In this document: positions 1 through 60,928 of the stretch, one piece after another
How the letters are laid out: each line of letters opens with the position of its first letter
Position numbering within the stretch: the stretch's first letter is position 1
Translations under genes and position numbers: made by a program
Notes under the pieces: model-generated
Databases searched by the model: none
What the model was told of the DNA's origin: nothing
What the model saw: the letters and a program-made list of their open reading frames with translations, nothing else
NCBI GenBank assembly: GCA_030765535.1
Contig: JAVCCH010000058.1
Coordinates: 1 to 60,928, forward strand
Length of the DNA stretch: 60,928 nucleotides
Direction of reading: 5' to 3'
Origin: Candidatus Tenebribacter davisii
GTDB lineage: Bacteria; Cloacimonadota; Cloacimonadia; Cloacimonadales; TCS61

Positions 1-101
1 AAGATGACAAAGCGAAACTCAAAATATCGAAGTAACTGTCAAGCAGTTTCTATTACCTGTTAATAGCTAACAAACTATAAAAATAAAAAGAAATAATTTG
101 C

Positions 102-130
102 TTGACCTTGTTAACAAATTAAACTAAATT
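102..130 (+). promoter_or_regulatory. Candidate sigma70-type promoter for nadE
   Basis: TTGACC (102-107) and TAAATT (125-130) are separated by 17 bases. They match the -35 box at 5 of 6 and the -10 box at 4 of 6 positions. The site lies about 35 bases upstream of the preferred nadE start. Bases 1-101 are AT-rich and I see no gene in them. Not experimentally supported. Confidence 0.45.
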
Positions 131-164
131 GAATAATAATAAAAAGGTGTTAAGAGGTATGATT

Positions 165-926
165 ATGCGTAATATTGATCTTAATAATCAAATAGAATTA
201 ATTATTGAATTTATACGAAAACAACTTTCTCAGGCTGGATTTAATAAAATTGTTGTAGGATTATCTGGTGGAATTGATTCATCTGTAACTGCAGCACTGA
301 GCGTTAGGGCAATTGGTAAAGAAAATGTTTTTGCAGTAATGCTGCCCTATCATTCAAGCCATCCGGATAGCTTGATTCATGCAATAGAAGTTGCTGAATC
401 ATTAGATATTAAATACGAGATCGTGAATATCTCGCCGATGGTTGATGCCTATTTTAAAAATTTTGCGCCAGAAGCTGATATTCTAAGGAAAGGTAACCGA
501 ATGGCACGAGAAAGAATGTGCGTATTATATGATCGATCAGCTAAAAATAAGGCATTGGTTGCCGGGACTGGGAATTTATCTGAAATAATGATTGGTTATT
601 GTACGCAATATGGAGACAGTGCATGTGCTTTTGAACCAATAGGGCACCTATATAAAACTGAAATATATAAATTAGCTGAGATATTAGAATTACCAGAAAG
701 CGTAATTACAAAGAAACCTACAGCTGATCTTTGGGAAGGACAAACAGATGAAGAAGAAATGGGAATTACTTATGCAGAATTGGATGAAATTCTTTATCAA
801 TTATTAGATGAGAAAAGTAGTGAGAAAGAATTGATTTCAACCTTTGGTGAAGATAAAATTCACAAAGTTAAGGGGATGATCCAATCATCTGAATTTAAAA
901 GAATTATGCCGCCAATATTAAAGTGA
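165..926 (+). CDS. nadE: NH3-dependent NAD+ synthetase
   Basis: Makes NAD+ from deamido-NAD+, ATP and ammonia in the cytoplasm. The PP-loop SGGIDSS is at residues 34-40, and TGNLSE and YGDSACAFEPIG motifs typical of NadE follow. The protein is about 253 residues, the length of the ammonia-dependent class, and has no N-terminal glutaminase (nitrilase) domain. The frame opens at a TTG at 129 and also has an ATG at 159. I prefer the ATG at 165 because AAGAGG (152-157) sits 7 bases before it, while it would touch the ATG at 159. The gene leads a plus-strand series with the AsmA-like gene 12 bases downstream. Confidence 0.95.
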   Translation: MRNIDLNNQIELIIEFIRKQLSQAGFNKIVVGLSGGIDSSVTAALSVRAIGKENVFAVMLPYHSSHPDSLIHAIEVAESLDIKYEIVNISPMVDAYFKNFAPEADILRKGNRMARERMCVLYDRSAKNKALVAGTGNLSEIMIGYCTQYGDSACAFEPIGHLYKTEIYKLAEILELPESVITKKPTADLWEGQTDEEEMGITYAELDEILYQLLDEKSSEKELISTFGEDKIHKVKGMIQSSEFKRIMPPILK

Positions 927-938
927 TAGGAGAGATAG

Positions 939-3605
939 ATGAAATCGAAAAAAGCAGTTAAAGGATGTTTGTTTACTTTTGTTGGATTTATCGTTTTGAT
1001 TATAGCTATTTTAGTTTTAACTCCATTGTTATTTAAAGGTAAGATCCTGGATAAAGTACAAACAGAAATAAATAAAAATGTGAATGCAGAAGTAACTTTT
1101 GAAGATTTCAAGATTTCATTCTTTAAAAGCTTCCCGAATTTATCCCTTGAACTCACGAATTTGAATGTGAACGGTATTGATGAGTTTAAAGAACAGAAGC
1201 TGATATCTGTAAAATCAATTTATGCCAGTGTTAATGTTGTCTCAGCCATTAAAGGTAAGATTGACATAAATGCAGTTGTTGTCGAAAATCCTGAGATCAC
1301 AGCTAAAGTGTTGGCAAATGGAATGGCAAATTGGGATGTAGCTAAAGAAGTGCAAAAGCAGCCTGAAGAGAAGACTGCCAAAGAAATACCAGACTTCAAT
1401 ATTGGATTGAATAGATTTGAAGTTAAAAATGCAATAGTATCATTTATAGATCAGCAAAACCATCTAGAAGCAAATATTCAAGGCTTGAATTTCTTGATGA
1501 AAGGTGGAATAACTCAGGATTTCTCAAGCATCGATATAAAGACATCCATAGATATGATCACGGTAATATCCAAAGCAGAAAATGCTGAACTGGAAGCTGT
1601 GATCAAAAATCAGAATGTGATAATAGCAGGTGATGTGTCGCAAGATTTCGTTGATCTCAACGTTCAATCTGTGCTGCAAGGTATTGATGTTACATTTGCT
1701 AAAATTAAATATCTAAAGAACACTAAAGTAGAGATCAAAGCAGGCATTGGAATGGACGTTCCCAACATGAAGTTCACTTTTAAAGATAATGAAGTAAAGA
1801 TCAATCAGCTTGTACTGGGTTTTGAAGGTGATGTGCAGACAATGGATAAAGACATGATATTAGATATAAAGTTTGATGCCAAGAAAACTGATTTCAAGAA
1901 CATACTCTCATTTATTCCAGCAATCTATATGACTGATTTCCAAGATATAAAAACTTCTGGAAAGTTGGCTGTGAATGGTTTTGCTAAAGGAACTGTCAGT
2001 GAGAATAGTATTCCTGCCTTTGGTGTTAATTTGCTGGTGGAAAATGCGATGTTCCAATATCCGGATTTGCCGGAATCTGTCGATAATATCAACGTAAAAG
2101 TGAATGTTAGTAATGATGGCGGTGGCGAAGATAACACTAAAGTTAATGTTAATAAATTCCATGTGGAGCTGGCAGGAAATCCATTCGATGCAAAATTAAG
2201 CATCAAGAATCCGATTAGTGATCCATACATCTCTGGGAATTTTAATGGTAAGATCGATTTAGGAAGTCTGAAAGATGCTCTTCCCATCAAGGATATCAGC
2301 TTGAATGGCTTGATCAGCACCAACATTGATATTGGTGGTAGAATGTCAGCTATAGAAAAACAACAATTCGAAAAATTCAAGGTGGATGGTAATGTGACTC
2401 TATCTGATTTCAAATTCACAAGCAAGGATCTTCCACAGGAAGTTACTATTCGCAAATCATCTCTGAATTTTACTCCGCGTTATGTGGAGCTGGCTTCATT
2501 TGATTCGAAAATCGGTAGAAGTGATCTTAAACTGGTTGGCAGGATAGAGAATTTCTTACCATTTATTTTCAAAGATGAAACGATCAAAGGGAATTTTACG
2601 TTTACTTCTAATGTACTGGATATGAACGAGTTAATTGTTAAAGAAGAACAACCAGAACAGAAAGAAGGGGAGGAGATTACATTGGAAGCAATTGAAATCC
2701 CCTCCAACATAGATTTTAAGCTGACTTCAAATCTTAAACAGATCTATTTTGATAAAATAGATATCAAGAATACAAAAGGTGTGATAAGAGTAAGGAATGG
2801 CAAGGCATCACTGGAAAATTTGAAGATGGATATGCTGGATGGGAATATAATACTAAATGGTAGCTATGATTCTAAAAACATCCAGAAACCAGCTGTTGAT
2901 TTCACTATGAAGATCACTAATTTCGATGTTGAATCCGCTGTAGAAACTTTCAACACAATGGAAAAACTTGCACCGATAATGAAGGATTGCAAAGGAAAAT
3001 TTAATACGGATCTAACTTTTGTCAGCAACTTGGATAGTGCTATGCAGCCTGTATTGAAATCCATAAATGGAAGAGGAAAGATCACTTCGCAATCTATTCA
3101 AGTGGTGAATCCAAAATCTATGCAGAAGCTGGCTGAAGCTTTAAAAATGAACAAATATAAGAAATTTACACTTAAAAATCTTAATTTGAATTTCACGATT
3201 GTAAATGGTGTGATGACAGTGAAACCTTTCACTAACAAGATCCATAACTCCAGAGCTACAATTGGTGGAACACTGAAGACAGATCAGTCAGTGAATTTTG
3301 ATATTAACCTTATAGTACCACGTTCTGAGTTTGCTTCCGGTATCAATAATACCTATGATGATCTGATCAAACAGGCCAATACTGCTGGTTTGAATTTAAC
3401 GGCTACTAAAACAGTTGAGGTGGATGTTAAAATAACTGGTAATGTTACTGATCCTAAAGTAAAGCTTGATACAAGCAAGAGTGTGAATAAATTGAAAGCA
3501 GAGATCAAGAAGCAGGTTGCTGCAAAATTGGAGAAAGAAAAAGATAAACTGGAAGAAAAAGCTTTGGATGAACTGGAAAAGCTAAAAAAGAAATTCAAAT
3601 GGTAA
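939..3605 (+). CDS. AsmA-family membrane-anchored protein
   Basis: An 888-residue protein with a short basic N-terminus, one membrane segment at about residues 10-30, and then a long beta-rich periplasmic region built of AsmA-type repeats. The C-terminus is a Lys/Glu-rich helix. AsmA/TamB-like proteins are linked to lipid transport and outer-membrane homeostasis in diderm bacteria. The N-terminal pattern (membrane anchor, then a segment on the basal state and 'FFKSFPNLSLEL') is typical of AsmA proteins from the Bacteroidetes/FCB side. An AGGAGAG-like ribosome site precedes the ATG. The family call is firm; the exact cargo is unknown. Confidence 0.85.
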   Translation: MKSKKAVKGCLFTFVGFIVLIIAILVLTPLLFKGKILDKVQTEINKNVNAEVTFEDFKISFFKSFPNLSLELTNLNVNGIDEFKEQKLISVKSIYASVNVVSAIKGKIDINAVVVENPEITAKVLANGMANWDVAKEVQKQPEEKTAKEIPDFNIGLNRFEVKNAIVSFIDQQNHLEANIQGLNFLMKGGITQDFSSIDIKTSIDMITVISKAENAELEAVIKNQNVIIAGDVSQDFVDLNVQSVLQGIDVTFAKIKYLKNTKVEIKAGIGMDVPNMKFTFKDNEVKINQLVLGFEGDVQTMDKDMILDIKFDAKKTDFKNILSFIPAIYMTDFQDIKTSGKLAVNGFAKGTVSENSIPAFGVNLLVENAMFQYPDLPESVDNINVKVNVSNDGGGEDNTKVNVNKFHVELAGNPFDAKLSIKNPISDPYISGNFNGKIDLGSLKDALPIKDISLNGLISTNIDIGGRMSAIEKQQFEKFKVDGNVTLSDFKFTSKDLPQEVTIRKSSLNFTPRYVELASFDSKIGRSDLKLVGRIENFLPFIFKDETIKGNFTFTSNVLDMNELIVKEEQPEQKEGEEITLEAIEIPSNIDFKLTSNLKQIYFDKIDIKNTKGVIRVRNGKASLENLKMDMLDGNIILNGSYDSKNIQKPAVDFTMKITNFDVESAVETFNTMEKLAPIMKDCKGKFNTDLTFVSNLDSAMQPVLKSINGRGKITSQSIQVVNPKSMQKLAEALKMNKYKKFTLKNLNLNFTIVNGVMTVKPFTNKIHNSRATIGGTLKTDQSVNFDINLIVPRSEFASGINNTYDDLIKQANTAGLNLTATKTVEVDVKITGNVTDPKVKLDTSKSVNKLKAEIKKQVAAKLEKEKDKLEEKALDELEKLKKKFKW

Positions 3606-3610
3606 AATAA

Positions 3611-4807
3611 ATGAAGATTTTTAAAAAGAAAAAATGCAAGATCTGTAAAGATAAAACCGGAACAAGATTCTGCCTGAGAAAAGGATTTAACATTTGCTGG
3701 GAAGACTGTAATATTTTAAGGGTAGATGAAAAATGTCCGGACGAATGTGATTACCATTTGCAAAATTCTGATATTATGCAGTTAAAAGGTAAATCAGATT
3801 CCCAAATGGAATACATAGATCTTCTGAAAAAACAAATGGATATTTGGGTAAAGAAGCCGCAAAGTATTTTCCAGGATAAGATACCGGTTACAATGGCAGA
3901 ATCAAGTGATGGAAGAAAAAAGATCGTAGACTTTCTAAGTCAGTTTAAGATAAATCCGATGGTACCGTTATCTTATTTAAAAGAAAGACTATCCCTCGAT
4001 GATCTTAAAGTAGTTTCTAACCCACAAACTTATGAAGATATTGCTTTTGAATTTATGCAAAATCTATATACAAATGAATGGGTAAAAGTAGCATCATTTA
4101 TGACTAATCACAATTACTGGGTTGCACATGAAATGGAAGATGAATTTATTAAAATAATATCAAATAATATGGTAATCAAGAAAATCAATAATTTTGATCT
4201 CATTTCATCTGCTTTAACTAAAGAGAAAGATCAGGCACTTGTCTATTTTGATATAAATAACAAATTTGATCTTACCATAAGTCTGAAATTAACAAATGAT
4301 CATTGGAATATACGATCACTAATTATTGGAAAACCGGAGTTATTCAACAGCGAAAGTGAAGCAATTCAACAAATTGCGATCCTGCTTTCAAAAAATGAGA
4401 CTACCAAGGCGTTTGAATTACTCTCAAAATATTCCAGTATTTATATAATGTCTTCTGACTTTGAATATTACTGGGGATTGTATTATACATTTACAAAAAA
4501 TCAGGATAAAGCGGAAAAACACTTCCTGCAGGCTATGATCTTAGATCCTGCCTTTGTAGAAGTGAAATATAATTATGCCTTTATTCTGCATTCGAAAGGG
4601 GAAATAGAAAGTGCTAAAAGCTTGTATAAAGAGATTTTGCAGGAAGCGCCAAATGAACCTAAAACATTAAATAACTTTGCCTCCATTTTAATAGATGAAA
4701 AAGAATATAAAGAAGCTGAGAAATTGCTGAACAAATGTATTAAAAGCAATCCTGAATTTGAAATAGCAAAACAGAATTTGGAACGATTAGAAAAATTGAT
4801 GAATTAA
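3611..4807 (+). CDS. Cys-cluster (zinc-binding-like) protein with C-terminal TPR repeats
   Basis: A 398-residue protein I do not recognise as a named family. Residues 9-49 hold seven cysteines (9, 12, 21, 29, 33, 42, 46) and His49, enough ligands for two metal sites. The middle (about 120-240) has a mixed alpha/beta pattern that could be NTF2-like. Residues about 265-395 contain TPR repeats, including the typical 'NYAFILHSKGEIESAKSLYKE' type unit. No signal peptide or membrane segment is visible, so it is probably a cytoplasmic scaffold or adaptor. It starts only 5 bases after the AsmA-like gene, so the two are probably cotranscribed. Confidence 0.75.
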   Translation: MKIFKKKKCKICKDKTGTRFCLRKGFNICWEDCNILRVDEKCPDECDYHLQNSDIMQLKGKSDSQMEYIDLLKKQMDIWVKKPQSIFQDKIPVTMAESSDGRKKIVDFLSQFKINPMVPLSYLKERLSLDDLKVVSNPQTYEDIAFEFMQNLYTNEWVKVASFMTNHNYWVAHEMEDEFIKIISNNMVIKKINNFDLISSALTKEKDQALVYFDINNKFDLTISLKLTNDHWNIRSLIIGKPELFNSESEAIQQIAILLSKNETTKAFELLSKYSSIYIMSSDFEYYWGLYYTFTKNQDKAEKHFLQAMILDPAFVEVKYNYAFILHSKGEIESAKSLYKEILQEAPNEPKTLNNFASILIDEKEYKEAEKLLNKCIKSNPEFEIAKQNLERLEKLMN

Positions 4808-4833
4808 CAAGTTCGTGAATTGTTAGGTTAATA

Positions 4834-6258
4834 ATGAAAGAAACCGGTATGGATCTTACCAGCGGTAATATATCCAAGAACATGATGAAATTGGCATTGC
4901 CTATCATGCTGTCTAATTTCCTGCAGATGTTCTATAATCTTACGGATGCTTTCTGGCTGGGTAAACTGGGAGAGAATGCCCGGGGAGCGGTATCTGCTGC
5001 TGGCATTGCATTTCCGATTATCTTCTTCTTATCATCATTCGGATTTGGATTTGTAGTAGCTGGGACAGCTCTGATCGCTCAATACAGGGGTGCTGGTAAA
5101 TTTGAAATGATGCGGAAAGTTGTGGGTCAGTTTGCCTTCATTCTCGTAATTTTCTGTACTCTATTCATCACTGGTAGTTTTATTTTCCTGGATAAAATTC
5201 TTGCTCTGCTCCAGGTTCCAGACGAGATATTTGTTGTTACAACCCAATATATTTCAGTTATCCTGGTAGGTGTTGTGTTCATGTTCACATTTATCTCTTA
5301 CCAGAGTTTTGCTCAGGGACTGGGAGATACAGTATCTCCTATGAAGATACAGATCATATCTGTTTTCATTAATTTGATGCTTGATCCAATTCTAATTTTC
5401 GGAGTGTGGTTTTTCCCCAGACTTGAAGCTGTGGGAGCTGCGTATGCCACATTAATTGCCAGGGTCATAGCTGCTATTATGGCTATCATTTATTTGAAAA
5501 GAAAATCTCCTATTATTTTCCCCAAATTAAAAGATTTGATCCCGGAAAAAGAAATGTTGAAGAAAATTTTGAAAATAAGTATTCCAGCTTCTCTTGGCCA
5601 ATCAATTACCAGTTTTGGCTTCTTATTACTGCAGGGATTTGTTAATAGTTTTGGTACTGTTGTAATAACGGTATTCTCCATAGGTAATCGCTTAACCAGC
5701 TTCTTTATGATGCCGGCAATGGGGATTAGCAATGCTTTAGCAACTGTAGTAGGGCAGAACCTGGGAGCGGGAAAAGTTACTCGTGCAGTAAAAAGTGTGA
5801 AGAAAGCATTCATCTTAATAATGAGCATTATGCTGGTTGGTTGTACAATTTTATTCTTCTTTGGTTCCTTCTTGACCCGATTCTTTATTAATGATCCGGA
5901 TGTAATAAATATTGGATTGAGGATGTTTCGGGTAACATCTCTGGCAACTTTGATCTTTGGAATAGTATTTATTTTCATGGGAGTATTCAATGGTTCCGGT
6001 CACACCAAACCAACAATGCTGCTGAATATCGTACGGCTCTGGGGTTTGCGTATTCCATTTGTCTTGATGTTATCAGGATTGGCCTTGAAATATGTAAAAA
6101 TAGATTTCTTAAATTCTTTTCTGCAGTTCATGGCGAAACCTTTAGCTGAACATCCTTACGACGCTCTCTGGTGGTCGATGGTTATCTCTAATACCATTAT
6201 TGCAATATGGGCTTTCTTAATTTATAGAAAAGGAAGGTGGAAAGTTGGGAGTATATAA
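4834..6258 (+). CDS. MATE-family efflux transporter
   Basis: A 474-residue inner-membrane protein with about 12 hydrophobic segments in two MatE halves. The N-terminus 'PIMLSNFLQMFYNLTDAFWLGKLG' and the mid-protein 'NALATVVGQNLGAGK' are standard MATE signatures. Family members export cationic drugs or metabolites by Na+ or H+ antiport; the substrate cannot be read from sequence. The ribosome site is weak (a TTAGG element just before the ATG). The HD-domain gene follows immediately. A second, distinct MATE gene lies at 39527-40879. Confidence 0.92.
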   Translation: MKETGMDLTSGNISKNMMKLALPIMLSNFLQMFYNLTDAFWLGKLGENARGAVSAAGIAFPIIFFLSSFGFGFVVAGTALIAQYRGAGKFEMMRKVVGQFAFILVIFCTLFITGSFIFLDKILALLQVPDEIFVVTTQYISVILVGVVFMFTFISYQSFAQGLGDTVSPMKIQIISVFINLMLDPILIFGVWFFPRLEAVGAAYATLIARVIAAIMAIIYLKRKSPIIFPKLKDLIPEKEMLKKILKISIPASLGQSITSFGFLLLQGFVNSFGTVVITVFSIGNRLTSFFMMPAMGISNALATVVGQNLGAGKVTRAVKSVKKAFILIMSIMLVGCTILFFFGSFLTRFFINDPDVINIGLRMFRVTSLATLIFGIVFIFMGVFNGSGHTKPTMLLNIVRLWGLRIPFVLMLSGLALKYVKIDFLNSFLQFMAKPLAEHPYDALWWSMVISNTIIAIWAFLIYRKGRWKVGSI

Positions 6259-6262
6259 AACT

Positions 6263-6832
6263 ATGGAAAAGAAAAATTCAAAATTAGTATTGGAAGGTAA
6301 TAGCAATAAAGTACTGGAAGTGTTTTTTGAAATACAATCATTAAAAAATCTATTCAGACAGGGTTGGTTGAAAAAAGGGATAAAAAAAAATATATGTGAA
6401 AGTGTTGCTGATCATAGTTTTTCTGCTACAATGCTTGCCTGGCTACTTGCAGAAGAATATTTTCCTGAATTCAATCTAACTAAAGTTCTTCAATATTCTC
6501 TTATTCATGAAATAGGTGAGATTTATGCAGGTGATATAACTCCAGTTGATAATATTACGGATGCTAAAAAATATGATCTTGAGAGTAAAGCTGTCAGGAA
6601 AGTATTCAATAAACTAAAAAATGGTGATAAATATATAAAACTATGGGAAGAATTTGAACTTGCTGAGAATCAAGAGGCAAAATTCATAAAACAAATTGAT
6701 AAGCTTGAAATGGCACTACAAGCACATTATTATGAACATAAGTTAAATCTGGATCTACAAGATTTCAAAGACTCAGCAAAGAAAGTCTTAACTGAGAAAA
6801 TTTTAAAGGAATTATTAGAGAGTATTAAATAG
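6263..6832 (+). CDS. HD-domain phosphohydrolase (YfbR/HDDC2-like)
   Basis: A 189-residue all-alpha protein. 'SVADHSF' followed by 'IHEIGEIYAGDITP' matches the HDDC2/YfbR group of HD hydrolases, which act as 5'-deoxynucleotidases or on similar nucleotides. The usual His-Asp pair of the second motif is His-Glu here. The frame also opens at a TTG at 6245, inside the end of the MATE gene; I prefer the ATG at 6263, with GGGAG (6247-6251) upstream. The 3' end overlaps the convergent DUF3795 gene by 8 bases. The fold is clear, the substrate inferred. Confidence 0.85.
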   Translation: MEKKNSKLVLEGNSNKVLEVFFEIQSLKNLFRQGWLKKGIKKNICESVADHSFSATMLAWLLAEEYFPEFNLTKVLQYSLIHEIGEIYAGDITPVDNITDAKKYDLESKAVRKVFNKLKNGDKYIKLWEEFELAENQEAKFIKQIDKLEMALQAHYYEHKLNLDLQDFKDSAKKVLTEKILKELLESIK

Positions 6833-7166
6833 TATTCTTAATCTCATTTAAAACAGTTCTGCCTTCCGGAATATTAGTTAAAAGTGCATCTAGTTTATCG
6901 CAACAATAATCAGGACAATGAGCACAATTCTCATAACCTTTTTCTAAACAGCATAATCTTACTTCACACTCTTTACAATGATTGAATTTTACACCCTCAG
7001 TCAAGCATCCGTTACAATTGATGTCCTCGGGTTTAATATCAGCTCCATATATTGTTGACCAGAACTCTGCTGTTTTAGCTCTGAGAATATCATCATCTTT
7101 CAAAGTAGCTTTATGTGCAAAACATCCACTACAAACTAAACCGCAGGCTGCTACAATTTTTTCCAT
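6825..7166 (-). CDS. DUF3795 Cys-rich protein
   Basis: A 113-residue protein with many cysteines, opening with 'ACGLVCSGCFAH' and continuing with CNGC, HCKEC, RLCC and CAHCPDYCC motifs. This spacing is typical of DUF3795, a family common in anaerobes and thought to bind zinc or Fe-S; its function is not established. AAGGAG lies 5-6 bases before the ATG. It converges on the HD hydrolase gene and overlaps it by 8 bases. The 133-base gap upstream (7167-7299) shows no gene. Confidence 0.85.
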   Translation of the reverse strand: MEKIVAACGLVCSGCFAHKATLKDDDILRAKTAEFWSTIYGADIKPEDINCNGCLTEGVKFNHCKECEVRLCCLEKGYENCAHCPDYCCDKLDALLTNIPEGRTVLNEIKNTI

Positions 7167-7299
7167 TTTATCTCCTTACTGGTTATTGCGAGATTTCTAC
7201 CTTTGGAATTCTTGCGAAGATATCTGAAACAATACCAAATAAAAATAATAGAGCTCAATGCAATTGATATGTAGAAAAATCAATTATATGATGCTTTAG

Positions 7300-7977
7300 T
7301 TAATCACATAAAATTTCAATTATTTCATTTTTACTAAGATTGTCCAGATCACTATAAACACCTCTATACACTTCAGGGAGTAATTCAGCAATTCTATACA
7401 TCAATTGATCTGTAAAATATTGTCGTTTATCCTGATCTGGTTTACGACATGGATGAAGAATGATTGGAGTTCCAACCTTAAAAATGAATTTTGTTCTTTT
7501 AAATGATTTCAAGTTTTTAAATATATCTTCTCCACCATAATGAACAATTGGAATTATGGGAACTTTAGAACGTAAGGCAATACTGATAACTCCTGGTTTT
7601 CCCTGGAGAAGTTTCCCATCAATATTACGTGTTCCTTCCGGGGCAATAATAAGGAAATAACCATCATTAAGTACTTTTCTCGAACGACGGAATGTTTCAA
7701 TAGTGAGACCTTCACGATCAATTGGAATTGCTTCCCATTTTGTGGCTAACCACTTTCGGATTCCTCCCTTCCAGGTCTCCTTTTTAGCAATCCCGATAGT
7801 TTTTCTTGGTAACAGATGAGTAAATATCATTGGCACTTCTAAAAAATTTGTATGATTAATTGCCACGATATAAGGACCTTTTAACGGTATCTTTCTTAAT
7901 TCATGAGAATCTACTTTGCAAATTGTACGTAAAATTATGTGAATTATACTTGCCGAAATTTTGCCGGAAAGCTTCAA
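7300..7977 (-). CDS. 1-acyl-glycerol-3-phosphate acyltransferase family (PlsC-like)
   Basis: A 225-residue acyltransferase that should transfer an acyl chain to a lysophospholipid or related acceptor at the inner membrane. The catalytic block is NHTNFLE (41-47), an HX4E instead of the usual HX4D, and the substrate-binding PEGTR motif is near residue 115. The start is a TTG with AAGG 8 bases upstream; no nearer ATG exists. The first codon lies one base after the stop of the lipid kinase gene, so the two are one transcript. The pairing with a YegS-like kinase fits phospholipid metabolism. Confidence 0.9.
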   Translation of the reverse strand: MKLSGKISASIIHIILRTICKVDSHELRKIPLKGPYIVAINHTNFLEVPMIFTHLLPRKTIGIAKKETWKGGIRKWLATKWEAIPIDREGLTIETFRRSRKVLNDGYFLIIAPEGTRNIDGKLLQGKPGVISIALRSKVPIIPIVHYGGEDIFKNLKSFKRTKFIFKVGTPIILHPCRKPDQDKRQYFTDQLMYRIAELLPEVYRGVYSDLDNLSKNEIIEILCD

Positions 7978-7978
7978 A

Positions 7979-8920
7979 TTAATTAACCTTTATGATATGT
8001 ATAGCATTAGGAATGCAGCTGATCTCCAGCAATTTGCCTTTCTCACATATCGTTTCACCATCTGCATGTACAGCCATTTCACCTTTGAGAGCTGTGAGTG
8101 TAATTGATGATATTAGAGCTGTTTTTGTATTTTCCAACTGATTCTGTGTCCCTTTAGTGTAATGGAACATGGTTTTTAAAAGTTTTCTTCTAGTTCCCTG
8201 TTTAGTCATACATAAATTAAGCAGACCATCATTATTTTTCCCGTCAGGAGCCATAAAGAAAGTTCCACCCATTCTTCTACCATTCATTATGGAAACAAGG
8301 GCAGGAGTATAAATATTTTTTTCCCCGTTGATCTCCATTTCTATTTCTGGAGCAGCAGGATAAGTGATAAGAGTTTTAATAGCACCGAGCATATAACCTG
8401 CAGCACCATGAATATGTTTCATCTTTGCTGCTTCTAATCCTACTATAGTATCAAAGCCTACACCTATACCATTGCCGAAATATCTTCCAGAAGGATAATC
8501 TCCACCTTTGATTAATCCGACATCCATTGCTTGGAAATTTCCTTCTAATATTGCCTTCAAACAGATATCAAGGGAATGAGGAATGTCAGCACCATAAGCA
8601 AAATCATTTCCACGTCCGATTGGTAAAATACCAAAAATGGGGAATAATTCAGAATTTTTACTTTTTGCCTGCATGATTCCATTTATCACTTCATTGACCG
8701 TTCCATCTCCACCTGCTGCTATAATTGCAGTTTCTTTCTCAGTGCATAACTCTTCTGCTAAACTTATAGCATGCCCGATCCGTTCAGTTATATGAATATC
8801 ATAATTTAATTTATGTTCCTTAAGGAATTTTCTAATTTCAGGAAGTTTTTTCAAAGCGTTCCCTTTTCCTGCAATTGGATTGAAGATCACGGAAATATGT
8901 GTTATTTTATTTAATTTCAT
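7979..8920 (-). CDS. Diacylglycerol/lipid kinase family protein (YegS/DgkB-like)
   Basis: A 313-residue member of the DAGK catalytic family. 'FNPIAGKG' opens the domain and the nucleotide-binding GGDGT is at residues 70-74; 'GRGNDFA' follows near residue 110. These proteins phosphorylate diacylglycerol, phosphatidylglycerol or sphingoid lipids at the membrane. An AAGGAT ribosome site precedes the ATG, 2 bases after the stop of the upstream secreted-protein gene. Downstream is a PlsC-like acyltransferase, so phosphatidic-acid recycling is a reasonable inferred role. Confidence 0.92.
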   Translation of the reverse strand: MKLNKITHISVIFNPIAGKGNALKKLPEIRKFLKEHKLNYDIHITERIGHAISLAEELCTEKETAIIAAGGDGTVNEVINGIMQAKSKNSELFPIFGILPIGRGNDFAYGADIPHSLDICLKAILEGNFQAMDVGLIKGGDYPSGRYFGNGIGVGFDTIVGLEAAKMKHIHGAAGYMLGAIKTLITYPAAPEIEMEINGEKNIYTPALVSIMNGRRMGGTFFMAPDGKNNDGLLNLCMTKQGTRRKLLKTMFHYTKGTQNQLENTKTALISSITLTALKGEMAVHADGETICEKGKLLEISCIPNAIHIIKVN

Positions 8921-8922
8921 TT

Positions 8923-9570
8923 TTATCCTTTATTTTGATATTCAATTATGGTTTTTGTGGATCCCGGAAGGCCATTCAATCCCTCATATCTTAGGAATAA
9001 GCCATCTGATGTACGAAACCAGTAATAACCGTGCCAGAACTTAGACCGCAGTCCAGAAGCGCTGATTTTAATTTTTATGGCGTCATATAACTTATTGTCT
9101 ATCACAATATCTTCAGTTACATCTTTTATTGCCTGCATTTTCTCACCTTTGAATTTATCTAGGCGTATGATCCAGAACTGGGTTTTATCAGCATTTGATA
9201 AAGCAAATTCAGATAATGAATAAGACATAGATTGTTGCCAGGGACTTTTATCCAAAGAAACTATTGTATCAGTAACTTTCGTACCTGTGTTTTCCGTTAT
9301 AATAATTTTTTCACCTTCTCTCACAGCAGAGAGGTTGATATTCTTTGTACTATCCTGGAAAGTGAATTTCTTTGTAGTACCATCAAGTGTATAATAATTT
9401 ACCTGTTCTTCAGGCCCATGTTGGTATATATACCGGATCTCAGAATCTCTATTGTCTATAGAGAATGAAGAATAATAAATTTCATCACCGCTTGATATTT
9501 TATATTCGTGAGTAACTTCACAATAAAGAAAAATTGGAAGTAATAGAATAAATGTTAGAACCTTTTTCAT
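8923..9570 (-). CDS. Secreted protein of unknown function
   Basis: A 215-residue protein with an N-terminal signal peptide (MKKVLTFILLLPIFLYC). The Cys after the hydrophobic run is preceded by Tyr, so it is a poor lipobox. The mature part is beta-rich with repeated short strands; it resembles the general pattern of DUF3108-like periplasmic proteins but I cannot assign it. Its ATG overlaps the stop of the upstream gene by one base, so translation is probably coupled. Confidence 0.7.
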   Translation of the reverse strand: MKKVLTFILLLPIFLYCEVTHEYKISSGDEIYYSSFSIDNRDSEIRYIYQHGPEEQVNYYTLDGTTKKFTFQDSTKNINLSAVREGEKIIITENTGTKVTDTIVSLDKSPWQQSMSYSLSEFALSNADKTQFWIIRLDKFKGEKMQAIKDVTEDIVIDNKLYDAIKIKISASGLRSKFWHGYYWFRTSDGLFLRYEGLNGLPGSTKTIIEYQNKG

Positions 9571-10469
9571 TAATTAACCGGTATTAGTTCAGTAAGGGGC
9601 AGTTTGATAAGTTCCATTTGTTCACTGGTGATAATAAGATCATCACCGTCAAAACAGACGGCTTCGCATTGATTTGCTTTTATTGGAAGCCAACTTATCT
9701 TGCCATGGAAATAATCATCACCATTTTGAACTTCAAATACCCAGACATTGGAATATGTTAGAATCGCCAGTTTTTCCCCGTCAGGAGATGCATCTGCTGC
9801 TGTTACCATACCACCAATCTCAAAAGTTCCGATCCTGTTTATTGGATTAATTGTTAATTGATCCATACTGTCAAATCTGTATAGATGTGTTTGTGTATCA
9901 GCACGATGTTTGGTGAGAAGATACAGGTTCCCGTTAGCACAAAAAACAGCTTCACAATCGTAATTATTAGGATCAGCAGGAAATTCTTTTTGCTCAGGAT
10001 AATAGAATTTAATAGTCTGAAAAGCGGTTGTGTTACCGGTTGCAAAGGGATAAGGATCTTTAACTACATAAATTGCCAGATCTTTACGAGTATTAAAATT
10101 ATTGCCAGTATCACAAATATACAGGTTATCGTCATTATCAACAGCCATTTCTTCCCAGTCAATATTGATAGCATTTCCAATGAATATGCCACCATCATTT
10201 TCTTCGTACCATTCTGCTCTATATAATTCACCTTTACTATTGAATGGAAAAATACGATTATTACAGCCTGAATCGTTCAAAGTCCAATAAACATCATCCC
10301 AAACCCTACTTTTAACGATCGCGGAGGATTCATTTATATCTGCGAAATCAAAATGTGCGTATGGTTCAAGTTTTACAACTTCTTTTTTGGGAAGTGTAAC
10401 GGATATAACTTCAGCGGATAAAATAGTTATTAATAGAATTAGCATGGTGAAAATAACAATTTTTTTCAT
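9570..10469 (-). CDS. Secreted beta-propeller-like protein
   Basis: A 299-residue protein with a Sec signal peptide (residues 1-19, ending LLITILSAEV). The mature part has blade-like repeats: ESSAIV, WTLNDSG, DWEEMAVDNDDNLYICDTG, DCEAVFCANGNLYLLTKH, AADASPDGEKLAILTY, CEAVCFDGDDLIITSE. These resemble six-bladed propellers such as SdiA-regulated or esterase-like phytase-type proteins. No catalytic residues can be assigned. AAGGAG precedes the ATG. The 178 bases upstream to hslU (10470-10647) are AT-rich and probably hold a promoter; I see no gene there. Confidence 0.7.
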   Translation of the reverse strand: MKKIVIFTMLILLITILSAEVISVTLPKKEVVKLEPYAHFDFADINESSAIVKSRVWDDVYWTLNDSGCNNRIFPFNSKGELYRAEWYEENDGGIFIGNAINIDWEEMAVDNDDNLYICDTGNNFNTRKDLAIYVVKDPYPFATGNTTAFQTIKFYYPEQKEFPADPNNYDCEAVFCANGNLYLLTKHRADTQTHLYRFDSMDQLTINPINRIGTFEIGGMVTAADASPDGEKLAILTYSNVWVFEVQNGDDYFHGKISWLPIKANQCEAVCFDGDDLIITSEQMELIKLPLTELIPVN

Positions 10470-10647
10470 TTTTTACTCCTTTTAGTAAGTCAAATGCAAT
10501 CCAACAACAATTTTTCATCTGGGATCTATTTAGTTATAAATTGAATTGCTTTATTTGTTTTTTCTTTAATTAATTTAATATTTCTCTTTTTTAATTCCTT
10601 AATTACATTTATAATAATATTTCCAAATGAATAAGAACAGCTTCTCA

Positions 10648-12000
10648 TTATAAAATATATTTTGATAGGTCTTCATTCTTTATGATCTTATCTAATTTGT
10701 CATTTACTTTAGATTTCGTGATAGTGACTGACTTGATCTCTGCATCAGGCATATTAAATAAATGGTCATCTAAAAGAGAATTCATAATCGTATGTAGTCT
10801 ACGTGCACCGATATCTTCCATCTTTACGTTGGCTTTTGCAGCAAATTCTGCTATATCCTGTACTGCATCATCATTAAATTTCAATTTAACATTCTCTGAT
10901 TTGAATAAAGCAACATACTGCTTTGTTAGAGAATTTCTCGGGTAAATCAGGATTTTATACAGATCATCTTTTGACAGGCTGTTCAATTCTTCACGAATTG
11001 GGAAGCGTCCTTGTAGTTCAGGGATAAGATCAGAAGGTTTTGATGTAGTAAAAGCACCGGCAGCGATAAATAAAATATGAGAAGTATCAATAATCCCAAA
11101 TTTAGTAGGAACATTGGAACCTTCAACGATAGGGAGGAGGTCACGTTGAACTCCACTACGTGATACATCTGCACCTGTGCGGTTCTCATTTCCAGCAATT
11201 TTATCTATCTCATCAATAAATATTATTCCATTATCTTCAACCCGTTTTTTAGCTTCAGTTTTAACTAATTCAGGTTTTACAAGCTTCCTGGCTTCTTCAT
11301 TAATTAAAATTTTATAAGCCTCATCAACTCGGACTCTTTTTTTCTTATCATTTCTCTTTAAAGGCATAATTCCAGCCATTATCTCACCGATAGGAAGTTC
11401 AAAACTTTCATTTCCACTATGTGAAAAAAGATCTATTTGCGGAGTTCTTCGTTCAGAGGATATTTCTACTTCTCTGCTATTCAATTCTCCACTGTCAAAC
11501 AGCAATTCCATCTTTTTACGGATACGCTGGTATCTATCTTCTTTCTTTTTTATGTCTTCTTCAGTATCTTGTGGATTGAGAGGATTTTTTGGATAAAGAA
11601 TATCAATAATGCGTTTACGGGCATTTAATGTTGCCTGTGCCTGAACTCGTTTCGTCATTTCTGTGCGAACATCATTCAAAGCTATATTCATTAACTCACG
11701 GATCATTGATTCTACATCTCTTCCCACATATCCCACTTCGGTAAATTTTGAAGCTTCTACTTTGATAAATGGAGCTTTGGCAAGTTTGGATAGTCGTCGT
11801 GCAATTTCTGTTTTACCTACACCGGTAGGTCCAATAAGTATTATATTATTTGGCATGATCTCTTCCTGGAGTTCACCTTCTACCTGCTGTCTTCTCCATC
11901 GGTTACGTAGAGCAATAGCTACAGCACGTTTAGCTTTATCCTGACCGATAATATATTTATCCAGTTCTTCAACAATTTTTATTGGTGTGAATCTTTTCAT
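10648..12000 (-). CDS. hslU: ATP-dependent protease HslUV, ATPase subunit
   Basis: A 450-residue AAA+ unfoldase that feeds protein substrates to the HslV peptidase. It shows the N-terminal 'TPIKIVEELDKYIIGQ' block, Walker A GPTGVGKT (57-64), the pore motif GYVG followed by RDVES, an I-domain insertion with acidic/basic stretches (about 110-230), and Walker B IIFIDEID. The C-terminal tail ends SKYIL, the peptide that docks into and activates HslV. Its ATG overlaps the hslV stop by one base. It is the last gene of the tilS-hpt-ftsH-hslV-hslU series. Confidence 0.97.
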   Translation of the reverse strand: MKRFTPIKIVEELDKYIIGQDKAKRAVAIALRNRWRRQQVEGELQEEIMPNNIILIGPTGVGKTEIARRLSKLAKAPFIKVEASKFTEVGYVGRDVESMIRELMNIALNDVRTEMTKRVQAQATLNARKRIIDILYPKNPLNPQDTEEDIKKKEDRYQRIRKKMELLFDSGELNSREVEISSERRTPQIDLFSHSGNESFELPIGEIMAGIMPLKRNDKKKRVRVDEAYKILINEEARKLVKPELVKTEAKKRVEDNGIIFIDEIDKIAGNENRTGADVSRSGVQRDLLPIVEGSNVPTKFGIIDTSHILFIAAGAFTTSKPSDLIPELQGRFPIREELNSLSKDDLYKILIYPRNSLTKQYVALFKSENVKLKFNDDAVQDIAEFAAKANVKMEDIGARRLHTIMNSLLDDHLFNMPDAEIKSVTITKSKVNDKLDKIIKNEDLSKYIL

Positions 12001-12533
12001 TATAATTCCTCGATCATAATATTATTGTTTGTGTAAATGCAAATTTCAGAAGCTATGTTTAATGAGCGTTCAACAATTTGTGAGGCTGAAAGATTCTTAT
12101 TATCTGTCAATGCTTTGGCTGCTGCCAGGGCGTAATTACCTCCAGAACCGATAGCAATGATACCTGCGTCAGGCTCCAGAACATCTCCAGTACCGGAAAT
12201 GAGAAGAAGGGTATTTTTATCAGCAACAATTATCATTGCTTCCAATCTGCGCAAAATTTTATCGGAGCGCCAGTCTTTTGCCAGTTCAACTGCTGCACGT
12301 TTTAAATTTCCCTTATACTTTTCCAATTTACCTTCAAACTTTTCAAATAAAGTGAAGGCATCCGCTGTAGCTCCGGCAAAACCGGCAATAACTTTTTTAC
12401 CATATAAAGTTCTAATTTTTTGGGCAGTGGCTTTCATTACTGTATTGCCTAAAGTTACTTGTCCATCACCGCCAATAGCAACTTTATCTTTTAATTTAAC
12501 ACCGAGAATAGTTGTGCCGTGCATATTTTCCAT
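12000..12533 (-). CDS. hslV: ATP-dependent protease HslUV, peptidase subunit
   Basis: The N-terminal threonine peptidase of the HslUV protease. The preferred ATG at 12533 gives a short propeptide, MENMHG, with the catalytic Thr next (HG|TTILGVK), then the conserved [20 protein letters not shown] lies 7 bases before this ATG. The frame is open back to 12590, inside ftsH, but that would add about 19 unneeded residues. The protein is about 177 residues, normal for HslV. It starts 13 bases after the ftsH stop and overlaps hslU by one base. Confidence 0.95.
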
Positions 12534-12546
12534 AAATTGATCCTTG

Positions 12547-14625
12547 TTATTTCTTTTCAGTCGCTTTAGCAGATTTATCTTCAGAATCATTCTTTTTTTT
12601 ATTTAGATCTAAAGATTCATTTGATTTAGCTGCTTCAGCTTCCATCTTTGCTTTTTCTGCTTCACGTTTTTTCTTTGCTTCAGCTCTTTTTTTCTTAGCC
12701 TCTTCTTTTTTAGCCTGCTTTTTAGCTTCTTCAATTTCTTGATTTATTGCTTTTATCTTTTTAAATTGGTTTTCCACTATTTCTCTGTCTTTACCGCTTA
12801 TATGAGGAAGACTTAATTCAAAGATTTGTTCAGCTTCAAGGGTTTCTTTCACAAGTAATTCTTCTGCTAACACTTCAAGAAGATCACGCTTTGCGGTTAG
12901 TATATCCCTACACTTATTGTGTGCTTCAGTTATCATTCGTTTAACTTCTGAATCTATTAGATTAGCAGTAGACTCACTAATTTGATCATGCTGGGAAATA
13001 TCTCTACCAAGAAATACCTGTGTCTGTTTTTTTACTAAGGTTATTGGACCTATCTTGTCACTCATACCCCAATTACAGATCATTTGTTTAACAATATCTG
13101 TTGATCTTTCAATATCATTAGACGCTCCTGTCGAAACATCACCGAAAATTATCTCTTCGGCGGTACGTCCACCTAATAAACCTATCAAAGTTTGTTCCAT
13201 GTAGCTTTTTGAATAATAGGTTTTATCAGTTTGCAGGAAATGAGTTGCTCCACCGGTAAAACCTCTTGGAATAATTGTTACTTTATAAATCGGTTCAACT
13301 TTATCTAAAAACATTGAGCAAAGAACATGACCTATTTCATGATATGCCGTGATCTTTTTGTCTTCTTCTGTAATTACCCTGCTTTTTCTTGCTTTACCTA
13401 AAGTTACCTTATCCTTTGCTTCCTCAAAATCATCCATCTCGATTTTTTTCTTACCGGTTCTGGCTGCTAATAAGGCAGCTTCATTTACAAGATTTGCTAG
13501 ATCTGCACCACTGAATCCCGGAGTAACACGTGCTATTATATTTAATCTAACCCCAAGTGAGATAGGCAACTTTCTTGTGTGAACTTTTAAGATCGCCTCT
13601 CTACCTTTGATATCAGGTAGATCTACTATTATCTGTCTATCAAATCTTCCTGGCCTCAATAAAGCTGGATCAAGTACATCCGGTCTATTAGTTGCAGCAA
13701 TTATAATAACGGAATCATTGGGATCAAATCCATCCATTTCTACCAGTAGTTGATTTAAAGTTTGTTCTCTTTCGTCATGACCTCCGCCAAGTCCAGAACC
13801 ACGATGTCTACCTACAGCGTCAATCTCATCTATGAAGGCGATACAGGGAGCTGTCTTCTTTGCATTGGCGAACATATCACGTACACGAGATGCTCCTACA
13901 CCGACGAACATTTCAACAAAGTCTGAGCCACTGATGCTATAGAATGGAACTTCTGCTTCACCAGCTACTGCTTTGGCTAAAAGTGTTTTTCCTGTTCCTG
14001 GTCTTCCCAGAAGTAAAACTCCACGCGGTATTCTTCCACCAAGTCTTTGGAATTTTTTTGGATCTTTTAAAAATTCAACGATCTCTTCTAATTCTTCCTT
14101 AGCTTCTTCAACTCCTGCTACATCATCAAAGGTTACTTTAGTATCCCCATTAGTATTCAGTTTTGCTTTACTTTTGCCAAAACTGAAAGCCTGGTTAGCT
14201 CCTCCTCTCATTCCACGCATCAGGAATATCCAAATTCCAATAAATATCAGGAAAGGGAACCATGAGAGCAGAAGTGCTATTAATTTGGATGGTTTCACAG
14301 CATAAACTACTATATTTGCATCTGTGAGATTTTGGATTAAATTTGGATTTGGAATAGGAGGTAGATAAGAAGAATATTTTTTTTCATCTACTGTTGTAAT
14401 TGTAATAATTTTTTCATCAAATCCAACTTTTGCCACATTACCTTGTTTAAACATTTGAATAAAATCACTGTAGGCTATTTCGGTTATATTTTTTGTTCCC
14501 ATTTTTGAAACCTGGAACATTACAACGACTAAGAGAACAAGTACAATCCAAAAAGTAATTGTCTGTGATCTTTTCATTTTGGGGAATTGGCTCTGTTTTT
14601 TATTATTGTTCTGTTTTTGCTTCAT
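12547..14625 (-). CDS. ftsH: ATP-dependent zinc metalloprotease FtsH
   Basis: A 692-residue membrane AAA+ protease for quality control of membrane and regulatory proteins. Membrane segments are at about 23-38 and 115-136, with a periplasmic domain between. Walker A is GRPGTGKT (207-214; most FtsH have GPPGTGKT), Walker B is IAFIDEID, and the SRH is [12 protein letters not shown]. The zinc site is HEIGH (429-433; usually HEAGH), so the HExxH core is intact. The last 70 residues are a Lys/Glu/Ala-rich coiled-coil-like tail. The ATG overlaps the hpt stop. Confidence 0.96.
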
Positions 14626-15161
14626 TATGAATAAATCTCCTTTTTGAGAACTCCAATATATGGCAGGTTTCTATATTTCTGTGCAAAATCAAGTCCGTAG
14701 CCAACAACGAATTCATTGCCTACTTCAAATCCGACATAATCTATTTTTATATTTATTTTATGAGCATTTGGTTTATCAAGTAAAGCACAGATCTTAATTG
14801 AAGATGGTTTGTGTTTTACAAAGTATGAATTAATATAATCTAATGTTAATCCGCTATCTACAATGTCCTCAACAATAATGACATCACGACCACTGATGTC
14901 AACATCGATATCTTTTTTGATTTTCACAACTCCGGATGATTTTGTACTGTCTCCATAACTGGAAAGTGACATAAAATCGACCTCCACATTAGTGGAAATG
15001 TTTCTAACAAGGTCAGATAGGAAAATAAAACCACCTTTCAGAATACAAATCATTACCGGGGTTCTGCCAATATAATCATTTGATATCTGTTCACCAAGTT
15101 TTTTGATCATATTTTTTATTTCTTGTTCGGACATCAGCATTTTTTCAATGTCTTTAATCAT
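14625..15161 (-). CDS. hpt: Hypoxanthine phosphoribosyltransferase
   Basis: A 178-residue purine salvage enzyme that joins hypoxanthine or guanine to PRPP. The PRPP-binding loop VIIVEDIVDSGLTL (about 93-106) is diagnostic, and 'PVMICILKGGFIFLSDL' is the usual N-terminal block. Length and order (tilS-hpt-ftsH) match the widespread bacterial arrangement. The ATG has no strong ribosome site; it follows tilS by 29 bases. Confidence 0.95.
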   Translation of the reverse strand: MIKDIEKMLMSEQEIKNMIKKLGEQISNDYIGRTPVMICILKGGFIFLSDLVRNISTNVEVDFMSLSSYGDSTKSSGVVKIKKDIDVDISGRDVIIVEDIVDSGLTLDYINSYFVKHKPSSIKICALLDKPNAHKINIKIDYVGFEVGNEFVVGYGLDFAQKYRNLPYIGVLKKEIYS

Positions 15162-15190
15162 ATTATATTTGTAGAATAAGTCTACTCCCC

Positions 15191-16621
15191 CTATTTTTTA
15201 TTAATTCTTTCAGCTGCTCTCATTTTCTTTTGAGCAATTTTTTCTATCTTTATATACAGGATATTCTGTGTATCATCCATCGTAACAACTCTATCATCAA
15301 TTCTATGACCTGCCAGCCAAATAATTTTTTCATGATCGCAGAATATTAACACTTTATCTCTGTCAAATTTTGGCACTTTTTCGTCAATTAAAAAATCCTT
15401 TATTTTTTTACTGTGTTTCATTCCAAGCGGGTGGAATCTATCACCTTGTTTTCTATGGCGAATTCTAAGGGGAAAATTAGTTTTATCAAGATCAATATAA
15501 GCAATATTTTTATTTTCAAATATACTGCGGCCAGTAGGCATTTTTTTTAATTTTTTCATGATAATTCGCTTGTCTTCAAAGGTGAATCGACTCCTAAGTG
15601 ATGTGATCTCTTTCTCATTCTCGCTATTCTCAAATTTTGAGATGTCAATATTGGTAAAAATAAACTCATTATATTCTTTGAAAACAAAAATATTATTTGG
15701 TAAAAAGATTTGCTTTGAACCATTGGAAGATAGCAAATTTTCAATTTCAATAAAATTATTATGATAGAAATCTTTTGAATCTCCATTTATTCTGGAATAT
15801 GCTTCTTTATAGACATAGTATCGCAAAACTGGTTTTGTTTTTTTGATTACCCTTACAGATAGTCGGCACTCATTTTTTGATTGCTTGATGAGTGCTTTCA
15901 ACAATCTTCTGGAAGCAAGTGAAGTAAGGATATCATCTGTTTCAGAGAATATTTCAGCTGCTTCAAATAATTTATTTACTACATTGGGATTCAAATGTTC
16001 TTTTATCCATGGTATCATGTTATGACGAATTTTATTTCTTGTAAATGTGGTTTCTTCATTAGAAAGGTCTTCACGCCACTGGATATTTTCAGATTTAAGG
16101 TAAGTAACTATTTCTTCTCTGGAAAAACTAAGTAAAGGATGTACAATATCATCAGTAATTGGTGAAATCCCTCTAATGCCTGTATACCCAGATCCCCTGA
16201 ACATGCGAAATAAAAGTGTTTCAGCTTGATCTTCCCGGTTATGACCTAAAGCAATTTTTTGGATCTTGTAAACAGTTCGAAGACTATTAAAATAATCAAA
16301 ACGTAATTCCCTGGCATGGTTTTCAATATTTGAATTTGGAGTAATGTTTACATTTTTTATAACAAGAGAAATATTCCGATCAAAACAGAATTTTCTTACA
16401 AATTCTTCGTCAAGTTTAGAGTCATTTTCCCGTAAGTTGTAATTTACATGAGAGGCAAGAATTGAGTAACCATATTTGGATTTTAAGTGCCAAAGGGCTA
16501 ACATAAGTGCTGTGGAATCAGCACCACCGGAAAAACCAATTAGGATCTTTTCTCCACTATTAAAAAGTTTATGTTTAATTGAGTATTTTTCAAATTTTTC
16601 AATGAAACCATTGTTTCTCAT
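15191..16621 (-). CDS. tilS: tRNA(Ile)-lysidine synthase
   Basis: A 476-residue enzyme that converts C34 of tRNA-Ile(CAU) to lysidine, using ATP and lysine. The N-terminal PP-loop SGGADST is at residues 31-37, followed by 'LGHNREDQAETLLFRMFRGSG' blocks typical of TilS. The C-terminal part contains the 'RHRKQGDRFHPLGM' motif of the TilS C-terminal domain. AAAGGA precedes the ATG. It is the first gene of the protease operon and is transcribed away from iorA. Confidence 0.95.
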   Translation of the reverse strand: MRNNGFIEKFEKYSIKHKLFNSGEKILIGFSGGADSTALMLALWHLKSKYGYSILASHVNYNLRENDSKLDEEFVRKFCFDRNISLVIKNVNITPNSNIENHARELRFDYFNSLRTVYKIQKIALGHNREDQAETLLFRMFRGSGYTGIRGISPITDDIVHPLLSFSREEIVTYLKSENIQWREDLSNEETTFTRNKIRHNMIPWIKEHLNPNVVNKLFEAAEIFSETDDILTSLASRRLLKALIKQSKNECRLSVRVIKKTKPVLRYYVYKEAYSRINGDSKDFYHNNFIEIENLLSSNGSKQIFLPNNIFVFKEYNEFIFTNIDISKFENSENEKEITSLRSRFTFEDKRIIMKKLKKMPTGRSIFENKNIAYIDLDKTNFPLRIRHRKQGDRFHPLGMKHSKKIKDFLIDEKVPKFDRDKVLIFCDHEKIIWLAGHRIDDRVVTMDDTQNILYIKIEKIAQKKMRAAERINKK

Positions 16622-16716
16622 TTCCGCATCCTTTATATATAAATATATTATATAATCAATTACTTTTCAAGTTTTAATTAAGAATTCAAAGTGTCAAATA
16701 AAAAGCTTGTAAGAAA

Positions 16717-16745
16717 TTGCGTACTTAGTTTTGTTGCAGTAAATA
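16717..16745 (+). promoter_or_regulatory. Weak candidate promoter for iorAB
   Basis: TTGCGT (16717-16722) and TAAATA (16740-16745) have a 17-base spacer in the 152-base divergent gap between tilS and iorA. The -10 match is poor, so this is tentative. AAGGAG (16762-16767) is the ribosome site for iorA. Confidence 0.25.
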
Positions 16746-16773
16746 ATATTAATAAATAACTAAGGAGCTTATT

Positions 16774-18363
16774 ATGAAGAAGTTATTACTTTTAGGTAAT
16801 GAAGCAGTAGGACAAGGTGTTTTAGATGCCGGATTATCTGGTGCCTATGGATATCCTGGAACTCCTTCTACAGAGATCATTGAGTACATTCAAAGAAATC
16901 CTGAAGCAGAAGAAAGAGGTGTTCATAAAACCTGGTCGACAAATGAAAAAACAGCAATGGAATCTGCTCTTGGGATGTCTTATGTGGGTAAAAGAACGAT
17001 TGTCACAATGAAGCATGTCGGACTTAATGTTGCCGCAGATGCCTATATGAATTCTGCTTTAACTGGAGCAAATGGAGGGCTTATAGTTGCAGTTGCTGAT
17101 GACCCTTCAATGCACTCTTCTCAAAATGAACAAGATTCTCGTTTCTATGCAAAATTTGCTTTACTTCCTGCTTTTGAACCTTCAAATCAGCAAGAAGCAT
17201 ATGATATGTGTTTCAGCGCATACGAGATCTCTGAAAAGTATAAGATACCTGCTATGATGAGGTTAACTACTCGTCTTTCACACTCGCGTGCCGGTGTAGT
17301 GAAAAAAGAAGCTATAAAAGAAAATGAAATGCATTTACCGGAAAAGAGAGATCAATTTATGCTATTACCTGCTTTTGCCAGAAAGAAATATCAACACCTT
17401 CTTGCCATCCAGAATGATCTTAACAAAGAATCAGAAAATTCACAATATAATGTTTATACAGACGGGAAAGACAAGTCTCTTGGCATTATCGTCTGCGGAC
17501 TTGCATATAATTATTTAATGGAGAACATTAAAGATGCTCCAATCAAACATCCAATTTTAAAAATTAGTCAGTATCCTCTACCAAAAAAACAAATTGAGAA
17601 ACTGGTTTCTGAATGCGATAAGATCCTAGTAATTGAGGAAGGTATGCCATTTGTAGAAGAGATGTTGAAAGGATTTCTTGGAAAGGGTATTAACATAAAG
17701 GGACGTCTTGATGGAACATTGCCAAGGGCTGGTGAATTAAATCCAAAATTAGTTCGTAATGCTTTAGGATTACAAGAACTTAGAAGTGAAAGTATTCCTG
17801 AGGTCGTTTCTGGGAGACCTCCAGCACTTTGTACAGGCTGTCCTCATATTGATACTTATAAAATGATAAATGCTGTAACTGCAAAATATGGTAAAGGACA
17901 TGTTTTCTCTGATATAGGATGTTATACACTCGGGTATATGCCGCCATATAACGCAATTAATACATGTGTGGATATGGGAGCATCTATTACAATGGCAATT
18001 GGTGCAGCGGATGCTGGATTCTTTCCCTCTATAGCCACGATTGGAGACTCCACATTCGGTCATTCAGGAATGACCGGTTTACTTGATGCTGTAGATTGTA
18101 ATGCAAACGTTGTGATTGTAATTATGGATAATGATACTACAGCAATGACGGGCATGCAGGATTCTCAAGTTAATGGAAAGATCGAGAAGATATGTATGGG
18201 ACTTGGAGTTGAAAAAGAACATATAAGAATAGTAGTTCCATTATCACGAAATCATGAAGAAAATGTTAAAATTTTCCAAGAAGAAATTGATTACAAAGGT
18301 GTATCAGTAGTAATTCCAAGAAGACCATGTATTCATGTTTATAAAAAAAGCATGCGTAAATAG
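16774..18363 (+). CDS. iorA: Indolepyruvate:ferredoxin oxidoreductase, alpha subunit, lacking the C-terminal ferredoxin domain
   Basis: A 529-residue TPP-dependent subunit that oxidatively decarboxylates aryl-pyruvates from aromatic amino acids to acyl-CoA and reduced ferredoxin. The N-terminal 'GAYGYPGTPSTEI' block and the RPPALCTGCPH motif (348-358) are diagnostic. The TPP-binding block runs from GDST (424) to NDTTAMTG (453-460). Typical IorA is about 600 residues and ends in a domain with two [4Fe-4S] clusters. This one stops soon after RRPC (516-519), with no CxxCxxC repeats. AAGGAG sits 6 bases before the ATG. iorB follows after 5-11 bases. Confidence 0.92.
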   Translation: MKKLLLLGNEAVGQGVLDAGLSGAYGYPGTPSTEIIEYIQRNPEAEERGVHKTWSTNEKTAMESALGMSYVGKRTIVTMKHVGLNVAADAYMNSALTGANGGLIVAVADDPSMHSSQNEQDSRFYAKFALLPAFEPSNQQEAYDMCFSAYEISEKYKIPAMMRLTTRLSHSRAGVVKKEAIKENEMHLPEKRDQFMLLPAFARKKYQHLLAIQNDLNKESENSQYNVYTDGKDKSLGIIVCGLAYNYLMENIKDAPIKHPILKISQYPLPKKQIEKLVSECDKILVIEEGMPFVEEMLKGFLGKGINIKGRLDGTLPRAGELNPKLVRNALGLQELRSESIPEVVSGRPPALCTGCPHIDTYKMINAVTAKYGKGHVFSDIGCYTLGYMPPYNAINTCVDMGASITMAIGAADAGFFPSIATIGDSTFGHSGMTGLLDAVDCNANVVIVIMDNDTTAMTGMQDSQVNGKIEKICMGLGVEKEHIRIVVPLSRNHEENVKIFQEEIDYKGVSVVIPRRPCIHVYKKSMRK

Positions 18364-18374
18364 AGGAGATGATT

Positions 18375-18956
18375 ATGAAAAAAGATATAATTTTAGCTGG
18401 AGTTGGTGGTCAGGGGATATTGTCAATTGCCACGATTATTGGATATGCAGCAATCGAATCAGGTTTAAATTTGAAACAAGCTGAAGTTCATGGGATGAGC
18501 CAAAGAGGTGGTGATGTTCAATCACATTTAAGGATTTCAGATAAAGAGATCAATTCAGACCTTATTCCGCAAGGTGGGGCAGATGTAATTCTATCAGTTG
18601 AACCGATGGAAGCATTACGTTACAAACCATATTTATCTTCTGAAGGATGGTTTATAACTAATAGTACTCCTTTTGTTAATATACCTGATTATCCTGACAT
18701 GGAAGTAATAATTTCTGAAATAGATAAATTTAAGAATAAGGTCTTACTGGATGGAGATAAGATCGCAAAAGAACTGGGATCAGCGAGATCGATGAATGTA
18801 GTTATTTTAGGGGCAGCATCCAGTTTTTTAGATATTCCTTATGAAAAACTTGAAGAAGGGATCAAATTTATTTTTGCCAGAAAAGGTGAAGCTGTGATAA
18901 ATGCAAATTTAAATGCTATGAAAGCAGGAAGAGAAATGGCTGAAAAAAGCAAATAA
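18375..18956 (+). CDS. iorB: Indolepyruvate:ferredoxin oxidoreductase, beta subunit
   Basis: A 193-residue partner of IorA, in the gamma-type family of 2-oxoacid:ferredoxin oxidoreductases. 'GVGGQGILSIATIIGYAA' near the start and 'AEVHGMSQRGGDVQSHLRI' are the family signatures. There are ATGs at 18369 and 18375; the ribosome site GAGGAG (18363-18368) directly abuts the first, so I chose the second, with 6-base spacing. It is cotranscribed with iorA and followed by a strong terminator. Confidence 0.93.
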   Translation: MKKDIILAGVGGQGILSIATIIGYAAIESGLNLKQAEVHGMSQRGGDVQSHLRISDKEINSDLIPQGGADVILSVEPMEALRYKPYLSSEGWFITNSTPFVNIPDYPDMEVIISEIDKFKNKVLLDGDKIAKELGSARSMNVVILGAASSFLDIPYEKLEEGIKFIFARKGEAVINANLNAMKAGREMAEKSK

Positions 18957-18973
18957 TCTTTATTTAAAAATAG

Positions 18974-19003
18974 AAAAGGGGGCTATGAATAGCCCCCTTT
19001 TAA
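18974..19003. terminator. Bidirectional intrinsic terminator after iorB
   Basis: A perfect 12-bp inverted repeat, AAAAGGGGGCTA (18974-18985) and TAGCCCCCTTTT (18990-19001), encloses the 4-base loop TGAA. The GC-rich core is flanked by A-runs and T-runs, so it can terminate iorAB on the plus strand and the RRM genes on the minus strand. Confidence 0.9.
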
Positions 19004-19018
19004 CAAACATTATTTATA

Positions 19019-19330
19019 TTACAAAATATCCTTACGTGAGAACATTTTAGTATAATTTTTTGGATCGTGTGATCGCCTGCCACCAATACGACCACTTTTT
19101 CTTCTATCTGATTCACTCTTCCTGGCTTTGTGAACATTGATTTTTATCCCGTTAATATCATTATTATTAAGGTTCATGATCGCTAATGTTGCTTCATTTT
19201 CATATGGCATTTCTACAAAAGCACTTTTTTCAACTATTTCAATAGTTTCAACCTTTCCATATTTTTCAAGTTCTTTCCTTAAATAATCCTGATTAATAGC
19301 ACTATAAACGTTACCAATGAATATTTGCAT
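19019..19330 (-). CDS. Small RRM-type RNA-binding protein
   Basis: A 103-residue protein with a single RRM fold. RNP2 is IFIGNV (3-8) and RNP1 is the reduced form SAFVEMPY (about 36-43). The C-terminus is rich in Arg and Gly (RRKSGRIGGRR). It resembles the small glycine-rich RRM proteins of cyanobacteria and other bacteria, which are often cold-induced; that regulation is not visible here. AGGGTG precedes the ATG. It follows a similar RRM gene by 21 bases. Confidence 0.9.
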   Translation of the reverse strand: MQIFIGNVYSAINQDYLRKELEKYGKVETIEIVEKSAFVEMPYENEATLAIMNLNNNDINGIKINVHKARKSESDRRKSGRIGGRRSHDPKNYTKMFSRKDIL

Positions 19331-19351
19331 AATACACCCTATTATTGTTTC

Positions 19352-19666
19352 TTAATTAGTTAATTCTGGCAGATCTGAATGACGTCTGCCGCCAAATCTT
19401 CTATTGTCTCTTCGGTCATTGTTTTGAAAACGAGCTTGATGAACACAAAGCACATGGCCAAAATGCTCCTTACTATCCAAAGCTGAAATAGCTTCCCACG
19501 CCTCATTTTCATTAGGCATTTCAACAAACGCAAAGGCTTTCCATTCACCATTAATTCTATCTATTAGTACAGTTACATCCTCTACTGTTCCATAATCTGA
19601 AAAAAGGGTCAGTAATGTATCTTTACCAATATCTCTAGTCATATTACCAACAAATATTTTCATCAT
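19352..19666 (-). CDS. Small RRM-type RNA-binding protein
   Basis: A 104-residue single-RRM protein. RNP2 is IFVGNM and RNP1 is AFAFVEMPN, followed by 'HQARFQNNDRRDNRRFGGRR', a basic tail like that of the neighbouring gene. Two ATGs stand in tandem (19666 and 19663); TGGAGT lies upstream of the first. The two RRM genes look like an old tandem duplication. The upstream gap 19667-19815 is AT-rich and should hold divergent promoters. Confidence 0.9.
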   Translation of the reverse strand: MMKIFVGNMTRDIGKDTLLTLFSDYGTVEDVTVLIDRINGEWKAFAFVEMPNENEAWEAISALDSKEHFGHVLCVHQARFQNNDRRDNRRFGGRRHSDLPELTN

Positions 19667-19815
19667 TTCAACTCCATTTCAGTTCCAATATTTAGACTAT
19701 AATTAATTTCTAACTTTAAATTTTTTTTGTTTTATTGTTATGTCAAGAATAAAATTTTTCTTTACATATTAAATATTAATGGTCAAATCGCACAAATAAA
19801 AAAAGGAATAGAAAA

Positions 19816-20388
19816 ATGAAAAAAATAGCAACTATATTAGTGTTAGTTATAATATTGAGTGCTTGTTCGAAACAATCTGATCTCTCTGTATATAATGACA
19901 CGGGTAAATCAATCAAGGTGATCCTAGGAAGTACAATTCATCAATTAATGCCGAATGATCCTCCAGCTGTGGAAACATGTTATCTTAATTCTTTTATTTT
20001 ATTTGGTGAAACAAAAAAAGTTTCAGTTATTGTAGAAGGACAGGTATTCCTGAAGCACAAAGATTTTAGTGTAGAGATGAAACCTGGTAAAGATAGATCT
20101 TATCATGTAGAACTTGATAGAGCTGGGCTTCAGATTAGTAATCCCACAGTTTTTACCATAACAGCTGTAGATCTTAAAAGAGAAGATGATAATGAGTGGG
20201 TTTTTAGTGTATTAAGTGCTCCGGATGTAATTTATTCAGAGGAATTAAGTGCGATCATATCAGTTTTAGAGTATTATGACAATATTAGGATTGAATATCA
20301 AATTGGAATTGATCAATATGCCTACAAAGAAGATTTAGTAGAATTAAATATTGGTGAAACAACTACATATGTTTTTTTATTAGACTAA
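19816..20388 (+). CDS. Lipoprotein of unknown function
   Basis: A 190-residue predicted lipoprotein: signal peptide MKKIATILVLVIILSAC with lipobox LSAC, so lipidation is expected at Cys17. The mature part is beta-rich and starts 'LSVYNDTGKSIKVILG', which suggests an Ig-like or carboxypeptidase-regulatory-like sandwich. I do not recognise a family. Its 3' end overlaps the convergent kinase-like gene by 4 bases. Confidence 0.7.
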   Translation: MKKIATILVLVIILSACSKQSDLSVYNDTGKSIKVILGSTIHQLMPNDPPAVETCYLNSFILFGETKKVSVIVEGQVFLKHKDFSVEMKPGKDRSYHVELDRAGLQISNPTVFTITAVDLKREDDNEWVFSVLSAPDVIYSEELSAIISVLEYYDNIRIEYQIGIDQYAYKEDLVELNIGETTTYVFLLD

Positions 20389-20984
20389 AGAATTTCTCTC
20401 ATTAACTCTCTATTTTGTAAGATATGTGGATGTGTTTTTGTTTTACCGAACTTTTTCCTGCGGTAATCGAATTTCTCAATAATTTCAGGTAAGATCATCT
20501 GCCATTCCAGCGGATTAATTATTTTTTTTTGTCTATAGGTATTTATAACTTGTTCAAAAACAAATTTGAATTTTGTATATTCATATTCAGAAGCCCAAAA
20601 TAGAAGAAAATGAATTATATCTGACTCAGGATAATCATAGTCCCACTCGCTAAAATCAAGCATGAAGTAATCTCCATTAGAATAAAGATAATTTTTAGGA
20701 TTATTATCAGAATGGCATAAACATTTATCACCTTTAGATTCAAGTGCATGGAACTTCAACATTAATTCTGTGATTTTTTCAAAATTTGGTTGAGCAAGAT
20801 CTATAATTGGTATACCATCTATATATTCCAAAATTAAAGTATTTTTTCCATCATGGTCGATCAATCTTGGAATAAAGGGTAATTTTTTTTTATAAATGAA
20901 TAATTCCTTTTTGAACATTTTTGGAGAATTGCATATTTTGATAACTTGATTATTTTGTTTATTAATTATTATTTCTGATTTCAT
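20385..20984 (-). CDS. Protein-kinase-like fold protein (APH/choline-kinase-like)
   Basis: A 199-residue protein with the core of an aminoglycoside/choline-kinase-like fold. A hinge 'LILEYIDG' is near residue 70, the catalytic loop is CHSDNNPKNYL (HxDxxxxN) and the metal-binding motif is LDFSEWDYD. The N-lobe is short, with no glycine-rich loop I can identify. The substrate is unknown; possibilities include a small metabolite or protein. It begins 2 bases after mobB, so it is probably the last gene of the operon that starts at 26891. Confidence 0.75.
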   Translation of the reverse strand: MKSEIIINKQNNQVIKICNSPKMFKKELFIYKKKLPFIPRLIDHDGKNTLILEYIDGIPIIDLAQPNFEKITELMLKFHALESKGDKCLCHSDNNPKNYLYSNGDYFMLDFSEWDYDYPESDIIHFLLFWASEYEYTKFKFVFEQVINTYRQKKIINPLEWQMILPEIIEKFDYRRKKFGKTKTHPHILQNRELMREIL

Positions 20985-20986
20985 AA

Positions 20987-21736
20987 TTATTTTCTAATTT
21001 TAATATCAATACTGTCTCCATCGTTATATCCCTTTAAGTTATTAAAATAAGCTTTAATAACGTCTTTTAAAGTGTTTTGGACATAGGGTACAATATTAAT
21101 ATTCTTACCATCAATTTTTATTTCTATATCTAGATTACGATCTGTTTTACAGTCTTCACGGGTATTTCTTCCAGCTAGAATTCCAGCTACCATTTCTCTA
21201 CAGTTCATGCCACATTCTCCACAGCATTCTAATTTTGGTAGTGGAAGCACAGGGAAAACTTTTTCTATTACCAGATCTGTTAAACCTTTAATGTCTTCCT
21301 TTGATTTAAAAACTTTTAATTTATTAAATTTATCATGATCATTAGCATATATGCCTGAAATTGCGAAAACAGTTCCATCAACCAGCTCATCTAGTTGCAC
21401 CTCGTTCTCAGCACAAATAATACGGGGAAGAGCTACACTTTTCATTCCTTCCACAACAACATAATCACTATCTAAATGTGAGAGCATCTCATTTAAGGTG
21501 AGTTGCCTGTTCCAAATTTGATAAGTTTCAGATAATCCCCTGGCGATAACAGTGTCATTACTAGCTTGAGCATGCTTCCAACTATTACTACCAATTTTTT
21601 CCATAGTAAATTTATCGCTATGAATATCTTTTATAGAAGTTACTTTATAACCTCTTTTTTTTAGTTCTTTTATAAGTTCTATAACTACAGTGGTCTTGCC
21701 TGTATGGTGATATCCAGCCACACTAAAAACTTTCAT
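20987..21736 (-). CDS. mobB: Molybdopterin-guanine dinucleotide biosynthesis protein MobB, with Cys-rich segment
   Basis: A 249-residue P-loop GTPase family protein. Walker A is GYHHTGKTT (8-16), and 'KDIHSDKFTMEKIGSNSWKHAQA' and 'DYVVVEGMKS' follow the MobB pattern. Beyond the normal domain it has a cysteine cluster (ECCGECGMNC, then REDC) near residues 168-196, seen in MobB-like proteins of some anaerobes. MobB assists formation of the guanine-dinucleotide form of the molybdenum cofactor. No other moa, moe or mob gene is in the window. It lies 3 bases after the TPR-GGDEF gene. Confidence 0.88.
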   Translation of the reverse strand: MKVFSVAGYHHTGKTTVVIELIKELKKRGYKVTSIKDIHSDKFTMEKIGSNSWKHAQASNDTVIARGLSETYQIWNRQLTLNEMLSHLDSDYVVVEGMKSVALPRIICAENEVQLDELVDGTVFAISGIYANDHDKFNKLKVFKSKEDIKGLTDLVIEKVFPVLPLPKLECCGECGMNCREMVAGILAGRNTREDCKTDRNLDIEIKIDGKNINIVPYVQNTLKDVIKAYFNNLKGYNDGDSIDIKIRK

Positions 21737-21739
21737 AAA

Positions 21740-23584
21740 TTATCCTATTAAGTCATCTTCATGAACAACAACTTTATTTTTCCCGGACTTTTTACCTACA
21801 TAAAGTGCTTTATCTGCTTTAGCAATGCATTCATCTGGATCAATATTTTCTGAGAAGGTACAGATGCCGAATGTCATTGAGATGGAAATGTTAGTCTCTT
21901 TATATTTTACTGTTTCATTTTCAATTTTCTTTCTTATTTTTTCTGATATTATTTTACCGCCCTTAGAATCAGTTTCTGGAAGTAAAAATAAAAATTCTTC
22001 ACCACCCCAGCGAGCACAAATATCTTGTTTACGGATTGAATTCTTGATAAGCTCTGAGATCCTAATAAGTACTTTATCACCTGCTTCGTGTCCGTAAGTA
22101 TCATTAACTTTTTTAAAATCGTCAATATCACTAATAATTATTGTAAAAGGTAAATCACTTCTTTTAAATCGTGCTGTTTCATAACTTATATTTTCTATAA
22201 CAGCGCGTCTATTAGGCAATTGAGTTAATGGATCAGTTTTTGCTATTGTTTCTAACTCATCTGTGTGTTTCTTCCTCATTTTGTATTTGCTCATGTACAC
22301 AGTACCAATACTAAATATTAAAAGAGCAAAGAGAACAAAAATTACAGTTAGAGCTATGCGCTGACTCTTTTCTCTAGATATTTTCTGTTCACTAATTACA
22401 CGTTCATGTTGCAATTTTCCAATTTGTTCATTTTTCTTATCAGTTTCGAGTTTCGAGATTCTTTCTTTTAACTCAGTCTCAACAACTAGTTCATCAATCT
22501 TTTTTTGTTTTTCTTCAGCTGTTTTGGAAATAACTTCTATCTCTTTTTTTGCAGTTTTTGTTACTTCTTCTAATTCTTTATGTTTTTCGATTTCATGTTT
22601 GATTTCAATATCAGTTATGAGTGTTTCAACATGTTCTTGATTAAGTGCTAATTGTAAAGAATCTTGCTTAGCAGTATATAATTTATAATATTTAAGTGCT
22701 TTGTCTTTATTACCAACGATACTAAAATATTCATAACTATATAAAAATTCATTGTTTTTCATTTGTAAATTAAGTTGTTCATTTGCTTCGGCAAATTTTT
22801 GAATATAAGAAATTGCCTTTTCTTTTTCACCATATTCTTTATAAATCTTGCCGAGAGCTTGATAGGTCCGAACCAGGCTTTCAAGGTTATCTATTTCATT
22901 ATAATTATCTGCGGCTGTTTTGTAATGTAATTCAGCAAAATAATAGTCTTTATTGTAGATATCGATCTCACCTAGCTTTTCACATGTTAATGCTAAAGAT
23001 GTTTTATCGTCAAAGTTATAATGTTGATCTAGTGATTGTTCATAATTGCTATAGGCTCCCTTAATATCTCCTAATTCATAATAAATTTTAGCTATAATAA
23101 AATGACATTTAGCTAAACCTTTATAATTTTCTTGTTTTTCACTTAGGTCAAGTGCTTGGACAGCAAAATCAAAGGCGACAGAATTATGACCAATTGCATT
23201 TTTGTACTCAGCAATTCTATAAAGTGCTATAATCTGTAAATCATAATTATCTATTTTTTTAGCTGATCTCAGAGACAAATTCATATACTCAAATGCTTTT
23301 TCGTAATTACCTAAATGTTTATAAGAAATAGCAATATTTTGTAGTTGCTGAGCTTGTTGTAACATATTCTTTGATTTTGTTGACATTTTAAGCGCATCTA
23401 CACCAAATTCTAAACTTGCTTGAGGATATATTTTCCAATAAGATTTTTGTAGTTCATCTAATATCAGTAATCTCTTGTTACCTTTAGCAGTTTTTAGCTC
23501 TAATTTCAAATTGTCTAATCTTGTCAGGCATATTGCCTGAAAGGTTAATCCTAATAATAATAAAATAAAAATTAATTTTTTCAA
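21740..23584 (-). CDS. TPR-repeat sensor diguanylate cyclase (GGDEF)
   Basis: A 614-residue membrane protein: signal peptide (1-19), periplasmic TPR repeats (about 30-330), a long coiled coil (about 335-405), one membrane segment (about 408-430), then a cytoplasmic GGDEF domain. The active-site motif is GGEEF, and an RKQD (RxxD) inhibitory site lies just before it, so product inhibition by c-di-GMP is likely. The layout suggests periplasmic signals are passed through the coiled coil to the cyclase. The start is TTG with AGAGGA upstream. It lies 18 bases after the frameshifted membrane gene. Confidence 0.92.
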   Translation of the reverse strand: MKKLIFILLLLGLTFQAICLTRLDNLKLELKTAKGNKRLLILDELQKSYWKIYPQASLEFGVDALKMSTKSKNMLQQAQQLQNIAISYKHLGNYEKAFEYMNLSLRSAKKIDNYDLQIIALYRIAEYKNAIGHNSVAFDFAVQALDLSEKQENYKGLAKCHFIIAKIYYELGDIKGAYSNYEQSLDQHYNFDDKTSLALTCEKLGEIDIYNKDYYFAELHYKTAADNYNEIDNLESLVRTYQALGKIYKEYGEKEKAISYIQKFAEANEQLNLQMKNNEFLYSYEYFSIVGNKDKALKYYKLYTAKQDSLQLALNQEHVETLITDIEIKHEIEKHKELEEVTKTAKKEIEVISKTAEEKQKKIDELVVETELKERISKLETDKKNEQIGKLQHERVISEQKISREKSQRIALTVIFVLFALLIFSIGTVYMSKYKMRKKHTDELETIAKTDPLTQLPNRRAVIENISYETARFKRSDLPFTIIISDIDDFKKVNDTYGHEAGDKVLIRISELIKNSIRKQDICARWGGEEFLFLLPETDSKGGKIISEKIRKKIENETVKYKETNISISMTFGICTFSENIDPDECIAKADKALYVGKKSGKNKVVVHEDDLIG

Positions 23585-23602
23585 AATATTCCTCTTTGAT
23601 TT

Positions 23603-24245
23603 TTATGGATGAATTATTCCCAGCCAGTCTCCCAATAGGAATTGTAATCTGCCTATTAGAAGGGAAATACGAGCCATTGCTGTATACCCAAATGCAGCAC
23701 CAAAACTGACCATAAGAAAATAAATACCAATCTTTGCTGAAACTCCTAAAGCACCTTCATGTTTCTTACTAAAATAAAAATATATAACACCACAAATAGT
23801 GCCAACAATAAGCATCAATTCACCAATTATTATGACCCAATTATCACTCAAAAATGGATTTATCATTGTAGCAGTTAACTGATTCAATACATCAGATTTT
23901 AGATAACGTAGAAAGAAAACGCCTGATGTAGTTCCTATTACTATGGATATTGGAAAACGACTTACCCATTCTGTTTTGGGGATTAAACGCATCAACATCA
24001 TAATTCCCAATACTGCTGGAATTAATTTGATCCAGTTAGCACTAAAATCTTGTGTAATGGGATTGTATAAATTTGGAATGAGAATGAAGAAGATAGTATA
24101 AACAAACCAGTAACCGGCTGAAAGACCAACAAATATTTGTTCAGCAGTTTTATAAAAGGGATTATCTTTATAAAGGAAACTAAATATAGCAAATGTAAAT
24201 AAAGCACCAAGCCAGGTACCCAGGATAGTAAAAAATTAGTTCCAT
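23603..24245 (-). CDS. Polytopic membrane protein of unknown function, disrupted by a one-base frameshift
   Basis: From 24010 down to 23603 the frame encodes the end of a membrane protein, but no normal start exists there (only an internal TTG). Continuing the same frame upstream gives more good membrane-protein sequence (LGTWLGALFTFAIFSF and so on) until a stop at 24236-24238. An ATG at 24245 with AAGGGAG 7 bases upstream reads MELIF and then goes out of frame. Removing one base from the six-base A run at 24230-24235 (T on the coding strand) joins the two into a 213-residue protein with about six membrane segments. It is the fourth gene of the DUF6754 module. The cause may be a sequencing or assembly indel or a real mutation. 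Confidence 0.75.
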
Positions 24246-24272
24246 TATCTATCTCCCTTCTTATCTGATTTT

Positions 24273-25079
24273 TTATTTCTTCCAGTAATTGATATTACCA
24301 ATAATGATAAAAATAATAATAATCAAATGTGCCATTGATTGAGCATCCATGCCGCTTGTAGCAGTTCCCGGTGCCTGCAATAAATTTTCATATTCAGCTG
24401 CAGCTTTTAAACCAGCCAGAAGACCTGTTAGTTGTTTTTGCTCGTTTACATACGGTAACATCGCAGGTGCACTTACACCGGTACATCCGCCTGATGTTGG
24501 TCTGCCATAAGCATCATGAGAAATTTGTACCCATTCTTTGATGCCTGGAGCTCCAGCCGATAGAGAAAAAACAAAATTAATATTATTAAAATTATTTATT
24601 CCATCCATAATTGGAAGTTCATCTATTTTATTTCCGTTCGTGTCTTCTGGAAATACTTTCCTAAAATTTTTCCCCATTGACTGGATAGTGATCATACCTC
24701 CGGCTTTAAAACCTAAATTTACATAATCAACGCCATATTGTAGATTAGGATACTGATCTTGGAGTTGTGATATGATATCTTCAGCCATTTGTACACCCAT
24801 GGGCCAGAGGGCTGTAAAAATAACATTAATATCTTTATCAAAGCAATGTTTGAGAAGTGCTTTTGCCATAGGATGTAATTCCGGCATACTGGCAGGATCA
24901 TAATCAAAAGAGATAAGTGCTTTAGAATCTTTTGGCATACTCTCTACCAGATCATAAACTATTTGAACGTTTTTGGAAGTTTCTATCGGTAACCCAATAG
25001 TAAAGATCAATGGAAGTGCAACTCCTACAAAGATCAATAAGAATAACCAACGTCTGTCAATTTGCTTTGATTTACCCAT
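24273..25079 (-). CDS. Membrane-anchored protein of unknown function in the DUF6754 module
   Basis: A 268-residue protein with a membrane segment near each end (about 11-29 and 248-262) and a soluble domain between, probably on the periplasmic side. The soluble part has alternating strands and helices ('ALISFDYDPASMPELHPMAKALLKH', 'DINVIFTALWPMG') and a conserved-looking GRPTSGGCTGVSAPAM stretch late in the domain. I do not recognise a named family. Its ATG overlaps the stop of the 231-residue gene by one base, so production is probably coupled. Confidence 0.75.
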   Translation of the reverse strand: MGKSKQIDRRWLFLLIFVGVALPLIFTIGLPIETSKNVQIVYDLVESMPKDSKALISFDYDPASMPELHPMAKALLKHCFDKDINVIFTALWPMGVQMAEDIISQLQDQYPNLQYGVDYVNLGFKAGGMITIQSMGKNFRKVFPEDTNGNKIDELPIMDGINNFNNINFVFSLSAGAPGIKEWVQISHDAYGRPTSGGCTGVSAPAMLPYVNEQKQLTGLLAGLKAAAEYENLLQAPGTATSGMDAQSMAHLIIIIFIIIGNINYWKK

Positions 25080-25774
25080 TATTCACCTCCCAGATAGGAT
25101 CTTTCAATTCCCAGAATGATCCTCAAGGAACTTCCAATAATTCCTAAACCTGCCCCTATCATAATAGCACGTTGACCGGCAGTTGTGGGATATGTCATAA
25201 TAAATTCTGACACATTTGGAAGGTGAAGAAAACTTAATGAATTTGGTAGCCAGCTAGTGAGAAAAACACCCAGGCTTGTATTACCAAGCATAACAAGAAC
25301 TGCTGCGATAAGAAGTAGATTTGATTCCAGTGTTCTTCCAATAAATGCTCTATATGCTGCTGAAGCTATAAAAAAAGCCAATAGTGAGAACATGGTTGCC
25401 TGCAGATGTTGATATACATTGAAAAAAAGGTAATCAAAAGGTTTATATCCCATCACACTAGATATTGATTCACCATGACCAAGAATACCGGGGCTTTTCC
25501 CAGTTCCCCATAAAAAGCCAATTGTAACCATTGTAATAAAACTAAGTAGTGTTATTATATAAAATTGCCAATCACGTTGTTTAAATTGGATTTTTAAAAT
25601 ATTTACTTTAAATAAGCTTAATTGACCTAATAATATAGCAAAACCAGAAATTATCAGGAACCATATTTCCAGTTCTCCCGAAAGTTGACCAAATGGTTTA
25701 TGAGGGATGAATTCTGAAATTATTAATATAATTCCTACCGTGAATGTAATAAATAATGGTAATTTTCTTTTCAT
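25079..25774 (-). CDS. Polytopic membrane protein of unknown function in the DUF6754 module
   Basis: A 231-residue protein with about six hydrophobic segments and short loops. No catalytic motif is visible. A strong AAGGAG precedes the ATG. It begins 10 bases after the DUF6754 gene and overlaps the next gene by one base; the tight packing suggests the four proteins form one inner-membrane complex (inference). Confidence 0.75.
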   Translation of the reverse strand: MKRKLPLFITFTVGIILIISEFIPHKPFGQLSGELEIWFLIISGFAILLGQLSLFKVNILKIQFKQRDWQFYIITLLSFITMVTIGFLWGTGKSPGILGHGESISSVMGYKPFDYLFFNVYQHLQATMFSLLAFFIASAAYRAFIGRTLESNLLLIAAVLVMLGNTSLGVFLTSWLPNSLSFLHLPNVSEFIMTYPTTAGQRAIMIGAGLGIIGSSLRIILGIERSYLGGE

Positions 25775-25784
25775 GTTCTGCTCC

Positions 25785-26891
25785 TTAATGTATCGTTAAG
25801 AAATCTTTGAGGAAGTGAATACCTGAAATCTCAAGAATTATACCAATAGTTAGAATAACAACAAATATTGCTTTACCAAAATCTTGTCCTTTCAAGCTTC
25901 CAAGTTGGTGTGGATCTTTTGATAGATAAGCTGAAGCAGCAAATAATTCTTCACCGATCAACGTAAAATCACAGGCGACAACAAAGAACGGAAGTTGGCT
26001 TGGCATAGCTGTACCTGCAGTTTGAATTGCACCGCTGGAGAATCCGGTCTCAGCTAATATTAATGATTCTGCATAAAAAGCTCCAAGGAAGAAATTAGCT
26101 GCTGGTTTCTCTCGTACTATAATGCCGTCAACTCCAGCAACGTAACCAAATTGATCATCCGTAAGATAAAATACAGAATCAGGATCATAGGCATCAGGGC
26201 GTCCTGCTTTCATATAAGCTTCTTTTACGATCTCTTTGGCTGTAGAAAGTACCATTGAACGACAAACAGGAACAATTAATTTGGAATCATATTCAGCAGC
26301 TTTTTGGGCTAATCTTCTTAAAATCGTTAGTCCAGCTATCGTCTGCATATCATCAAGGTCTAATGTGCCGGGGATAAAAAGGATTGGTCTTCCCATCTCG
26401 GTTGCACGTCCAACCGACTCATCCATTGATTCCAAACCGCCGATCTTTCTTATAAAAAGTTCTTTGCCGCTTTTTGCAGAAAAAATATAATAAAGAATTG
26501 CAAGTGTTATTAGAGATGCCAATATTAATAAGGATATTTTGTCTTTATCAAACCATTGAGCAGAAGTTTTTGCCTTTGATTTACTAATATGAATTATTTC
26601 ACCTATATTATTATAAGCAGTTATGCGATATGTATAAATATTTTTTGGATCAATGTTTGTACCGTCTTCATATGAGCCGGTAATTTCTTCTGATTTTAAA
26701 ATTTTAACAAACTCTCCATTAGGTGTTTCTCTCTCAATTATTATATTTGCAGGTTGAATTTGAGTAGTATCCCAAGACAATATTAAAGCTGAACCATCAT
26801 CATTAGGCTTATCTTTTATATTAAGTATACCTTCTTGAGAGTATAAGAAACATGCACAGAAAATGAAAAGACAAAGAAATGTTTTTTTCAT
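25785..26891 (-). CDS. FnIII-DUF6754 membrane protein
   Basis: A 368-residue protein: signal peptide (1-18), a fibronectin-III-like domain (about 28-105), a membrane segment (about 116-134), then a conserved soluble region (about 140-340) and a final membrane segment (about 345-363). The block with IGGLESMDESVGRATEMGRP, PVCRSMVLSTAKEIVKEAY and GSLKGQDFGK matches what I know as DUF6754, a family without assigned function. GGAG precedes the ATG. It is the first gene of a seven-gene minus-strand operon. The family name is from memory. Confidence 0.78.
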   Translation of the reverse strand: MKKTFLCLFIFCACFLYSQEGILNIKDKPNDDGSALILSWDTTQIQPANIIIERETPNGEFVKILKSEEITGSYEDGTNIDPKNIYTYRITAYNNIGEIIHISKSKAKTSAQWFDKDKISLLILASLITLAILYYIFSAKSGKELFIRKIGGLESMDESVGRATEMGRPILFIPGTLDLDDMQTIAGLTILRRLAQKAAEYDSKLIVPVCRSMVLSTAKEIVKEAYMKAGRPDAYDPDSVFYLTDDQFGYVAGVDGIIVREKPAANFFLGAFYAESLILAETGFSSGAIQTAGTAMPSQLPFFVVACDFTLIGEELFAASAYLSKDPHQLGSLKGQDFGKAIFVVILTIGIILEISGIHFLKDFLTIH

Positions 26892-26929
26892 TTTAACTCC
26901 AAATTAAACTTATTTACAAAACTCATTTA

Positions 26930-26958
26930 ATAAAATGTAATTTATCATTGTTTGTCAA
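26930..26958 (-). promoter_or_regulatory. Candidate promoter of the DUF6754 operon
   Basis: Reading the minus strand, TTGACA (26958-26953) is a perfect -35 box. TTTTAT (26935-26930) matches the -10 at 4 of 6 positions, with a 17-base spacer. It lies 39 bases upstream of the ATG at 26891 and separates this operon from the ECF cluster. Confidence 0.5.
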
Positions 26959-26976
26959 ACTAAAAAATTATTCGAA

Positions 26977-27750
26977 TTAAAAATATATAATTACTATTAT
27001 AAATATTATGAAAGAACAAATCTGTACAACTAGATCATACCACTTCAATTTTGCCTGATAAATGAATGTCCTATCAGGATATAATCTAAAAGCACGAAGT
27101 TCTAAAGAAATGGAACGATATTTCACATCTGAAATTGCTCTGGCAATGATGGGGAAAACTAAAGCTGCATAGATTTTAAATCGCTTTAATATTGAAGGTT
27201 TAGAAATTTCAATTCCCCGCAGATTCAGGGCTTCTCTGCTTGAGATAAATTGTTTATGAAAAATGGGGATGAAATGAATGACCGAAGCTATCAAAAAGGA
27301 AATTTCGTAAGGAATTTTCCAACTACGAAATGCTAGAATATAGTCATAGTAAGGAATATCCAGGAGCAGCCCGGCTATAAGAACAATTAGCATTAGACGT
27401 AGGGAAGAAGAGACACCATAGCTAACACCTATAGTTGTGATCTTGAGAATTCCATACTGCCAGATAACCTCTCCGCCATGTCTAAACAATATCTGAAAAA
27501 TCATTAACGTGACAACTATCTTCAGAATCATTTTCATTCTATGCATCAATCTATGAAATCTATGTTTTGAGGGCTGAATTATTAGAAGAAGAAGAATTGA
27601 AAATAGTAGTAGAGAGAACTGCATTAATATTGTATTATGAACAACCGAAAGAGTGGTAATTGCAGACACTATTATTATTATCGTCCGCAAGTTCAAAAGT
27701 GTGGAACTATCATTTGTTTTAGTTTCTCTTACTTGTGTTTTCAATTTCAT
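26977..27750 (-). CDS. Energy-coupling factor transporter, transmembrane T component
   Basis: A protein of about 257 residues of the CbiQ/EcfT family, which couples the two ECF ATPases to a substrate-binding S component. It has about five or six membrane segments and two Ala-Arg-Gly-like coupling motifs late in the chain (ALNLRGI and LELRAF). The frame opens at a GTG at 27774 inside the receptor gene. I prefer the ATG at 27750, with AAGG 8 bases upstream. It is the last gene of the ECF cluster. Confidence 0.88.
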   Translation of the reverse strand: MKLKTQVRETKTNDSSTLLNLRTIIIIVSAITTLSVVHNTILMQFSLLLFSILLLLIIQPSKHRFHRLMHRMKMILKIVVTLMIFQILFRHGGEVIWQYGILKITTIGVSYGVSSSLRLMLIVLIAGLLLDIPYYDYILAFRSWKIPYEISFLIASVIHFIPIFHKQFISSREALNLRGIEISKPSILKRFKIYAALVFPIIARAISDVKYRSISLELRAFRLYPDRTFIYQAKLKWYDLVVQICSFIIFIIVIIYF

Positions 27751-27760
27751 ATCCTGAACC

Positions 27761-29650
27761 TTATAAGAATTCACCTTCTAAGCTTAAAATAAAATTTATG
27801 CCTTCTCCGGGATATCCATATTTTTCCTGGAAATTAACATCAAAAATGTTTTCAACTCCAAACATGAATTTATATCTACTTAACTTCTTATTAAAGTAGA
27901 CAGAATGAAGCAAATAAGCAGGGAGCATAATATTTTCTTCTGTATGGCGAACATCGTTCCAAATTGTTTTATACTCCATATTTATAGTATAAGGAAGTTC
28001 AACTCTTTCAGTTAGGCTGGCCGAATGTTTTGGAACCTCCAGTAACTTAGAATTGCTGCTGTCTGAATACTTTAAAAATGAATAATCAATTTGATGTTCC
28101 CATAAAAAGAAAATTTTTGCAGAAGCTTCATAACCATATGAGTCAATTTTATTTATATTTAAGTATGTACCACTTACTTTTTCTATCAATCCTGATATAT
28201 GATTATAATAAACTGATTGATTTAAAGAACCTGATAAGAAGCCGGATGAGTAGGGAATAAGTAAATTAAATTCCCCTTTTTGAGCACGTTCTTCTGTTAG
28301 GCTACTGTTACCGCTGCTGGAGCTGAATAGATGATGCATAGTAGGGTATTTAGTATTAGAAGAAAATGCTAATGACAATTTCCAATTGGACGGATTGGCA
28401 TAGTATATCCCAGCTGACGGTTCAAAATGAGAGATCCAATTTTCTCTATCATTTTGTTTAAAAAATGAGAATCCGCTGCCGGCGGTAAGATTAAATAATT
28501 TATATTCAAATTCAGTTTGATAAAAGATGTTATGCTTTAATTGCTGATTTCCATACCAGTCAGGGTAATTTCCATCATCTTTTCTCTGATAAGCCTCTTT
28601 CTCAAAGCGGTAGCCAAAGGATGAGTTTAAACTTCCGGTAATTTCCCAATCAAATTTTTGATGTGCACCAAAGATCCAGCTTTTAATATTTGAAGGCCAT
28701 ATTGAATACATTTCACCGGTATTGGGATTGTATTCTGCATAGGTATCATCATATCTATCGAAGTAGATATTCACATTGGAAGTAAGGTTGTATCTAAGCT
28801 GGAAGGAACCAAGAGTTGAAATTTGATATCGTTTCCAATCAGTAAATTTACGTAAACTGTTTTCATAGATGCTACTTGGTATCTCTTTTTTATTCATGAA
28901 AGTATACCCGGTTTGAAATCCGATCGAATGAAAATCAAATACTGTAAAATTTAGTTTGGATTGAAAATTCCATTGATCTCTGTCGCAGTTATTTCTTTCA
29001 CCACCATTCTCATTACTGGTAGGTTCGAAGCTTTTTGAAAGCATAAAACCATCAGTTTGATAGTGAGAAGCATAGAGCCAATAATCCCATAAACCTAGAT
29101 CACGAGCTGAAGAGATAAACGATTTATTAGTATTATTGCGTTTGAATTCAGTTCCCATTTTTAACCAGGATGTATTGGAAGGTGATTCAGTAATGATATT
29201 TACAACTCCTCCCATTGTGTCCGAACCATATAGAGATGAAACCGGACCTTTGAGAATCTGGATCTCTTTAATATCCGAAACTGGAATTGTATTAAGATCA
29301 ACATTACCAAAATATCCACCGCCTAGTGGTCTGCCATCAAGCATTATCTTTATCTGATCATTGGCAAAACCCCTAATACTTAATGAACTCCCGGATTTAC
29401 CTCCGGTAGAGACATGTAATCCATTTACATTATCCACTAAAGCAGCTATATTTGTTTCAGGGAGCGACAATATTGGATCAAACTCCAATACTTCTATTGC
29501 TCCAATCGTTTCTTCCGGTCTATCTGCAATTACCCTGATACCTTCTAAATTATAATGTCGTTTATGTGTTTTAAGTGTATCGTCTTCAGAAGCGAATAAA
29601 AAATTTGCAAAAATTAATAAAATAAAAATAACTAATAATTTATTTTTCAA
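27761..29650 (-). CDS. TonB-dependent outer-membrane receptor (BtuB/cobalamin-siderophore-like)
   Basis: A 629-residue outer-membrane transporter: signal peptide (1-20), a plug domain (about 40-150) with 'SIRGFANDQIKIMLDGRPL' and 'LKGPVSSLYGSDTMGGVVNIIT', then a 22-strand-type barrel. Substrates of this group are cobalamin, haem, siderophores or similar. It lies inside an ECF operon, which suggests it delivers the same substrate to the periplasm. Start TTG with GAGGA 5 bases upstream, overlapping the ATPase stop by 4 bases. TonB and ExbBD are not in the window. Confidence 0.93.
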   Translation of the reverse strand: MKNKLLVIFILLIFANFLFASEDDTLKTHKRHYNLEGIRVIADRPEETIGAIEVLEFDPILSLPETNIAALVDNVNGLHVSTGGKSGSSLSIRGFANDQIKIMLDGRPLGGGYFGNVDLNTIPVSDIKEIQILKGPVSSLYGSDTMGGVVNIITESPSNTSWLKMGTEFKRNNTNKSFISSARDLGLWDYWLYASHYQTDGFMLSKSFEPTSNENGGERNNCDRDQWNFQSKLNFTVFDFHSIGFQTGYTFMNKKEIPSSIYENSLRKFTDWKRYQISTLGSFQLRYNLTSNVNIYFDRYDDTYAEYNPNTGEMYSIWPSNIKSWIFGAHQKFDWEITGSLNSSFGYRFEKEAYQRKDDGNYPDWYGNQQLKHNIFYQTEFEYKLFNLTAGSGFSFFKQNDRENWISHFEPSAGIYYANPSNWKLSLAFSSNTKYPTMHHLFSSSSGNSSLTEERAQKGEFNLLIPYSSGFLSGSLNQSVYYNHISGLIEKVSGTYLNINKIDSYGYEASAKIFFLWEHQIDYSFLKYSDSSNSKLLEVPKHSASLTERVELPYTINMEYKTIWNDVRHTEENIMLPAYLLHSVYFNKKLSRYKFMFGVENIFDVNFQEKYGYPGEGINFILSLEGEFL

Positions 29651-30318
29651 TTGTTCCTCAAAATTTCTTCAATGCTTTTATCTTTGATAGTATAATATTT
29701 ATCAATAAGGTTTTTGAATTGTTCTTCTTTATGAGAAATTATAAGACATCCTTTTCCTAAAAGTTTTCTCTTCTCTAAGATCTCAATAAAAATATCTGTT
29801 AACTTAGTATCAAGGCCAGAGATCGGTTCATCAAGGATCCAGTACTTATCGTAATGTATGAGTAATGCAGCAAGACCTATTCTCTTAATTTGTCCTCCGC
29901 TTAATTCCCAAAAGGGTTGATCTTTAAGATCCTTGATCTTTAGTTTATCCATAACTCTTTCCCTGAGTATAGAAGAGGATTCGTCTAGATCTTTATCAAA
30001 CCCATGTTGCCATATAGCAAGATCTTCATCAGGTGTTGTTGCAACAACATTTGCCTGAGGTTCCTGTTTAAGATAAATAATAGATTTTGAACGTTCTGAA
30101 AATGAAATTGTATTCATCTCAAGATAATTCATAATTAAAGAGCCGGTATAGTTCTTCTCTAATCCACTGAGAATTCGGCATAATGTTGTCTTGCCTGAAC
30201 CGTTAGCACCATTTAAAAAAGTAATTTCATTAAATGAGAGATTAAATGAAGTATCTATAAAAATTTTATTTTGATCATTGTAGGCAAATGACAGATCTTT
30301 AGTTTTAATACCTTTCAT
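29647..30318 (-). CDS. Energy-coupling factor ATPase (EcfA-type)
   Basis: A 223-residue ABC ATPase. Walker A GANGSGKTTL, signature LSGGQIKR, Walker B 'KYWILDEP' and a late switch His are present. It overlaps the other ECF ATPase gene by 14 bases and the receptor gene by 4. Together the two would form the heterodimeric motor of the ECF transporter on the cytoplasmic face. Confidence 0.92.
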   Translation of the reverse strand: MKGIKTKDLSFAYNDQNKIFIDTSFNLSFNEITFLNGANGSGKTTLCRILSGLEKNYTGSLIMNYLEMNTISFSERSKSIIYLKQEPQANVVATTPDEDLAIWQHGFDKDLDESSSILRERVMDKLKIKDLKDQPFWELSGGQIKRIGLAALLIHYDKYWILDEPISGLDTKLTDIFIEILEKRKLLGKGCLIISHKEEQFKNLIDKYYTIKDKSIEEILRNN

Positions 30319-30967
30319 TTAAATTTTCCATTTCAATTGTTTTATTAGCAAATTCATTGATATTAATATTATGACCAGCAATAAAAATAATTTTACCATT
30401 TTCTGCTTGAGTTTTAATTTCTGTTGAAATTACTTTAATATATTCGTTAGAAAGGCCTGCAAAGGGTTCATCTAAGAGAAAAATATCCGGTGACAAAGTA
30501 ATTATAGAGGCTAGAGAAACTAATTTTTTCTGACCAAAAGATAGAGCTGAAGTTTCTTTGAGTCTCAGGTCTTTAATGTTCAATCTGTTAAGAACTTCAT
30601 CTATTCTTTTGATAATATCATTTGTTGGTATTTTCAGGTTTTCAGGACCAAAGGCAAGTTCCTGTTCAACTGTGGGGAAAAAGAGCTGGTTATCCGGATG
30701 CTGCATTAAAAGGCTTATCCGTGGCGCTATTTCGGGAAGTGTAAGATTAGAGATATCTACTTCGTTGTGAATAATATTACCACTAAGATCTCCATTAAAT
30801 ATTTTTGGGATCACTCCACAAATTATATTTAAGAGGGTAGTTTTACCAGAACCGCTATCACCTTGGATAGCTATTATATCCTTATTATCAGCAGAGAATG
30901 TAAAATTATTGATCAAATTAACTGAAGTTTCATGATAGCGAAAAGATACATTCTTTATTTCTAACAT
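30305..30967 (-). CDS. Energy-coupling factor ATPase (EcfA-type)
   Basis: A 220-residue ABC ATPase. Walker A is GDSGSGKTTL, the signature is the variant LSFGQKK, and Walker B is 'IFLLDEPFAGL'. The presence of two different adjacent ATPases, one with a changed signature, fits an asymmetric ECF motor. Its ATG overlaps the stop of the upstream 138-residue gene by one base. Confidence 0.92.
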   Translation of the reverse strand: MLEIKNVSFRYHETSVNLINNFTFSADNKDIIAIQGDSGSGKTTLLNIICGVIPKIFNGDLSGNIIHNEVDISNLTLPEIAPRISLLMQHPDNQLFFPTVEQELAFGPENLKIPTNDIIKRIDEVLNRLNIKDLRLKETSALSFGQKKLVSLASIITLSPDIFLLDEPFAGLSNEYIKVISTEIKTQAENGKIIFIAGHNININEFANKTIEMENLNERY

Positions 30968-31383
30968 TATTTTATTTCGATCTCTGAGATATATTTCATC
31001 CAGCGTTGACTAAACTCATCAGAGGGGATTACAAGGCGTATATAATCATCTTGAAATATTAGATATAAGAATTCACTTTCCTCTTTATTAACGTTAAGAG
31101 TACCACCATCATTTGAGTGGAAAGAGTATGTCGTCTTACTATCTGCAGGTATTTTTTTTGAATTTAAAATAGCTGTAAGATCATATCCACTGAACTTATC
31201 ACCACGTGCAGTAGTAAAGCTAATTTTCTCAAAAGAATTTAACTTAGAAAATGTTAAAATTTCAACTTTATTGTTGTGAATTATCTTAATACCAGTTTCG
31301 TCAGTTTTTTTACTTTTTTGGAAATATAATAGTAAGAAAAGTATCACAATCAGAATTCCAAGAATTATTAATATTTTTTTCAT
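30967..31383 (-). CDS. Membrane-anchored single SUOX-fold-like domain protein
   Basis: A 138-residue protein with an N-terminal membrane anchor (about 3-20) and one domain outside. 'KFSGYDLTAILNSKKI', 'TYSFHSNDGG' and 'IRLVIPSDEFSQRWMKYISEIEI' follow the outline of the molybdopterin-binding domain of sulfite-oxidase-family proteins (last strand after the R(L)V(I)P and W-K-I elements). The cofactor-binding Cys of sulfite oxidase is absent. The same pattern occurs in three neighbouring genes. The fold assignment is my inference; a binding role for the transporter substrate is proposed by context. Confidence 0.7.
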   Translation of the reverse strand: MKKILIILGILIVILFLLLYFQKSKKTDETGIKIIHNNKVEILTFSKLNSFEKISFTTARGDKFSGYDLTAILNSKKIPADSKTTYSFHSNDGGTLNVNKEESEFLYLIFQDDYIRLVIPSDEFSQRWMKYISEIEIK

Positions 31384-31385
31384 AA

Positions 31386-31829
31386 TTACTTTCCAGGGAG
31401 TTCTTTATATTTCCTTGAATAAAATCCGTTTTTACTGCTTTGACCTAGAAAATCAAACTCATCTAATCGCTTAGAGAATCGATTTTCCTTACTTGATGTT
31501 TTAGTATATACACAGATCTCTTCTATGTTTTTTATATTACAAACTGTAGGTAGTTTCTCTGTTTTAGAATTCCATTTGCCATTCTCTTTTATTATCATGA
31601 TCTCTGGAAAACTGCGTGATGTAATTAATGCTGCTGTTCCATCGGAACCTATCAAGATCGTATATTTAATGGCAGGAGATATATCTTTGAGGATATTGCC
31701 TAATCTTCCGGCTTTGATAATTTCAGTTCCTTCTTTTACATTACCTGTAATACTAAGATTGTTTGATGAACATGCGAACAGCAATAGGATTATCAGTCCC
31801 AGAAAAATTCGCTTTACCATTCTAACCAT
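31386..31829 (-). CDS. Lipoprotein with one SUOX-fold-like domain
   Basis: A 147-residue lipoprotein: MVRMVKRIFLGLIILLLFAC with lipobox LFAC. The domain 'ILIGSDGTAALITSRSF ... IKNIEEICVYT' resembles the second half of the 324-residue neighbour. GGAG lies 9 bases before the ATG at 31829, so the gene overlaps the upstream gene by 16 bases; another ATG is at 31820. Likely periplasmic and a candidate substrate-capture partner for the ECF system. Confidence 0.7.
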   Translation of the reverse strand: MVRMVKRIFLGLIILLLFACSSNNLSITGNVKEGTEIIKAGRLGNILKDISPAIKYTILIGSDGTAALITSRSFPEIMIIKENGKWNSKTEKLPTVCNIKNIEEICVYTKTSSKENRFSKRLDEFDFLGQSSKNGFYSRKYKELPGK

Positions 31830-32722
31830 TTTGCTTTACTCCAAGTTGTACTGTTAAAGTAAGTTACAGAACTCTGCATTATTTTAGTTTCATCATAATG
31901 CAGGATCACATTTGATGGAAATGTTTTCCAATTCAGCAATTCATTTACATGTGAAAGTGACTCAAAATGATCTTTAAAAACAACGGCAATATCAAATATC
32001 TGAATATATGCAATATCTTTGATCCACATTCCGGCTGGCATATCGGGGCTGCGAAGGTCATAGGAGTCGTTGGTTTTAATTAATACAGCATTTTTAAGAT
32101 ACTTGGCAAAGTTTAAATTATGTTTTACACCATCCTTACCAACAACAAGAACTTCATCTTTAAGGAACGGAAAAGCTTGAACCATGATCTCAGGAAAAGT
32201 GTAGCCTGTTACTTCAACAAATGGTGGAAGCTCAGTTTTTATTTGTGTATTTTGGATGATTGGTTCTGCAAAATAGATAGTGTGGGGGAAAGGAATATTG
32301 GCAATAGTTTCTGTTCTTATATTACTGATTCCCTGGATCCAGAACATATCACGCATATGAGGAACAACAAGCCTTATTTGATCTGCATCAAGGATCTTGT
32401 TATTCCTTTCCAGAGCTAAAATACTAGTACTATTCAATAACTCTTTTTTATAAACTCGTACCAGATAATTATCGGAAGAAGCGAAACTTAATTTATCAAA
32501 ATCTGTTATGTTGTATTCAGTTAAAATATCTATAAGTTTAACACCAACCCAATTATCATTTATATTTTCACCATCCTTATTGCGATGTGTAGCTATTTCA
32601 ACTTTTTCAAATTTGTTTAGATCTGATAATTCTAAGTTTATTACTCTTTCATTATCTGTAATTTCTATTGAAAAAAGCAATGAATTTAGAAAAAGTATGA
32701 TACTGATTAACTTTATGTTCAT
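31814..32722 (-). CDS. Secreted protein with two SUOX-fold-like domains
   Basis: About 302 residues from the ATG at 32722, which is preceded by AGGAG and opens a clean signal peptide (MNIKLISIILFLNSLLFSIEI). The frame is open to 32788, but that extension lies inside the S-component gene and would bury the signal. Domain 1 ('NWVGVKLIDILTEYNI ... IRLVVPHMRDMFWIQGISNIRTE') matches the 138-residue protein. Domain 2 ('VLVVGKDGVKHNLNF ... AGMWIKDIAYIQIFD') matches the 147-residue lipoprotein. It therefore looks like a fusion of the two smaller types. The function is unknown. Confidence 0.75.
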   Translation of the reverse strand: MNIKLISIILFLNSLLFSIEITDNERVINLELSDLNKFEKVEIATHRNKDGENINDNWVGVKLIDILTEYNITDFDKLSFASSDNYLVRVYKKELLNSTSILALERNNKILDADQIRLVVPHMRDMFWIQGISNIRTETIANIPFPHTIYFAEPIIQNTQIKTELPPFVEVTGYTFPEIMVQAFPFLKDEVLVVGKDGVKHNLNFAKYLKNAVLIKTNDSYDLRSPDMPAGMWIKDIAYIQIFDIAVVFKDHFESLSHVNELLNWKTFPSNVILHYDETKIMQSSVTYFNSTTWSKAKWLEW

Positions 32723-32729
32723 TTTTCTC

Positions 32730-33266
32730 CTATACGATTCTGAATTTTTGTAATTTTTTGTATATGGAATAAGAAATAATTCCACCAACTATCCCTGATA
32801 TTGAAGCAGCTACCAATGAAATTATGAATGGAATTGTAGAAAGACGCATTACAATTATAGTTACTATGATCGCACCAGTGAGGTTGGCAGCAATTACAAC
32901 TATAACATGAAAAATTAATATTTTTTTATTTTTGAAAAGTAGAGATATTATTTCTGCTATCAAACCAGGCATCGAGTAACTTATCAGTGATACTGCGCCG
33001 TGATTTCCAAAATAGCCCATACTTAGCATTACTATCCCCTGTGTGATACCTACCAGTAATCCTGCTCCGGGTTTATTCACAATAGCTATCGCAAGAGATA
33101 TCCACATCATGTATAAGCCTCCGGCAAGTGAACCTCCCGGAATCATTAAAGGTGCTGAAATAAGATGGATAAGCGGGGTGACGATCGGTTTGACTGCCAG
33201 CCCTAAAGCACTCAGAATAGCTATATATAATAGATCCTGAGAAGAATATTTACGTAACCAGCTCAC
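32730..33266 (-). CDS. ECF transporter S component (substrate-binding membrane subunit)
   Basis: A 178-residue protein with about five or six membrane segments and the small-residue-rich loops of ECF S components ('LIPGGSLAGGLYMMW'-like region and 'GAGLLVGITQG'). It resembles the YkoE/ThiW-like groups, but the substrate cannot be assigned. The start is GTG with no clear ribosome site, 2 bases after the lipoprotein stop, so translation is probably coupled. It completes the S, A, A and T set of this cluster. Confidence 0.82.
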   Translation of the reverse strand: MSWLRKYSSQDLLYIAILSALGLAVKPIVTPLIHLISAPLMIPGGSLAGGLYMMWISLAIAIVNKPGAGLLVGITQGIVMLSMGYFGNHGAVSLISYSMPGLIAEIISLLFKNKKILIFHVIVVIAANLTGAIIVTIIVMRLSTIPFIISLVAASISGIVGGIISYSIYKKLQKFRIV

Positions 33267-33268
33267 AA

Positions 33269-34093
33269 TTATTGTATCTCTAACAGATCAATTTGCAAAA
33301 GTTTTTTAAAACTACTATGAATTTCTGTTCCGTCATCACTTAAGAAAACAGCTTTATTTTGTGTTATCAGCCAATATCCAGTTTGAATATCATCCCATGT
33401 GAAAACAATTTCATCATCATCAGCAGAAGTAAATCTGTACTCGTAATTATTTGGACTCTCAGTTACATAATCAGATATTAAGTTAGTTAGTGCAAATCCT
33501 GGATCAGTATAGAAATTCCCATTTCCTGCTTGATGAAAAATCCCTTCAGTTGTGAATGCACCTGTTTCAAAAATGGTAGTGCTTCCATCCAGGGCTATAT
33601 CGATCTTCCTGTATAACCGTAAGTAATAAGTCTCTTTCACATTATAACCGTTAGGAATATTTTCATCTGGAAAATATGTTCTTCCTTTCTCATCAGGTAG
33701 AAGAAAGCCAGTTATGAGATCTGTCCATGCCAGGTCATAGTAATCATGGTCACGTGGTGAAAAATTACCATCATCATCATTAGAAACGATCTCAATGGCA
33801 AATAATTTCCTGCCATCAAATCCATCTTCATCAATATAGGAATTAACATAATCCATATCAACGAATTGATCAAGAGAATAACCCGTTACTGGCAAATCAT
33901 TGTAAATAACTTGTTCTGATGTGAAATTAAGTAGTTCTGTAGAATCTGGAATTGTGAATTCAATGTCTACAACCTCAGCTAATGCTGGTGGTGTTGGATC
34001 ATCAGTTTCATTACCTGCAGGATTATCATCGCAGGCAGCAAAAGTGAATAAAATGATAATTCCAAATAATAGTAATTTTGTAAATTTGTTCAT
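33269..34093 (-). CDS. Lipoprotein with two SUOX-fold-like domains, first gene of the ECF operon
   Basis: About 274 residues from the ATG at 34093, preceded by GGAGG at 5 bases. The signal peptide ends at the lipobox FAAC. The frame also runs to 34123, but the lipoprotein signal favours the later start. Two repeats follow: one ending 'TYYLRLYRKIDI', and one containing 'GFALTNLISDYV', 'YRFTSADDDEIVF' and 'SFKKLLQIDLLEI'. These align by eye with the SUOX-like domains of the downstream genes. Very acidic (many Asp/Glu), so metal or cationic ligand contact is possible. Confidence 0.72.
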   Translation of the reverse strand: MNKFTKLLLFGIIILFTFAACDDNPAGNETDDPTPPALAEVVDIEFTIPDSTELLNFTSEQVIYNDLPVTGYSLDQFVDMDYVNSYIDEDGFDGRKLFAIEIVSNDDDGNFSPRDHDYYDLAWTDLITGFLLPDEKGRTYFPDENIPNGYNVKETYYLRLYRKIDIALDGSTTIFETGAFTTEGIFHQAGNGNFYTDPGFALTNLISDYVTESPNNYEYRFTSADDDEIVFTWDDIQTGYWLITQNKAVFLSDDGTEIHSSFKKLLQIDLLEIQ

Positions 34094-34283
34094 AAAACCT
34101 CCAAAAAATAATTTTGAAGGCAAGAGGATGAGTTTACTTATTTCCTACTCGCCTTTCCAAACACGGGAGATATTTCCGTTTCCAAAAATACCCTGTCGGT
34201 AAAGTATCATGACTAAAGAATCAGCTTTAGATTTCTTTACTTCAGCGCAAAGACAAAAGTTAAAACGGCGATCTAAATGTCAA
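34094..34283 (-). promoter_or_regulatory. Promoter and structured leader of the ECF/TonB operon (riboswitch candidate)
   Basis: On the minus strand TTGACA (34283-34278) is a perfect -35 box, though the -10 is weak. That leaves an untranslated leader of about 150 bases before the ATG at 34093. The leader holds nested inverted repeats: GTAAAG...CTTTAC around CTAAAG...CTTTAG (about 34195-34241). A GGG-TAUUU/AAAUA-CCC helix covers about 34164-34191. Near the start codon is a 10-bp hairpin pairing GGCGAG-AGGA with UCCU-CUUGCC (about 34117-34153). It does not match any riboswitch consensus I can recall with certainty. Confidence 0.45.
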
Positions 34284-34300
34284 GAGTTTGATGTAGACAG

Positions 34301-36394
34301 TTATTTAAGACTTAAAATGTTTAAAATAAATGCATATTCTAAACTGATCTCGTGTAAATAATCATATCTTCCAGAAGAACCTGAATGACCTGCATTCATA
34401 TTCGTCCATAGTAAAAGTTGATTATCATTTGTTTTATTAGCTCTGAGCTTTGCTACCCATTTTGCAGGTTCCCAGTAATTCACACGGGTATCATAAAAAC
34501 CCGCTAAAATAAGGATATGAGGATAATCTTGTCTGGTTACATTATCATAAGGGGAATAGGAGCGCATATAGTCGAAATAAACCGGATCGTTAGGATCACC
34601 CCATTCCTGGTATTCACTTACAACTGCAGAAAGACTCGGATCTAGCATAGTATTAAGAATATCTACAAAAGGTACATCAGCAACTACACCAAAAAAAAGA
34701 TCAGGACGCATATTTGTTACGGCTCCCACCAGAAGTCCTCCGGCACTTCCTCCATTAATGATAATTTTATCAGCATATTGTTCTTTTTTTAAATATTCTG
34801 CGCAGGTAATAAAATCAGTAAATGTGTTTTTCTTATTAAGCATTTTACCTTGTTCATACCAGTATTCACCCATCTCCGTTCCACCGCGAACATGAGCTAT
34901 TGAATAAATAATACCTCTATCCAAAAGACTCAATCTAAGCGAGGAAAAATATGGATCAAAGTCATCGCCATAAGCACCGTAAGCCGTAAGGTAGACAGGA
35001 TTCATACCATTTTTATAGAACAGATCTTTTTTATAGACAAGAGAAATTGGGATCTTCGAACCATCTTCAGCTTCAGCATAGATCCTTTCAGAGAAATAAT
35101 CGGATTTATCAAAATTACCCAGGATTTGCTGCTGCTTCAAAATGGTTCTCTCTTTTGTATCCATATTATAATCGTATATTACATAAGGAGTAACAAGAGA
35201 TTCATAAGTGTAGCGCAGTATATTTGAATCATATTCTGAGCTTCCCCAAGTATAGAATGTATAAATTGGTTCTTCGAAATCAACATAATATTCAGTATTG
35301 CTGTTCAAATTCATTATCTTTAATTTTTCAACACCATTTTTCTGTTCTGTTAGAATGAGATGATCTTGAAAAACCTCTGCATAGAGAAGCACATCAGAAC
35401 GACCAGCTATCACTTCCTGCCAGTTATCTTTAGATGGATGATCAACTGAAGTGACCATTAATTTATTATTTTCAGCTTTATAATTTGTAACGATATAGAA
35501 ATCATTTTCATGTGAAAGTACGTAATAATCATGGTTTTCGCTTCGTGGCTCAATTAATTTAAACTCGCCACTGGGGTTATTTGTGTTTAGGAACCATCGT
35601 TCAGTTGAGGTTTTACTAGCTGTCCCGAGGATTATATATTTTTTATTTCTTGTTTTACTAAGCCAAACCCAGAAATGTTCATCATTTTCTGTAAAAATAA
35701 GTTTATCATTTTTTTGTTCGGTACCTATAATATGTCTATATATCTTATTTGTTCTTCCAGCATAATCTGTAGTTGAATAGAATAAGGTCTTGTTATCATT
35801 AGCCCAGTCGATATCACTTATCAGAGGAATTTTATCTTTTAGATATTTACTTGTTTCCAGATCTTTAATAACCAACAGATAATCTTCTGCGCCGGTTGTA
35901 TCCACTCCATAAGCTAATAGGTTATTATCAGGGCTGACTTTAAGATCTATTATCGAATAGAATTTTTTATCTTTTGCCATCTCGTTTACATCGAGATAAA
36001 TTTCTTCATCTGCTTCAAGACTGTCTTTTTTTCTACAATAAATTGAATATTGTTTATTATTCTCTTTTCGTGAATAATAATAGTAGCTCCCCTTTTTTAC
36101 CGGAACACTCATATCATCTTCTATAATACGTTCTTTAAATTCCTTAAACAGATTTTGCTGTAGTCTTTTTGTCTTTTTCATTACAGATGAAGTATAATTA
36201 TTTTCTGCTTCAATATACTTTAGGATATCTGGTCTTTCTCTTGTTTTATCTTTAAGCCAGGCATAATTATCAATTAGTTCTACACCATTTATATGTGTTG
36301 TATCAGGAATAACCCGAGCAACTGGCTGTTGAAGATTTTGCTTACATCCGGAAAATAATAGTAAAATAATTGTGAGATATATATAATTTTTCAT
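34301..36394 (-). CDS. Oligopeptidase B-like serine peptidase (S9 family), lipoprotein
   Basis: A 697-residue prolyl-oligopeptidase-family enzyme: lipobox FSGC near residue 17, an N-terminal beta-propeller (about 80-400) and a C-terminal alpha/beta hydrolase. The nucleophile is in NGGSAGG, the Asp in 'GFYDTRV', and the His in 'NAGHSG'. Similarity to PtrB is suggested by 'DNYAWLKDKTRERPDILKYIEAEN' at the N-terminus, an oligopeptidase B hallmark. PtrB cleaves short peptides after basic residues. Lipidation would place it in the periplasm, which suits peptide feeding in a fermenter. Confidence 0.92.
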   Translation of the reverse strand: MKNYIYLTIILLLFSGCKQNLQQPVARVIPDTTHINGVELIDNYAWLKDKTRERPDILKYIEAENNYTSSVMKKTKRLQQNLFKEFKERIIEDDMSVPVKKGSYYYYSRKENNKQYSIYCRKKDSLEADEEIYLDVNEMAKDKKFYSIIDLKVSPDNNLLAYGVDTTGAEDYLLVIKDLETSKYLKDKIPLISDIDWANDNKTLFYSTTDYAGRTNKIYRHIIGTEQKNDKLIFTENDEHFWVWLSKTRNKKYIILGTASKTSTERWFLNTNNPSGEFKLIEPRSENHDYYVLSHENDFYIVTNYKAENNKLMVTSVDHPSKDNWQEVIAGRSDVLLYAEVFQDHLILTEQKNGVEKLKIMNLNSNTEYYVDFEEPIYTFYTWGSSEYDSNILRYTYESLVTPYVIYDYNMDTKERTILKQQQILGNFDKSDYFSERIYAEAEDGSKIPISLVYKKDLFYKNGMNPVYLTAYGAYGDDFDPYFSSLRLSLLDRGIIYSIAHVRGGTEMGEYWYEQGKMLNKKNTFTDFITCAEYLKKEQYADKIIINGGSAGGLLVGAVTNMRPDLFFGVVADVPFVDILNTMLDPSLSAVVSEYQEWGDPNDPVYFDYMRSYSPYDNVTRQDYPHILILAGFYDTRVNYWEPAKWVAKLRANKTNDNQLLLWTNMNAGHSGSSGRYDYLHEISLEYAFILNILSLK

Positions 36395-36425
36395 TAATAC
36401 TCCAGTTTTGTGTTATTAATAAAGT

Positions 36426-36755
36426 TTAATTTAACTCTTTTAGCAGTTCTTCTGCAACGTCAGCATCCTTCCCTTGAACGAAAAAATCTACTTTACCTAT
36501 CTCAGCACCCAAACCAAAGCTGAAACGGCCACCGAACATACTTTGCATATGTTCACCCTCTACAACAAATTTAATGTCAGCATTGATAAGTATGGATTTG
36601 ATGATTGCAGTTAAACCAATATTGTAACTTTCAAATATTCTTACATATTCATTTTGCTTATTATCAGCAGGATCAATTGGAAGTAAGGGAGTATTACAGT
36701 GAGGGCAATTCTCACTTTCAGTATCTATAGTTATCTTGCACTTAGGGCAATACAT
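36426..36755 (-). CDS. Zinc-ribbon DUF2007 protein
   Basis: A 109-residue protein with an N-terminal zinc ribbon (CPKC at 3-6 and CPHC at about 17-20), then a small alpha/beta domain 'RIFESYNIGLTAIIKSILINADIKFVVEG' typical of DUF2007, called a putative signal-transducing protein. The exact role is unknown. The gene overlaps the HD-GYP gene by 14 bases. Confidence 0.85.
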   Translation of the reverse strand: MYCPKCKITIDTESENCPHCNTPLLPIDPADNKQNEYVRIFESYNIGLTAIIKSILINADIKFVVEGEHMQSMFGGRFSFGLGAEIGKVDFFVQGKDADVAEELLKELN

Positions 36756-37833
36756 TTGTTTCCGTTAGAAGTGGAGAGATACTTTCATTATTATCAAATT
36801 TGAATTTTTTATTTTTGAATAGGTCAACACAGGCAGTAACTACATCAGGGTCATATAAAATTCCACTGTTCTGTATTATTTCTCCCAAGGCTCTCTTTAT
36901 TCCAAAAGCAGCTCTATAAGGCCTATGAGAAGCCATTGCTTCAACAACATCGGCAACCATTATTACTTTTGCTTCCAGCATAATATCCTTTTCCGTTAAC
37001 CTATTCGGATAGCCAGTTCCATCTAAACGTTCATGATGCTGTAAAACAATATCTGCAATTGGCCAGGGGAAATCAATTGTATGTAAAATGTCATATCCTG
37101 ATTGCGGATGATTTTTTATAAGATTAAATTCAGCAGGAGTAAGCCTGCGAGGCATGCTGAGTATTTCTGCAGGAATAGATATTTTACCAAGATCATGTAT
37201 CATTCCTACCATATAAATACCTTCAACCTGACGTTTTGGTAAATTCATATTTATGGCAATTTCCTGAGATAAATTGGCCACTCTTCTTTGATGACCGGCT
37301 GTGTACGGGTCCCGCGTTTCTATTATTAATTCTGTAGCAAATATTATACCCTTTAATGTTTTCTCTAACTTTATCATAGTATTTTTAAAGTTTTCTTCAG
37401 ATTTTTTATGCTGTGTAATGTCAATTCCAACTCCTAATATACCAATAACTTTACCTTTTTCATTTAAGCGTGGTGATAAGGTCATTTGACTCCAGAGTTT
37501 TTTACCACTTTTTGTTATTTGTTTCAGTTCACACATTGTACTCTGTTTTGTAGATAAAATCAGTTTTTTTGCTTTTAATGCACTATTTACAGATTCAGTT
37601 CCATCGTAAATTATTGTGATTTTTTTCTTTCCTACTACTTCTAAGGCACTGTATCCAAAAATATTTTCAGATCCCTTATTCCAATACTGAATATTCTGAT
37701 CAATATCTGTAGAAATTATAGATACAGATGTGGAACTTTCCAGTATATTTGATAAGAGTTTACTGTCCCTGTTATCTTCTATGTTATTATTGAGTTCAAG
37801 AGTACTTTTTTCATCTTGCTGATCTAATTTCAC
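36742..37833 (-). CDS. PAS-domain HD-GYP phosphodiesterase (c-di-GMP hydrolase)
   Basis: A 363-residue protein with a PAS domain (about 25-140) and an HD-GYP domain (about 160-345). Motifs seen: HQRRVANLS, the HD in 'IHDLGKI', and HHERLDGTGYP, the GYP signature. HD-GYP proteins degrade c-di-GMP or related cyclic dinucleotides. The PAS domain may sense a small ligand or redox state. No membrane segment. Start GTG with AGAGG 6 bases upstream. It begins 9 bases after a GGDEF gene, so opposing activities are made together. Confidence 0.92.
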   Translation of the reverse strand: MKLDQQDEKSTLELNNNIEDNRDSKLLSNILESSTSVSIISTDIDQNIQYWNKGSENIFGYSALEVVGKKKITIIYDGTESVNSALKAKKLILSTKQSTMCELKQITKSGKKLWSQMTLSPRLNEKGKVIGILGVGIDITQHKKSEENFKNTMIKLEKTLKGIIFATELIIETRDPYTAGHQRRVANLSQEIAINMNLPKRQVEGIYMVGMIHDLGKISIPAEILSMPRRLTPAEFNLIKNHPQSGYDILHTIDFPWPIADIVLQHHERLDGTGYPNRLTEKDIMLEAKVIMVADVVEAMASHRPYRAAFGIKRALGEIIQNSGILYDPDVVTACVDLFKNKKFKFDNNESISPLLTETNVLP

Positions 37834-37842
37834 AATACACCT

Positions 37843-39159
37843 CTAATTATTCTTTTGAATCTCAACCCTATTTCTTCCTAAACGCTTAGCTTTGTAAAGG
37901 ATTTTATCAGCTGCTTTGAGAACTTTTTCCGGTTTTGTTTGATTTGCACCATATCCGGCTATGCCAATACTAACAGTAACTACCACTTTACTATTATCCT
38001 TAGATGCTGCTTTACCTCGGTTTTGTGACGATGAAGTTTTTCTTTTAGGAGAGCGGACAACGAATTCAGAAGTTTCCAGTTTATTTCTATATTCTTCCAT
38101 ATAAGGCTTAGCATTACTGGCTGATTTTCCTGGGAAAATAGCAGTGAATTCTTCACCTCCATACCGATAAACTTTTGCACCGCCGCTAACTTCCGATAAA
38201 ATTGATGCAACCATTTTTAAAACTTGATCACCTGTCTTATGACCATATTTATCATTGAATTTTTTAAAAAAATCTATGTCAATCATTGCTATAGCATAAT
38301 TTTTATTCAGAGCCTCCAGGGTTTCTTCTAAACTTCTTCGACCATGTAAACCTGTAAGCTCATCAATATAGGCCATTGAGAATGATGTCTCAATAGTAGT
38401 AATAAGAAGAATTAATCCGCAAGCAGTAAAAAACACCATTATTTCAGGATATAGTTTATCGGAACATGAGGCAAGGAATAAAGCTACTATGATGAATATA
38501 TAACCACCAATTTTTTCGTTACGGGTATATACAAATCTAAAGGTCATGATAATAATAATAGTTACAAAAGATATCATCGAAATTATCGTAACATTATCAA
38601 TTATAGATGTTTTTAGAAAAATTGAGCGGAGATATTGCATTAAACTGTAAAGTGAAGAAGCAAACTCAGGGAACTCTGTATTAAACTGAACAATGATTTT
38701 TGATCCCGGGAATTCGACCAGTTTAATAAGAAACTGAACTAGTAATACTTCGCAGAATATAATAACAAAATATAATAATATCGTTCTATATCTTTTCTTA
38801 CCTATGATAGAGAAGATAAAAATATTGATTGGCAGTAGAAAAGACAATAATGCAGGAATAATAGAAGCTGAATGCATCGATAGATCACCTGACAAATTAT
38901 TATAAATATAATAACCATAAGAAAGTATGAAGGAAATTATAATAAGATCAGTATTATTAGAACGAATACCCAGAATTGCTATTATAGCAAACAGGAGATA
39001 GGGAATAAGTGGGAAAATAATAATAAAAGCTCTTATTTCTGTATCTGATGAAATATTAACCAGCATTTTATCCCATTGCCATCCGATAACCATTGATAAA
39101 ATAATAAGAATGAAAGGAATAACAAGTGGAACAAAAAGTCTTTTAACTTTAAAATACAA
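37843..39159 (-). CDS. Membrane diguanylate cyclase (GGDEF)
   Basis: A 438-residue protein: about seven or eight membrane segments (1-255), then a GGDEF domain. The active site is GGEEF, preceded by 'VSGGAKVYRY', so the usual RxxD inhibitory site is missing. The domain also carries a basic insert (KRKTSSSQNRGKAASK) before the last strand. It makes c-di-GMP at the inner membrane. Start TTG with AGGAG 5 bases upstream. Cotranscribed with the HD-GYP gene. Confidence 0.92.
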   Translation of the reverse strand: MYFKVKRLFVPLVIPFILIILSMVIGWQWDKMLVNISSDTEIRAFIIIFPLIPYLLFAIIAILGIRSNNTDLIIISFILSYGYYIYNNLSGDLSMHSASIIPALLSFLLPINIFIFSIIGKKRYRTILLYFVIIFCEVLLVQFLIKLVEFPGSKIIVQFNTEFPEFASSLYSLMQYLRSIFLKTSIIDNVTIISMISFVTIIIIMTFRFVYTRNEKIGGYIFIIVALFLASCSDKLYPEIMVFFTACGLILLITTIETSFSMAYIDELTGLHGRRSLEETLEALNKNYAIAMIDIDFFKKFNDKYGHKTGDQVLKMVASILSEVSGGAKVYRYGGEEFTAIFPGKSASNAKPYMEEYRNKLETSEFVVRSPKRKTSSSQNRGKAASKDNSKVVVTVSIGIAGYGANQTKPEKVLKAADKILYKAKRLGRNRVEIQKNN

Positions 39160-39167
39160 AGATACTC

Positions 39168-39530
39168 CTAACTGTTTTTTTTTAAGATTATTGTTTTTTT
39201 AGTTTTTGTTAATGAATTAAAAACCAGAGCATAAGAATTATCTATCATTTCTTTAATCACTTTCCCCGGTATTGAATTATCCAGGATGATAGTATTCCAG
39301 TGTCTTTTATTCATGTGGTATCCGGGAATAACTGATGTATATCTTTTTCTCAAGTCTTGGGCAAGAAATGGATCGCATTTTAGATTTATCTGTAGTGGAA
39401 CTTTTTCTAATGTTATCAGGATAAATATCTTATCACCAACTTTGATAACCATTGTTACATCATCAAACGGAAAATCTACTACTGTACTTTTTTTCTGCAA
39501 ACAATAAATACGGATCTCATCTAAAGTCAT
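39168..39530 (-). CDS. MmcQ/YjbR-family protein
   Basis: A 120-residue protein of the small alpha/beta MmcQ/YjbR family: 'DFPFDDVTMVIKVGDKIF' and 'VIPGYHMNKRHWNTIILD' are the characteristic blocks. The fold resembles CyaY and DNA-binding candidates, but the function is not settled. Its ATG overlaps the MATE stop by 4 bases, so the genes are cotranscribed. Confidence 0.88.
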   Translation of the reverse strand: MTLDEIRIYCLQKKSTVVDFPFDDVTMVIKVGDKIFILITLEKVPLQINLKCDPFLAQDLRKRYTSVIPGYHMNKRHWNTIILDNSIPGKVIKEMIDNSYALVFNSLTKTKKTIILKKNS

Positions 39531-40879
39531 TCCTTTATCTCTCTATTGAATATCTTGAATAAATATATTCTGGATGTTGCCCCAGATATGATATAGGATA
39601 AAGCTATTGCTATGAATATTCCTGTCAATCCAAATAATTTTGATCCTAATAAAGCTAGGGGAATACACAGCACAAACATTTGCATAATTGTGAGACCAGC
39701 AGCATGAAAAGGCTTATGCATGACATTTAGTGCAGTGGTACTTAAAACATATACACCCTCAAGTGAATAGCTCAAGGGAACTATAATAAGATATAGTGAT
39801 ATCGTTGCTATTACATCTGCATCATTATTGAAGATACCAGCTATTGAATTGCGAAAAATAAACAGTAACGTAAAAATCGCTAAACCCCAAATTAATGAAA
39901 ATCTATGACTGATGTTAATTGAAGATTGTACACGATCAAATTTCTTTGCACCTAGATTCTGTCCTACGAAGGGTCCAAAAACTGCTGCTAAAGAATTGAT
40001 TACAGAAAGGGAAAAGAACTCAATTCTGGAAGCAACACCATAACCCGCAACGGCTGTTATCCCATAAGAAGAAACAATTCTTGTGATAATTCCGATAGAA
40101 ATTGGGACAATTATTCGCGCACCTGCTATAGGTATTCCAATAAATAATACTTTTTTCCAGGAATCCACTAATTCTGATATTTTAAGTTTGCTGAACGATA
40201 TCATCTTTTCGCGTTTTGCCAAAACCCACGAAGCTAAAAGGAAAGTAAAGAATCTGCCAATTACAGTTGCAATTGCTGCTCCTTTTATACCTAATTCCGG
40301 AAATGGACCTATTCCAAAAATCAGCAAAGGATCAAGTACAATATTCATCGTTACAGCAAAAAGCATCAGCAAACTAGGGGTTATAGCGTCTCCAGTTGCA
40401 CGGATAGCATTATTTCCTACCATAGGGACAACAACAAAAGGCATTCCAAGATACCATGTCTTCATATATACTTTTATATAAGGTATGATCTTAGGAGTAG
40501 CGCCTAAGGCTTTAAATAATGGATCTATTGTAAATAATCCGAGGATAATAAAAACTAATACTACGATAAATGCTAAGAGTAAACTATCTGTTGTAAGTCT
40601 TTGAACTTTATGAAGATCGCCTTCACCTATAGCTCGCGAAATTACAGCAGAAGCACCAAAACCTAAACCTAATGCAATACTGGTAACTGCCATAATGACT
40701 GGGAACGTAAAACTAAGTGCTGCTAATTGATCGATGCCAAGTTTTCCTACAAAAAAAGTATCAGCTAAGTTGAAGGCAACCATTCCAATAAAGCCAAATG
40801 TCATCGCAATGGTCATTTTTGTGAGAATTGTACCTATTGGACCTTCAATTAATTTAGCAGTATTTCCTTTATTGCGCAT
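39527..40879 (-). CDS. MATE-family efflux transporter
   Basis: A 450-residue 12-segment MATE transporter. 'NLADTFFVGKLGIDQLAALSFTFPV' and 'VFGPFVGQNLGAKK' mark the two halves. Only distantly similar to the first MATE protein (4834-6258). The substrate is unknown. It lies between the REC-PAS regulator and a YjbR-like gene in a six-gene minus-strand series. Confidence 0.9.
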   Translation of the reverse strand: MRNKGNTAKLIEGPIGTILTKMTIAMTFGFIGMVAFNLADTFFVGKLGIDQLAALSFTFPVIMAVTSIALGLGFGASAVISRAIGEGDLHKVQRLTTDSLLLAFIVVLVFIILGLFTIDPLFKALGATPKIIPYIKVYMKTWYLGMPFVVVPMVGNNAIRATGDAITPSLLMLFAVTMNIVLDPLLIFGIGPFPELGIKGAAIATVIGRFFTFLLASWVLAKREKMISFSKLKISELVDSWKKVLFIGIPIAGARIIVPISIGIITRIVSSYGITAVAGYGVASRIEFFSLSVINSLAAVFGPFVGQNLGAKKFDRVQSSINISHRFSLIWGLAIFTLLFIFRNSIAGIFNNDADVIATISLYLIIVPLSYSLEGVYVLSTTALNVMHKPFHAAGLTIMQMFVLCIPLALLGSKLFGLTGIFIAIALSYIISGATSRIYLFKIFNREIKE

Positions 40880-40891
40880 GTAATAGATTAA

Positions 40892-41881
40892 TTAGATCTT
40901 GCCTTTTTCTTTCATTTTCTTATATTGATCCGGATAATATTTTTTTAAACAATCAGGGCAAATTCCATGACTGAAATTAACATTTGAGTGTTTAGCTATA
41001 TATTGTTCCACATTACCCCAGTAACCGGAGTCATCCCTGATCTTTTTACAGTGAGAACAAATAGGGATCAAGCCTTCTAGAGTCTTAACTTCTTCAAGTG
41101 TTTTCTGTAATTCTTTGATTAAGTTTTCCCGCTCTTCTTCAATTTTCTTTCTTTCCCTGATATCTTTATATATTACAAATGCACCCTTGATATTACCATT
41201 TAAAACGATTGGAGCAGCTGATATTGCAACCGGTAAAATTTCTCCTTTTTTACTCTTTCTTACAGTATCAGTAAAAACTGAGCCGGAAAGTGATTCAATA
41301 CTAAGTTTATTAGCTTCATGCTTATGCCCGGGTGGAATGATCAAATCATCGATCTTTTTAGCTTTGCATTCCTCTAATGTAAAACCGAAAAATTTTTTAA
41401 ATCTTGGATTTATATCTTTGATCTTGAAATCATTGTCAACGTATACACAAGGTTCGGGATTGCCAATGAACATACTCTCATATTGTGCCTTACTTTTGAG
41501 TAGTTCTAATTCTGATTTATGCTTGATGAGAGTTATCTCAATTGCTGCATGTAATTCTTTCTCATCATATGGTTTAAGGATAAAGCCGTAGGGCGTTATC
41601 TTGGTTGCAGATTCAACTGTTGATGAATCAGCATAAGCAGTAAGGAAAATGATTGGTATATCATGCTTCGCCAAAATTCGCTTACCTGTTTCGATTCCAT
41701 CTAAATCACCATCCAGCATTATATCCATCAGGATAATATCAGGATTTAATTTGCCTACATTCTTTATTACATCATTCCCATTACTAAAAATTCCAACTAC
41801 ATTGTATTTGAATTGTTCAAGGGTGTATTTAATATCTATTGATATCAGATGTTCATCTTCAACTAATAAAATATTTACCAT
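40892..41881 (-). CDS. Response regulator with REC, PAS and C-terminal Cys motifs
   Basis: A 329-residue protein: a receiver domain (1-120) with the phospho-acceptor Asp in 'IILMDIMLD', a PAS domain (about 130-245), a coiled coil, then a C-terminal region with CSHCKKIRDDSGYW and CPDC. That last block recurs at the end of many PAS signalling proteins and probably binds a metal. It has no DNA-binding or catalytic output domain, so it likely acts through protein contacts. AAGGAT lies before the ATG. First gene of the series leading down to 36426. Confidence 0.88.
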   Translation of the reverse strand: MVNILLVEDEHLISIDIKYTLEQFKYNVVGIFSNGNDVIKNVGKLNPDIILMDIMLDGDLDGIETGKRILAKHDIPIIFLTAYADSSTVESATKITPYGFILKPYDEKELHAAIEITLIKHKSELELLKSKAQYESMFIGNPEPCVYVDNDFKIKDINPRFKKFFGFTLEECKAKKIDDLIIPPGHKHEANKLSIESLSGSVFTDTVRKSKKGEILPVAISAAPIVLNGNIKGAFVIYKDIRERKKIEEERENLIKELQKTLEEVKTLEGLIPICSHCKKIRDDSGYWGNVEQYIAKHSNVNFSHGICPDCLKKYYPDQYKKMKEKGKI

Positions 41882-41925
41882 TTTATTATCCTTATAAATT
41901 AAATATAAGTTTATGCTTTGCCAAC

Positions 41926-41954
41926 TTGATTTTTAGTCAAGAAATTAATATATA
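41926..41954 (+). promoter_or_regulatory. Candidate promoter for the GcvT-like gene
   Basis: TTGATT (41926-41931) and TATATA (41949-41954) are separated by 17 bases in the 146-base divergent gap. AAGGAG is present close to the ATG at 42028. Confidence 0.35.
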
Positions 41955-42027
41955 CAGCATAATATACTTTACAAATAATATGCCAAAATAAATTTATCAA
42001 AAAAAAATTAAAATATAAGGAGATTTT

Positions 42028-43398
42028 ATGAAAAAAATTGGATTTGATTTTCCTGATTCACCGCGTTATACAGCACTTTACGAGGCAGAGATTTGGTATC
42101 AGAAATTATTAGCCGATAAGCTTGGTAGAGAATTTGAACCAATAAAGTTAAGTAATTTTGGTGAATATAACATGGCGGTTAATTATCTTACATCAGTATT
42201 AGAAGAAGCGAAGGCAATAGAAAAAGTTGCGATCTTTAATATTGATCATATGGCTCAAATACAATTCACTGGTTCGGAAGCTGCTAAACTTCTTGATCGT
42301 GTACTGCCTGCAGATGTAGAGAATATGAAGATCGGACAATGTAAATATACGCTTTTGCTAACGGAAAAAGGAACCGTTCTTGATGACTTGATAATAATGC
42401 GAGTGAAAGAAGATAACTTCATTCTTGTTATTAACGCAGGTCATGATATTACTGATGAATCAAAAGATAAGATCGCTGATGCAGATTTCATCTGTAAATA
42501 TATTAAAGATGATGAAGATGTACAGGTAAAAGATATTTCAGATGAACTGGTTAAGATAGATATCCAAGGACCATTATCTTATAAACTTGTCACCAAGCTT
42601 TTTGGTGACCAGGTAGTAAAAAACAGGAATAAACCTGCTAAGAACATGAAGTTTTTTACATTTAATGAATTTGATTTTGAAGGACATCATTATTACATAA
42701 GCAGAACAGGTTACACTAATCGCTGGGGATGGGAACTGTATGTTCCTGTAAATGTTGCTGAAGATCAGTTTAAATGTATTGCGCTTGAAGCCTTGGAACT
42801 TGGTGGTCTTGTTGTTGGCTTAGGAGGAAGAGATGAGAATAGGATCTCAGCCGGGAATTTCGGTTTACCGTTGAATGGAAGTGAATATGACAGGGAACAT
42901 ACTCCTGTGAATGCTCCACTCTTCAATGCAGCCTTTGATATGAACAAAACTACATTTGTTGGTAAAGAAGTTATTCGGAAAGATATAGATTCCGGTACTG
43001 ATAAGAGAATGGTTCTATTTATTTCAGAAGGAATTGTATCAGGAAGAGATATCTACAAAAATGGTAAAAAAATTGGAACAGTAACTTCCAGTATAAATTC
43101 TCCAAATATCTCCCAGGATAAACGTGAATTCATTGGTTCAGAAAGAAAGAATGTGAATGGAGAAGAGGGAACAGCAGCTATTGGATTGGGTTGGCTTGAA
43201 CATAATCCATTCCAAATTGACCAAGAGGGGAAAGATATCCTTACTGAAAATAAAAAGGCAGTTCGAATCCCTGTGGAATTCTTTCGAGTTGATAAGGATG
43301 GCATTATTAAAGGTAAATCGGTTATAGGATATATCTCAGGAGATGGGGTAACACCTGCGACTGCATCAAAGGCATTGAAGAATATTCAAAATCTGTAA
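42028..43398 (+). CDS. GcvT-family (glycine cleavage T protein-like) folate-dependent protein
   Basis: A 456-residue relative of aminomethyltransferase, which transfers a one-carbon unit to tetrahydrofolate. Family features: 'IDHMAQIQFTGSEAAKLLDRVLP', 'YTLLLTEKGTVLDDLIIMRV', 'GYTNRWGWELYVP' (usually TGYTGEDGFE) and a C-terminal OB-like segment. It is about 90 residues longer than typical GcvT, mainly in the C-terminal part. No gcvH or gcvP is nearby, so a function in the glycine cleavage system is uncertain; another C1 or demethylation role is possible. Confidence 0.8.
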   Translation: MKKIGFDFPDSPRYTALYEAEIWYQKLLADKLGREFEPIKLSNFGEYNMAVNYLTSVLEEAKAIEKVAIFNIDHMAQIQFTGSEAAKLLDRVLPADVENMKIGQCKYTLLLTEKGTVLDDLIIMRVKEDNFILVINAGHDITDESKDKIADADFICKYIKDDEDVQVKDISDELVKIDIQGPLSYKLVTKLFGDQVVKNRNKPAKNMKFFTFNEFDFEGHHYYISRTGYTNRWGWELYVPVNVAEDQFKCIALEALELGGLVVGLGGRDENRISAGNFGLPLNGSEYDREHTPVNAPLFNAAFDMNKTTFVGKEVIRKDIDSGTDKRMVLFISEGIVSGRDIYKNGKKIGTVTSSINSPNISQDKREFIGSERKNVNGEEGTAAIGLGWLEHNPFQIDQEGKDILTENKKAVRIPVEFFRVDKDGIIKGKSVIGYISGDGVTPATASKALKNIQNL

Positions 43399-43474
43399 TT
43401 ATTTGCAGAATATAAAGATAAGTTTTGATCTCGTTAGGATGGAATATTTATTTATATGAATTAATAAAAAATCT

Positions 43475-43502
43475 TTGACACATAAACTTGTAATTTTAAA
43501 AG
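43475..43502 (+). promoter_or_regulatory. Candidate promoter for tRNA-Asp
   Basis: A perfect -35 box TTGACA (43475-43480) and TAAAAG (43497-43502) with a 16-base spacer lie 28 bases upstream of the tRNA gene. Confidence 0.45.
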
Positions 43503-43529
43503 TGCTCAAGTGAATTTAGTGAAATTAAT

Positions 43530-43606
43530 GGGGGCGTAGTTCAGTTGGTTAGAACGTCTGCCTGTCACGCAGAAGGTCGCGAGTTCGAGTCCCGTCGCTC
43601 CCGCCA
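43530..43606 (+). tRNA. tRNA-Asp (anticodon GTC)
   Basis: A complete cloverleaf of 77 bases with encoded CCA. The acceptor GGGGGCG pairs with CGCTCCC, the anticodon stem TCTGC/GCAGA encloses the loop CTGTCAC, and the T loop is TTCGAGT. The anticodon GTC reads Asp codons. Confidence 0.97.
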
Positions 43607-43614
43607 TTATAAAA

Positions 43615-43645
43615 ACCGATCAGAGAAATCTGGTCGGTGTTTTTT
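43615..43645 (+). terminator. Intrinsic terminator after tRNA-Asp
   Basis: The 10-bp stem ACCGATCAGA / TCTGGTCGGT (one G-T pair) with a GAAA loop is followed by G and six T. It lies 8 bases after the tRNA. Confidence 0.85.
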
Positions 43646-43867
43646 ATGAGGGTTAAAATGTTTTATACATATATTCTATATTCAAAATACATAAAAAACA
43701 AATTTCGACTTAAGGTTTAACATATACGCTTTTACTTTAATGAATTATGATGAAAAAATATTTAAAGAGTTATAATATGCTAAGAATCTAGAAATATTAA
43801 TTGCTTTACATTGAAAAAGTTATTTTTTTTTATGTTATATAAAATTATGATTCACACTGGAGGAAAA

Positions 43868-44653
43868 ATGATAAAAAGATTTCTGTTAATTACAACCGTG
43901 ATCCTTTTTGTGCAACTTGCGCTCGCAGATGAACCGACAGAGACAGAGCAAAAGCTAATAGAAAATCAAGAACAAATGCTTCAGAACCAAGAAGAGATAT
44001 TACAGAGAATAGACAGCAGAAGAGGATTTAAAGATAGAGATATTCTCAATGTAATGGGAATGCCTACAGCTTTTGCTTTAAAGAAGAATGAATTTATTAT
44101 AGGACTCGGTTCTGTATATTATGGAATTTCTGATCATTTACAGGTGGGAACAAATTTGTTATTCTTCTTACTTCAAGATAGAAATGTTCAGATAAAAACC
44201 AATTTCTATAAAACATCAAAATATTCTGTTGCAACGGGTTTAAGATTTGATCATTTTGCTTTGAAAACGTTTGGAAGTGATATGAACTATTCATTCTTAT
44301 CTCCTTATGGTGCTGTTTCACTATCAACAAGCGAGAATGTTAATCTTCATTTTTCCGGTCAGTATGCAATGTATTGGAACAGTGAAAATGCGGATATTAA
44401 AGATGCTGAACCAATTTGGTTTGTTCAAGGTTCATATACTGCAATTGGAATGGAGATAAGCGCATCTCACCGTACGAAATTCGTTGGTGAATTTGCCTAT
44501 GATTATACGTATGAAGGAACCAGAGTAGGAGGAGCTATCCTTTGGGGTTGGGAAAAACTAAGATTAAAAGTTGGTTTAAATTCTTACTTATATGAGAATG
44601 ATTACACCATCATAGTACCTTCATTTAATATATGGTGGAGATTTGATGGGTAG
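43868..44653 (+). CDS. Outer-membrane beta-barrel-like protein
   Basis: About 261 residues. The ATG at 43868 is preceded by GGAGG at 5 bases and opens a signal peptide (MIKRFLLITTVILFVQLALA). The frame is open back to a TTG at 43811, which lacks these features. After a short Glu/Gln-rich coiled coil (about 22-50, 'EQKLIENQEQMLQNQEEI') the protein is made of alternating strands ending in aromatic residues (IWWRFDG), like an 8-10 strand barrel. The function is unknown. The gap upstream (43646-43867) shows no gene. Confidence 0.75.
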   Translation: MIKRFLLITTVILFVQLALADEPTETEQKLIENQEQMLQNQEEILQRIDSRRGFKDRDILNVMGMPTAFALKKNEFIIGLGSVYYGISDHLQVGTNLLFFLLQDRNVQIKTNFYKTSKYSVATGLRFDHFALKTFGSDMNYSFLSPYGAVSLSTSENVNLHFSGQYAMYWNSENADIKDAEPIWFVQGSYTAIGMEISASHRTKFVGEFAYDYTYEGTRVGGAILWGWEKLRLKVGLNSYLYENDYTIIVPSFNIWWRFDG

Positions 44654-44795
44654 AATAAATGCATTCATGATGTAATTTTTCTATAAACCATTTTTAAGTC
44701 GAAAGAAAATCCCAAAATAAAATAATTTGCGAAATTTTAATATCAATGATTAATGATATACTCATAATTCCAAATACGAACTCGGTAAGTATGAA

Positions 44796-45113
44796 CTATT
44801 TATCAAGTTCTTTTTGAGCCCAGCTAAGGGCTGCAGCAACATTGGGAAATCCTATTGTACTGGTTAGTGAAATGAGTGTATGATAGATATCTTTATCACT
44901 TGCTCCCGCCTCTAGTGCTCTTCTCACATGGCTATGCACTGAACCCTCTGAACGAATTGCAGCTGCGGCACTAAGTTGAATTAGATGTACAACCTTTTCC
45001 GATAGAGGACCGGCTTTACGGGTAATTTTTCCTAAATCTTCCACAGCATTCATATAAACAGGCTGGGTTTCTTGCAAGTACTTATACCAATTAGGAATAT
45101 TGCGATCTGACAT
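44796..45113 (-). CDS. Carboxymuconolactone decarboxylase (CMD/AhpD-like) family protein
   Basis: A 105-residue all-alpha protein of the CMD family ('LSEKVVHLIQLSAAAAIRSEGSVHSHVRRALEAGASDKDI'). The CxxC of the redox-active members is replaced by SVHS, so a thiol peroxidase role is unlikely; another enzymatic or binding role is possible. AGGAGG precedes the ATG. The gap 45114-45398 (285 bases) is AT-rich and contains no gene I can see. Confidence 0.85.
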   Translation of the reverse strand: MSDRNIPNWYKYLQETQPVYMNAVEDLGKITRKAGPLSEKVVHLIQLSAAAAIRSEGSVHSHVRRALEAGASDKDIYHTLISLTSTIGFPNVAAALSWAQKELDK

Positions 45114-45398
45114 ATGACCTCCTAGTTTTATTATAATGATAATATAACAAATTTATATTAACAGTAAACAATTTAATTAAGTACTGTAAAATACTATATT
45201 TCTTGGGACTAAATTAATACAACGTAATTAATTCTTATGGTTTAATCAGTTATAATATAAAAAGTAATAATGATATATTAACAACAATTTGTTTTAATGA
45301 CATTATTTACTTCAATACTCTTAATACGATAATATGGGAATTTTTTATTTACAAATTAATCCTGTAAACCGAAATGTCTCAAAATAGGGAAGTGAATA

Positions 45399-46277
45399 TT
45401 GGATAGAATAATCAGAGGGATAACCCGGGATAAAAGCATACGATTCTTTGCTATTGATGCAACGCAGACAGTTCAGAAAGCTGTTGATATTCATCATTTA
45501 TCAATGACTAACTCTGTTATAATGGGAAGAATGATAAGTGCAGCGCTAATGATGGCAGCCGATTTGAAGTCAGATAAAAATGTAATTACCTTGAAAATTG
45601 ATGGTGATGGTCCTTGCGGAAATGCATTAGTTACTGCAAGAAAAAATGGGAATGTGAAGGGTTACGCCAAACATCCTGAAGTTGAGCTTCCGTTAAATGA
45701 GATAACAAAAACATTTGAGATTAAGCAGGCAATTGGCAAGGGAACTTTCACAATCATCAAAGATCTGGGCTTGAAAAATCCATACATCGGACAAATTGAA
45801 TTGAAATATTCAACTATTGCTAAAGATCTTACTTATTACTTTGCTCAGTCGGAACAGATTCCTTCTTCGGTTGGTCTTGGAGTTTTGGTAATGCCAAATG
45901 GATCAATAAAAAAGGCTGGCGGATTTATAATACAGGTTTTACCGCAAACTTTTGAAGTAGTAATTTCCCAGATTGAAGAGAACCTGGCAAAATTCCCTAA
46001 TTTGACCGATATGATGGATCTGGGGCATTCCATAGAAGATCTAATATCTAAATTCATTCTAAAAGGATTAGAGCCTCAGATAAAAGAAACAGCACCTGCT
46101 CAATACAAATGCGATTGTTCTAAAGAAAAATTCGAAAATGGAATTAAATTACTTTCAAAGAAGGAATTACAGGAAGCAATTGATACAAATGAGACGCTAA
46201 CGATCCATTGTCATTTTTGTAATACCAAATATAATTTTGATAAGAAGAAGATTGAGCATATATTGGAGAAGATGTAA
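45399..46277 (+). CDS. hslO: Redox-regulated chaperone Hsp33
   Basis: A 292-residue holdase chaperone activated by oxidative stress. The C-terminal zinc switch is visible as CDC (near residue 232) and CHFC (near residue 271), the CxC...CxxC pattern of Hsp33. 'DGDGPCGNALVTA' is the usual mid-domain block. The start is TTG with GGGAAG upstream; the next Met is about 30 residues further and would cut the domain. The rsmA ATG directly follows the stop. Confidence 0.95.
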   Translation: MDRIIRGITRDKSIRFFAIDATQTVQKAVDIHHLSMTNSVIMGRMISAALMMAADLKSDKNVITLKIDGDGPCGNALVTARKNGNVKGYAKHPEVELPLNEITKTFEIKQAIGKGTFTIIKDLGLKNPYIGQIELKYSTIAKDLTYYFAQSEQIPSSVGLGVLVMPNGSIKKAGGFIIQVLPQTFEVVISQIEENLAKFPNLTDMMDLGHSIEDLISKFILKGLEPQIKETAPAQYKCDCSKEKFENGIKLLSKKELQEAIDTNETLTIHCHFCNTKYNFDKKKIEHILEKM

Positions 46278-47069
46278 ATGAAAAAATTCAGACATAAAAA
46301 GAGTCTTGGCCAGCATTTTTTGAAAGATAAAAATATAGTTAAGAAAATTGCAGATCTTGCTGAAATAGAAGAAAATGAAGCTGTGTGGGAAGTGGGCCCG
46401 GGCAAGGGCATACTCACACAAGAATTACTCATGAAGAAATGCAATTTAACCTGTTTCGAAATTGATGAATCTCTTTATCCAATATTATTCAAGAAATTTG
46501 GAACAAGTATTAATCTGGTTAACAAAGATATTCTTAAAATTAATTGGAAAGAATATCTGAAAGAAAAACAATTGAAAATAGTGGCAAATCTGCCGTATCA
46601 GATAACATCACCCTTTTTATTTAAAGTTACTGAGAATGCCGATAATTTTAAAAAAGTTGTTATAATGATCCAGAAGGAAGTTGCAGAACGAATTAATGCA
46701 GGTGTCGGCACCAAGGATTATGGGAAGCTCTCATTAAAGATCCAATTCTATTTCAAGGTGGATTATGGTTTCACTGTAAAACCGCATCTTTTTTTTCCTC
46801 CACCTAAAGTTGATTCTGCTGTTATAGTACTTACACCCAGAAAAGATAAACCCTGTTTGGAAGATGAAAAATTTTTCTGGAAGGTTGTTGAAGTTGCTTT
46901 TCAGAATAGAAGAAAAATGTTACGTAGAAATTTACGTATGATTCTATCCAAAGAAAAGGTGGAAGAATTAGGTGTTAATTGCAAAATAGATTTAGCAAGA
47001 AGAGGGGAGACGCTTACAGAGAAAGATTTTATAGAATTGTATGAAAATGTAAGAACGTTAATAAATTGA
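46278..47069 (+). CDS. rsmA: 16S rRNA dimethyladenosine transferase RsmA (KsgA)
   Basis: A 263-residue SAM-dependent enzyme that dimethylates two adenines near the 3' end of 16S rRNA. 'KSLGQHFLKDKNIVKKI' is the N-terminal signature, 'EVGPGKGILTQEL' the SAM site, and NLPYQITSPFLFK the catalytic NLPY motif. It starts on the base after the hslO stop. A noncoding gap of 78 bases separates it from the convergent PHP hydrolase gene. Confidence 0.97.
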   Translation: MKKFRHKKSLGQHFLKDKNIVKKIADLAEIEENEAVWEVGPGKGILTQELLMKKCNLTCFEIDESLYPILFKKFGTSINLVNKDILKINWKEYLKEKQLKIVANLPYQITSPFLFKVTENADNFKKVVIMIQKEVAERINAGVGTKDYGKLSLKIQFYFKVDYGFTVKPHLFFPPPKVDSAVIVLTPRKDKPCLEDEKFFWKVVEVAFQNRRKMLRRNLRMILSKEKVEELGVNCKIDLARRGETLTEKDFIELYENVRTLIN

Positions 47070-47147
47070 TTTTGCTTTTACTTTGTCTTTGGACATTTCT
47101 TTTTGGTTATTGGATATTCATTCAGTCTCTGTGTTGATTTCCTACAC

Positions 47148-48734
47148 TTATCCTAACCAAATAGGATTTGTAAATGCCATTCCACCATTTTTGGTTGTTA
47201 AACTCATGCGAATGTAACCTGTCTTGGGAAGATCAAGCTCAATATTATTTGCTGGTTGAGTAATTTCAATTTCCTTAGCTGTTTTGCAGTTTCCAATGTG
47301 AACATAAATATTATTGATCTCACCAAATTCAATTGAAGTTTCGCATTCAAATATGAGTCCTGCCTTTCCTGTTTTACAGGTTGATCCAATAGGATAAAGA
47401 TCAGCTCCAACTTTAAGGTTAAATGATAAAAAAGGACCATTGCTGATAATTACTTCACCATTTTTTATTCCTGCAACAGGTTCGTTTTCATGATATTTAA
47501 AAGCTGTGAAGAAATTACCAAAAATCTGTTTCTTTGATGCAAATAGTTTCCAGAAGGGAGATTTTATCTGACGCATTACATTGAAGTTCCCGTGAGCATC
47601 ATTACCAGCGAGTAAATAATATCTATCTCCTGTTAGAAGTAGTTTCGTCCAGCTTTTAATAGATCTTTGTACATTTTCAATTTCAGCACTATTTATTACC
47701 TGAAGAAAAGAAATTCCGCTATTTTTATAATCTATCTTACTCCAGTTGCCGCGTCTCAGTGTTAGTTTCTGCATGAAGGGAATATTCTCGATCGGATGAG
47801 CCGCGATAAAAAGGTTAGCATACTTGTGTAATTCCCTGATCTCAGTTAATGATCTTTGCGGCTTATTCCTAAACCATTTTTCCGCACTGTCTCCATATCC
47901 TTCAATAAAATCATTATGACAAATTGCCAGCAAATGAACATTTTCACCTTTAGAATTTCCGATTGAGACTTCTTCACCATGGATAATCCGGAACTTGTTA
48001 GAATCATTTATTTTTACATCTTGCTGCATTTGTTTCCAAATGGGAAGATCAGCATCATTTTTTGTACAGGAATCCTCTGAGTCATCAAGATCGTAGGAAT
48101 GATCTGTAACAAATAACCAGGAAAGTCCCATCGCCTTTGCCAGTATTGCAGTAGAGCGTATATCTGCCCCAAATTCAACCTGATCTGAAGTGTGAATACT
48201 ATGATAATGCGACTCGCCAGCATACCAACCTTTTGGCATTGGTAATGATCCTTTTGCATAAAATGTTTTATATGACATTGTATTGATATCAGGATAATTA
48301 TCATTAGTTATTATCTTGAATTTACCGTTTATTTCAACATCAAGTTTAGCGGTTATCTTTAAAAACTGTTCAGATTCCAATTCTGAAACTTTAATATCAA
48401 GGATTTGAGAGAAATATTTAGAATTAATTTGTTTTCCGAACTTGAACTCATGAGAAATTGTTTTATTTTTTCCTTCTATGTTAATGACAGCTGAATTGAG
48501 ATTAACAGGGAAGAGGTTTGCATCTTTCACAATTAACAGTAAGGGGATTGTTAGATTCTGGTTTTTTATAACTCTGATCGGGATATCAGTAATGATTTCA
48601 GGTTCTTTCCTGTAGTACTTTGGAAATAAAAATCTAAGATGATAGTGGATCTCAGCATATGAGATGAGGAATGGTATTGCTGTAAAAAAACCTTCAGGTA
48701 TATTGTAACCCTGAAGGTTATTAAAAATACTCAT
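47148..48734 (-). CDS. CehA/McbA-type PHP-domain metallohydrolase
   Basis: A 528-residue protein whose core is a PHP-fold metal site: 'GESHYHSIHTSDQVEFG', 'LFVTDHSYDLDD', 'IIHGEEVSIGNSKGENVHLL', 'LFIAAHPIEN' and 'LAGNDAHG' supply His and Asp ligands for a di/trinuclear centre. The N-terminal 150 residues are beta-sandwich-like. CehA/McbA proteins hydrolyse phosphate esters or carbamates; the substrate is not known here. I see no signal peptide and no good ribosome site. It follows the pseudopilin gene by 9 bases. Confidence 0.82.
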   Translation of the reverse strand: MSIFNNLQGYNIPEGFFTAIPFLISYAEIHYHLRFLFPKYYRKEPEIITDIPIRVIKNQNLTIPLLLIVKDANLFPVNLNSAVINIEGKNKTISHEFKFGKQINSKYFSQILDIKVSELESEQFLKITAKLDVEINGKFKIITNDNYPDINTMSYKTFYAKGSLPMPKGWYAGESHYHSIHTSDQVEFGADIRSTAILAKAMGLSWLFVTDHSYDLDDSEDSCTKNDADLPIWKQMQQDVKINDSNKFRIIHGEEVSIGNSKGENVHLLAICHNDFIEGYGDSAEKWFRNKPQRSLTEIRELHKYANLFIAAHPIENIPFMQKLTLRRGNWSKIDYKNSGISFLQVINSAEIENVQRSIKSWTKLLLTGDRYYLLAGNDAHGNFNVMRQIKSPFWKLFASKKQIFGNFFTAFKYHENEPVAGIKNGEVIISNGPFLSFNLKVGADLYPIGSTCKTGKAGLIFECETSIEFGEINNIYVHIGNCKTAKEIEITQPANNIELDLPKTGYIRMSLTTKNGGMAFTNPIWLG

Positions 48735-48743
48735 TTATTATAT

Positions 48744-49220
48744 TTATGGTAACCAGTTTGGGTCAATTATGCTTTCAGATATCTTGTCTTTTCTAACGCC
48801 CCATGGTCCATTTGGAAGATAATAAAATATAGAGGCACCGGTTTTCCCGAAATTCCTATTTGTTACTGCCACAACCGTAGTATCCGTAACAGAGTAATCA
48901 AACAGGAAAGCATTGTCTGTTTTTTGCAGGTCATCTTTAATATATAATAGATCTTCTCCGGTATAGTTTCCTTCTTCATCAAGTTTTACAACAGTATGTT
49001 CAAAAATGAAATATCCATTACTTGGATCAACTTTGAAAGCAACATCTGACCGGGCAATAACCTGCATATTGTGAACTGCTTCTTTAAGTTTTTTGTGGTT
49101 TAATTTGTCAGTGTTTAAAGGAATGATCAGTGTGAAAACAATTCCAACTAACATTATTATCATGATTAATTCAATTAAAGTAAACTTTTTTGACTTCTCA
49201 ATTTTTGTATTTTCTGCCAT
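48744..49220 (-). CDS. Type IV pilin-like / pseudopilin protein
   Basis: About 158 residues. The N-terminus has a short basic leader followed by KFTLIELIMIIMLVGIVFTLIIP, the class III pilin helix with Glu at position 5. The residue before Phe is Lys, whereas prepilin peptidase normally cuts after Gly. GGAGG sits just before the ATG at 49220; the frame also opens at a GTG at 49244. Pseudopilins build secretion or DNA-uptake pseudopili. It is divergent from the HhH barrel gene. Confidence 0.82.
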   Translation of the reverse strand: MAENTKIEKSKKFTLIELIMIIMLVGIVFTLIIPLNTDKLNHKKLKEAVHNMQVIARSDVAFKVDPSNGYFIFEHTVVKLDEEGNYTGEDLLYIKDDLQKTDNAFLFDYSVTDTTVVAVTNRNFGKTGASIFYYLPNGPWGVRKDKISESIIDPNWLP

Positions 49221-49381
49221 TTCTCCTCCAAATTCTTCTGACACAGAATCTGAGTAACATTCTCTTTGTCAAATCTTTTTTATTTCACATTGAGTAAGCT
49301 GAGATTATGATTTTTTCCCATTTGTATCCATTACGATAAATTAATAGAAAAATTCTTTACAACTACAGGATAGAATTTTTT

Positions 49382-49409
49382 TTTACAAATGTAATAAAAT
49401 TAATATATT
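49382..49409 (+). promoter_or_regulatory. Candidate promoter for the HhH-barrel operon
   Basis: TTTACA (49382-49387) and TATATT (49404-49409) have a 16-base spacer and match the consensus boxes at 5 and 5 of 6 positions. They lie 30 bases before the ATG at 49439. Confidence 0.45.
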
Positions 49410-49438
49410 ACTCTGAATAAAAGAGGGAAAGATAAAAT

Positions 49439-52015
49439 ATGAAAAAATTGTTATTATTATTTTTGTTGATGCTCTGCATAATGCCGTTATTTGCAGCAAA
49501 AGTAGACATAAATACTGCTACATTGAGTGAGTTAAGATCATTACTTCCTATTACCGAAGAACAGGCAACTGACATATACAACTATCGATTTTACATAAGT
49601 TTTTTTCAAAGTATATATCAGCTTCTCGAAATAGAATCTATTGATCAGGAAACTTTAAATAAGCTAAAACCCTTGGTCTCCGTTTCTCATTATGATGAAC
49701 AGGATGAATCTGCTCAACGCCGGGATGATATTTATTATCTCATTGAGCGATTGGGCAGCAGTGAAGGATTGCAGGAAGGTATGAGTGATATCTGGGAAGA
49801 TTATCTCATTACACCCAGGAATATTAACAAACTTGATTTCTCAGATATTTTGAACCTTCCTAATACTTCTCCCATAGATGTTGCTGCAATTTTGAATAGA
49901 GTTACTGTCGGAGATTCAATAGCCAGTTATCGTGATCTACGTAAATCACCTGGAATATCATATTACGGCGCCAAAAACTTACAGCATTACATTTATTACA
50001 CAGAACAACCGGATGTTCGCGATCTCTATTTTGACTACCAGATGAAATACAATGATAGTCCTTATGGAGATAGTGAAAAAGAGATGTACATGGAATCGAT
50101 GATTGGTGGTGCCATTAAAGACAAATCTTACTGGGGCTATTTCAATATGGAATCGCATAGAGCTTCTGTGATTAATAAGATCAGGATGCGTGATAATAAC
50201 ATATTTAAAGCAGGTTTTATTTATGAATCACCAAAGGGTGCACAAAAATTATTCGATAATGACCATTCAGATTATTTAAAGAATGGAAAATTTTATTTTG
50301 GATTCGAAGTAGATAAAGATTCATTAAATGGAAATTTCGTTAAAATATATACTGGAAATTTCCGTGCAACTTTTGGAGAAGGATTGGTTATGGAGAATAC
50401 TGATTCATATAGTCCTCGAAAAACCGGATATGGCTTTAACAAAAGAATTACGGGAATTATTGGTGACATCTCTCGAACACAGGAGTACGCACTTCGCGGA
50501 GTAGCCTTAGATTGGAAAAGAAGTAATATGAATGTCGTAGTATTTCTATCTTCTGATAAAAAAGATGCTGTGGTTTATGACAGTAATGAGAATGGTGAAT
50601 TAGACGATGATGACAATGTTCTTGGATATATTAATTTAACAAATCGTTTCTCTAACGATGAACTGGAAGAAGCAGAAGACTTCTTTAATAGCTTAAGTTC
50701 CACACAAATTAGTATAGCTCCCCGGCTTGATGCTATGCAGGAAAATATCATTGGTGGTCACCTGGAATATTCTCCCTTCATCGGTACGCATCTTGGTGTA
50801 ACCGGCTACGAAGCAACGTATAATAGAGAAATATTTGTGCCGGAAGGAGATGATCTTAAAGATATACTAATTAATAATACAAGTTACTATGATAAATGGA
50901 AAATTACTGATAACGAAATCGAAAGTATGTATTCTACAGTTTCAGATGAATACGGTGACAGAGATTTTCGTCGTGTTGTTGGTTTTGATTGGAGAACTGT
51001 TCTGAATAATACTTCCATTCAGGGTGAATACGCTGAACTTCAAACTGATGGAGAACTATATAAGATCGGAGATGATCCGGGTGCACTCTTAGTTAGTGCT
51101 TATACGCAATTTGATAATTTATATTTGCTTTCTATATATCGTGATTATGATCTAGATTTTGATAATCCTTATCAGCGCAGTTTTTCGGAAAGCGAAAGAT
51201 ATGATGATACAGTCTTTGAAAAAATGACTTATGGTTTGAATAACACATTATTAACTGATATGTATCTCAATTCTGCACAACCTTCTGCAGAAAAAGGAAT
51301 CTATTTCGAAACCAGGTATCAATTCCATAAAATGCTAACACTTAATAAAGCTTATCTTGATATTTGGGAAAGAAAATCGGATGCACGACATGGTGTTCGA
51401 GCAGAAATTAAATTAGAATTCAAACCTATCCATCAATTACGTTTTAGAATTAGACATAAGCATCAAGTCAAAAGATATGATGATGATATGGAACGCGGAA
51501 AATCACAAGCAGATGAAACAGAATTTAAACTTATAACATATTTATCAAATTTCGATAAATTGCAATTGGGATATATTTATGCAAGAGTCTTGCAACCTCC
51601 CTACTTATCTATTCTTTCTAATCCCGCCGAACCGGGTGCACCAGATATGGCACAAGCTCAAACTCTCACAGATGGTGATATGATCTATCTTGATTACACA
51701 CACAACTTTAATAAGAATCTCAAATTGATCGGAGCTTTCGCAATGTGGTATGCACATGGTGCTTCATTCTGGGATTTTGAGGATATAGAATTAGATTTTG
51801 ATCATAGTGATCGTGGTTTTAAAACATGGTTCAATATCCATAGCAGAATTGCAAATAACGTATATTTGTCACTAAAATATAAATACAAAAAATATCAAAC
51901 AAGAGAGCTGGAATTCAGAGATTACAATGATATTCCTGAAGAAGGAGAATATTATTTCCAACGTGTAGAACGTGAAGAAAATATTGTCCGAATGCAGCTT
52001 GATTGGAAATTTTAA
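49439..52015 (+). CDS. Outer-membrane barrel protein with N-terminal helix-hairpin-helix (ComEA-like) units
   Basis: An 858-residue protein: signal peptide (1-19), then 'KVDINTATLSELRSLLPITEEQATDIYNYR' with 'LLEIESIDQETLNKLKPLVSV', a helix-hairpin-helix unit like ComEA. A second similar unit lies at about 120-190 ('DILNLPNTSPIDVAAILNR'). The remaining 650 residues are strand-rich with barrel-like repeats and end in Phe (QLDWKF), as outer-membrane barrels do. HhH units bind DNA in ComEA. It is followed 21 bases later by a second barrel gene. Confidence 0.8.
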   Translation: MKKLLLLFLLMLCIMPLFAAKVDINTATLSELRSLLPITEEQATDIYNYRFYISFFQSIYQLLEIESIDQETLNKLKPLVSVSHYDEQDESAQRRDDIYYLIERLGSSEGLQEGMSDIWEDYLITPRNINKLDFSDILNLPNTSPIDVAAILNRVTVGDSIASYRDLRKSPGISYYGAKNLQHYIYYTEQPDVRDLYFDYQMKYNDSPYGDSEKEMYMESMIGGAIKDKSYWGYFNMESHRASVINKIRMRDNNIFKAGFIYESPKGAQKLFDNDHSDYLKNGKFYFGFEVDKDSLNGNFVKIYTGNFRATFGEGLVMENTDSYSPRKTGYGFNKRITGIIGDISRTQEYALRGVALDWKRSNMNVVVFLSSDKKDAVVYDSNENGELDDDDNVLGYINLTNRFSNDELEEAEDFFNSLSSTQISIAPRLDAMQENIIGGHLEYSPFIGTHLGVTGYEATYNREIFVPEGDDLKDILINNTSYYDKWKITDNEIESMYSTVSDEYGDRDFRRVVGFDWRTVLNNTSIQGEYAELQTDGELYKIGDDPGALLVSAYTQFDNLYLLSIYRDYDLDFDNPYQRSFSESERYDDTVFEKMTYGLNNTLLTDMYLNSAQPSAEKGIYFETRYQFHKMLTLNKAYLDIWERKSDARHGVRAEIKLEFKPIHQLRFRIRHKHQVKRYDDDMERGKSQADETEFKLITYLSNFDKLQLGYIYARVLQPPYLSILSNPAEPGAPDMAQAQTLTDGDMIYLDYTHNFNKNLKLIGAFAMWYAHGASFWDFEDIELDFDHSDRGFKTWFNIHSRIANNVYLSLKYKYKKYQTRELEFRDYNDIPEEGEYYFQRVEREENIVRMQLDWKF

Positions 52016-52036
52016 GATAAGATATCTGGAGGATAG

Positions 52037-53413
52037 ATGAAAAGAGTTTTTTTAACATTAATATTTATAACTATTATTTCGGTGTTATGTTCGTATTCTA
52101 TACTGGAAAAAGAGACAGGCAATATTGTTGGTAATTTAGATCCGCACTCTGCAGCAATGGGTTCTGCGGTTGGAGCAGGTGGTTTTAGATTATTAGATTC
52201 TGGTGTAAATCCCGCTTATTTAACAAGCTTGGAAAACGGATTTGGTTTTCAAGGAACTGGCAGCTTCTTCATAGATTCAGATAATAGATCGCTGCCAATG
52301 TACAATTCGTTTGATGGGTATAGTGGGGATGCAGTATATGTTAGTAATTTTAATTTTTTCACAGACTTTGCCGGTGGAATATATTACAAGTATTTGATAT
52401 CAGATTATAAACTTGCAGCTTCATTTCAATACCGACCACAGGTAAGTTTCAAAGCTGATTATTTTGAGCAAGTCAGGAATAACAGGAATTCTGATGATAA
52501 TGGTTATCCACACAAAATTGCTCAGAACTCAATTGAAAGTAAAGGCGGCATCAATGCCATCGCATTTCAAACCGCGTTTGAATATAAAAATATTGCATCT
52601 TTAGGTTTGGAAGTTGCTAAACTTATTGGTGATTCTGACTTGGAAAGAAGCGTGATATGGACACCTGAAGCACAAGATATTATGAATGATACATTGAATG
52701 ACACTATAAATACTCTGGAAAGAGAGTTTTCAGCAATTCAATTCAAGATTGGTACTAAAGTTAATATCTCTCCAAGATTTGATCTGGGCTTGAGCTTTAC
52801 ACCAAAAGTAGAATTAGAAGTAACTGGAGACAGAGATGGGGTAGATGTGGAAGACGCAGTATTTGTTTACACTATATATGATTCCACAACAGTTATTGAT
52901 TCACTTACTTATGCTGATTATATATTGCCGATGAATGCACGTTTAGGTTTCTCTTATAAACCAAGAAACATTATGAGAACTGTAATGAATTGCGATTTTG
53001 AATACGTTAAATGGTCTGATACAAATCCACTTTATGATGATGCAATAAACTATTATATTGGTGTTGAACATATGCTTAGAAATAGCATTCCTTTCCGTTT
53101 TGGATTTAATTACACAACAACTTACGGTTTATATGAAAATTCCGGTTTTATCTTTGCCAATGAGATCACGACCCCTACTTTTACAGCAGGAACCGGTTTC
53201 ACAATATTGGATAAATTTACATTCGATATTTCATTGGAATACTCAAACAGAAAATATGAAACTTTAGATCTTTTCATGGATTCGTATTATGATCATGAGG
53301 ATCTTTGGGAAAATTATTACTATTTGAATCTACAGGATCGTGGTTGGGAAAATCCTGATACAGTTAATGAAAATTTTATCAATCTAAAATCAGCTATTAG
53401 TTTTTCCTGGTAG
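52037..53413 (+). CDS. Outer-membrane barrel protein (FadL/PorV-like)
   Basis: A 458-residue protein with a signal peptide (1-17), the motif 'DPHSAAMGSAVGAGGFRLLDSGVNPAYL' typical of FadL/PorV-type outer-membrane proteins near the N-terminus, and alternating strands ending in SFSW. FadL-type channels carry hydrophobic compounds; PorV-type proteins assist type IX secretion. Neither role can be fixed here. GGAGG precedes the ATG. It is cotranscribed with the HhH-barrel gene and the 5'-nucleotidase. Confidence 0.8.
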   Translation: MKRVFLTLIFITIISVLCSYSILEKETGNIVGNLDPHSAAMGSAVGAGGFRLLDSGVNPAYLTSLENGFGFQGTGSFFIDSDNRSLPMYNSFDGYSGDAVYVSNFNFFTDFAGGIYYKYLISDYKLAASFQYRPQVSFKADYFEQVRNNRNSDDNGYPHKIAQNSIESKGGINAIAFQTAFEYKNIASLGLEVAKLIGDSDLERSVIWTPEAQDIMNDTLNDTINTLEREFSAIQFKIGTKVNISPRFDLGLSFTPKVELEVTGDRDGVDVEDAVFVYTIYDSTTVIDSLTYADYILPMNARLGFSYKPRNIMRTVMNCDFEYVKWSDTNPLYDDAINYYIGVEHMLRNSIPFRFGFNYTTTYGLYENSGFIFANEITTPTFTAGTGFTILDKFTFDISLEYSNRKYETLDLFMDSYYDHEDLWENYYYLNLQDRGWENPDTVNENFINLKSAISFSW

Positions 53414-53419
53414 GATAAA

Positions 53420-55078
53420 ATGAAGATTAAAATAATTTTTGGAATAATCCTGATCTTCGGTAGCTTTCTTTTTGCTGAAGATTTGCTGTTGGATATTATG
53501 TTTACCAATGATATCCATGGTGGGATCGACAGATACCCGGCTACTTTCATGAATCCAGATTTTCCTCCAATTCTGGGTGGTGGAGGAACAGCTGCAACTT
53601 ATATAAAACAAGTACGAAAACTTTCAAATGAAAAAGAACGTGATAATCTATTGATCGATGCAGGTGATTTTTTTCAGGGTCATCCTGTGGGAACAATAAG
53701 TGAAGGTAGATCTATTATTACATATATGAATATGATAGGATATGAATTTATGACTATTGGCAATCACGAATTTGACCTTGGTGAAGATGTCCTGATAAAA
53801 ACACTTGAACTGGCAGATTTTACGATCCTTTCTTGTAATATTGTTAAAAAGGGAACAAACGAATTAGTAGATTATGCCGAACCGTATAAAATAATTGAAA
53901 AGTTGGGTTTGCGGATAGGAGTGGTTGGGGTAACAACAACTGATACAGAACAGATGAGTTTTCCTGATAATATTAAAAATGTTGATTTCCTACCTGCTAA
54001 TGTTCAAGTTCAGAAATATGTAGATATCGTGAAAGAGAAGAATGTCGATCTAGTTATCGTTGTCGGTCACATGGGTTTACCATATGATCCGCAACCTGCC
54101 TATGATGCTCGTTATTCAGAGCCAGATAAAGAGAAAGAAGAGCGTCGTTGGGGCTATGATGCACAGGAATTAGCGCATGAAGTAGAAGGAATTGATATAC
54201 TTTTTGGCGGGCATATGCATAAAGGTTTTGCTAAGCCTTGGGAAGATCCTGATACACACACCCTTGTTTTCCAGGGATATGCATATGGAAGCAATGTAGG
54301 TCATGTCACAATTAAAATTAATAAAGCTACAAAAACAATTTCAGGTTACAACTCTCCGGCAATTAATGAAGGTGTGCTCGTAACTTTATTTGAAGATGAA
54401 TTTGCTCCTGATGATGAGATAGCAGACACGATATTAGTGATGCAGAAAATTGCTGAAGCCGGCATGGATGAAATAATCGGAGAAGCCAGCATGAACATTA
54501 CTAAATTTGGAACAGGTACACAAAACCTTATAGGTAATCTTGTTTGTGAGGCAATGAAAGATTATACAGAAGCTGATTTCGCCTTTATGAATCTTGGTGG
54601 AATTAGAGATGAGATTCTATCTGGTCCAATTGCATATCGTGATGTATTTAATGTAATGCCTTTTGATAATCAAATTGTCTTGATTGAAGTTGATGGAAAA
54701 TTTCTAAAGGAAATAATAGAAACCAGAGTATCAGGAAGTAGACACGGCTTAAGAACAGCAGGAATTAAGGTAGTTATCAATAGAAAGAGAAAAGATTTCA
54801 ATCGGATCTCTAAGCTAACTATTGATGGTGAACCATGGGAATACGATAAAATATATAAGATCGCTACTTCAGATTTTCTGCTGCAGGGAAATGCAGGGCT
54901 AGCACTATTAACAAAGATACCGGAATCAAAAATAACCCGCTACGAACAAGGACTGCGTGATGTTATTGTGGAATATATTAAGGGACATTCTCCTGTACAA
55001 TCTATCATTGATGATAGATGGAAAAGAGATGATAATTCTTCTCTCGATATAAATATAAAAAATGAATTAAAACAATAA
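53420..55078 (+). CDS. Bifunctional metallophosphatase/5'-nucleotidase (UshA family), secreted
   Basis: A 552-residue periplasmic enzyme: signal peptide (1-18), an N-terminal calcineurin-like domain with FTNDIHGG, DAGDFFQG, GNHEFDLG, VVGHMG and GGHMHKGF metal motifs, then the 5'-nucleotidase C-terminal domain ('FAFMNLGGIRDEI', 'DVFNVMPFDNQ', 'LLQGNAGLALL'). It would dephosphorylate nucleotides so that nucleosides can be taken up. It begins 6 bases after the barrel gene with AGGA upstream. Confidence 0.93.
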   Translation: MKIKIIFGIILIFGSFLFAEDLLLDIMFTNDIHGGIDRYPATFMNPDFPPILGGGGTAATYIKQVRKLSNEKERDNLLIDAGDFFQGHPVGTISEGRSIITYMNMIGYEFMTIGNHEFDLGEDVLIKTLELADFTILSCNIVKKGTNELVDYAEPYKIIEKLGLRIGVVGVTTTDTEQMSFPDNIKNVDFLPANVQVQKYVDIVKEKNVDLVIVVGHMGLPYDPQPAYDARYSEPDKEKEERRWGYDAQELAHEVEGIDILFGGHMHKGFAKPWEDPDTHTLVFQGYAYGSNVGHVTIKINKATKTISGYNSPAINEGVLVTLFEDEFAPDDEIADTILVMQKIAEAGMDEIIGEASMNITKFGTGTQNLIGNLVCEAMKDYTEADFAFMNLGGIRDEILSGPIAYRDVFNVMPFDNQIVLIEVDGKFLKEIIETRVSGSRHGLRTAGIKVVINRKRKDFNRISKLTIDGEPWEYDKIYKIATSDFLLQGNAGLALLTKIPESKITRYEQGLRDVIVEYIKGHSPVQSIIDDRWKRDDNSSLDINIKNELKQ

Positions 55079-55103
55079 CTAAATAAAATTTTAATAAAAA
55101 TCG

Positions 55104-55132
55104 TTGACGTATAACGCATTAAAAAATAAATG
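55104..55132 (+). promoter_or_regulatory. Weak candidate promoter for the HEAT-repeat gene
   Basis: TTGACG (55104-55109) and TAAATG (55127-55132) are separated by 17 bases, with only the -35 close to consensus. The 171-base gap (55079-55249) otherwise shows no gene. Confidence 0.3.
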
Positions 55133-55249
55133 TTTTTTTGGTTAAGCGATTTTTGTGAATAAAATATTTTTCACTTTCATTTGCCTGTTAAAGGCACACA
55201 AAATTCAGATTGAATTTTTTAACGCTTAATCTGTTTTAAGGAGAAACAA

Positions 55250-56068
55250 TTGAACGAAATTGGTAGATTAGATGGTGATGATCGTAAAGAGTTAAATGAA
55301 ATCCTGGATAAAATTTTCACTTACCTCGATAAAGATAATTTGGAGAAAGCAGAGAAACTACTTATTAAGGTTTCTATGACTCCAAATTATTTTACACGTG
55401 AATACCTTGGTAAAAGTTTAACTGATTATAAGAATAAAACAAAAGTAAAGAAAATAATCAAGCCAATGATTAATCATAGAATTTATGGAGTTAGGGCAAC
55501 TGCACTTTTCTTTTTCTATGATCTTGATAAAAATAATCCTGAAAAACTATTCAAGTTATTAGAAAAAACATTTGATAGTGTACCCTGGGAAGTTGAAAGT
55601 GTTATAAATGACATGTGGAGAATGTATCCTGATTTCATGAAAGAGAACATAATAAAGTGGATTGATTCCAGTAATCCTCAGAAAAGATCGCTATCTTTCC
55701 ATGGCATGGAAAATATAGCTAAAAGTGACCCCGGATTTATTATGGAATTTATTAATAAAGCTATTGATGACGATAAAATTGAAGTTCAGAAAAAGATTAC
55801 TCATATCCTTACACAAGTTGCTCGAGCTAATCCTATTGTTGTATTTCCATATATAAGAGAGTGGCTTTCCGGTGGTTCGGAGAAAAGAATAAAAACAATA
55901 TGGGTTTCCATGAAAAAACTTGCTAATATCGTTGTTCAGCGAAGCAGAAGAGATAAATCTGAAGAGTTTGTATTACTAACTCAACAAACTATCAAAGACT
56001 GGACAAATGATGAAAATGAAAATGTCTCAAACATGGGTGAGAGACTTTTATATATTTTAAGCAGGTAA
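55250..56068 (+). CDS. HEAT-repeat-like (AlkD-type) alpha-solenoid protein
   Basis: A 272-residue all-helical protein of short helix pairs, such as 'GVRATALFFFYDLDKNNPEKLFKLLEKTF', resembling HEAT or AlkD-type repeats. No glycosylase residues can be confirmed, so it may be a DNA-binding or scaffold protein. The start is TTG with AAGGAG at 55238-55243 and 6-base spacing. It precedes the YbbR gene by 13 bases. Confidence 0.75.
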   Translation: MNEIGRLDGDDRKELNEILDKIFTYLDKDNLEKAEKLLIKVSMTPNYFTREYLGKSLTDYKNKTKVKKIIKPMINHRIYGVRATALFFFYDLDKNNPEKLFKLLEKTFDSVPWEVESVINDMWRMYPDFMKENIIKWIDSSNPQKRSLSFHGMENIAKSDPGFIMEFINKAIDDDKIEVQKKITHILTQVARANPIVVFPYIREWLSGGSEKRIKTIWVSMKKLANIVVQRSRRDKSEEFVLLTQQTIKDWTNDENENVSNMGERLLYILSR

Positions 56069-56081
56069 CAATCCAAAAAAA

Positions 56082-56978
56082 ATGAAAAATAATATTTCAA
56101 TTAAATTGTTAGTATTATTTATAGCTATTTTACTATGGCTACATCAGATCCTGATAAAAACACATAACATTGAAATTGATATTCCAATTAAGCTTGTTAA
56201 AACTCCGCAGAATTTAATTACCGATTCAAATAAATTGCCTGATATAACAATAAATATAAGTGCTGCCGGTAAAGATATTCTTTTATTTCACTATTCAAGA
56301 AAGTACTTTCAAATCGATACATCTAATTTTCGCTACGGTAAAAATCAAATCTATTTGAATGCTGATCAACTTGTCTATGCAGATAAGATAAAAATTGATA
56401 TTAATTCAATAGATAAAACAGAAGATTTCTTTATCAACATGGATAAATTGATAGAACGAAGTAAACCAATTAAGATACAATATGCTTCTGCAAATGATGA
56501 AGAGTTCTTTATTAAAAATAAGATAAAAAATCCAAATAGAAAAATTGCAGTAAAGGGTCCTTTAGCACTGCTGAAAGAGATCGAATTTATAATGACTAAC
56601 AAAATATCAAGTAAGATGATTGAAGACGGAAAACTTTCTGTAGCAATAATATCACCTGATCCAAAAGTAGAAATATTGCAGGATAAAATTGAATTTGAAA
56701 TTACTAATACAAAAATAATAAGTAGAACTATTTCATTAATTCCTATTAAATATCCCGAAAATATTAATATTTCGATCATTCCGCAGAAAGTATCAGTTAT
56801 GGTAAAAGGGCCAAAAGAGATCATTGAAGATCTGAGAACAAGTTCAATAACGGCTAATCTTAATATTACTTCTTTAAAAAAGAATTTTGCAAATGTGATT
56901 TTTGATGTTCCTTCAGGTGTGAAAATACTTGAATACACACCTCAAAAGATCCAGATCATCCACAATGATCGAAAATGA
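56082..56978 (+). CDS. YbbR-domain (CdaR-like) membrane-anchored protein
   Basis: A 298-residue protein with an N-terminal anchor (about 5-25, 'IKLLVLFIAILLWLHQILI') and about three YbbR repeats ('INISIIPQKVSVMVKGPKEIIEDL'). YbbR proteins often regulate the c-di-AMP synthase CdaA, but no cdaA gene is adjacent here. No ribosome site is visible, so coupling to the upstream gene is likely. The last codons overlap the tsaD start (ATGA). Confidence 0.85.
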   Translation: MKNNISIKLLVLFIAILLWLHQILIKTHNIEIDIPIKLVKTPQNLITDSNKLPDITINISAAGKDILLFHYSRKYFQIDTSNFRYGKNQIYLNADQLVYADKIKIDINSIDKTEDFFINMDKLIERSKPIKIQYASANDEEFFIKNKIKNPNRKIAVKGPLALLKEIEFIMTNKISSKMIEDGKLSVAIISPDPKVEILQDKIEFEITNTKIISRTISLIPIKYPENINISIIPQKVSVMVKGPKEIIEDLRTSSITANLNITSLKKNFANVIFDVPSGVKILEYTPQKIQIIHNDRK

Positions 56979-58000
56979 AAAAAAATAGACAATTTAAAAT
57001 ATTAGCCTTTGAAACATCTTGTGATGATACATCAGTTGCTGTTATTAATTCTGAATATCAAGTTTTAGTAAATCTCATTTCTTCTCAAACAACTCATGAA
57101 GACTTTGGTGGTGTTGTACCTGAATTAGCTTCCAGACTTCATTTGAAAAATATTATGAAACTAACTCAGGCTGCCATGTCTATAGCTGAATTAACCTTTA
57201 AAGACATAGACGCAATAGCAGTTTCCGTAAATCCAGGGCTGATAGGAGCACTCTTGGTTGGAGTATCATTTGCCAAGAGCTTAGCTTATAGTCTAGGAAA
57301 ACCGATAATTGCAGTAAATCATATGCTTGGACATATCTATGCAAATAGAATTGAGAATCCGGATCTCTTGCCACCATACCTTGCACTGGTAGTTTCTGGT
57401 GGTCATACGGAAATTGTAAATTTTAGATCTATGGCTGATTTTGATATAATAGGAAAAACACGCGATGATGCAGCTGGAGAAGCATTTGATAAGATAGCAA
57501 AACTTTTAAATCTGGGTTATCCCGGTGGTCCTATCGTTGATAAATATTCTAAAGATGGAAATCCTCAGTTTCATAAATTTCCACGTCCTTTAAATAAAAA
57601 AGATAATTATGATTTCAGCTTCAGCGGACTAAAAACTTCTGTTAGGAATTATCTGTTGGATAAAACAAATGATTTTATAAAAGAACATATTTCAGATATC
57701 ACAGCATCTATTCAGCAGGCAATTGTAGATAGCCTAGTTTCAAAAACAATTTCATATGCAAAAAAGAACAATGTAGAGACCATAATTGTTGCTGGCGGAG
57801 TTTCAGCTAATAGCCTTTTACGAAAAGAAATTACTGAGCAAGGAAGAAAGATAGGAGCCAAGGTATTCTTTCCTGCTTTAGAATATTGTATGGATAATGC
57901 TGCAATGATAGGAGCTGCTGCAATTGAAAAATACAAAATTAAAAATTTTGCCGACCTGTCTCTAAATGCTTTTTCTACAAAAGGTGTAAGAAACATTTAA
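56975..58000 (+). CDS. tsaD: tRNA threonylcarbamoyladenosine synthase subunit TsaD
   Basis: A 341-residue ASKHA-fold enzyme that transfers threonylcarbamoyl to A37 of ANN-reading tRNAs. 'ETSCDDTSVAVI' is the N-terminal signature, HMLGHIYANR supplies metal-binding His, and 'FSGLKTSVRNYL' and 'GGVSANSLLR' follow. Its ATG overlaps the YbbR stop by 4 bases. tsaB and tsaE are not in the window. Confidence 0.96.
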   Translation: MKKNRQFKILAFETSCDDTSVAVINSEYQVLVNLISSQTTHEDFGGVVPELASRLHLKNIMKLTQAAMSIAELTFKDIDAIAVSVNPGLIGALLVGVSFAKSLAYSLGKPIIAVNHMLGHIYANRIENPDLLPPYLALVVSGGHTEIVNFRSMADFDIIGKTRDDAAGEAFDKIAKLLNLGYPGGPIVDKYSKDGNPQFHKFPRPLNKKDNYDFSFSGLKTSVRNYLLDKTNDFIKEHISDITASIQQAIVDSLVSKTISYAKKNNVETIIVAGGVSANSLLRKEITEQGRKIGAKVFFPALEYCMDNAAMIGAAAIEKYKIKNFADLSLNAFSTKGVRNI

Positions 58001-58081
58001 TTAATATTTTTGTTAATTCTGAATAAATCCGCTTGACCTGATCTAACCAAAATAATTTCTATATTTCAATTGATTTAAATT

Positions 58082-58157
58082 GCTGGGATGGCACAGTTGG
58101 TAGCGCAACTGATTCGTAATCAGTAGGTCGGGGGTTCGAATCCCCCTTCCAGCACCA
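58082..58157 (+). tRNA. tRNA-Thr (anticodon CGT)
   Basis: A complete 76-base tRNA with encoded CCA. The acceptor GCTGGGA pairs with TTCCAGC (two G-T/A-T ends), the anticodon stem ACTGA/TCAGT encloses TTCGTAA, and the T loop is TTCGAAT. The anticodon CGT reads ACG (Thr). A TTGACC box at 58033-58038 lies upstream, but no good -10 was found. Confidence 0.97.
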
Positions 58158-58179
58158 TAATTCAATAAAAGGATTTCGA

Positions 58180-59163
58180 ATGAAAAGAAAACATAGTTGT
58201 TTAGCTTTATTTTCTGGTGGATTAGACAGCATATTAGCAGTTCTGTTCATGCAGAAGTTAGGTTACAGGGTTTTACCCATATTTTTCAGTACGCCTTTCT
58301 TTGGAGCTGAGAAGGCTCAAGAAACAGCCCTAAGTATGGGATTCGATCTTATCATTCACGATCTATCTGATATTTATTTGAGTATTCTTGAAAATCCCAG
58401 ATACGGTTTTGGGAAAAATATGAATCCCTGTATCGATTGCCACGGGCTTATGTTCCATGAAGCTGGTAAACTTATGGAAGAGTATAAGGTAGATTTTATC
58501 ATATCTGGAGAGGTATTAGGTCAGAGACCAATGAGCCAGAGAAAGGATGCAATGAATGCGGTTGGAAAACTAAGTGAGATAAAAGATCTATTAGTACGTC
58601 CACTTTCCCAAAAACTTATTTCCGATACGCTTCCAATACGAAATGGATGGGTTATAAAAAATGAAATGCTTGATATCCAGGGTCGTAATAGAACAAGACA
58701 AATGGAAATGGCTAAGGAATATGGAATCACGGATTATCCTTCACCGGGTGGTGGCTGCTTACTTACAGATGCAGGATTCTCGCGTAAATTGAAAGATCTT
58801 ATGATGTATAATATGTTTGATAAAAGATCAATTGAATTCCTTAAAACTGGAAGACATTTTAGATTAGATAAAAATATTAAACTTATTATCGGCAGAAACA
58901 AAAATGAAAATAATAATCTCAGTTTACTCGCGGAGAATGAGATTGTTATGCAAACAAAAGAGATCCCGGGACCACTGGGTATTATTCAATCAGTTAACGC
59001 GCCAACACTTGAAGAGATTAAACTTTCCGGTTCAATTCTACTCAGGTACAATTCAAGAGTTGAGAATTCATCAGTAGTTCAATATGGAATGAATTTTAAA
59101 CTTAACAATGAAGTTGAAATAGATAAAATGCTTGTAAAAGATATAAAACAATATCAAATTTAA
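58180..59163 (+). CDS. PP-loop ATPase, MnmA/ThiI-like tRNA thiolation-related protein
   Basis: A 327-residue protein. PP-loop SGGLDS (residues 12-17), then 'NPCIDCH' with candidate catalytic cysteines, GEVLGQRPMSQ, and 'DYPSPGGGCLLTD' at about 185-198. These are shared with MnmA/ThiI-type enzymes that add sulfur to tRNA uridines. It has no full MnmA domain set, so the exact target is unknown. AAGGA precedes the ATG. It lies 22 bases after tRNA-Thr and is probably cotranscribed with it. Confidence 0.78.
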   Translation: MKRKHSCLALFSGGLDSILAVLFMQKLGYRVLPIFFSTPFFGAEKAQETALSMGFDLIIHDLSDIYLSILENPRYGFGKNMNPCIDCHGLMFHEAGKLMEEYKVDFIISGEVLGQRPMSQRKDAMNAVGKLSEIKDLLVRPLSQKLISDTLPIRNGWVIKNEMLDIQGRNRTRQMEMAKEYGITDYPSPGGGCLLTDAGFSRKLKDLMMYNMFDKRSIEFLKTGRHFRLDKNIKLIIGRNKNENNNLSLLAENEIVMQTKEIPGPLGIIQSVNAPTLEEIKLSGSILLRYNSRVENSSVVQYGMNFKLNNEVEIDKMLVKDIKQYQI

Positions 59164-59172
59164 GGAATTGTA

Positions 59173-59808
59173 ATGCAATACAGAACATATAATATATTAC
59201 CAAGTTTTGGCACAAATACGTACCTTATCTGGGAAGAGAATTCAAAAGAGGCTGCTATTATTGATCCCGCAGCACCTTCTCAACATATGATCGATGAGAT
59301 TAAGACAATGAATATAAATTTAAAATACTTGATCTCGACTCATGGCCATGCTGATCATATAGGTGGGAATCAATTCATAAATGATAATTTTGATGTAAAG
59401 AAGTGTATTCATAAAGATGATGCAGATTTGCTGATAGATCCAAAAAAAAATCTAAGTGCTTTCTGGAGTCCTGAAATAATTGCTCCGAAAGCAGATGTTA
59501 TCTTAAATGATGGGGACATAATTAAATTAGGAAATGAAAAGATCCAGATAATTCATACACCGGGTCATACCCAAGGCGGAATTTGTCTTTTAACCGAAAA
59601 CTTATTATTCTCCGGAGATACACTTTTTGCTGAAGGTATAGGCAGAACAGATCTTCCGGGTGGTAACTATAAAACATTGATAAATTCTATAAAAACTAAA
59701 TTATTCGTTTTAGAAGGAGATATTAAGGTTCTACCCGGTCATGGACTTGATACTACTATCGAAGATGAGAAAGTAGGAAATCCATTTGTGGGGTTGATAG
59801 CCAGATAA
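59173..59808 (+). CDS. MBL-fold metallohydrolase (glyoxalase II-like)
   Basis: A 211-residue metallo-beta-lactamase-fold enzyme. STHGHADHIGG (metal ligands), HTPGHTQGG, FSGDTLF and LPGHG give the canonical di-metal site. Family members hydrolyse thioesters such as S-lactoylglutathione or related compounds; the substrate is unknown. AAGGA precedes the ATG, 9 bases after the PP-loop gene. Confidence 0.92.
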   Translation: MQYRTYNILPSFGTNTYLIWEENSKEAAIIDPAAPSQHMIDEIKTMNINLKYLISTHGHADHIGGNQFINDNFDVKKCIHKDDADLLIDPKKNLSAFWSPEIIAPKADVILNDGDIIKLGNEKIQIIHTPGHTQGGICLLTENLLFSGDTLFAEGIGRTDLPGGNYKTLINSIKTKLFVLEGDIKVLPGHGLDTTIEDEKVGNPFVGLIAR

Positions 59809-59815
59809 AAGTAGG

Positions 59816-59878
59816 GTCAATTCCCCGAATTGACAGATTAGTTAAGTGATAAAATTTTCGGACGATTAAGGGTAATCG
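59816..59878. repeat. Two tandem short hairpins in a convergent gap
   Basis: GTCAATT (59816-59822) and AATTGAC (59828-59834) pair around CCCCG. CGATTA (59863-59868) and TAATCG (59873-59878) pair around AGGG. No T-tract follows either, so a terminator role is uncertain. They lie between the convergent MBL and acyl-CoA synthetase genes. Confidence 0.4.
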
Positions 59879-59924
59879 CCTCTACAAATAAATAATGGAA
59901 TAAAAAAAACAATTCAATAGGATA

Positions 59925-60928
59925 CTATTCAGTATATAAATACCTTTTAATTTTCTTAGTTGGAGTTTTCTCAAAAGGTTCACGTTGTTCTATGATTTTC
60001 TTAATACTGGAAAAAGATGAAACTTGTGAATTCACACTACTCCTAATTTCCTGAAGTAAATCACTGATAAAATCTCTCATCCTATTCTCGTTTGCTTTCT
60101 TTGTTCTTTGTTCTTTATCAATCAATTCATAATTCAAGTGAACACGAGCGACAATCTTACTTTCAGATTCATAAACGATTGATTCCAAAACATTATGATT
60201 CTGGTTAACTACAGATTCGATATCCTCAGGATAAATGTTTTCACCGCTGGCACCAACTATAACATTTTTCATTCTGCCTTTAATGTAAAGATACTCGTTT
60301 TTCATTATTCCGAGATCACCAGTCTTGAACCAGCCGTCGTCCGTAAAAACTTCTTTCGTTCGCTCAGGATCTTTATAATATTCTTTCATTACGTTGTCGC
60401 CTATTACTTGGATTTCTCCCTCTCCGCTTTTTGGATCAGGCTCAAAAATGCGTACTTTAATATTTGTCAGAACTGGTCCTGTAGAGCGGAATTTAGTTGA
60501 GCTGGCATTAGCACCGGCAATCAATGGAGATGTTTCCGTTAGTCCATAACCAATAGCATAAGGGAATTTTGCATCTCTTAAGAATTTCTCTACATCTGAA
60601 GATAGAAGTGCACCTCCAATTCCGTAGAAATGCAGTTTACCACCAAATGAATTATACAATTTCTTACCAGCTATGTAATGTAAGAATTTCCTGGTTGGTA
60701 GGAAACTGTAAAGTATTTTTGATATAGGATTAGCTGTTAGAGTTGGATATATTTTATTTTTGAATATTTTTTCCATGATTAATGGAACTGTAAGCATAAG
60801 CGTGGGTTTGATCTTTTGCAAAGCAGGCAGCAGAACACTCGGAGTGGGAAGTTTATCGAGATAATATACAGCAGCTCCTTTCATAACAGGCATAATGAGA
60901 CCGAGTGTACATTCATAGGTGTGGGGAA
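59925..60928 (-). CDS. Long-chain acyl-CoA synthetase / AMP-binding enzyme, 5' end beyond the window
   Basis: The gene is partial: the frame stays open to the window edge, and codons upstream of 60893 (HTYECTLGLI) match the family, so the ATG at 60893 is internal. It activates fatty acids with ATP and CoA. Seen are GYGLTETSPLI, 'GWFKTGDLGIM', 'IKGRMKNVIVGASGENIYPEDIE' and the C-terminal Lys (TPTKKIKRYLY). The missing N-terminal part would hold the P-loop-like ATP motif. Confidence 0.93.
   Translation of the reverse strand, partial: PHTYECTLGLIMPVMKGAAVYYLDKLPTPSVLLPALQKIKPTLMLTVPLIMEKIFKNKIYPTLTANPISKILYSFLPTRKFLHYIAGKKLYNSFGGKLHFYGIGGALLSSDVEKFLRDAKFPYAIGYGLTETSPLIAGANASSTKFRSTGPVLTNIKVRIFEPDPKSGEGEIQVIGDNVMKEYYKDPERTKEVFTDDGWFKTGDLGIMKNEYLYIKGRMKNVIVGASGENIYPEDIESVVNQNHNVLESIVYESESKIVARVHLNYELIDKEQRTKKANENRMRDFISDLLQEIRSSVNSQVSSFSSIKKIIEQREPFEKTPTKKIKRYLYTE

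Follow-up and report, generated by a model that had tools for sequence, protein, structure and literature searches.

A candidate TonB- and ECF-dependent operon for salvage of ready-made Mo/W-pyranopterin cofactor in Cloacimonadota

In Group I ECF vitamin importers (YkoEDC-type, CbiMNQO), a single operon under a riboswitch for the end cofactor encodes the S component, EcfT, and a pair of ATPases, and cobalamin uptake of the BtuB/BtuF/ECF type joins a TonB receptor, a periplasmic capture protein, and an inner-membrane pump, also with a cofactor riboswitch. Moco does not appear among the uptake classes of regulon surveys, which cover B12, thiamin, riboflavin, queuosine, and folate (PMC3766115), and the literature that we searched describes no bacterial importer for it. 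Molybdate/tungstate transporters often sit downstream of Moco riboswitches (PMC2408646), as TupABC and ModABC do. Ready-made Moco from other organisms is taken up with the diet in C. elegans, an animal, with no transporter named in the available portions of the reports (PMC9607355, PMC9793310). Small pterins are bound by PruR, a regulator partner in Proteobacteria, whose pocket probably cannot hold Moco in the judgement of its authors (PMC13259868).

Here, we describe an operon with features of each of these systems in a 60,928-nucleotide stretch of "Candidatus Tenebribacter davisii" DNA (the window). As a preliminary description of this DNA had claimed, the minus strand carries nine genes from 26977 to 34093, with neighbours that overlap or nearly do so. 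Gene identities were taken from Pfam and NCBIfam profile matches with curated cut-offs, which also recovered the receptor, S component, two ATPases, and EcfT named in that description. The nine genes and two probable cytoplasmic partners are as follows.

33269..34093, minus strand: LP1, lipoprotein of 274 aa with lipobox LFTFAAC and two SUOX-like domains (ATG at 34093)
32730..33266, minus strand: S component, substrate-binding membrane protein (PF09819, 51.6 bits against a cut-off of 25.2)
31814..32722, minus strand: M1, exported, two SUOX-fold domains, no cysteine (ATG at 32722; PF00174, 27.8 bits, above the cut-off of 24, scored on the ORF at 31817-32788)
31386..31829, minus strand: LP2, lipoprotein (LLLFACSS) with one SUOX-like domain (hhalign to the C-terminal domain of M1, 91.8%)
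30967..31383, minus strand: M2, membrane-anchored, single SUOX-like domain, no cysteine (hhalign to M1, 99.1%)
30305..30967, minus strand: EcfA1 ATPase (ABC_tran, 79.8 bits; best NCBIfam match ECF_ATPase_1, 142 bits, under its cut-off)
29647..30318, minus strand: EcfA2 ATPase (ABC_tran, 83.8 bits)
27761..29650, minus strand: TonB-dependent outer-membrane receptor, distantly BtuB-like (Plug, 83.2 bits)
26977..27774, minus strand: EcfT transmembrane coupling protein (CbiQ, PF02361, 50.5 bits)
20987..21736, minus strand: MobB/FeS-domain protein, probable cytoplasmic partner (PF03205, 75 bits; TIGR00176, 84.1 bits, cut-off 76.2)
20385..20984, minus strand: APH-like small-molecule kinase, probable cytoplasmic partner (PF01636, 24.5 bits, cut-off 23.2)

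By gene content the locus is an ECF transporter, a single operon supplying the S component, EcfT, and both ABC ATPases, and transport of a bound ligand is predicted from sequence. It resembles the Group I importers but adds an outer-membrane receptor and four exported SUOX-fold proteins, and its proposed ligand is a different one. Among the operon's genes, Pfam profiles found neither an SBP of the ModABC/TupABC kind nor a BPD-type permease. The preliminary description had overlooked the genes for MobB and the kinase (20385-21736).

About six copies of one sulfite-oxidase-like domain had been proposed for the exported proteins, and profile-profile comparison of family alignments counted six: two each in LP1 and M1 and one each in LP2 and M2. 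Probabilities from hhalign were highest between the N-terminal domain of M1 and M2 (98.9%) and between the two domains of LP1 (97.1%), followed by the C-terminal domain of M1 with M2 (93.6%), the C-terminal domain of LP1 with the N-terminal domain of M1 (93%), the C-terminal domain of M1 with LP2 (91.8%), and the two domains of M1 (78%); the LP2 copy is the weakest of the six. Structure prediction agrees with the suggested fold: the M1 model (pLDDT 91) matched SUOX-fold PDB entries (E = 7e-8), the best of them being pterin-binding PruR structures (7kom, E = 6.7e-8, TM 0.76 by target length, Foldseek), and PruR was also the top PDB match of the LP1 model (pLDDT 93, E = 1.9e-3). Searching PDB sequences with a profile of M2 returned no match. 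Like PruR, M1 has a SUOX fold, is exported, and lacks the Mo-ligating cysteine, and pterin binding is predicted for it on this likeness. Unlike PruR, which is single-domain and paired with DcpA regulators, the operon has six domain copies beside a transporter. In six relatives, LP2 is fused to a nucleotide-pyrophosphatase domain (PF01663), which is absent from the LP2 of the window.

A Moco riboswitch sits directly upstream of the operon, with the following features.

34134..34259, minus strand: Moco/Tuco riboswitch aptamer, RF01055 (cmscan 58.9 bits, gathering score 36, E = 1.3e-11, full length 1-135)
34098..34155, minus strand: predicted expression platform (folding)
34153-34148, minus strand: predicted P1 3' strand, GGCGAG (folding)
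34128-34117, minus strand: predicted anti-anti-SD (folding)
34120-34112, minus strand: predicted anti-SD, CCUUCAAAA (folding)
34102-34098, minus strand: predicted SD, GGAGG (folding)

The aptamer lies inside the very region treated in the preliminary description, which did not mention it. Its P4 GAAA tetraloop is present (GGAAAC in the covariance-model alignment). P3, whose presence would separate Moco from Tuco sensing, looks degenerate in the window. The ligand of the RF01055 class rests on genetics rather than in vitro binding (PMC2408646). Riboswitches lacking P3 also precede "sulphite oxidase" genes in Syntrophomonas wolfei that have had no explanation (PMC2408646) and that may be members of this module. 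In folding calculations, the SD was unpaired with a probability of 0.29 when the P1 strand was free and 0.00 when it was withheld, and the trend was alike across 68 uptake leaders. An intrinsic terminator was rejected because the U-run lies 8 nt past the hairpin; the leader was therefore read as an SD-sequestering switch, and we predict that it turns translation off.

We surveyed 125 Cloacimonadota genomes for cofactor synthesis and use. Molybdo/tungsto-enzyme families (AOR, FDH, XDH) occur in 110, comprising AOR in 83/125, XDH-type enzymes in 100/125, and FDH-like enzymes in about 22. Most PF00384 matches of about 1100-1180 aa were left out of this count, as they look like non-Moco complex subunits. 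A family with strong PF00174 matches (f2) was also not counted, since the ligand Cys is replaced by Ser (TSVTRWS) in each of the 12 members inspected. Synthesis genes were nearly absent: MoaE and, above cut-off, the MoaA C-domain were found in 0/125 genomes, MoeA in two, and MoaC in three, with control detection in 11/14 for each search. The S component is present in 83/125 genomes, 82 of them users and one a non-user (Fisher p = 5e-7), and within genera where both vary, 30/31 genomes agree (product p = 1e-5). All three genomes carrying MoaC lack the S component, an exclusivity tested by these three genomes only and expected by chance at about 0.04 from the counts. In the two MoeA genomes (G059 and G093), the riboswitch leads Tup/Mod-type tungstate/molybdate ABC genes instead of the uptake system, and in one of them these run on into MoeA-MoaA-MoaC-MogA. 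TupABC/ModABC-type transporters, which share the riboswitch class but belong to other protein families, occur where synthesis genes do and the new system where they do not. Across the phylum, 75/106 riboswitches precede the uptake system (the window's own and 74/105 others), with the remainder mainly before AOR (8) or P5C dehydrogenase (15). A further 21 user genomes, nine near-complete, have no S component, riboswitch, or biosynthesis genes, and the uptake system therefore does not explain all users.

Conservation of the exported genes with the ECF genes, on which the preliminary description had made its proposal depend, holds across the phylum and into Firmicutes, where the same module recurs with a Moco riboswitch. 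Cultured carriers of the module include Sedimentibacter acidaminivorans and Alkaliphilus peptidifermentans. Of the Firmicutes loci examined, most have MobB directly after EcfT, as do several Cloacimonadota, and the kinase comes after MobB in about ten relatives' loci. Outside Cloacimonadota, MoaC is retained in 15 of the 25 genomes with an S component, and import is therefore not the sole source there.

Altogether, the Mo/W cofactor is indicated by the riboswitch, by the lack of Moco synthesis genes, by the likeness of the fold to PruR, and by the linkage to MobB and nucleotide pyrophosphatase, and we consider it probable that the operon salvages this cofactor ready-made in a TonB- and ECF-dependent manner. 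The earlier candidates were a pterin, cobalamin, haem, or a molybdate-related ligand; of these, the pterin stands, specifically as a metal-pterin cofactor, and the same evidence speaks against the others. The TonB receptor would carry cofactor shed by other cells through the outer membrane, and LP1, M1, LP2, and M2, acting by binding and not catalysis, would hold its pterin part in the periplasm and hand it on. In relatives whose LP2 has a nucleotide-pyrophosphatase half, this half may remove the nucleotide from MGD/MCD. The S component with EcfA1/A2/T would then drive the cofactor into the cell, where MobB and the kinase might modify it for use by enzymes of the AOR, FDH, and XDH types, and cofactor-bound riboswitch would mask the Shine-Dalgarno sequence to turn the operon off. 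The operon would work much as cobalamin uptake does, but its class of riboswitch, the fold of its capture proteins, and its partner enzymes are those of Moco and not B12.

It is unlikely that the ligand is instead a metal-free or smaller pterin (molybdopterin, cyclic pyranopterin, a dephospho form, or a simple pterin) to which an unrecognised enzyme adds metal inside the cell. The capture domains do resemble a binder of small pterins (PMC13259868), and MobB and the kinase suggest intracellular processing; however, the metal-insertion protein MoeA is missing in 123/125 genomes and MoaE in all, and such a precursor could therefore not be finished by known enzymes. More doubtful still is import of molybdate/tungstate or a metal chelate. 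Although this is the classic target of Moco riboswitches (PMC2408646), as in G059 and G093, free metal would be of no use without MoeA, MoaE, and MoaC, genomes of the phylum that have MoeA or MoaC lack the S component, and the riboswitch in the two MoeA genomes controls an ABC transporter. A TonB receptor and capture proteins of the pterin type also fit a larger, scarcer ligand better.

Two readings seem highly improbable. The S component family PF09819 includes the thiamin-related YkoE, and the receptor is distantly BtuB-like, which might suggest another vitamin (an HMP/thiamin precursor or a corrinoid) with Moco sensed for an indirect reason. Yet the receptor missed every BtuB/B12 cut-off by far (TIGR01779, 114 bits against a curated 600), the scan of the window that found RF01055 returned no B12 or TPP riboswitch, and the Moco riboswitch is kept with the module across phyla. 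Cobalamin, haem, and thiamin were rejected as substrates on the failed receptor cut-offs and the riboswitch class. Equally, it is hard to credit that the exported proteins are molybdoenzymes or pterin sensors that the ECF genes merely supply, as the PF00174 match and the regulatory partnership of PruR (PMC13259868) might suggest. M1 and M2 of the window contain no cysteine to ligate Mo, and none is conserved in A5 or A3, for which reason we rejected a role as functional molybdoenzymes; the exported proteins keep to ECF/TonB genes, with no DcpA-type c-di-GMP regulator among the operon's neighbours.

Several hundred prokaryotes have molybdoproteins without a complete cofactor pathway, for which unknown synthesis genes or Mo-independent enzymes have been suggested (PMC6147048). 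Import of the Mo/W cofactor offers a third answer, here with named, testable genes. The hosts of the operon are most likely an uncultured group that no longer makes this cofactor and takes it up from outside. On balance, we favour the view that this is the first bacterial importer of complete Mo/W-pyranopterin cofactor, and that it let nearly a whole phylum lose synthesis while keeping its molybdo- and tungsto-enzymes. If true, this would account for a substantial share of the organisms with "orphan molybdoproteins" and would make the Mo/W cofactor a shared good in anaerobic communities.

The nine-gene minus-strand operon claimed in the preliminary description was borne out, with genes overlapping or nearly so in the order LP1, S, M1, LP2, M2, EcfA1, EcfA2, TonB receptor, and EcfT, where LP1 and LP2 are lipoproteins, S is the ECF S component, M1 is exported, and M2 is membrane anchored. 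Pfam families were assigned to S (PF09819), M1 (PF00174), EcfT (CbiQ), both ATPases (ABC_tran), and the receptor (Plug), which is distantly BtuB-like (114 bits versus a cutoff of 600). Absent from that earlier account was a riboswitch for the molybdenum or tungsten cofactor (Moco/Tuco), which ends 40 nt upstream of the LP1 start codon at 34093:

34259-34134, minus strand, Moco/Tuco riboswitch RF01055 (Rfam, full length, 58.9 bits versus a gathering score of 36)

LP1, M1, and M2 were joined by iterated profiles, and hhalign of sub-alignments linked N- and C-terminal domains as M1N to M2 (98.9%), LP1N to LP1C (97.1%), M1C to M2 (93.6%), LP1C to M1N (93%), M1C to LP2N (91.8%), and M1N to M1C (78%). 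These links therefore indicate six copies of a SUOX-like domain, that in LP2 being least sure, and with Foldseek of the M1 model they uphold the earlier proposal of about six repeats. AlphaFold models of M1 and LP1 had pLDDT values of 91 and 93. The top Foldseek hit for M1 was PruR, a periplasmic pterin-binding protein (E 6.7e-8, TM 0.76 by target length), followed by sulfite dehydrogenases and YedY; PruR was also the top, weaker hit for LP1 (E 1.9e-3). Since neither M1 nor M2 contains cysteine, they cannot ligate Mo in the manner of sulfite oxidase. PruR is without the Mo-ligating cysteine as well, and in its authors' judgment Moco would probably not fit the pocket (PMC13259868). Family f2 commonly has PF00174 proteins of ~200 aa (L034-L041, L168, L169, L172, and L173), most scoring 96-121 bits. 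In these, Ser replaces the Cys that would ligate Mo (TSVTRWS), and they are also present where the genome lacks Mo enzymes or the importer.

Among 125 Cloacimonadota genomes, many of them MAGs, neither the MoaA C-terminal domain (above cutoff) nor MoaE was found, and MoeA and MoaC were found in two and three; each of the four was detected in 11 of 14 control genomes. All four were absent from the 10 genomes of the window's genus. Cofactor-using enzymes, with AOR and XDH assigned by family rather than function, were widespread: AOR in 83/125 genomes, XDH-type MoCoBD_1 in 100/125, and FDH-like PF00384 in about 22/125 (several with in-frame TGA, as expected for selenocysteine), with at least one in 110/125. 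The S component occurred in 83/125 genomes, 82 users and one nonuser (Fisher p 5e-7, relatedness ignored). Because that test ignores relatedness, we compared genomes within the genera where both S and use vary (g24, g25, and g26), and 30 of 31 agreed (product p 1e-5). In 21 user genomes, nine near-complete, neither an import nor a synthesis route was found. No S, Moco riboswitch, or MoaC/MoeA was found in G046, G052, G074, G076, G086, G088, G092, G116, and G117, which are near-complete and encode AOR or XDH-type enzymes.

MoaC was confined to G059, G064, and G093, all without S. The G093 riboswitch precedes TupA-TupB-TupC, then MoeA, MoaA, MoaC, a MOSC protein, and MogA, and that of G059 precedes a ModA-like ABC transporter. 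This pattern suggests, but in three genomes does not prove, that cofactor makers import metal while others have the ECF/TonB system. Two Cloacimonadota with MoeA-MoaA-MoaC-MogA (L073 and L165) have no MoaE and a short MoaA (~265 aa).

RF01055 was present in 75/125 Cloacimonadota genomes. Targets of 105 further riboswitches were uptake genes (74), aldehyde dehydrogenase (15), AOR (8), and other or truncated genes (8); uptake genes formed either the full nine-gene operon or separate LP1-TonB receptor and S-M1-A1-A2-T units, each with its own riboswitch. Folding of the LP1 leader predicted two mutually exclusive structures: one pairs the 3' strand of stem P1 with GCCUU, freeing the Shine-Dalgarno GGAGG, and the other pairs CCUUCAAAA with UUUUGGAGG, hiding it. 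With leaders classed by gene content, the median predicted chance of an unpaired Shine-Dalgarno across 68 Cloacimonadota uptake leaders fell from 0.31 to 0.01 once the P1 strand was withheld; in four scorable AOR leaders it was ~0.84 even then. Because the site is predicted to close in uptake leaders, the model predicts repression of uptake genes when cofactor is plentiful. At the AOR-gene riboswitches L070, L101, L138, and L058 the site is predicted to be accessible in either state, in contrast to the uptake leaders, so that their switching logic may differ. At L142:8799-10421 (minus strand), and at 14 other loci mostly in family f2, a Moco riboswitch lies 5' of L-glutamate gamma-semialdehyde dehydrogenase (TIGR01236, 806 bits at L142), perhaps a Moco-independent stand-in aldehyde oxidizer. 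At L072:854-6112 a Moco riboswitch heads an AOR that is split: a NuoE-like 2Fe-2S domain is joined to its N-terminal domain, and its C-terminal part lies two genes further on.

By S identity (82-85%), the window's closest named relatives are the Cloacimonadota "Ca. Tenebribacter burtonii" and T. mawsonii. Scanning with the S alignment returned 260 relatives; among the best 80 are Clostridia, Halanaerobiales, Tissierellales, Limnochordia, and Coatesbacteria, with isolates such as Sedimentibacter acidaminivorans, Alkaliphilus peptidifermentans, and Anaerovirgula multivorans. The typical order outside the phylum is SUOX-domain proteins, S, LP2 (with an extension of pyrophosphatase length), M2, A1, A2, T, MobB, and kinase, and RF01055 lies upstream or nearby in most such modules. 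LP2 is extended by a PF01663 nucleotide-pyrophosphatase domain in many relatives (31-49 bits versus 23). MobB lies directly 3' of EcfT in most Firmicutes loci examined and several Cloacimonadota, often followed by an APH-like kinase; the window has both:

20385-21736, MobB and APH-like kinase

In the window, EcfT is followed at 23603-26891 (minus strand) by four genes, one for a DUF6754 protein and three for membrane proteins, and genes of matching sizes sit between EcfT and MobB in several relatives. Some Firmicutes modules (L227:1935-5873, L234, and L251) also encode apparently exported proteins of great length, 1177-1337 aa, that of L227 (1313 aa) weakly matching the M2 profile.

These linked parts suit a mechanism whose steps we infer to run from clipping of a dinucleotide cofactor outside the cell, by the pyrophosphatase domain of relatives' LP2, to reworking inside by MobB and the kinase. 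Because MoeA is missing, the ligand would be metal-loaded cofactor. What the data show directly is the set of parts and its linkage, the riboswitch, the fold, the missing synthesis genes, and the co-occurrence with user enzymes. The literature searched contained no report of a bacterial Moco importer, and organisms with orphan molybdoproteins are on record, left unexplained (PMC6147048). In S. wolfei, riboswitch RNAs lacking stem P3 adjoin genes listed as "sulphite oxidase" (PMC2408646); these genes may represent the same uptake module. Since MoaC is kept in 15 of 25 non-Cloacimonadota genomes with S, import outside the phylum may supplement synthesis.
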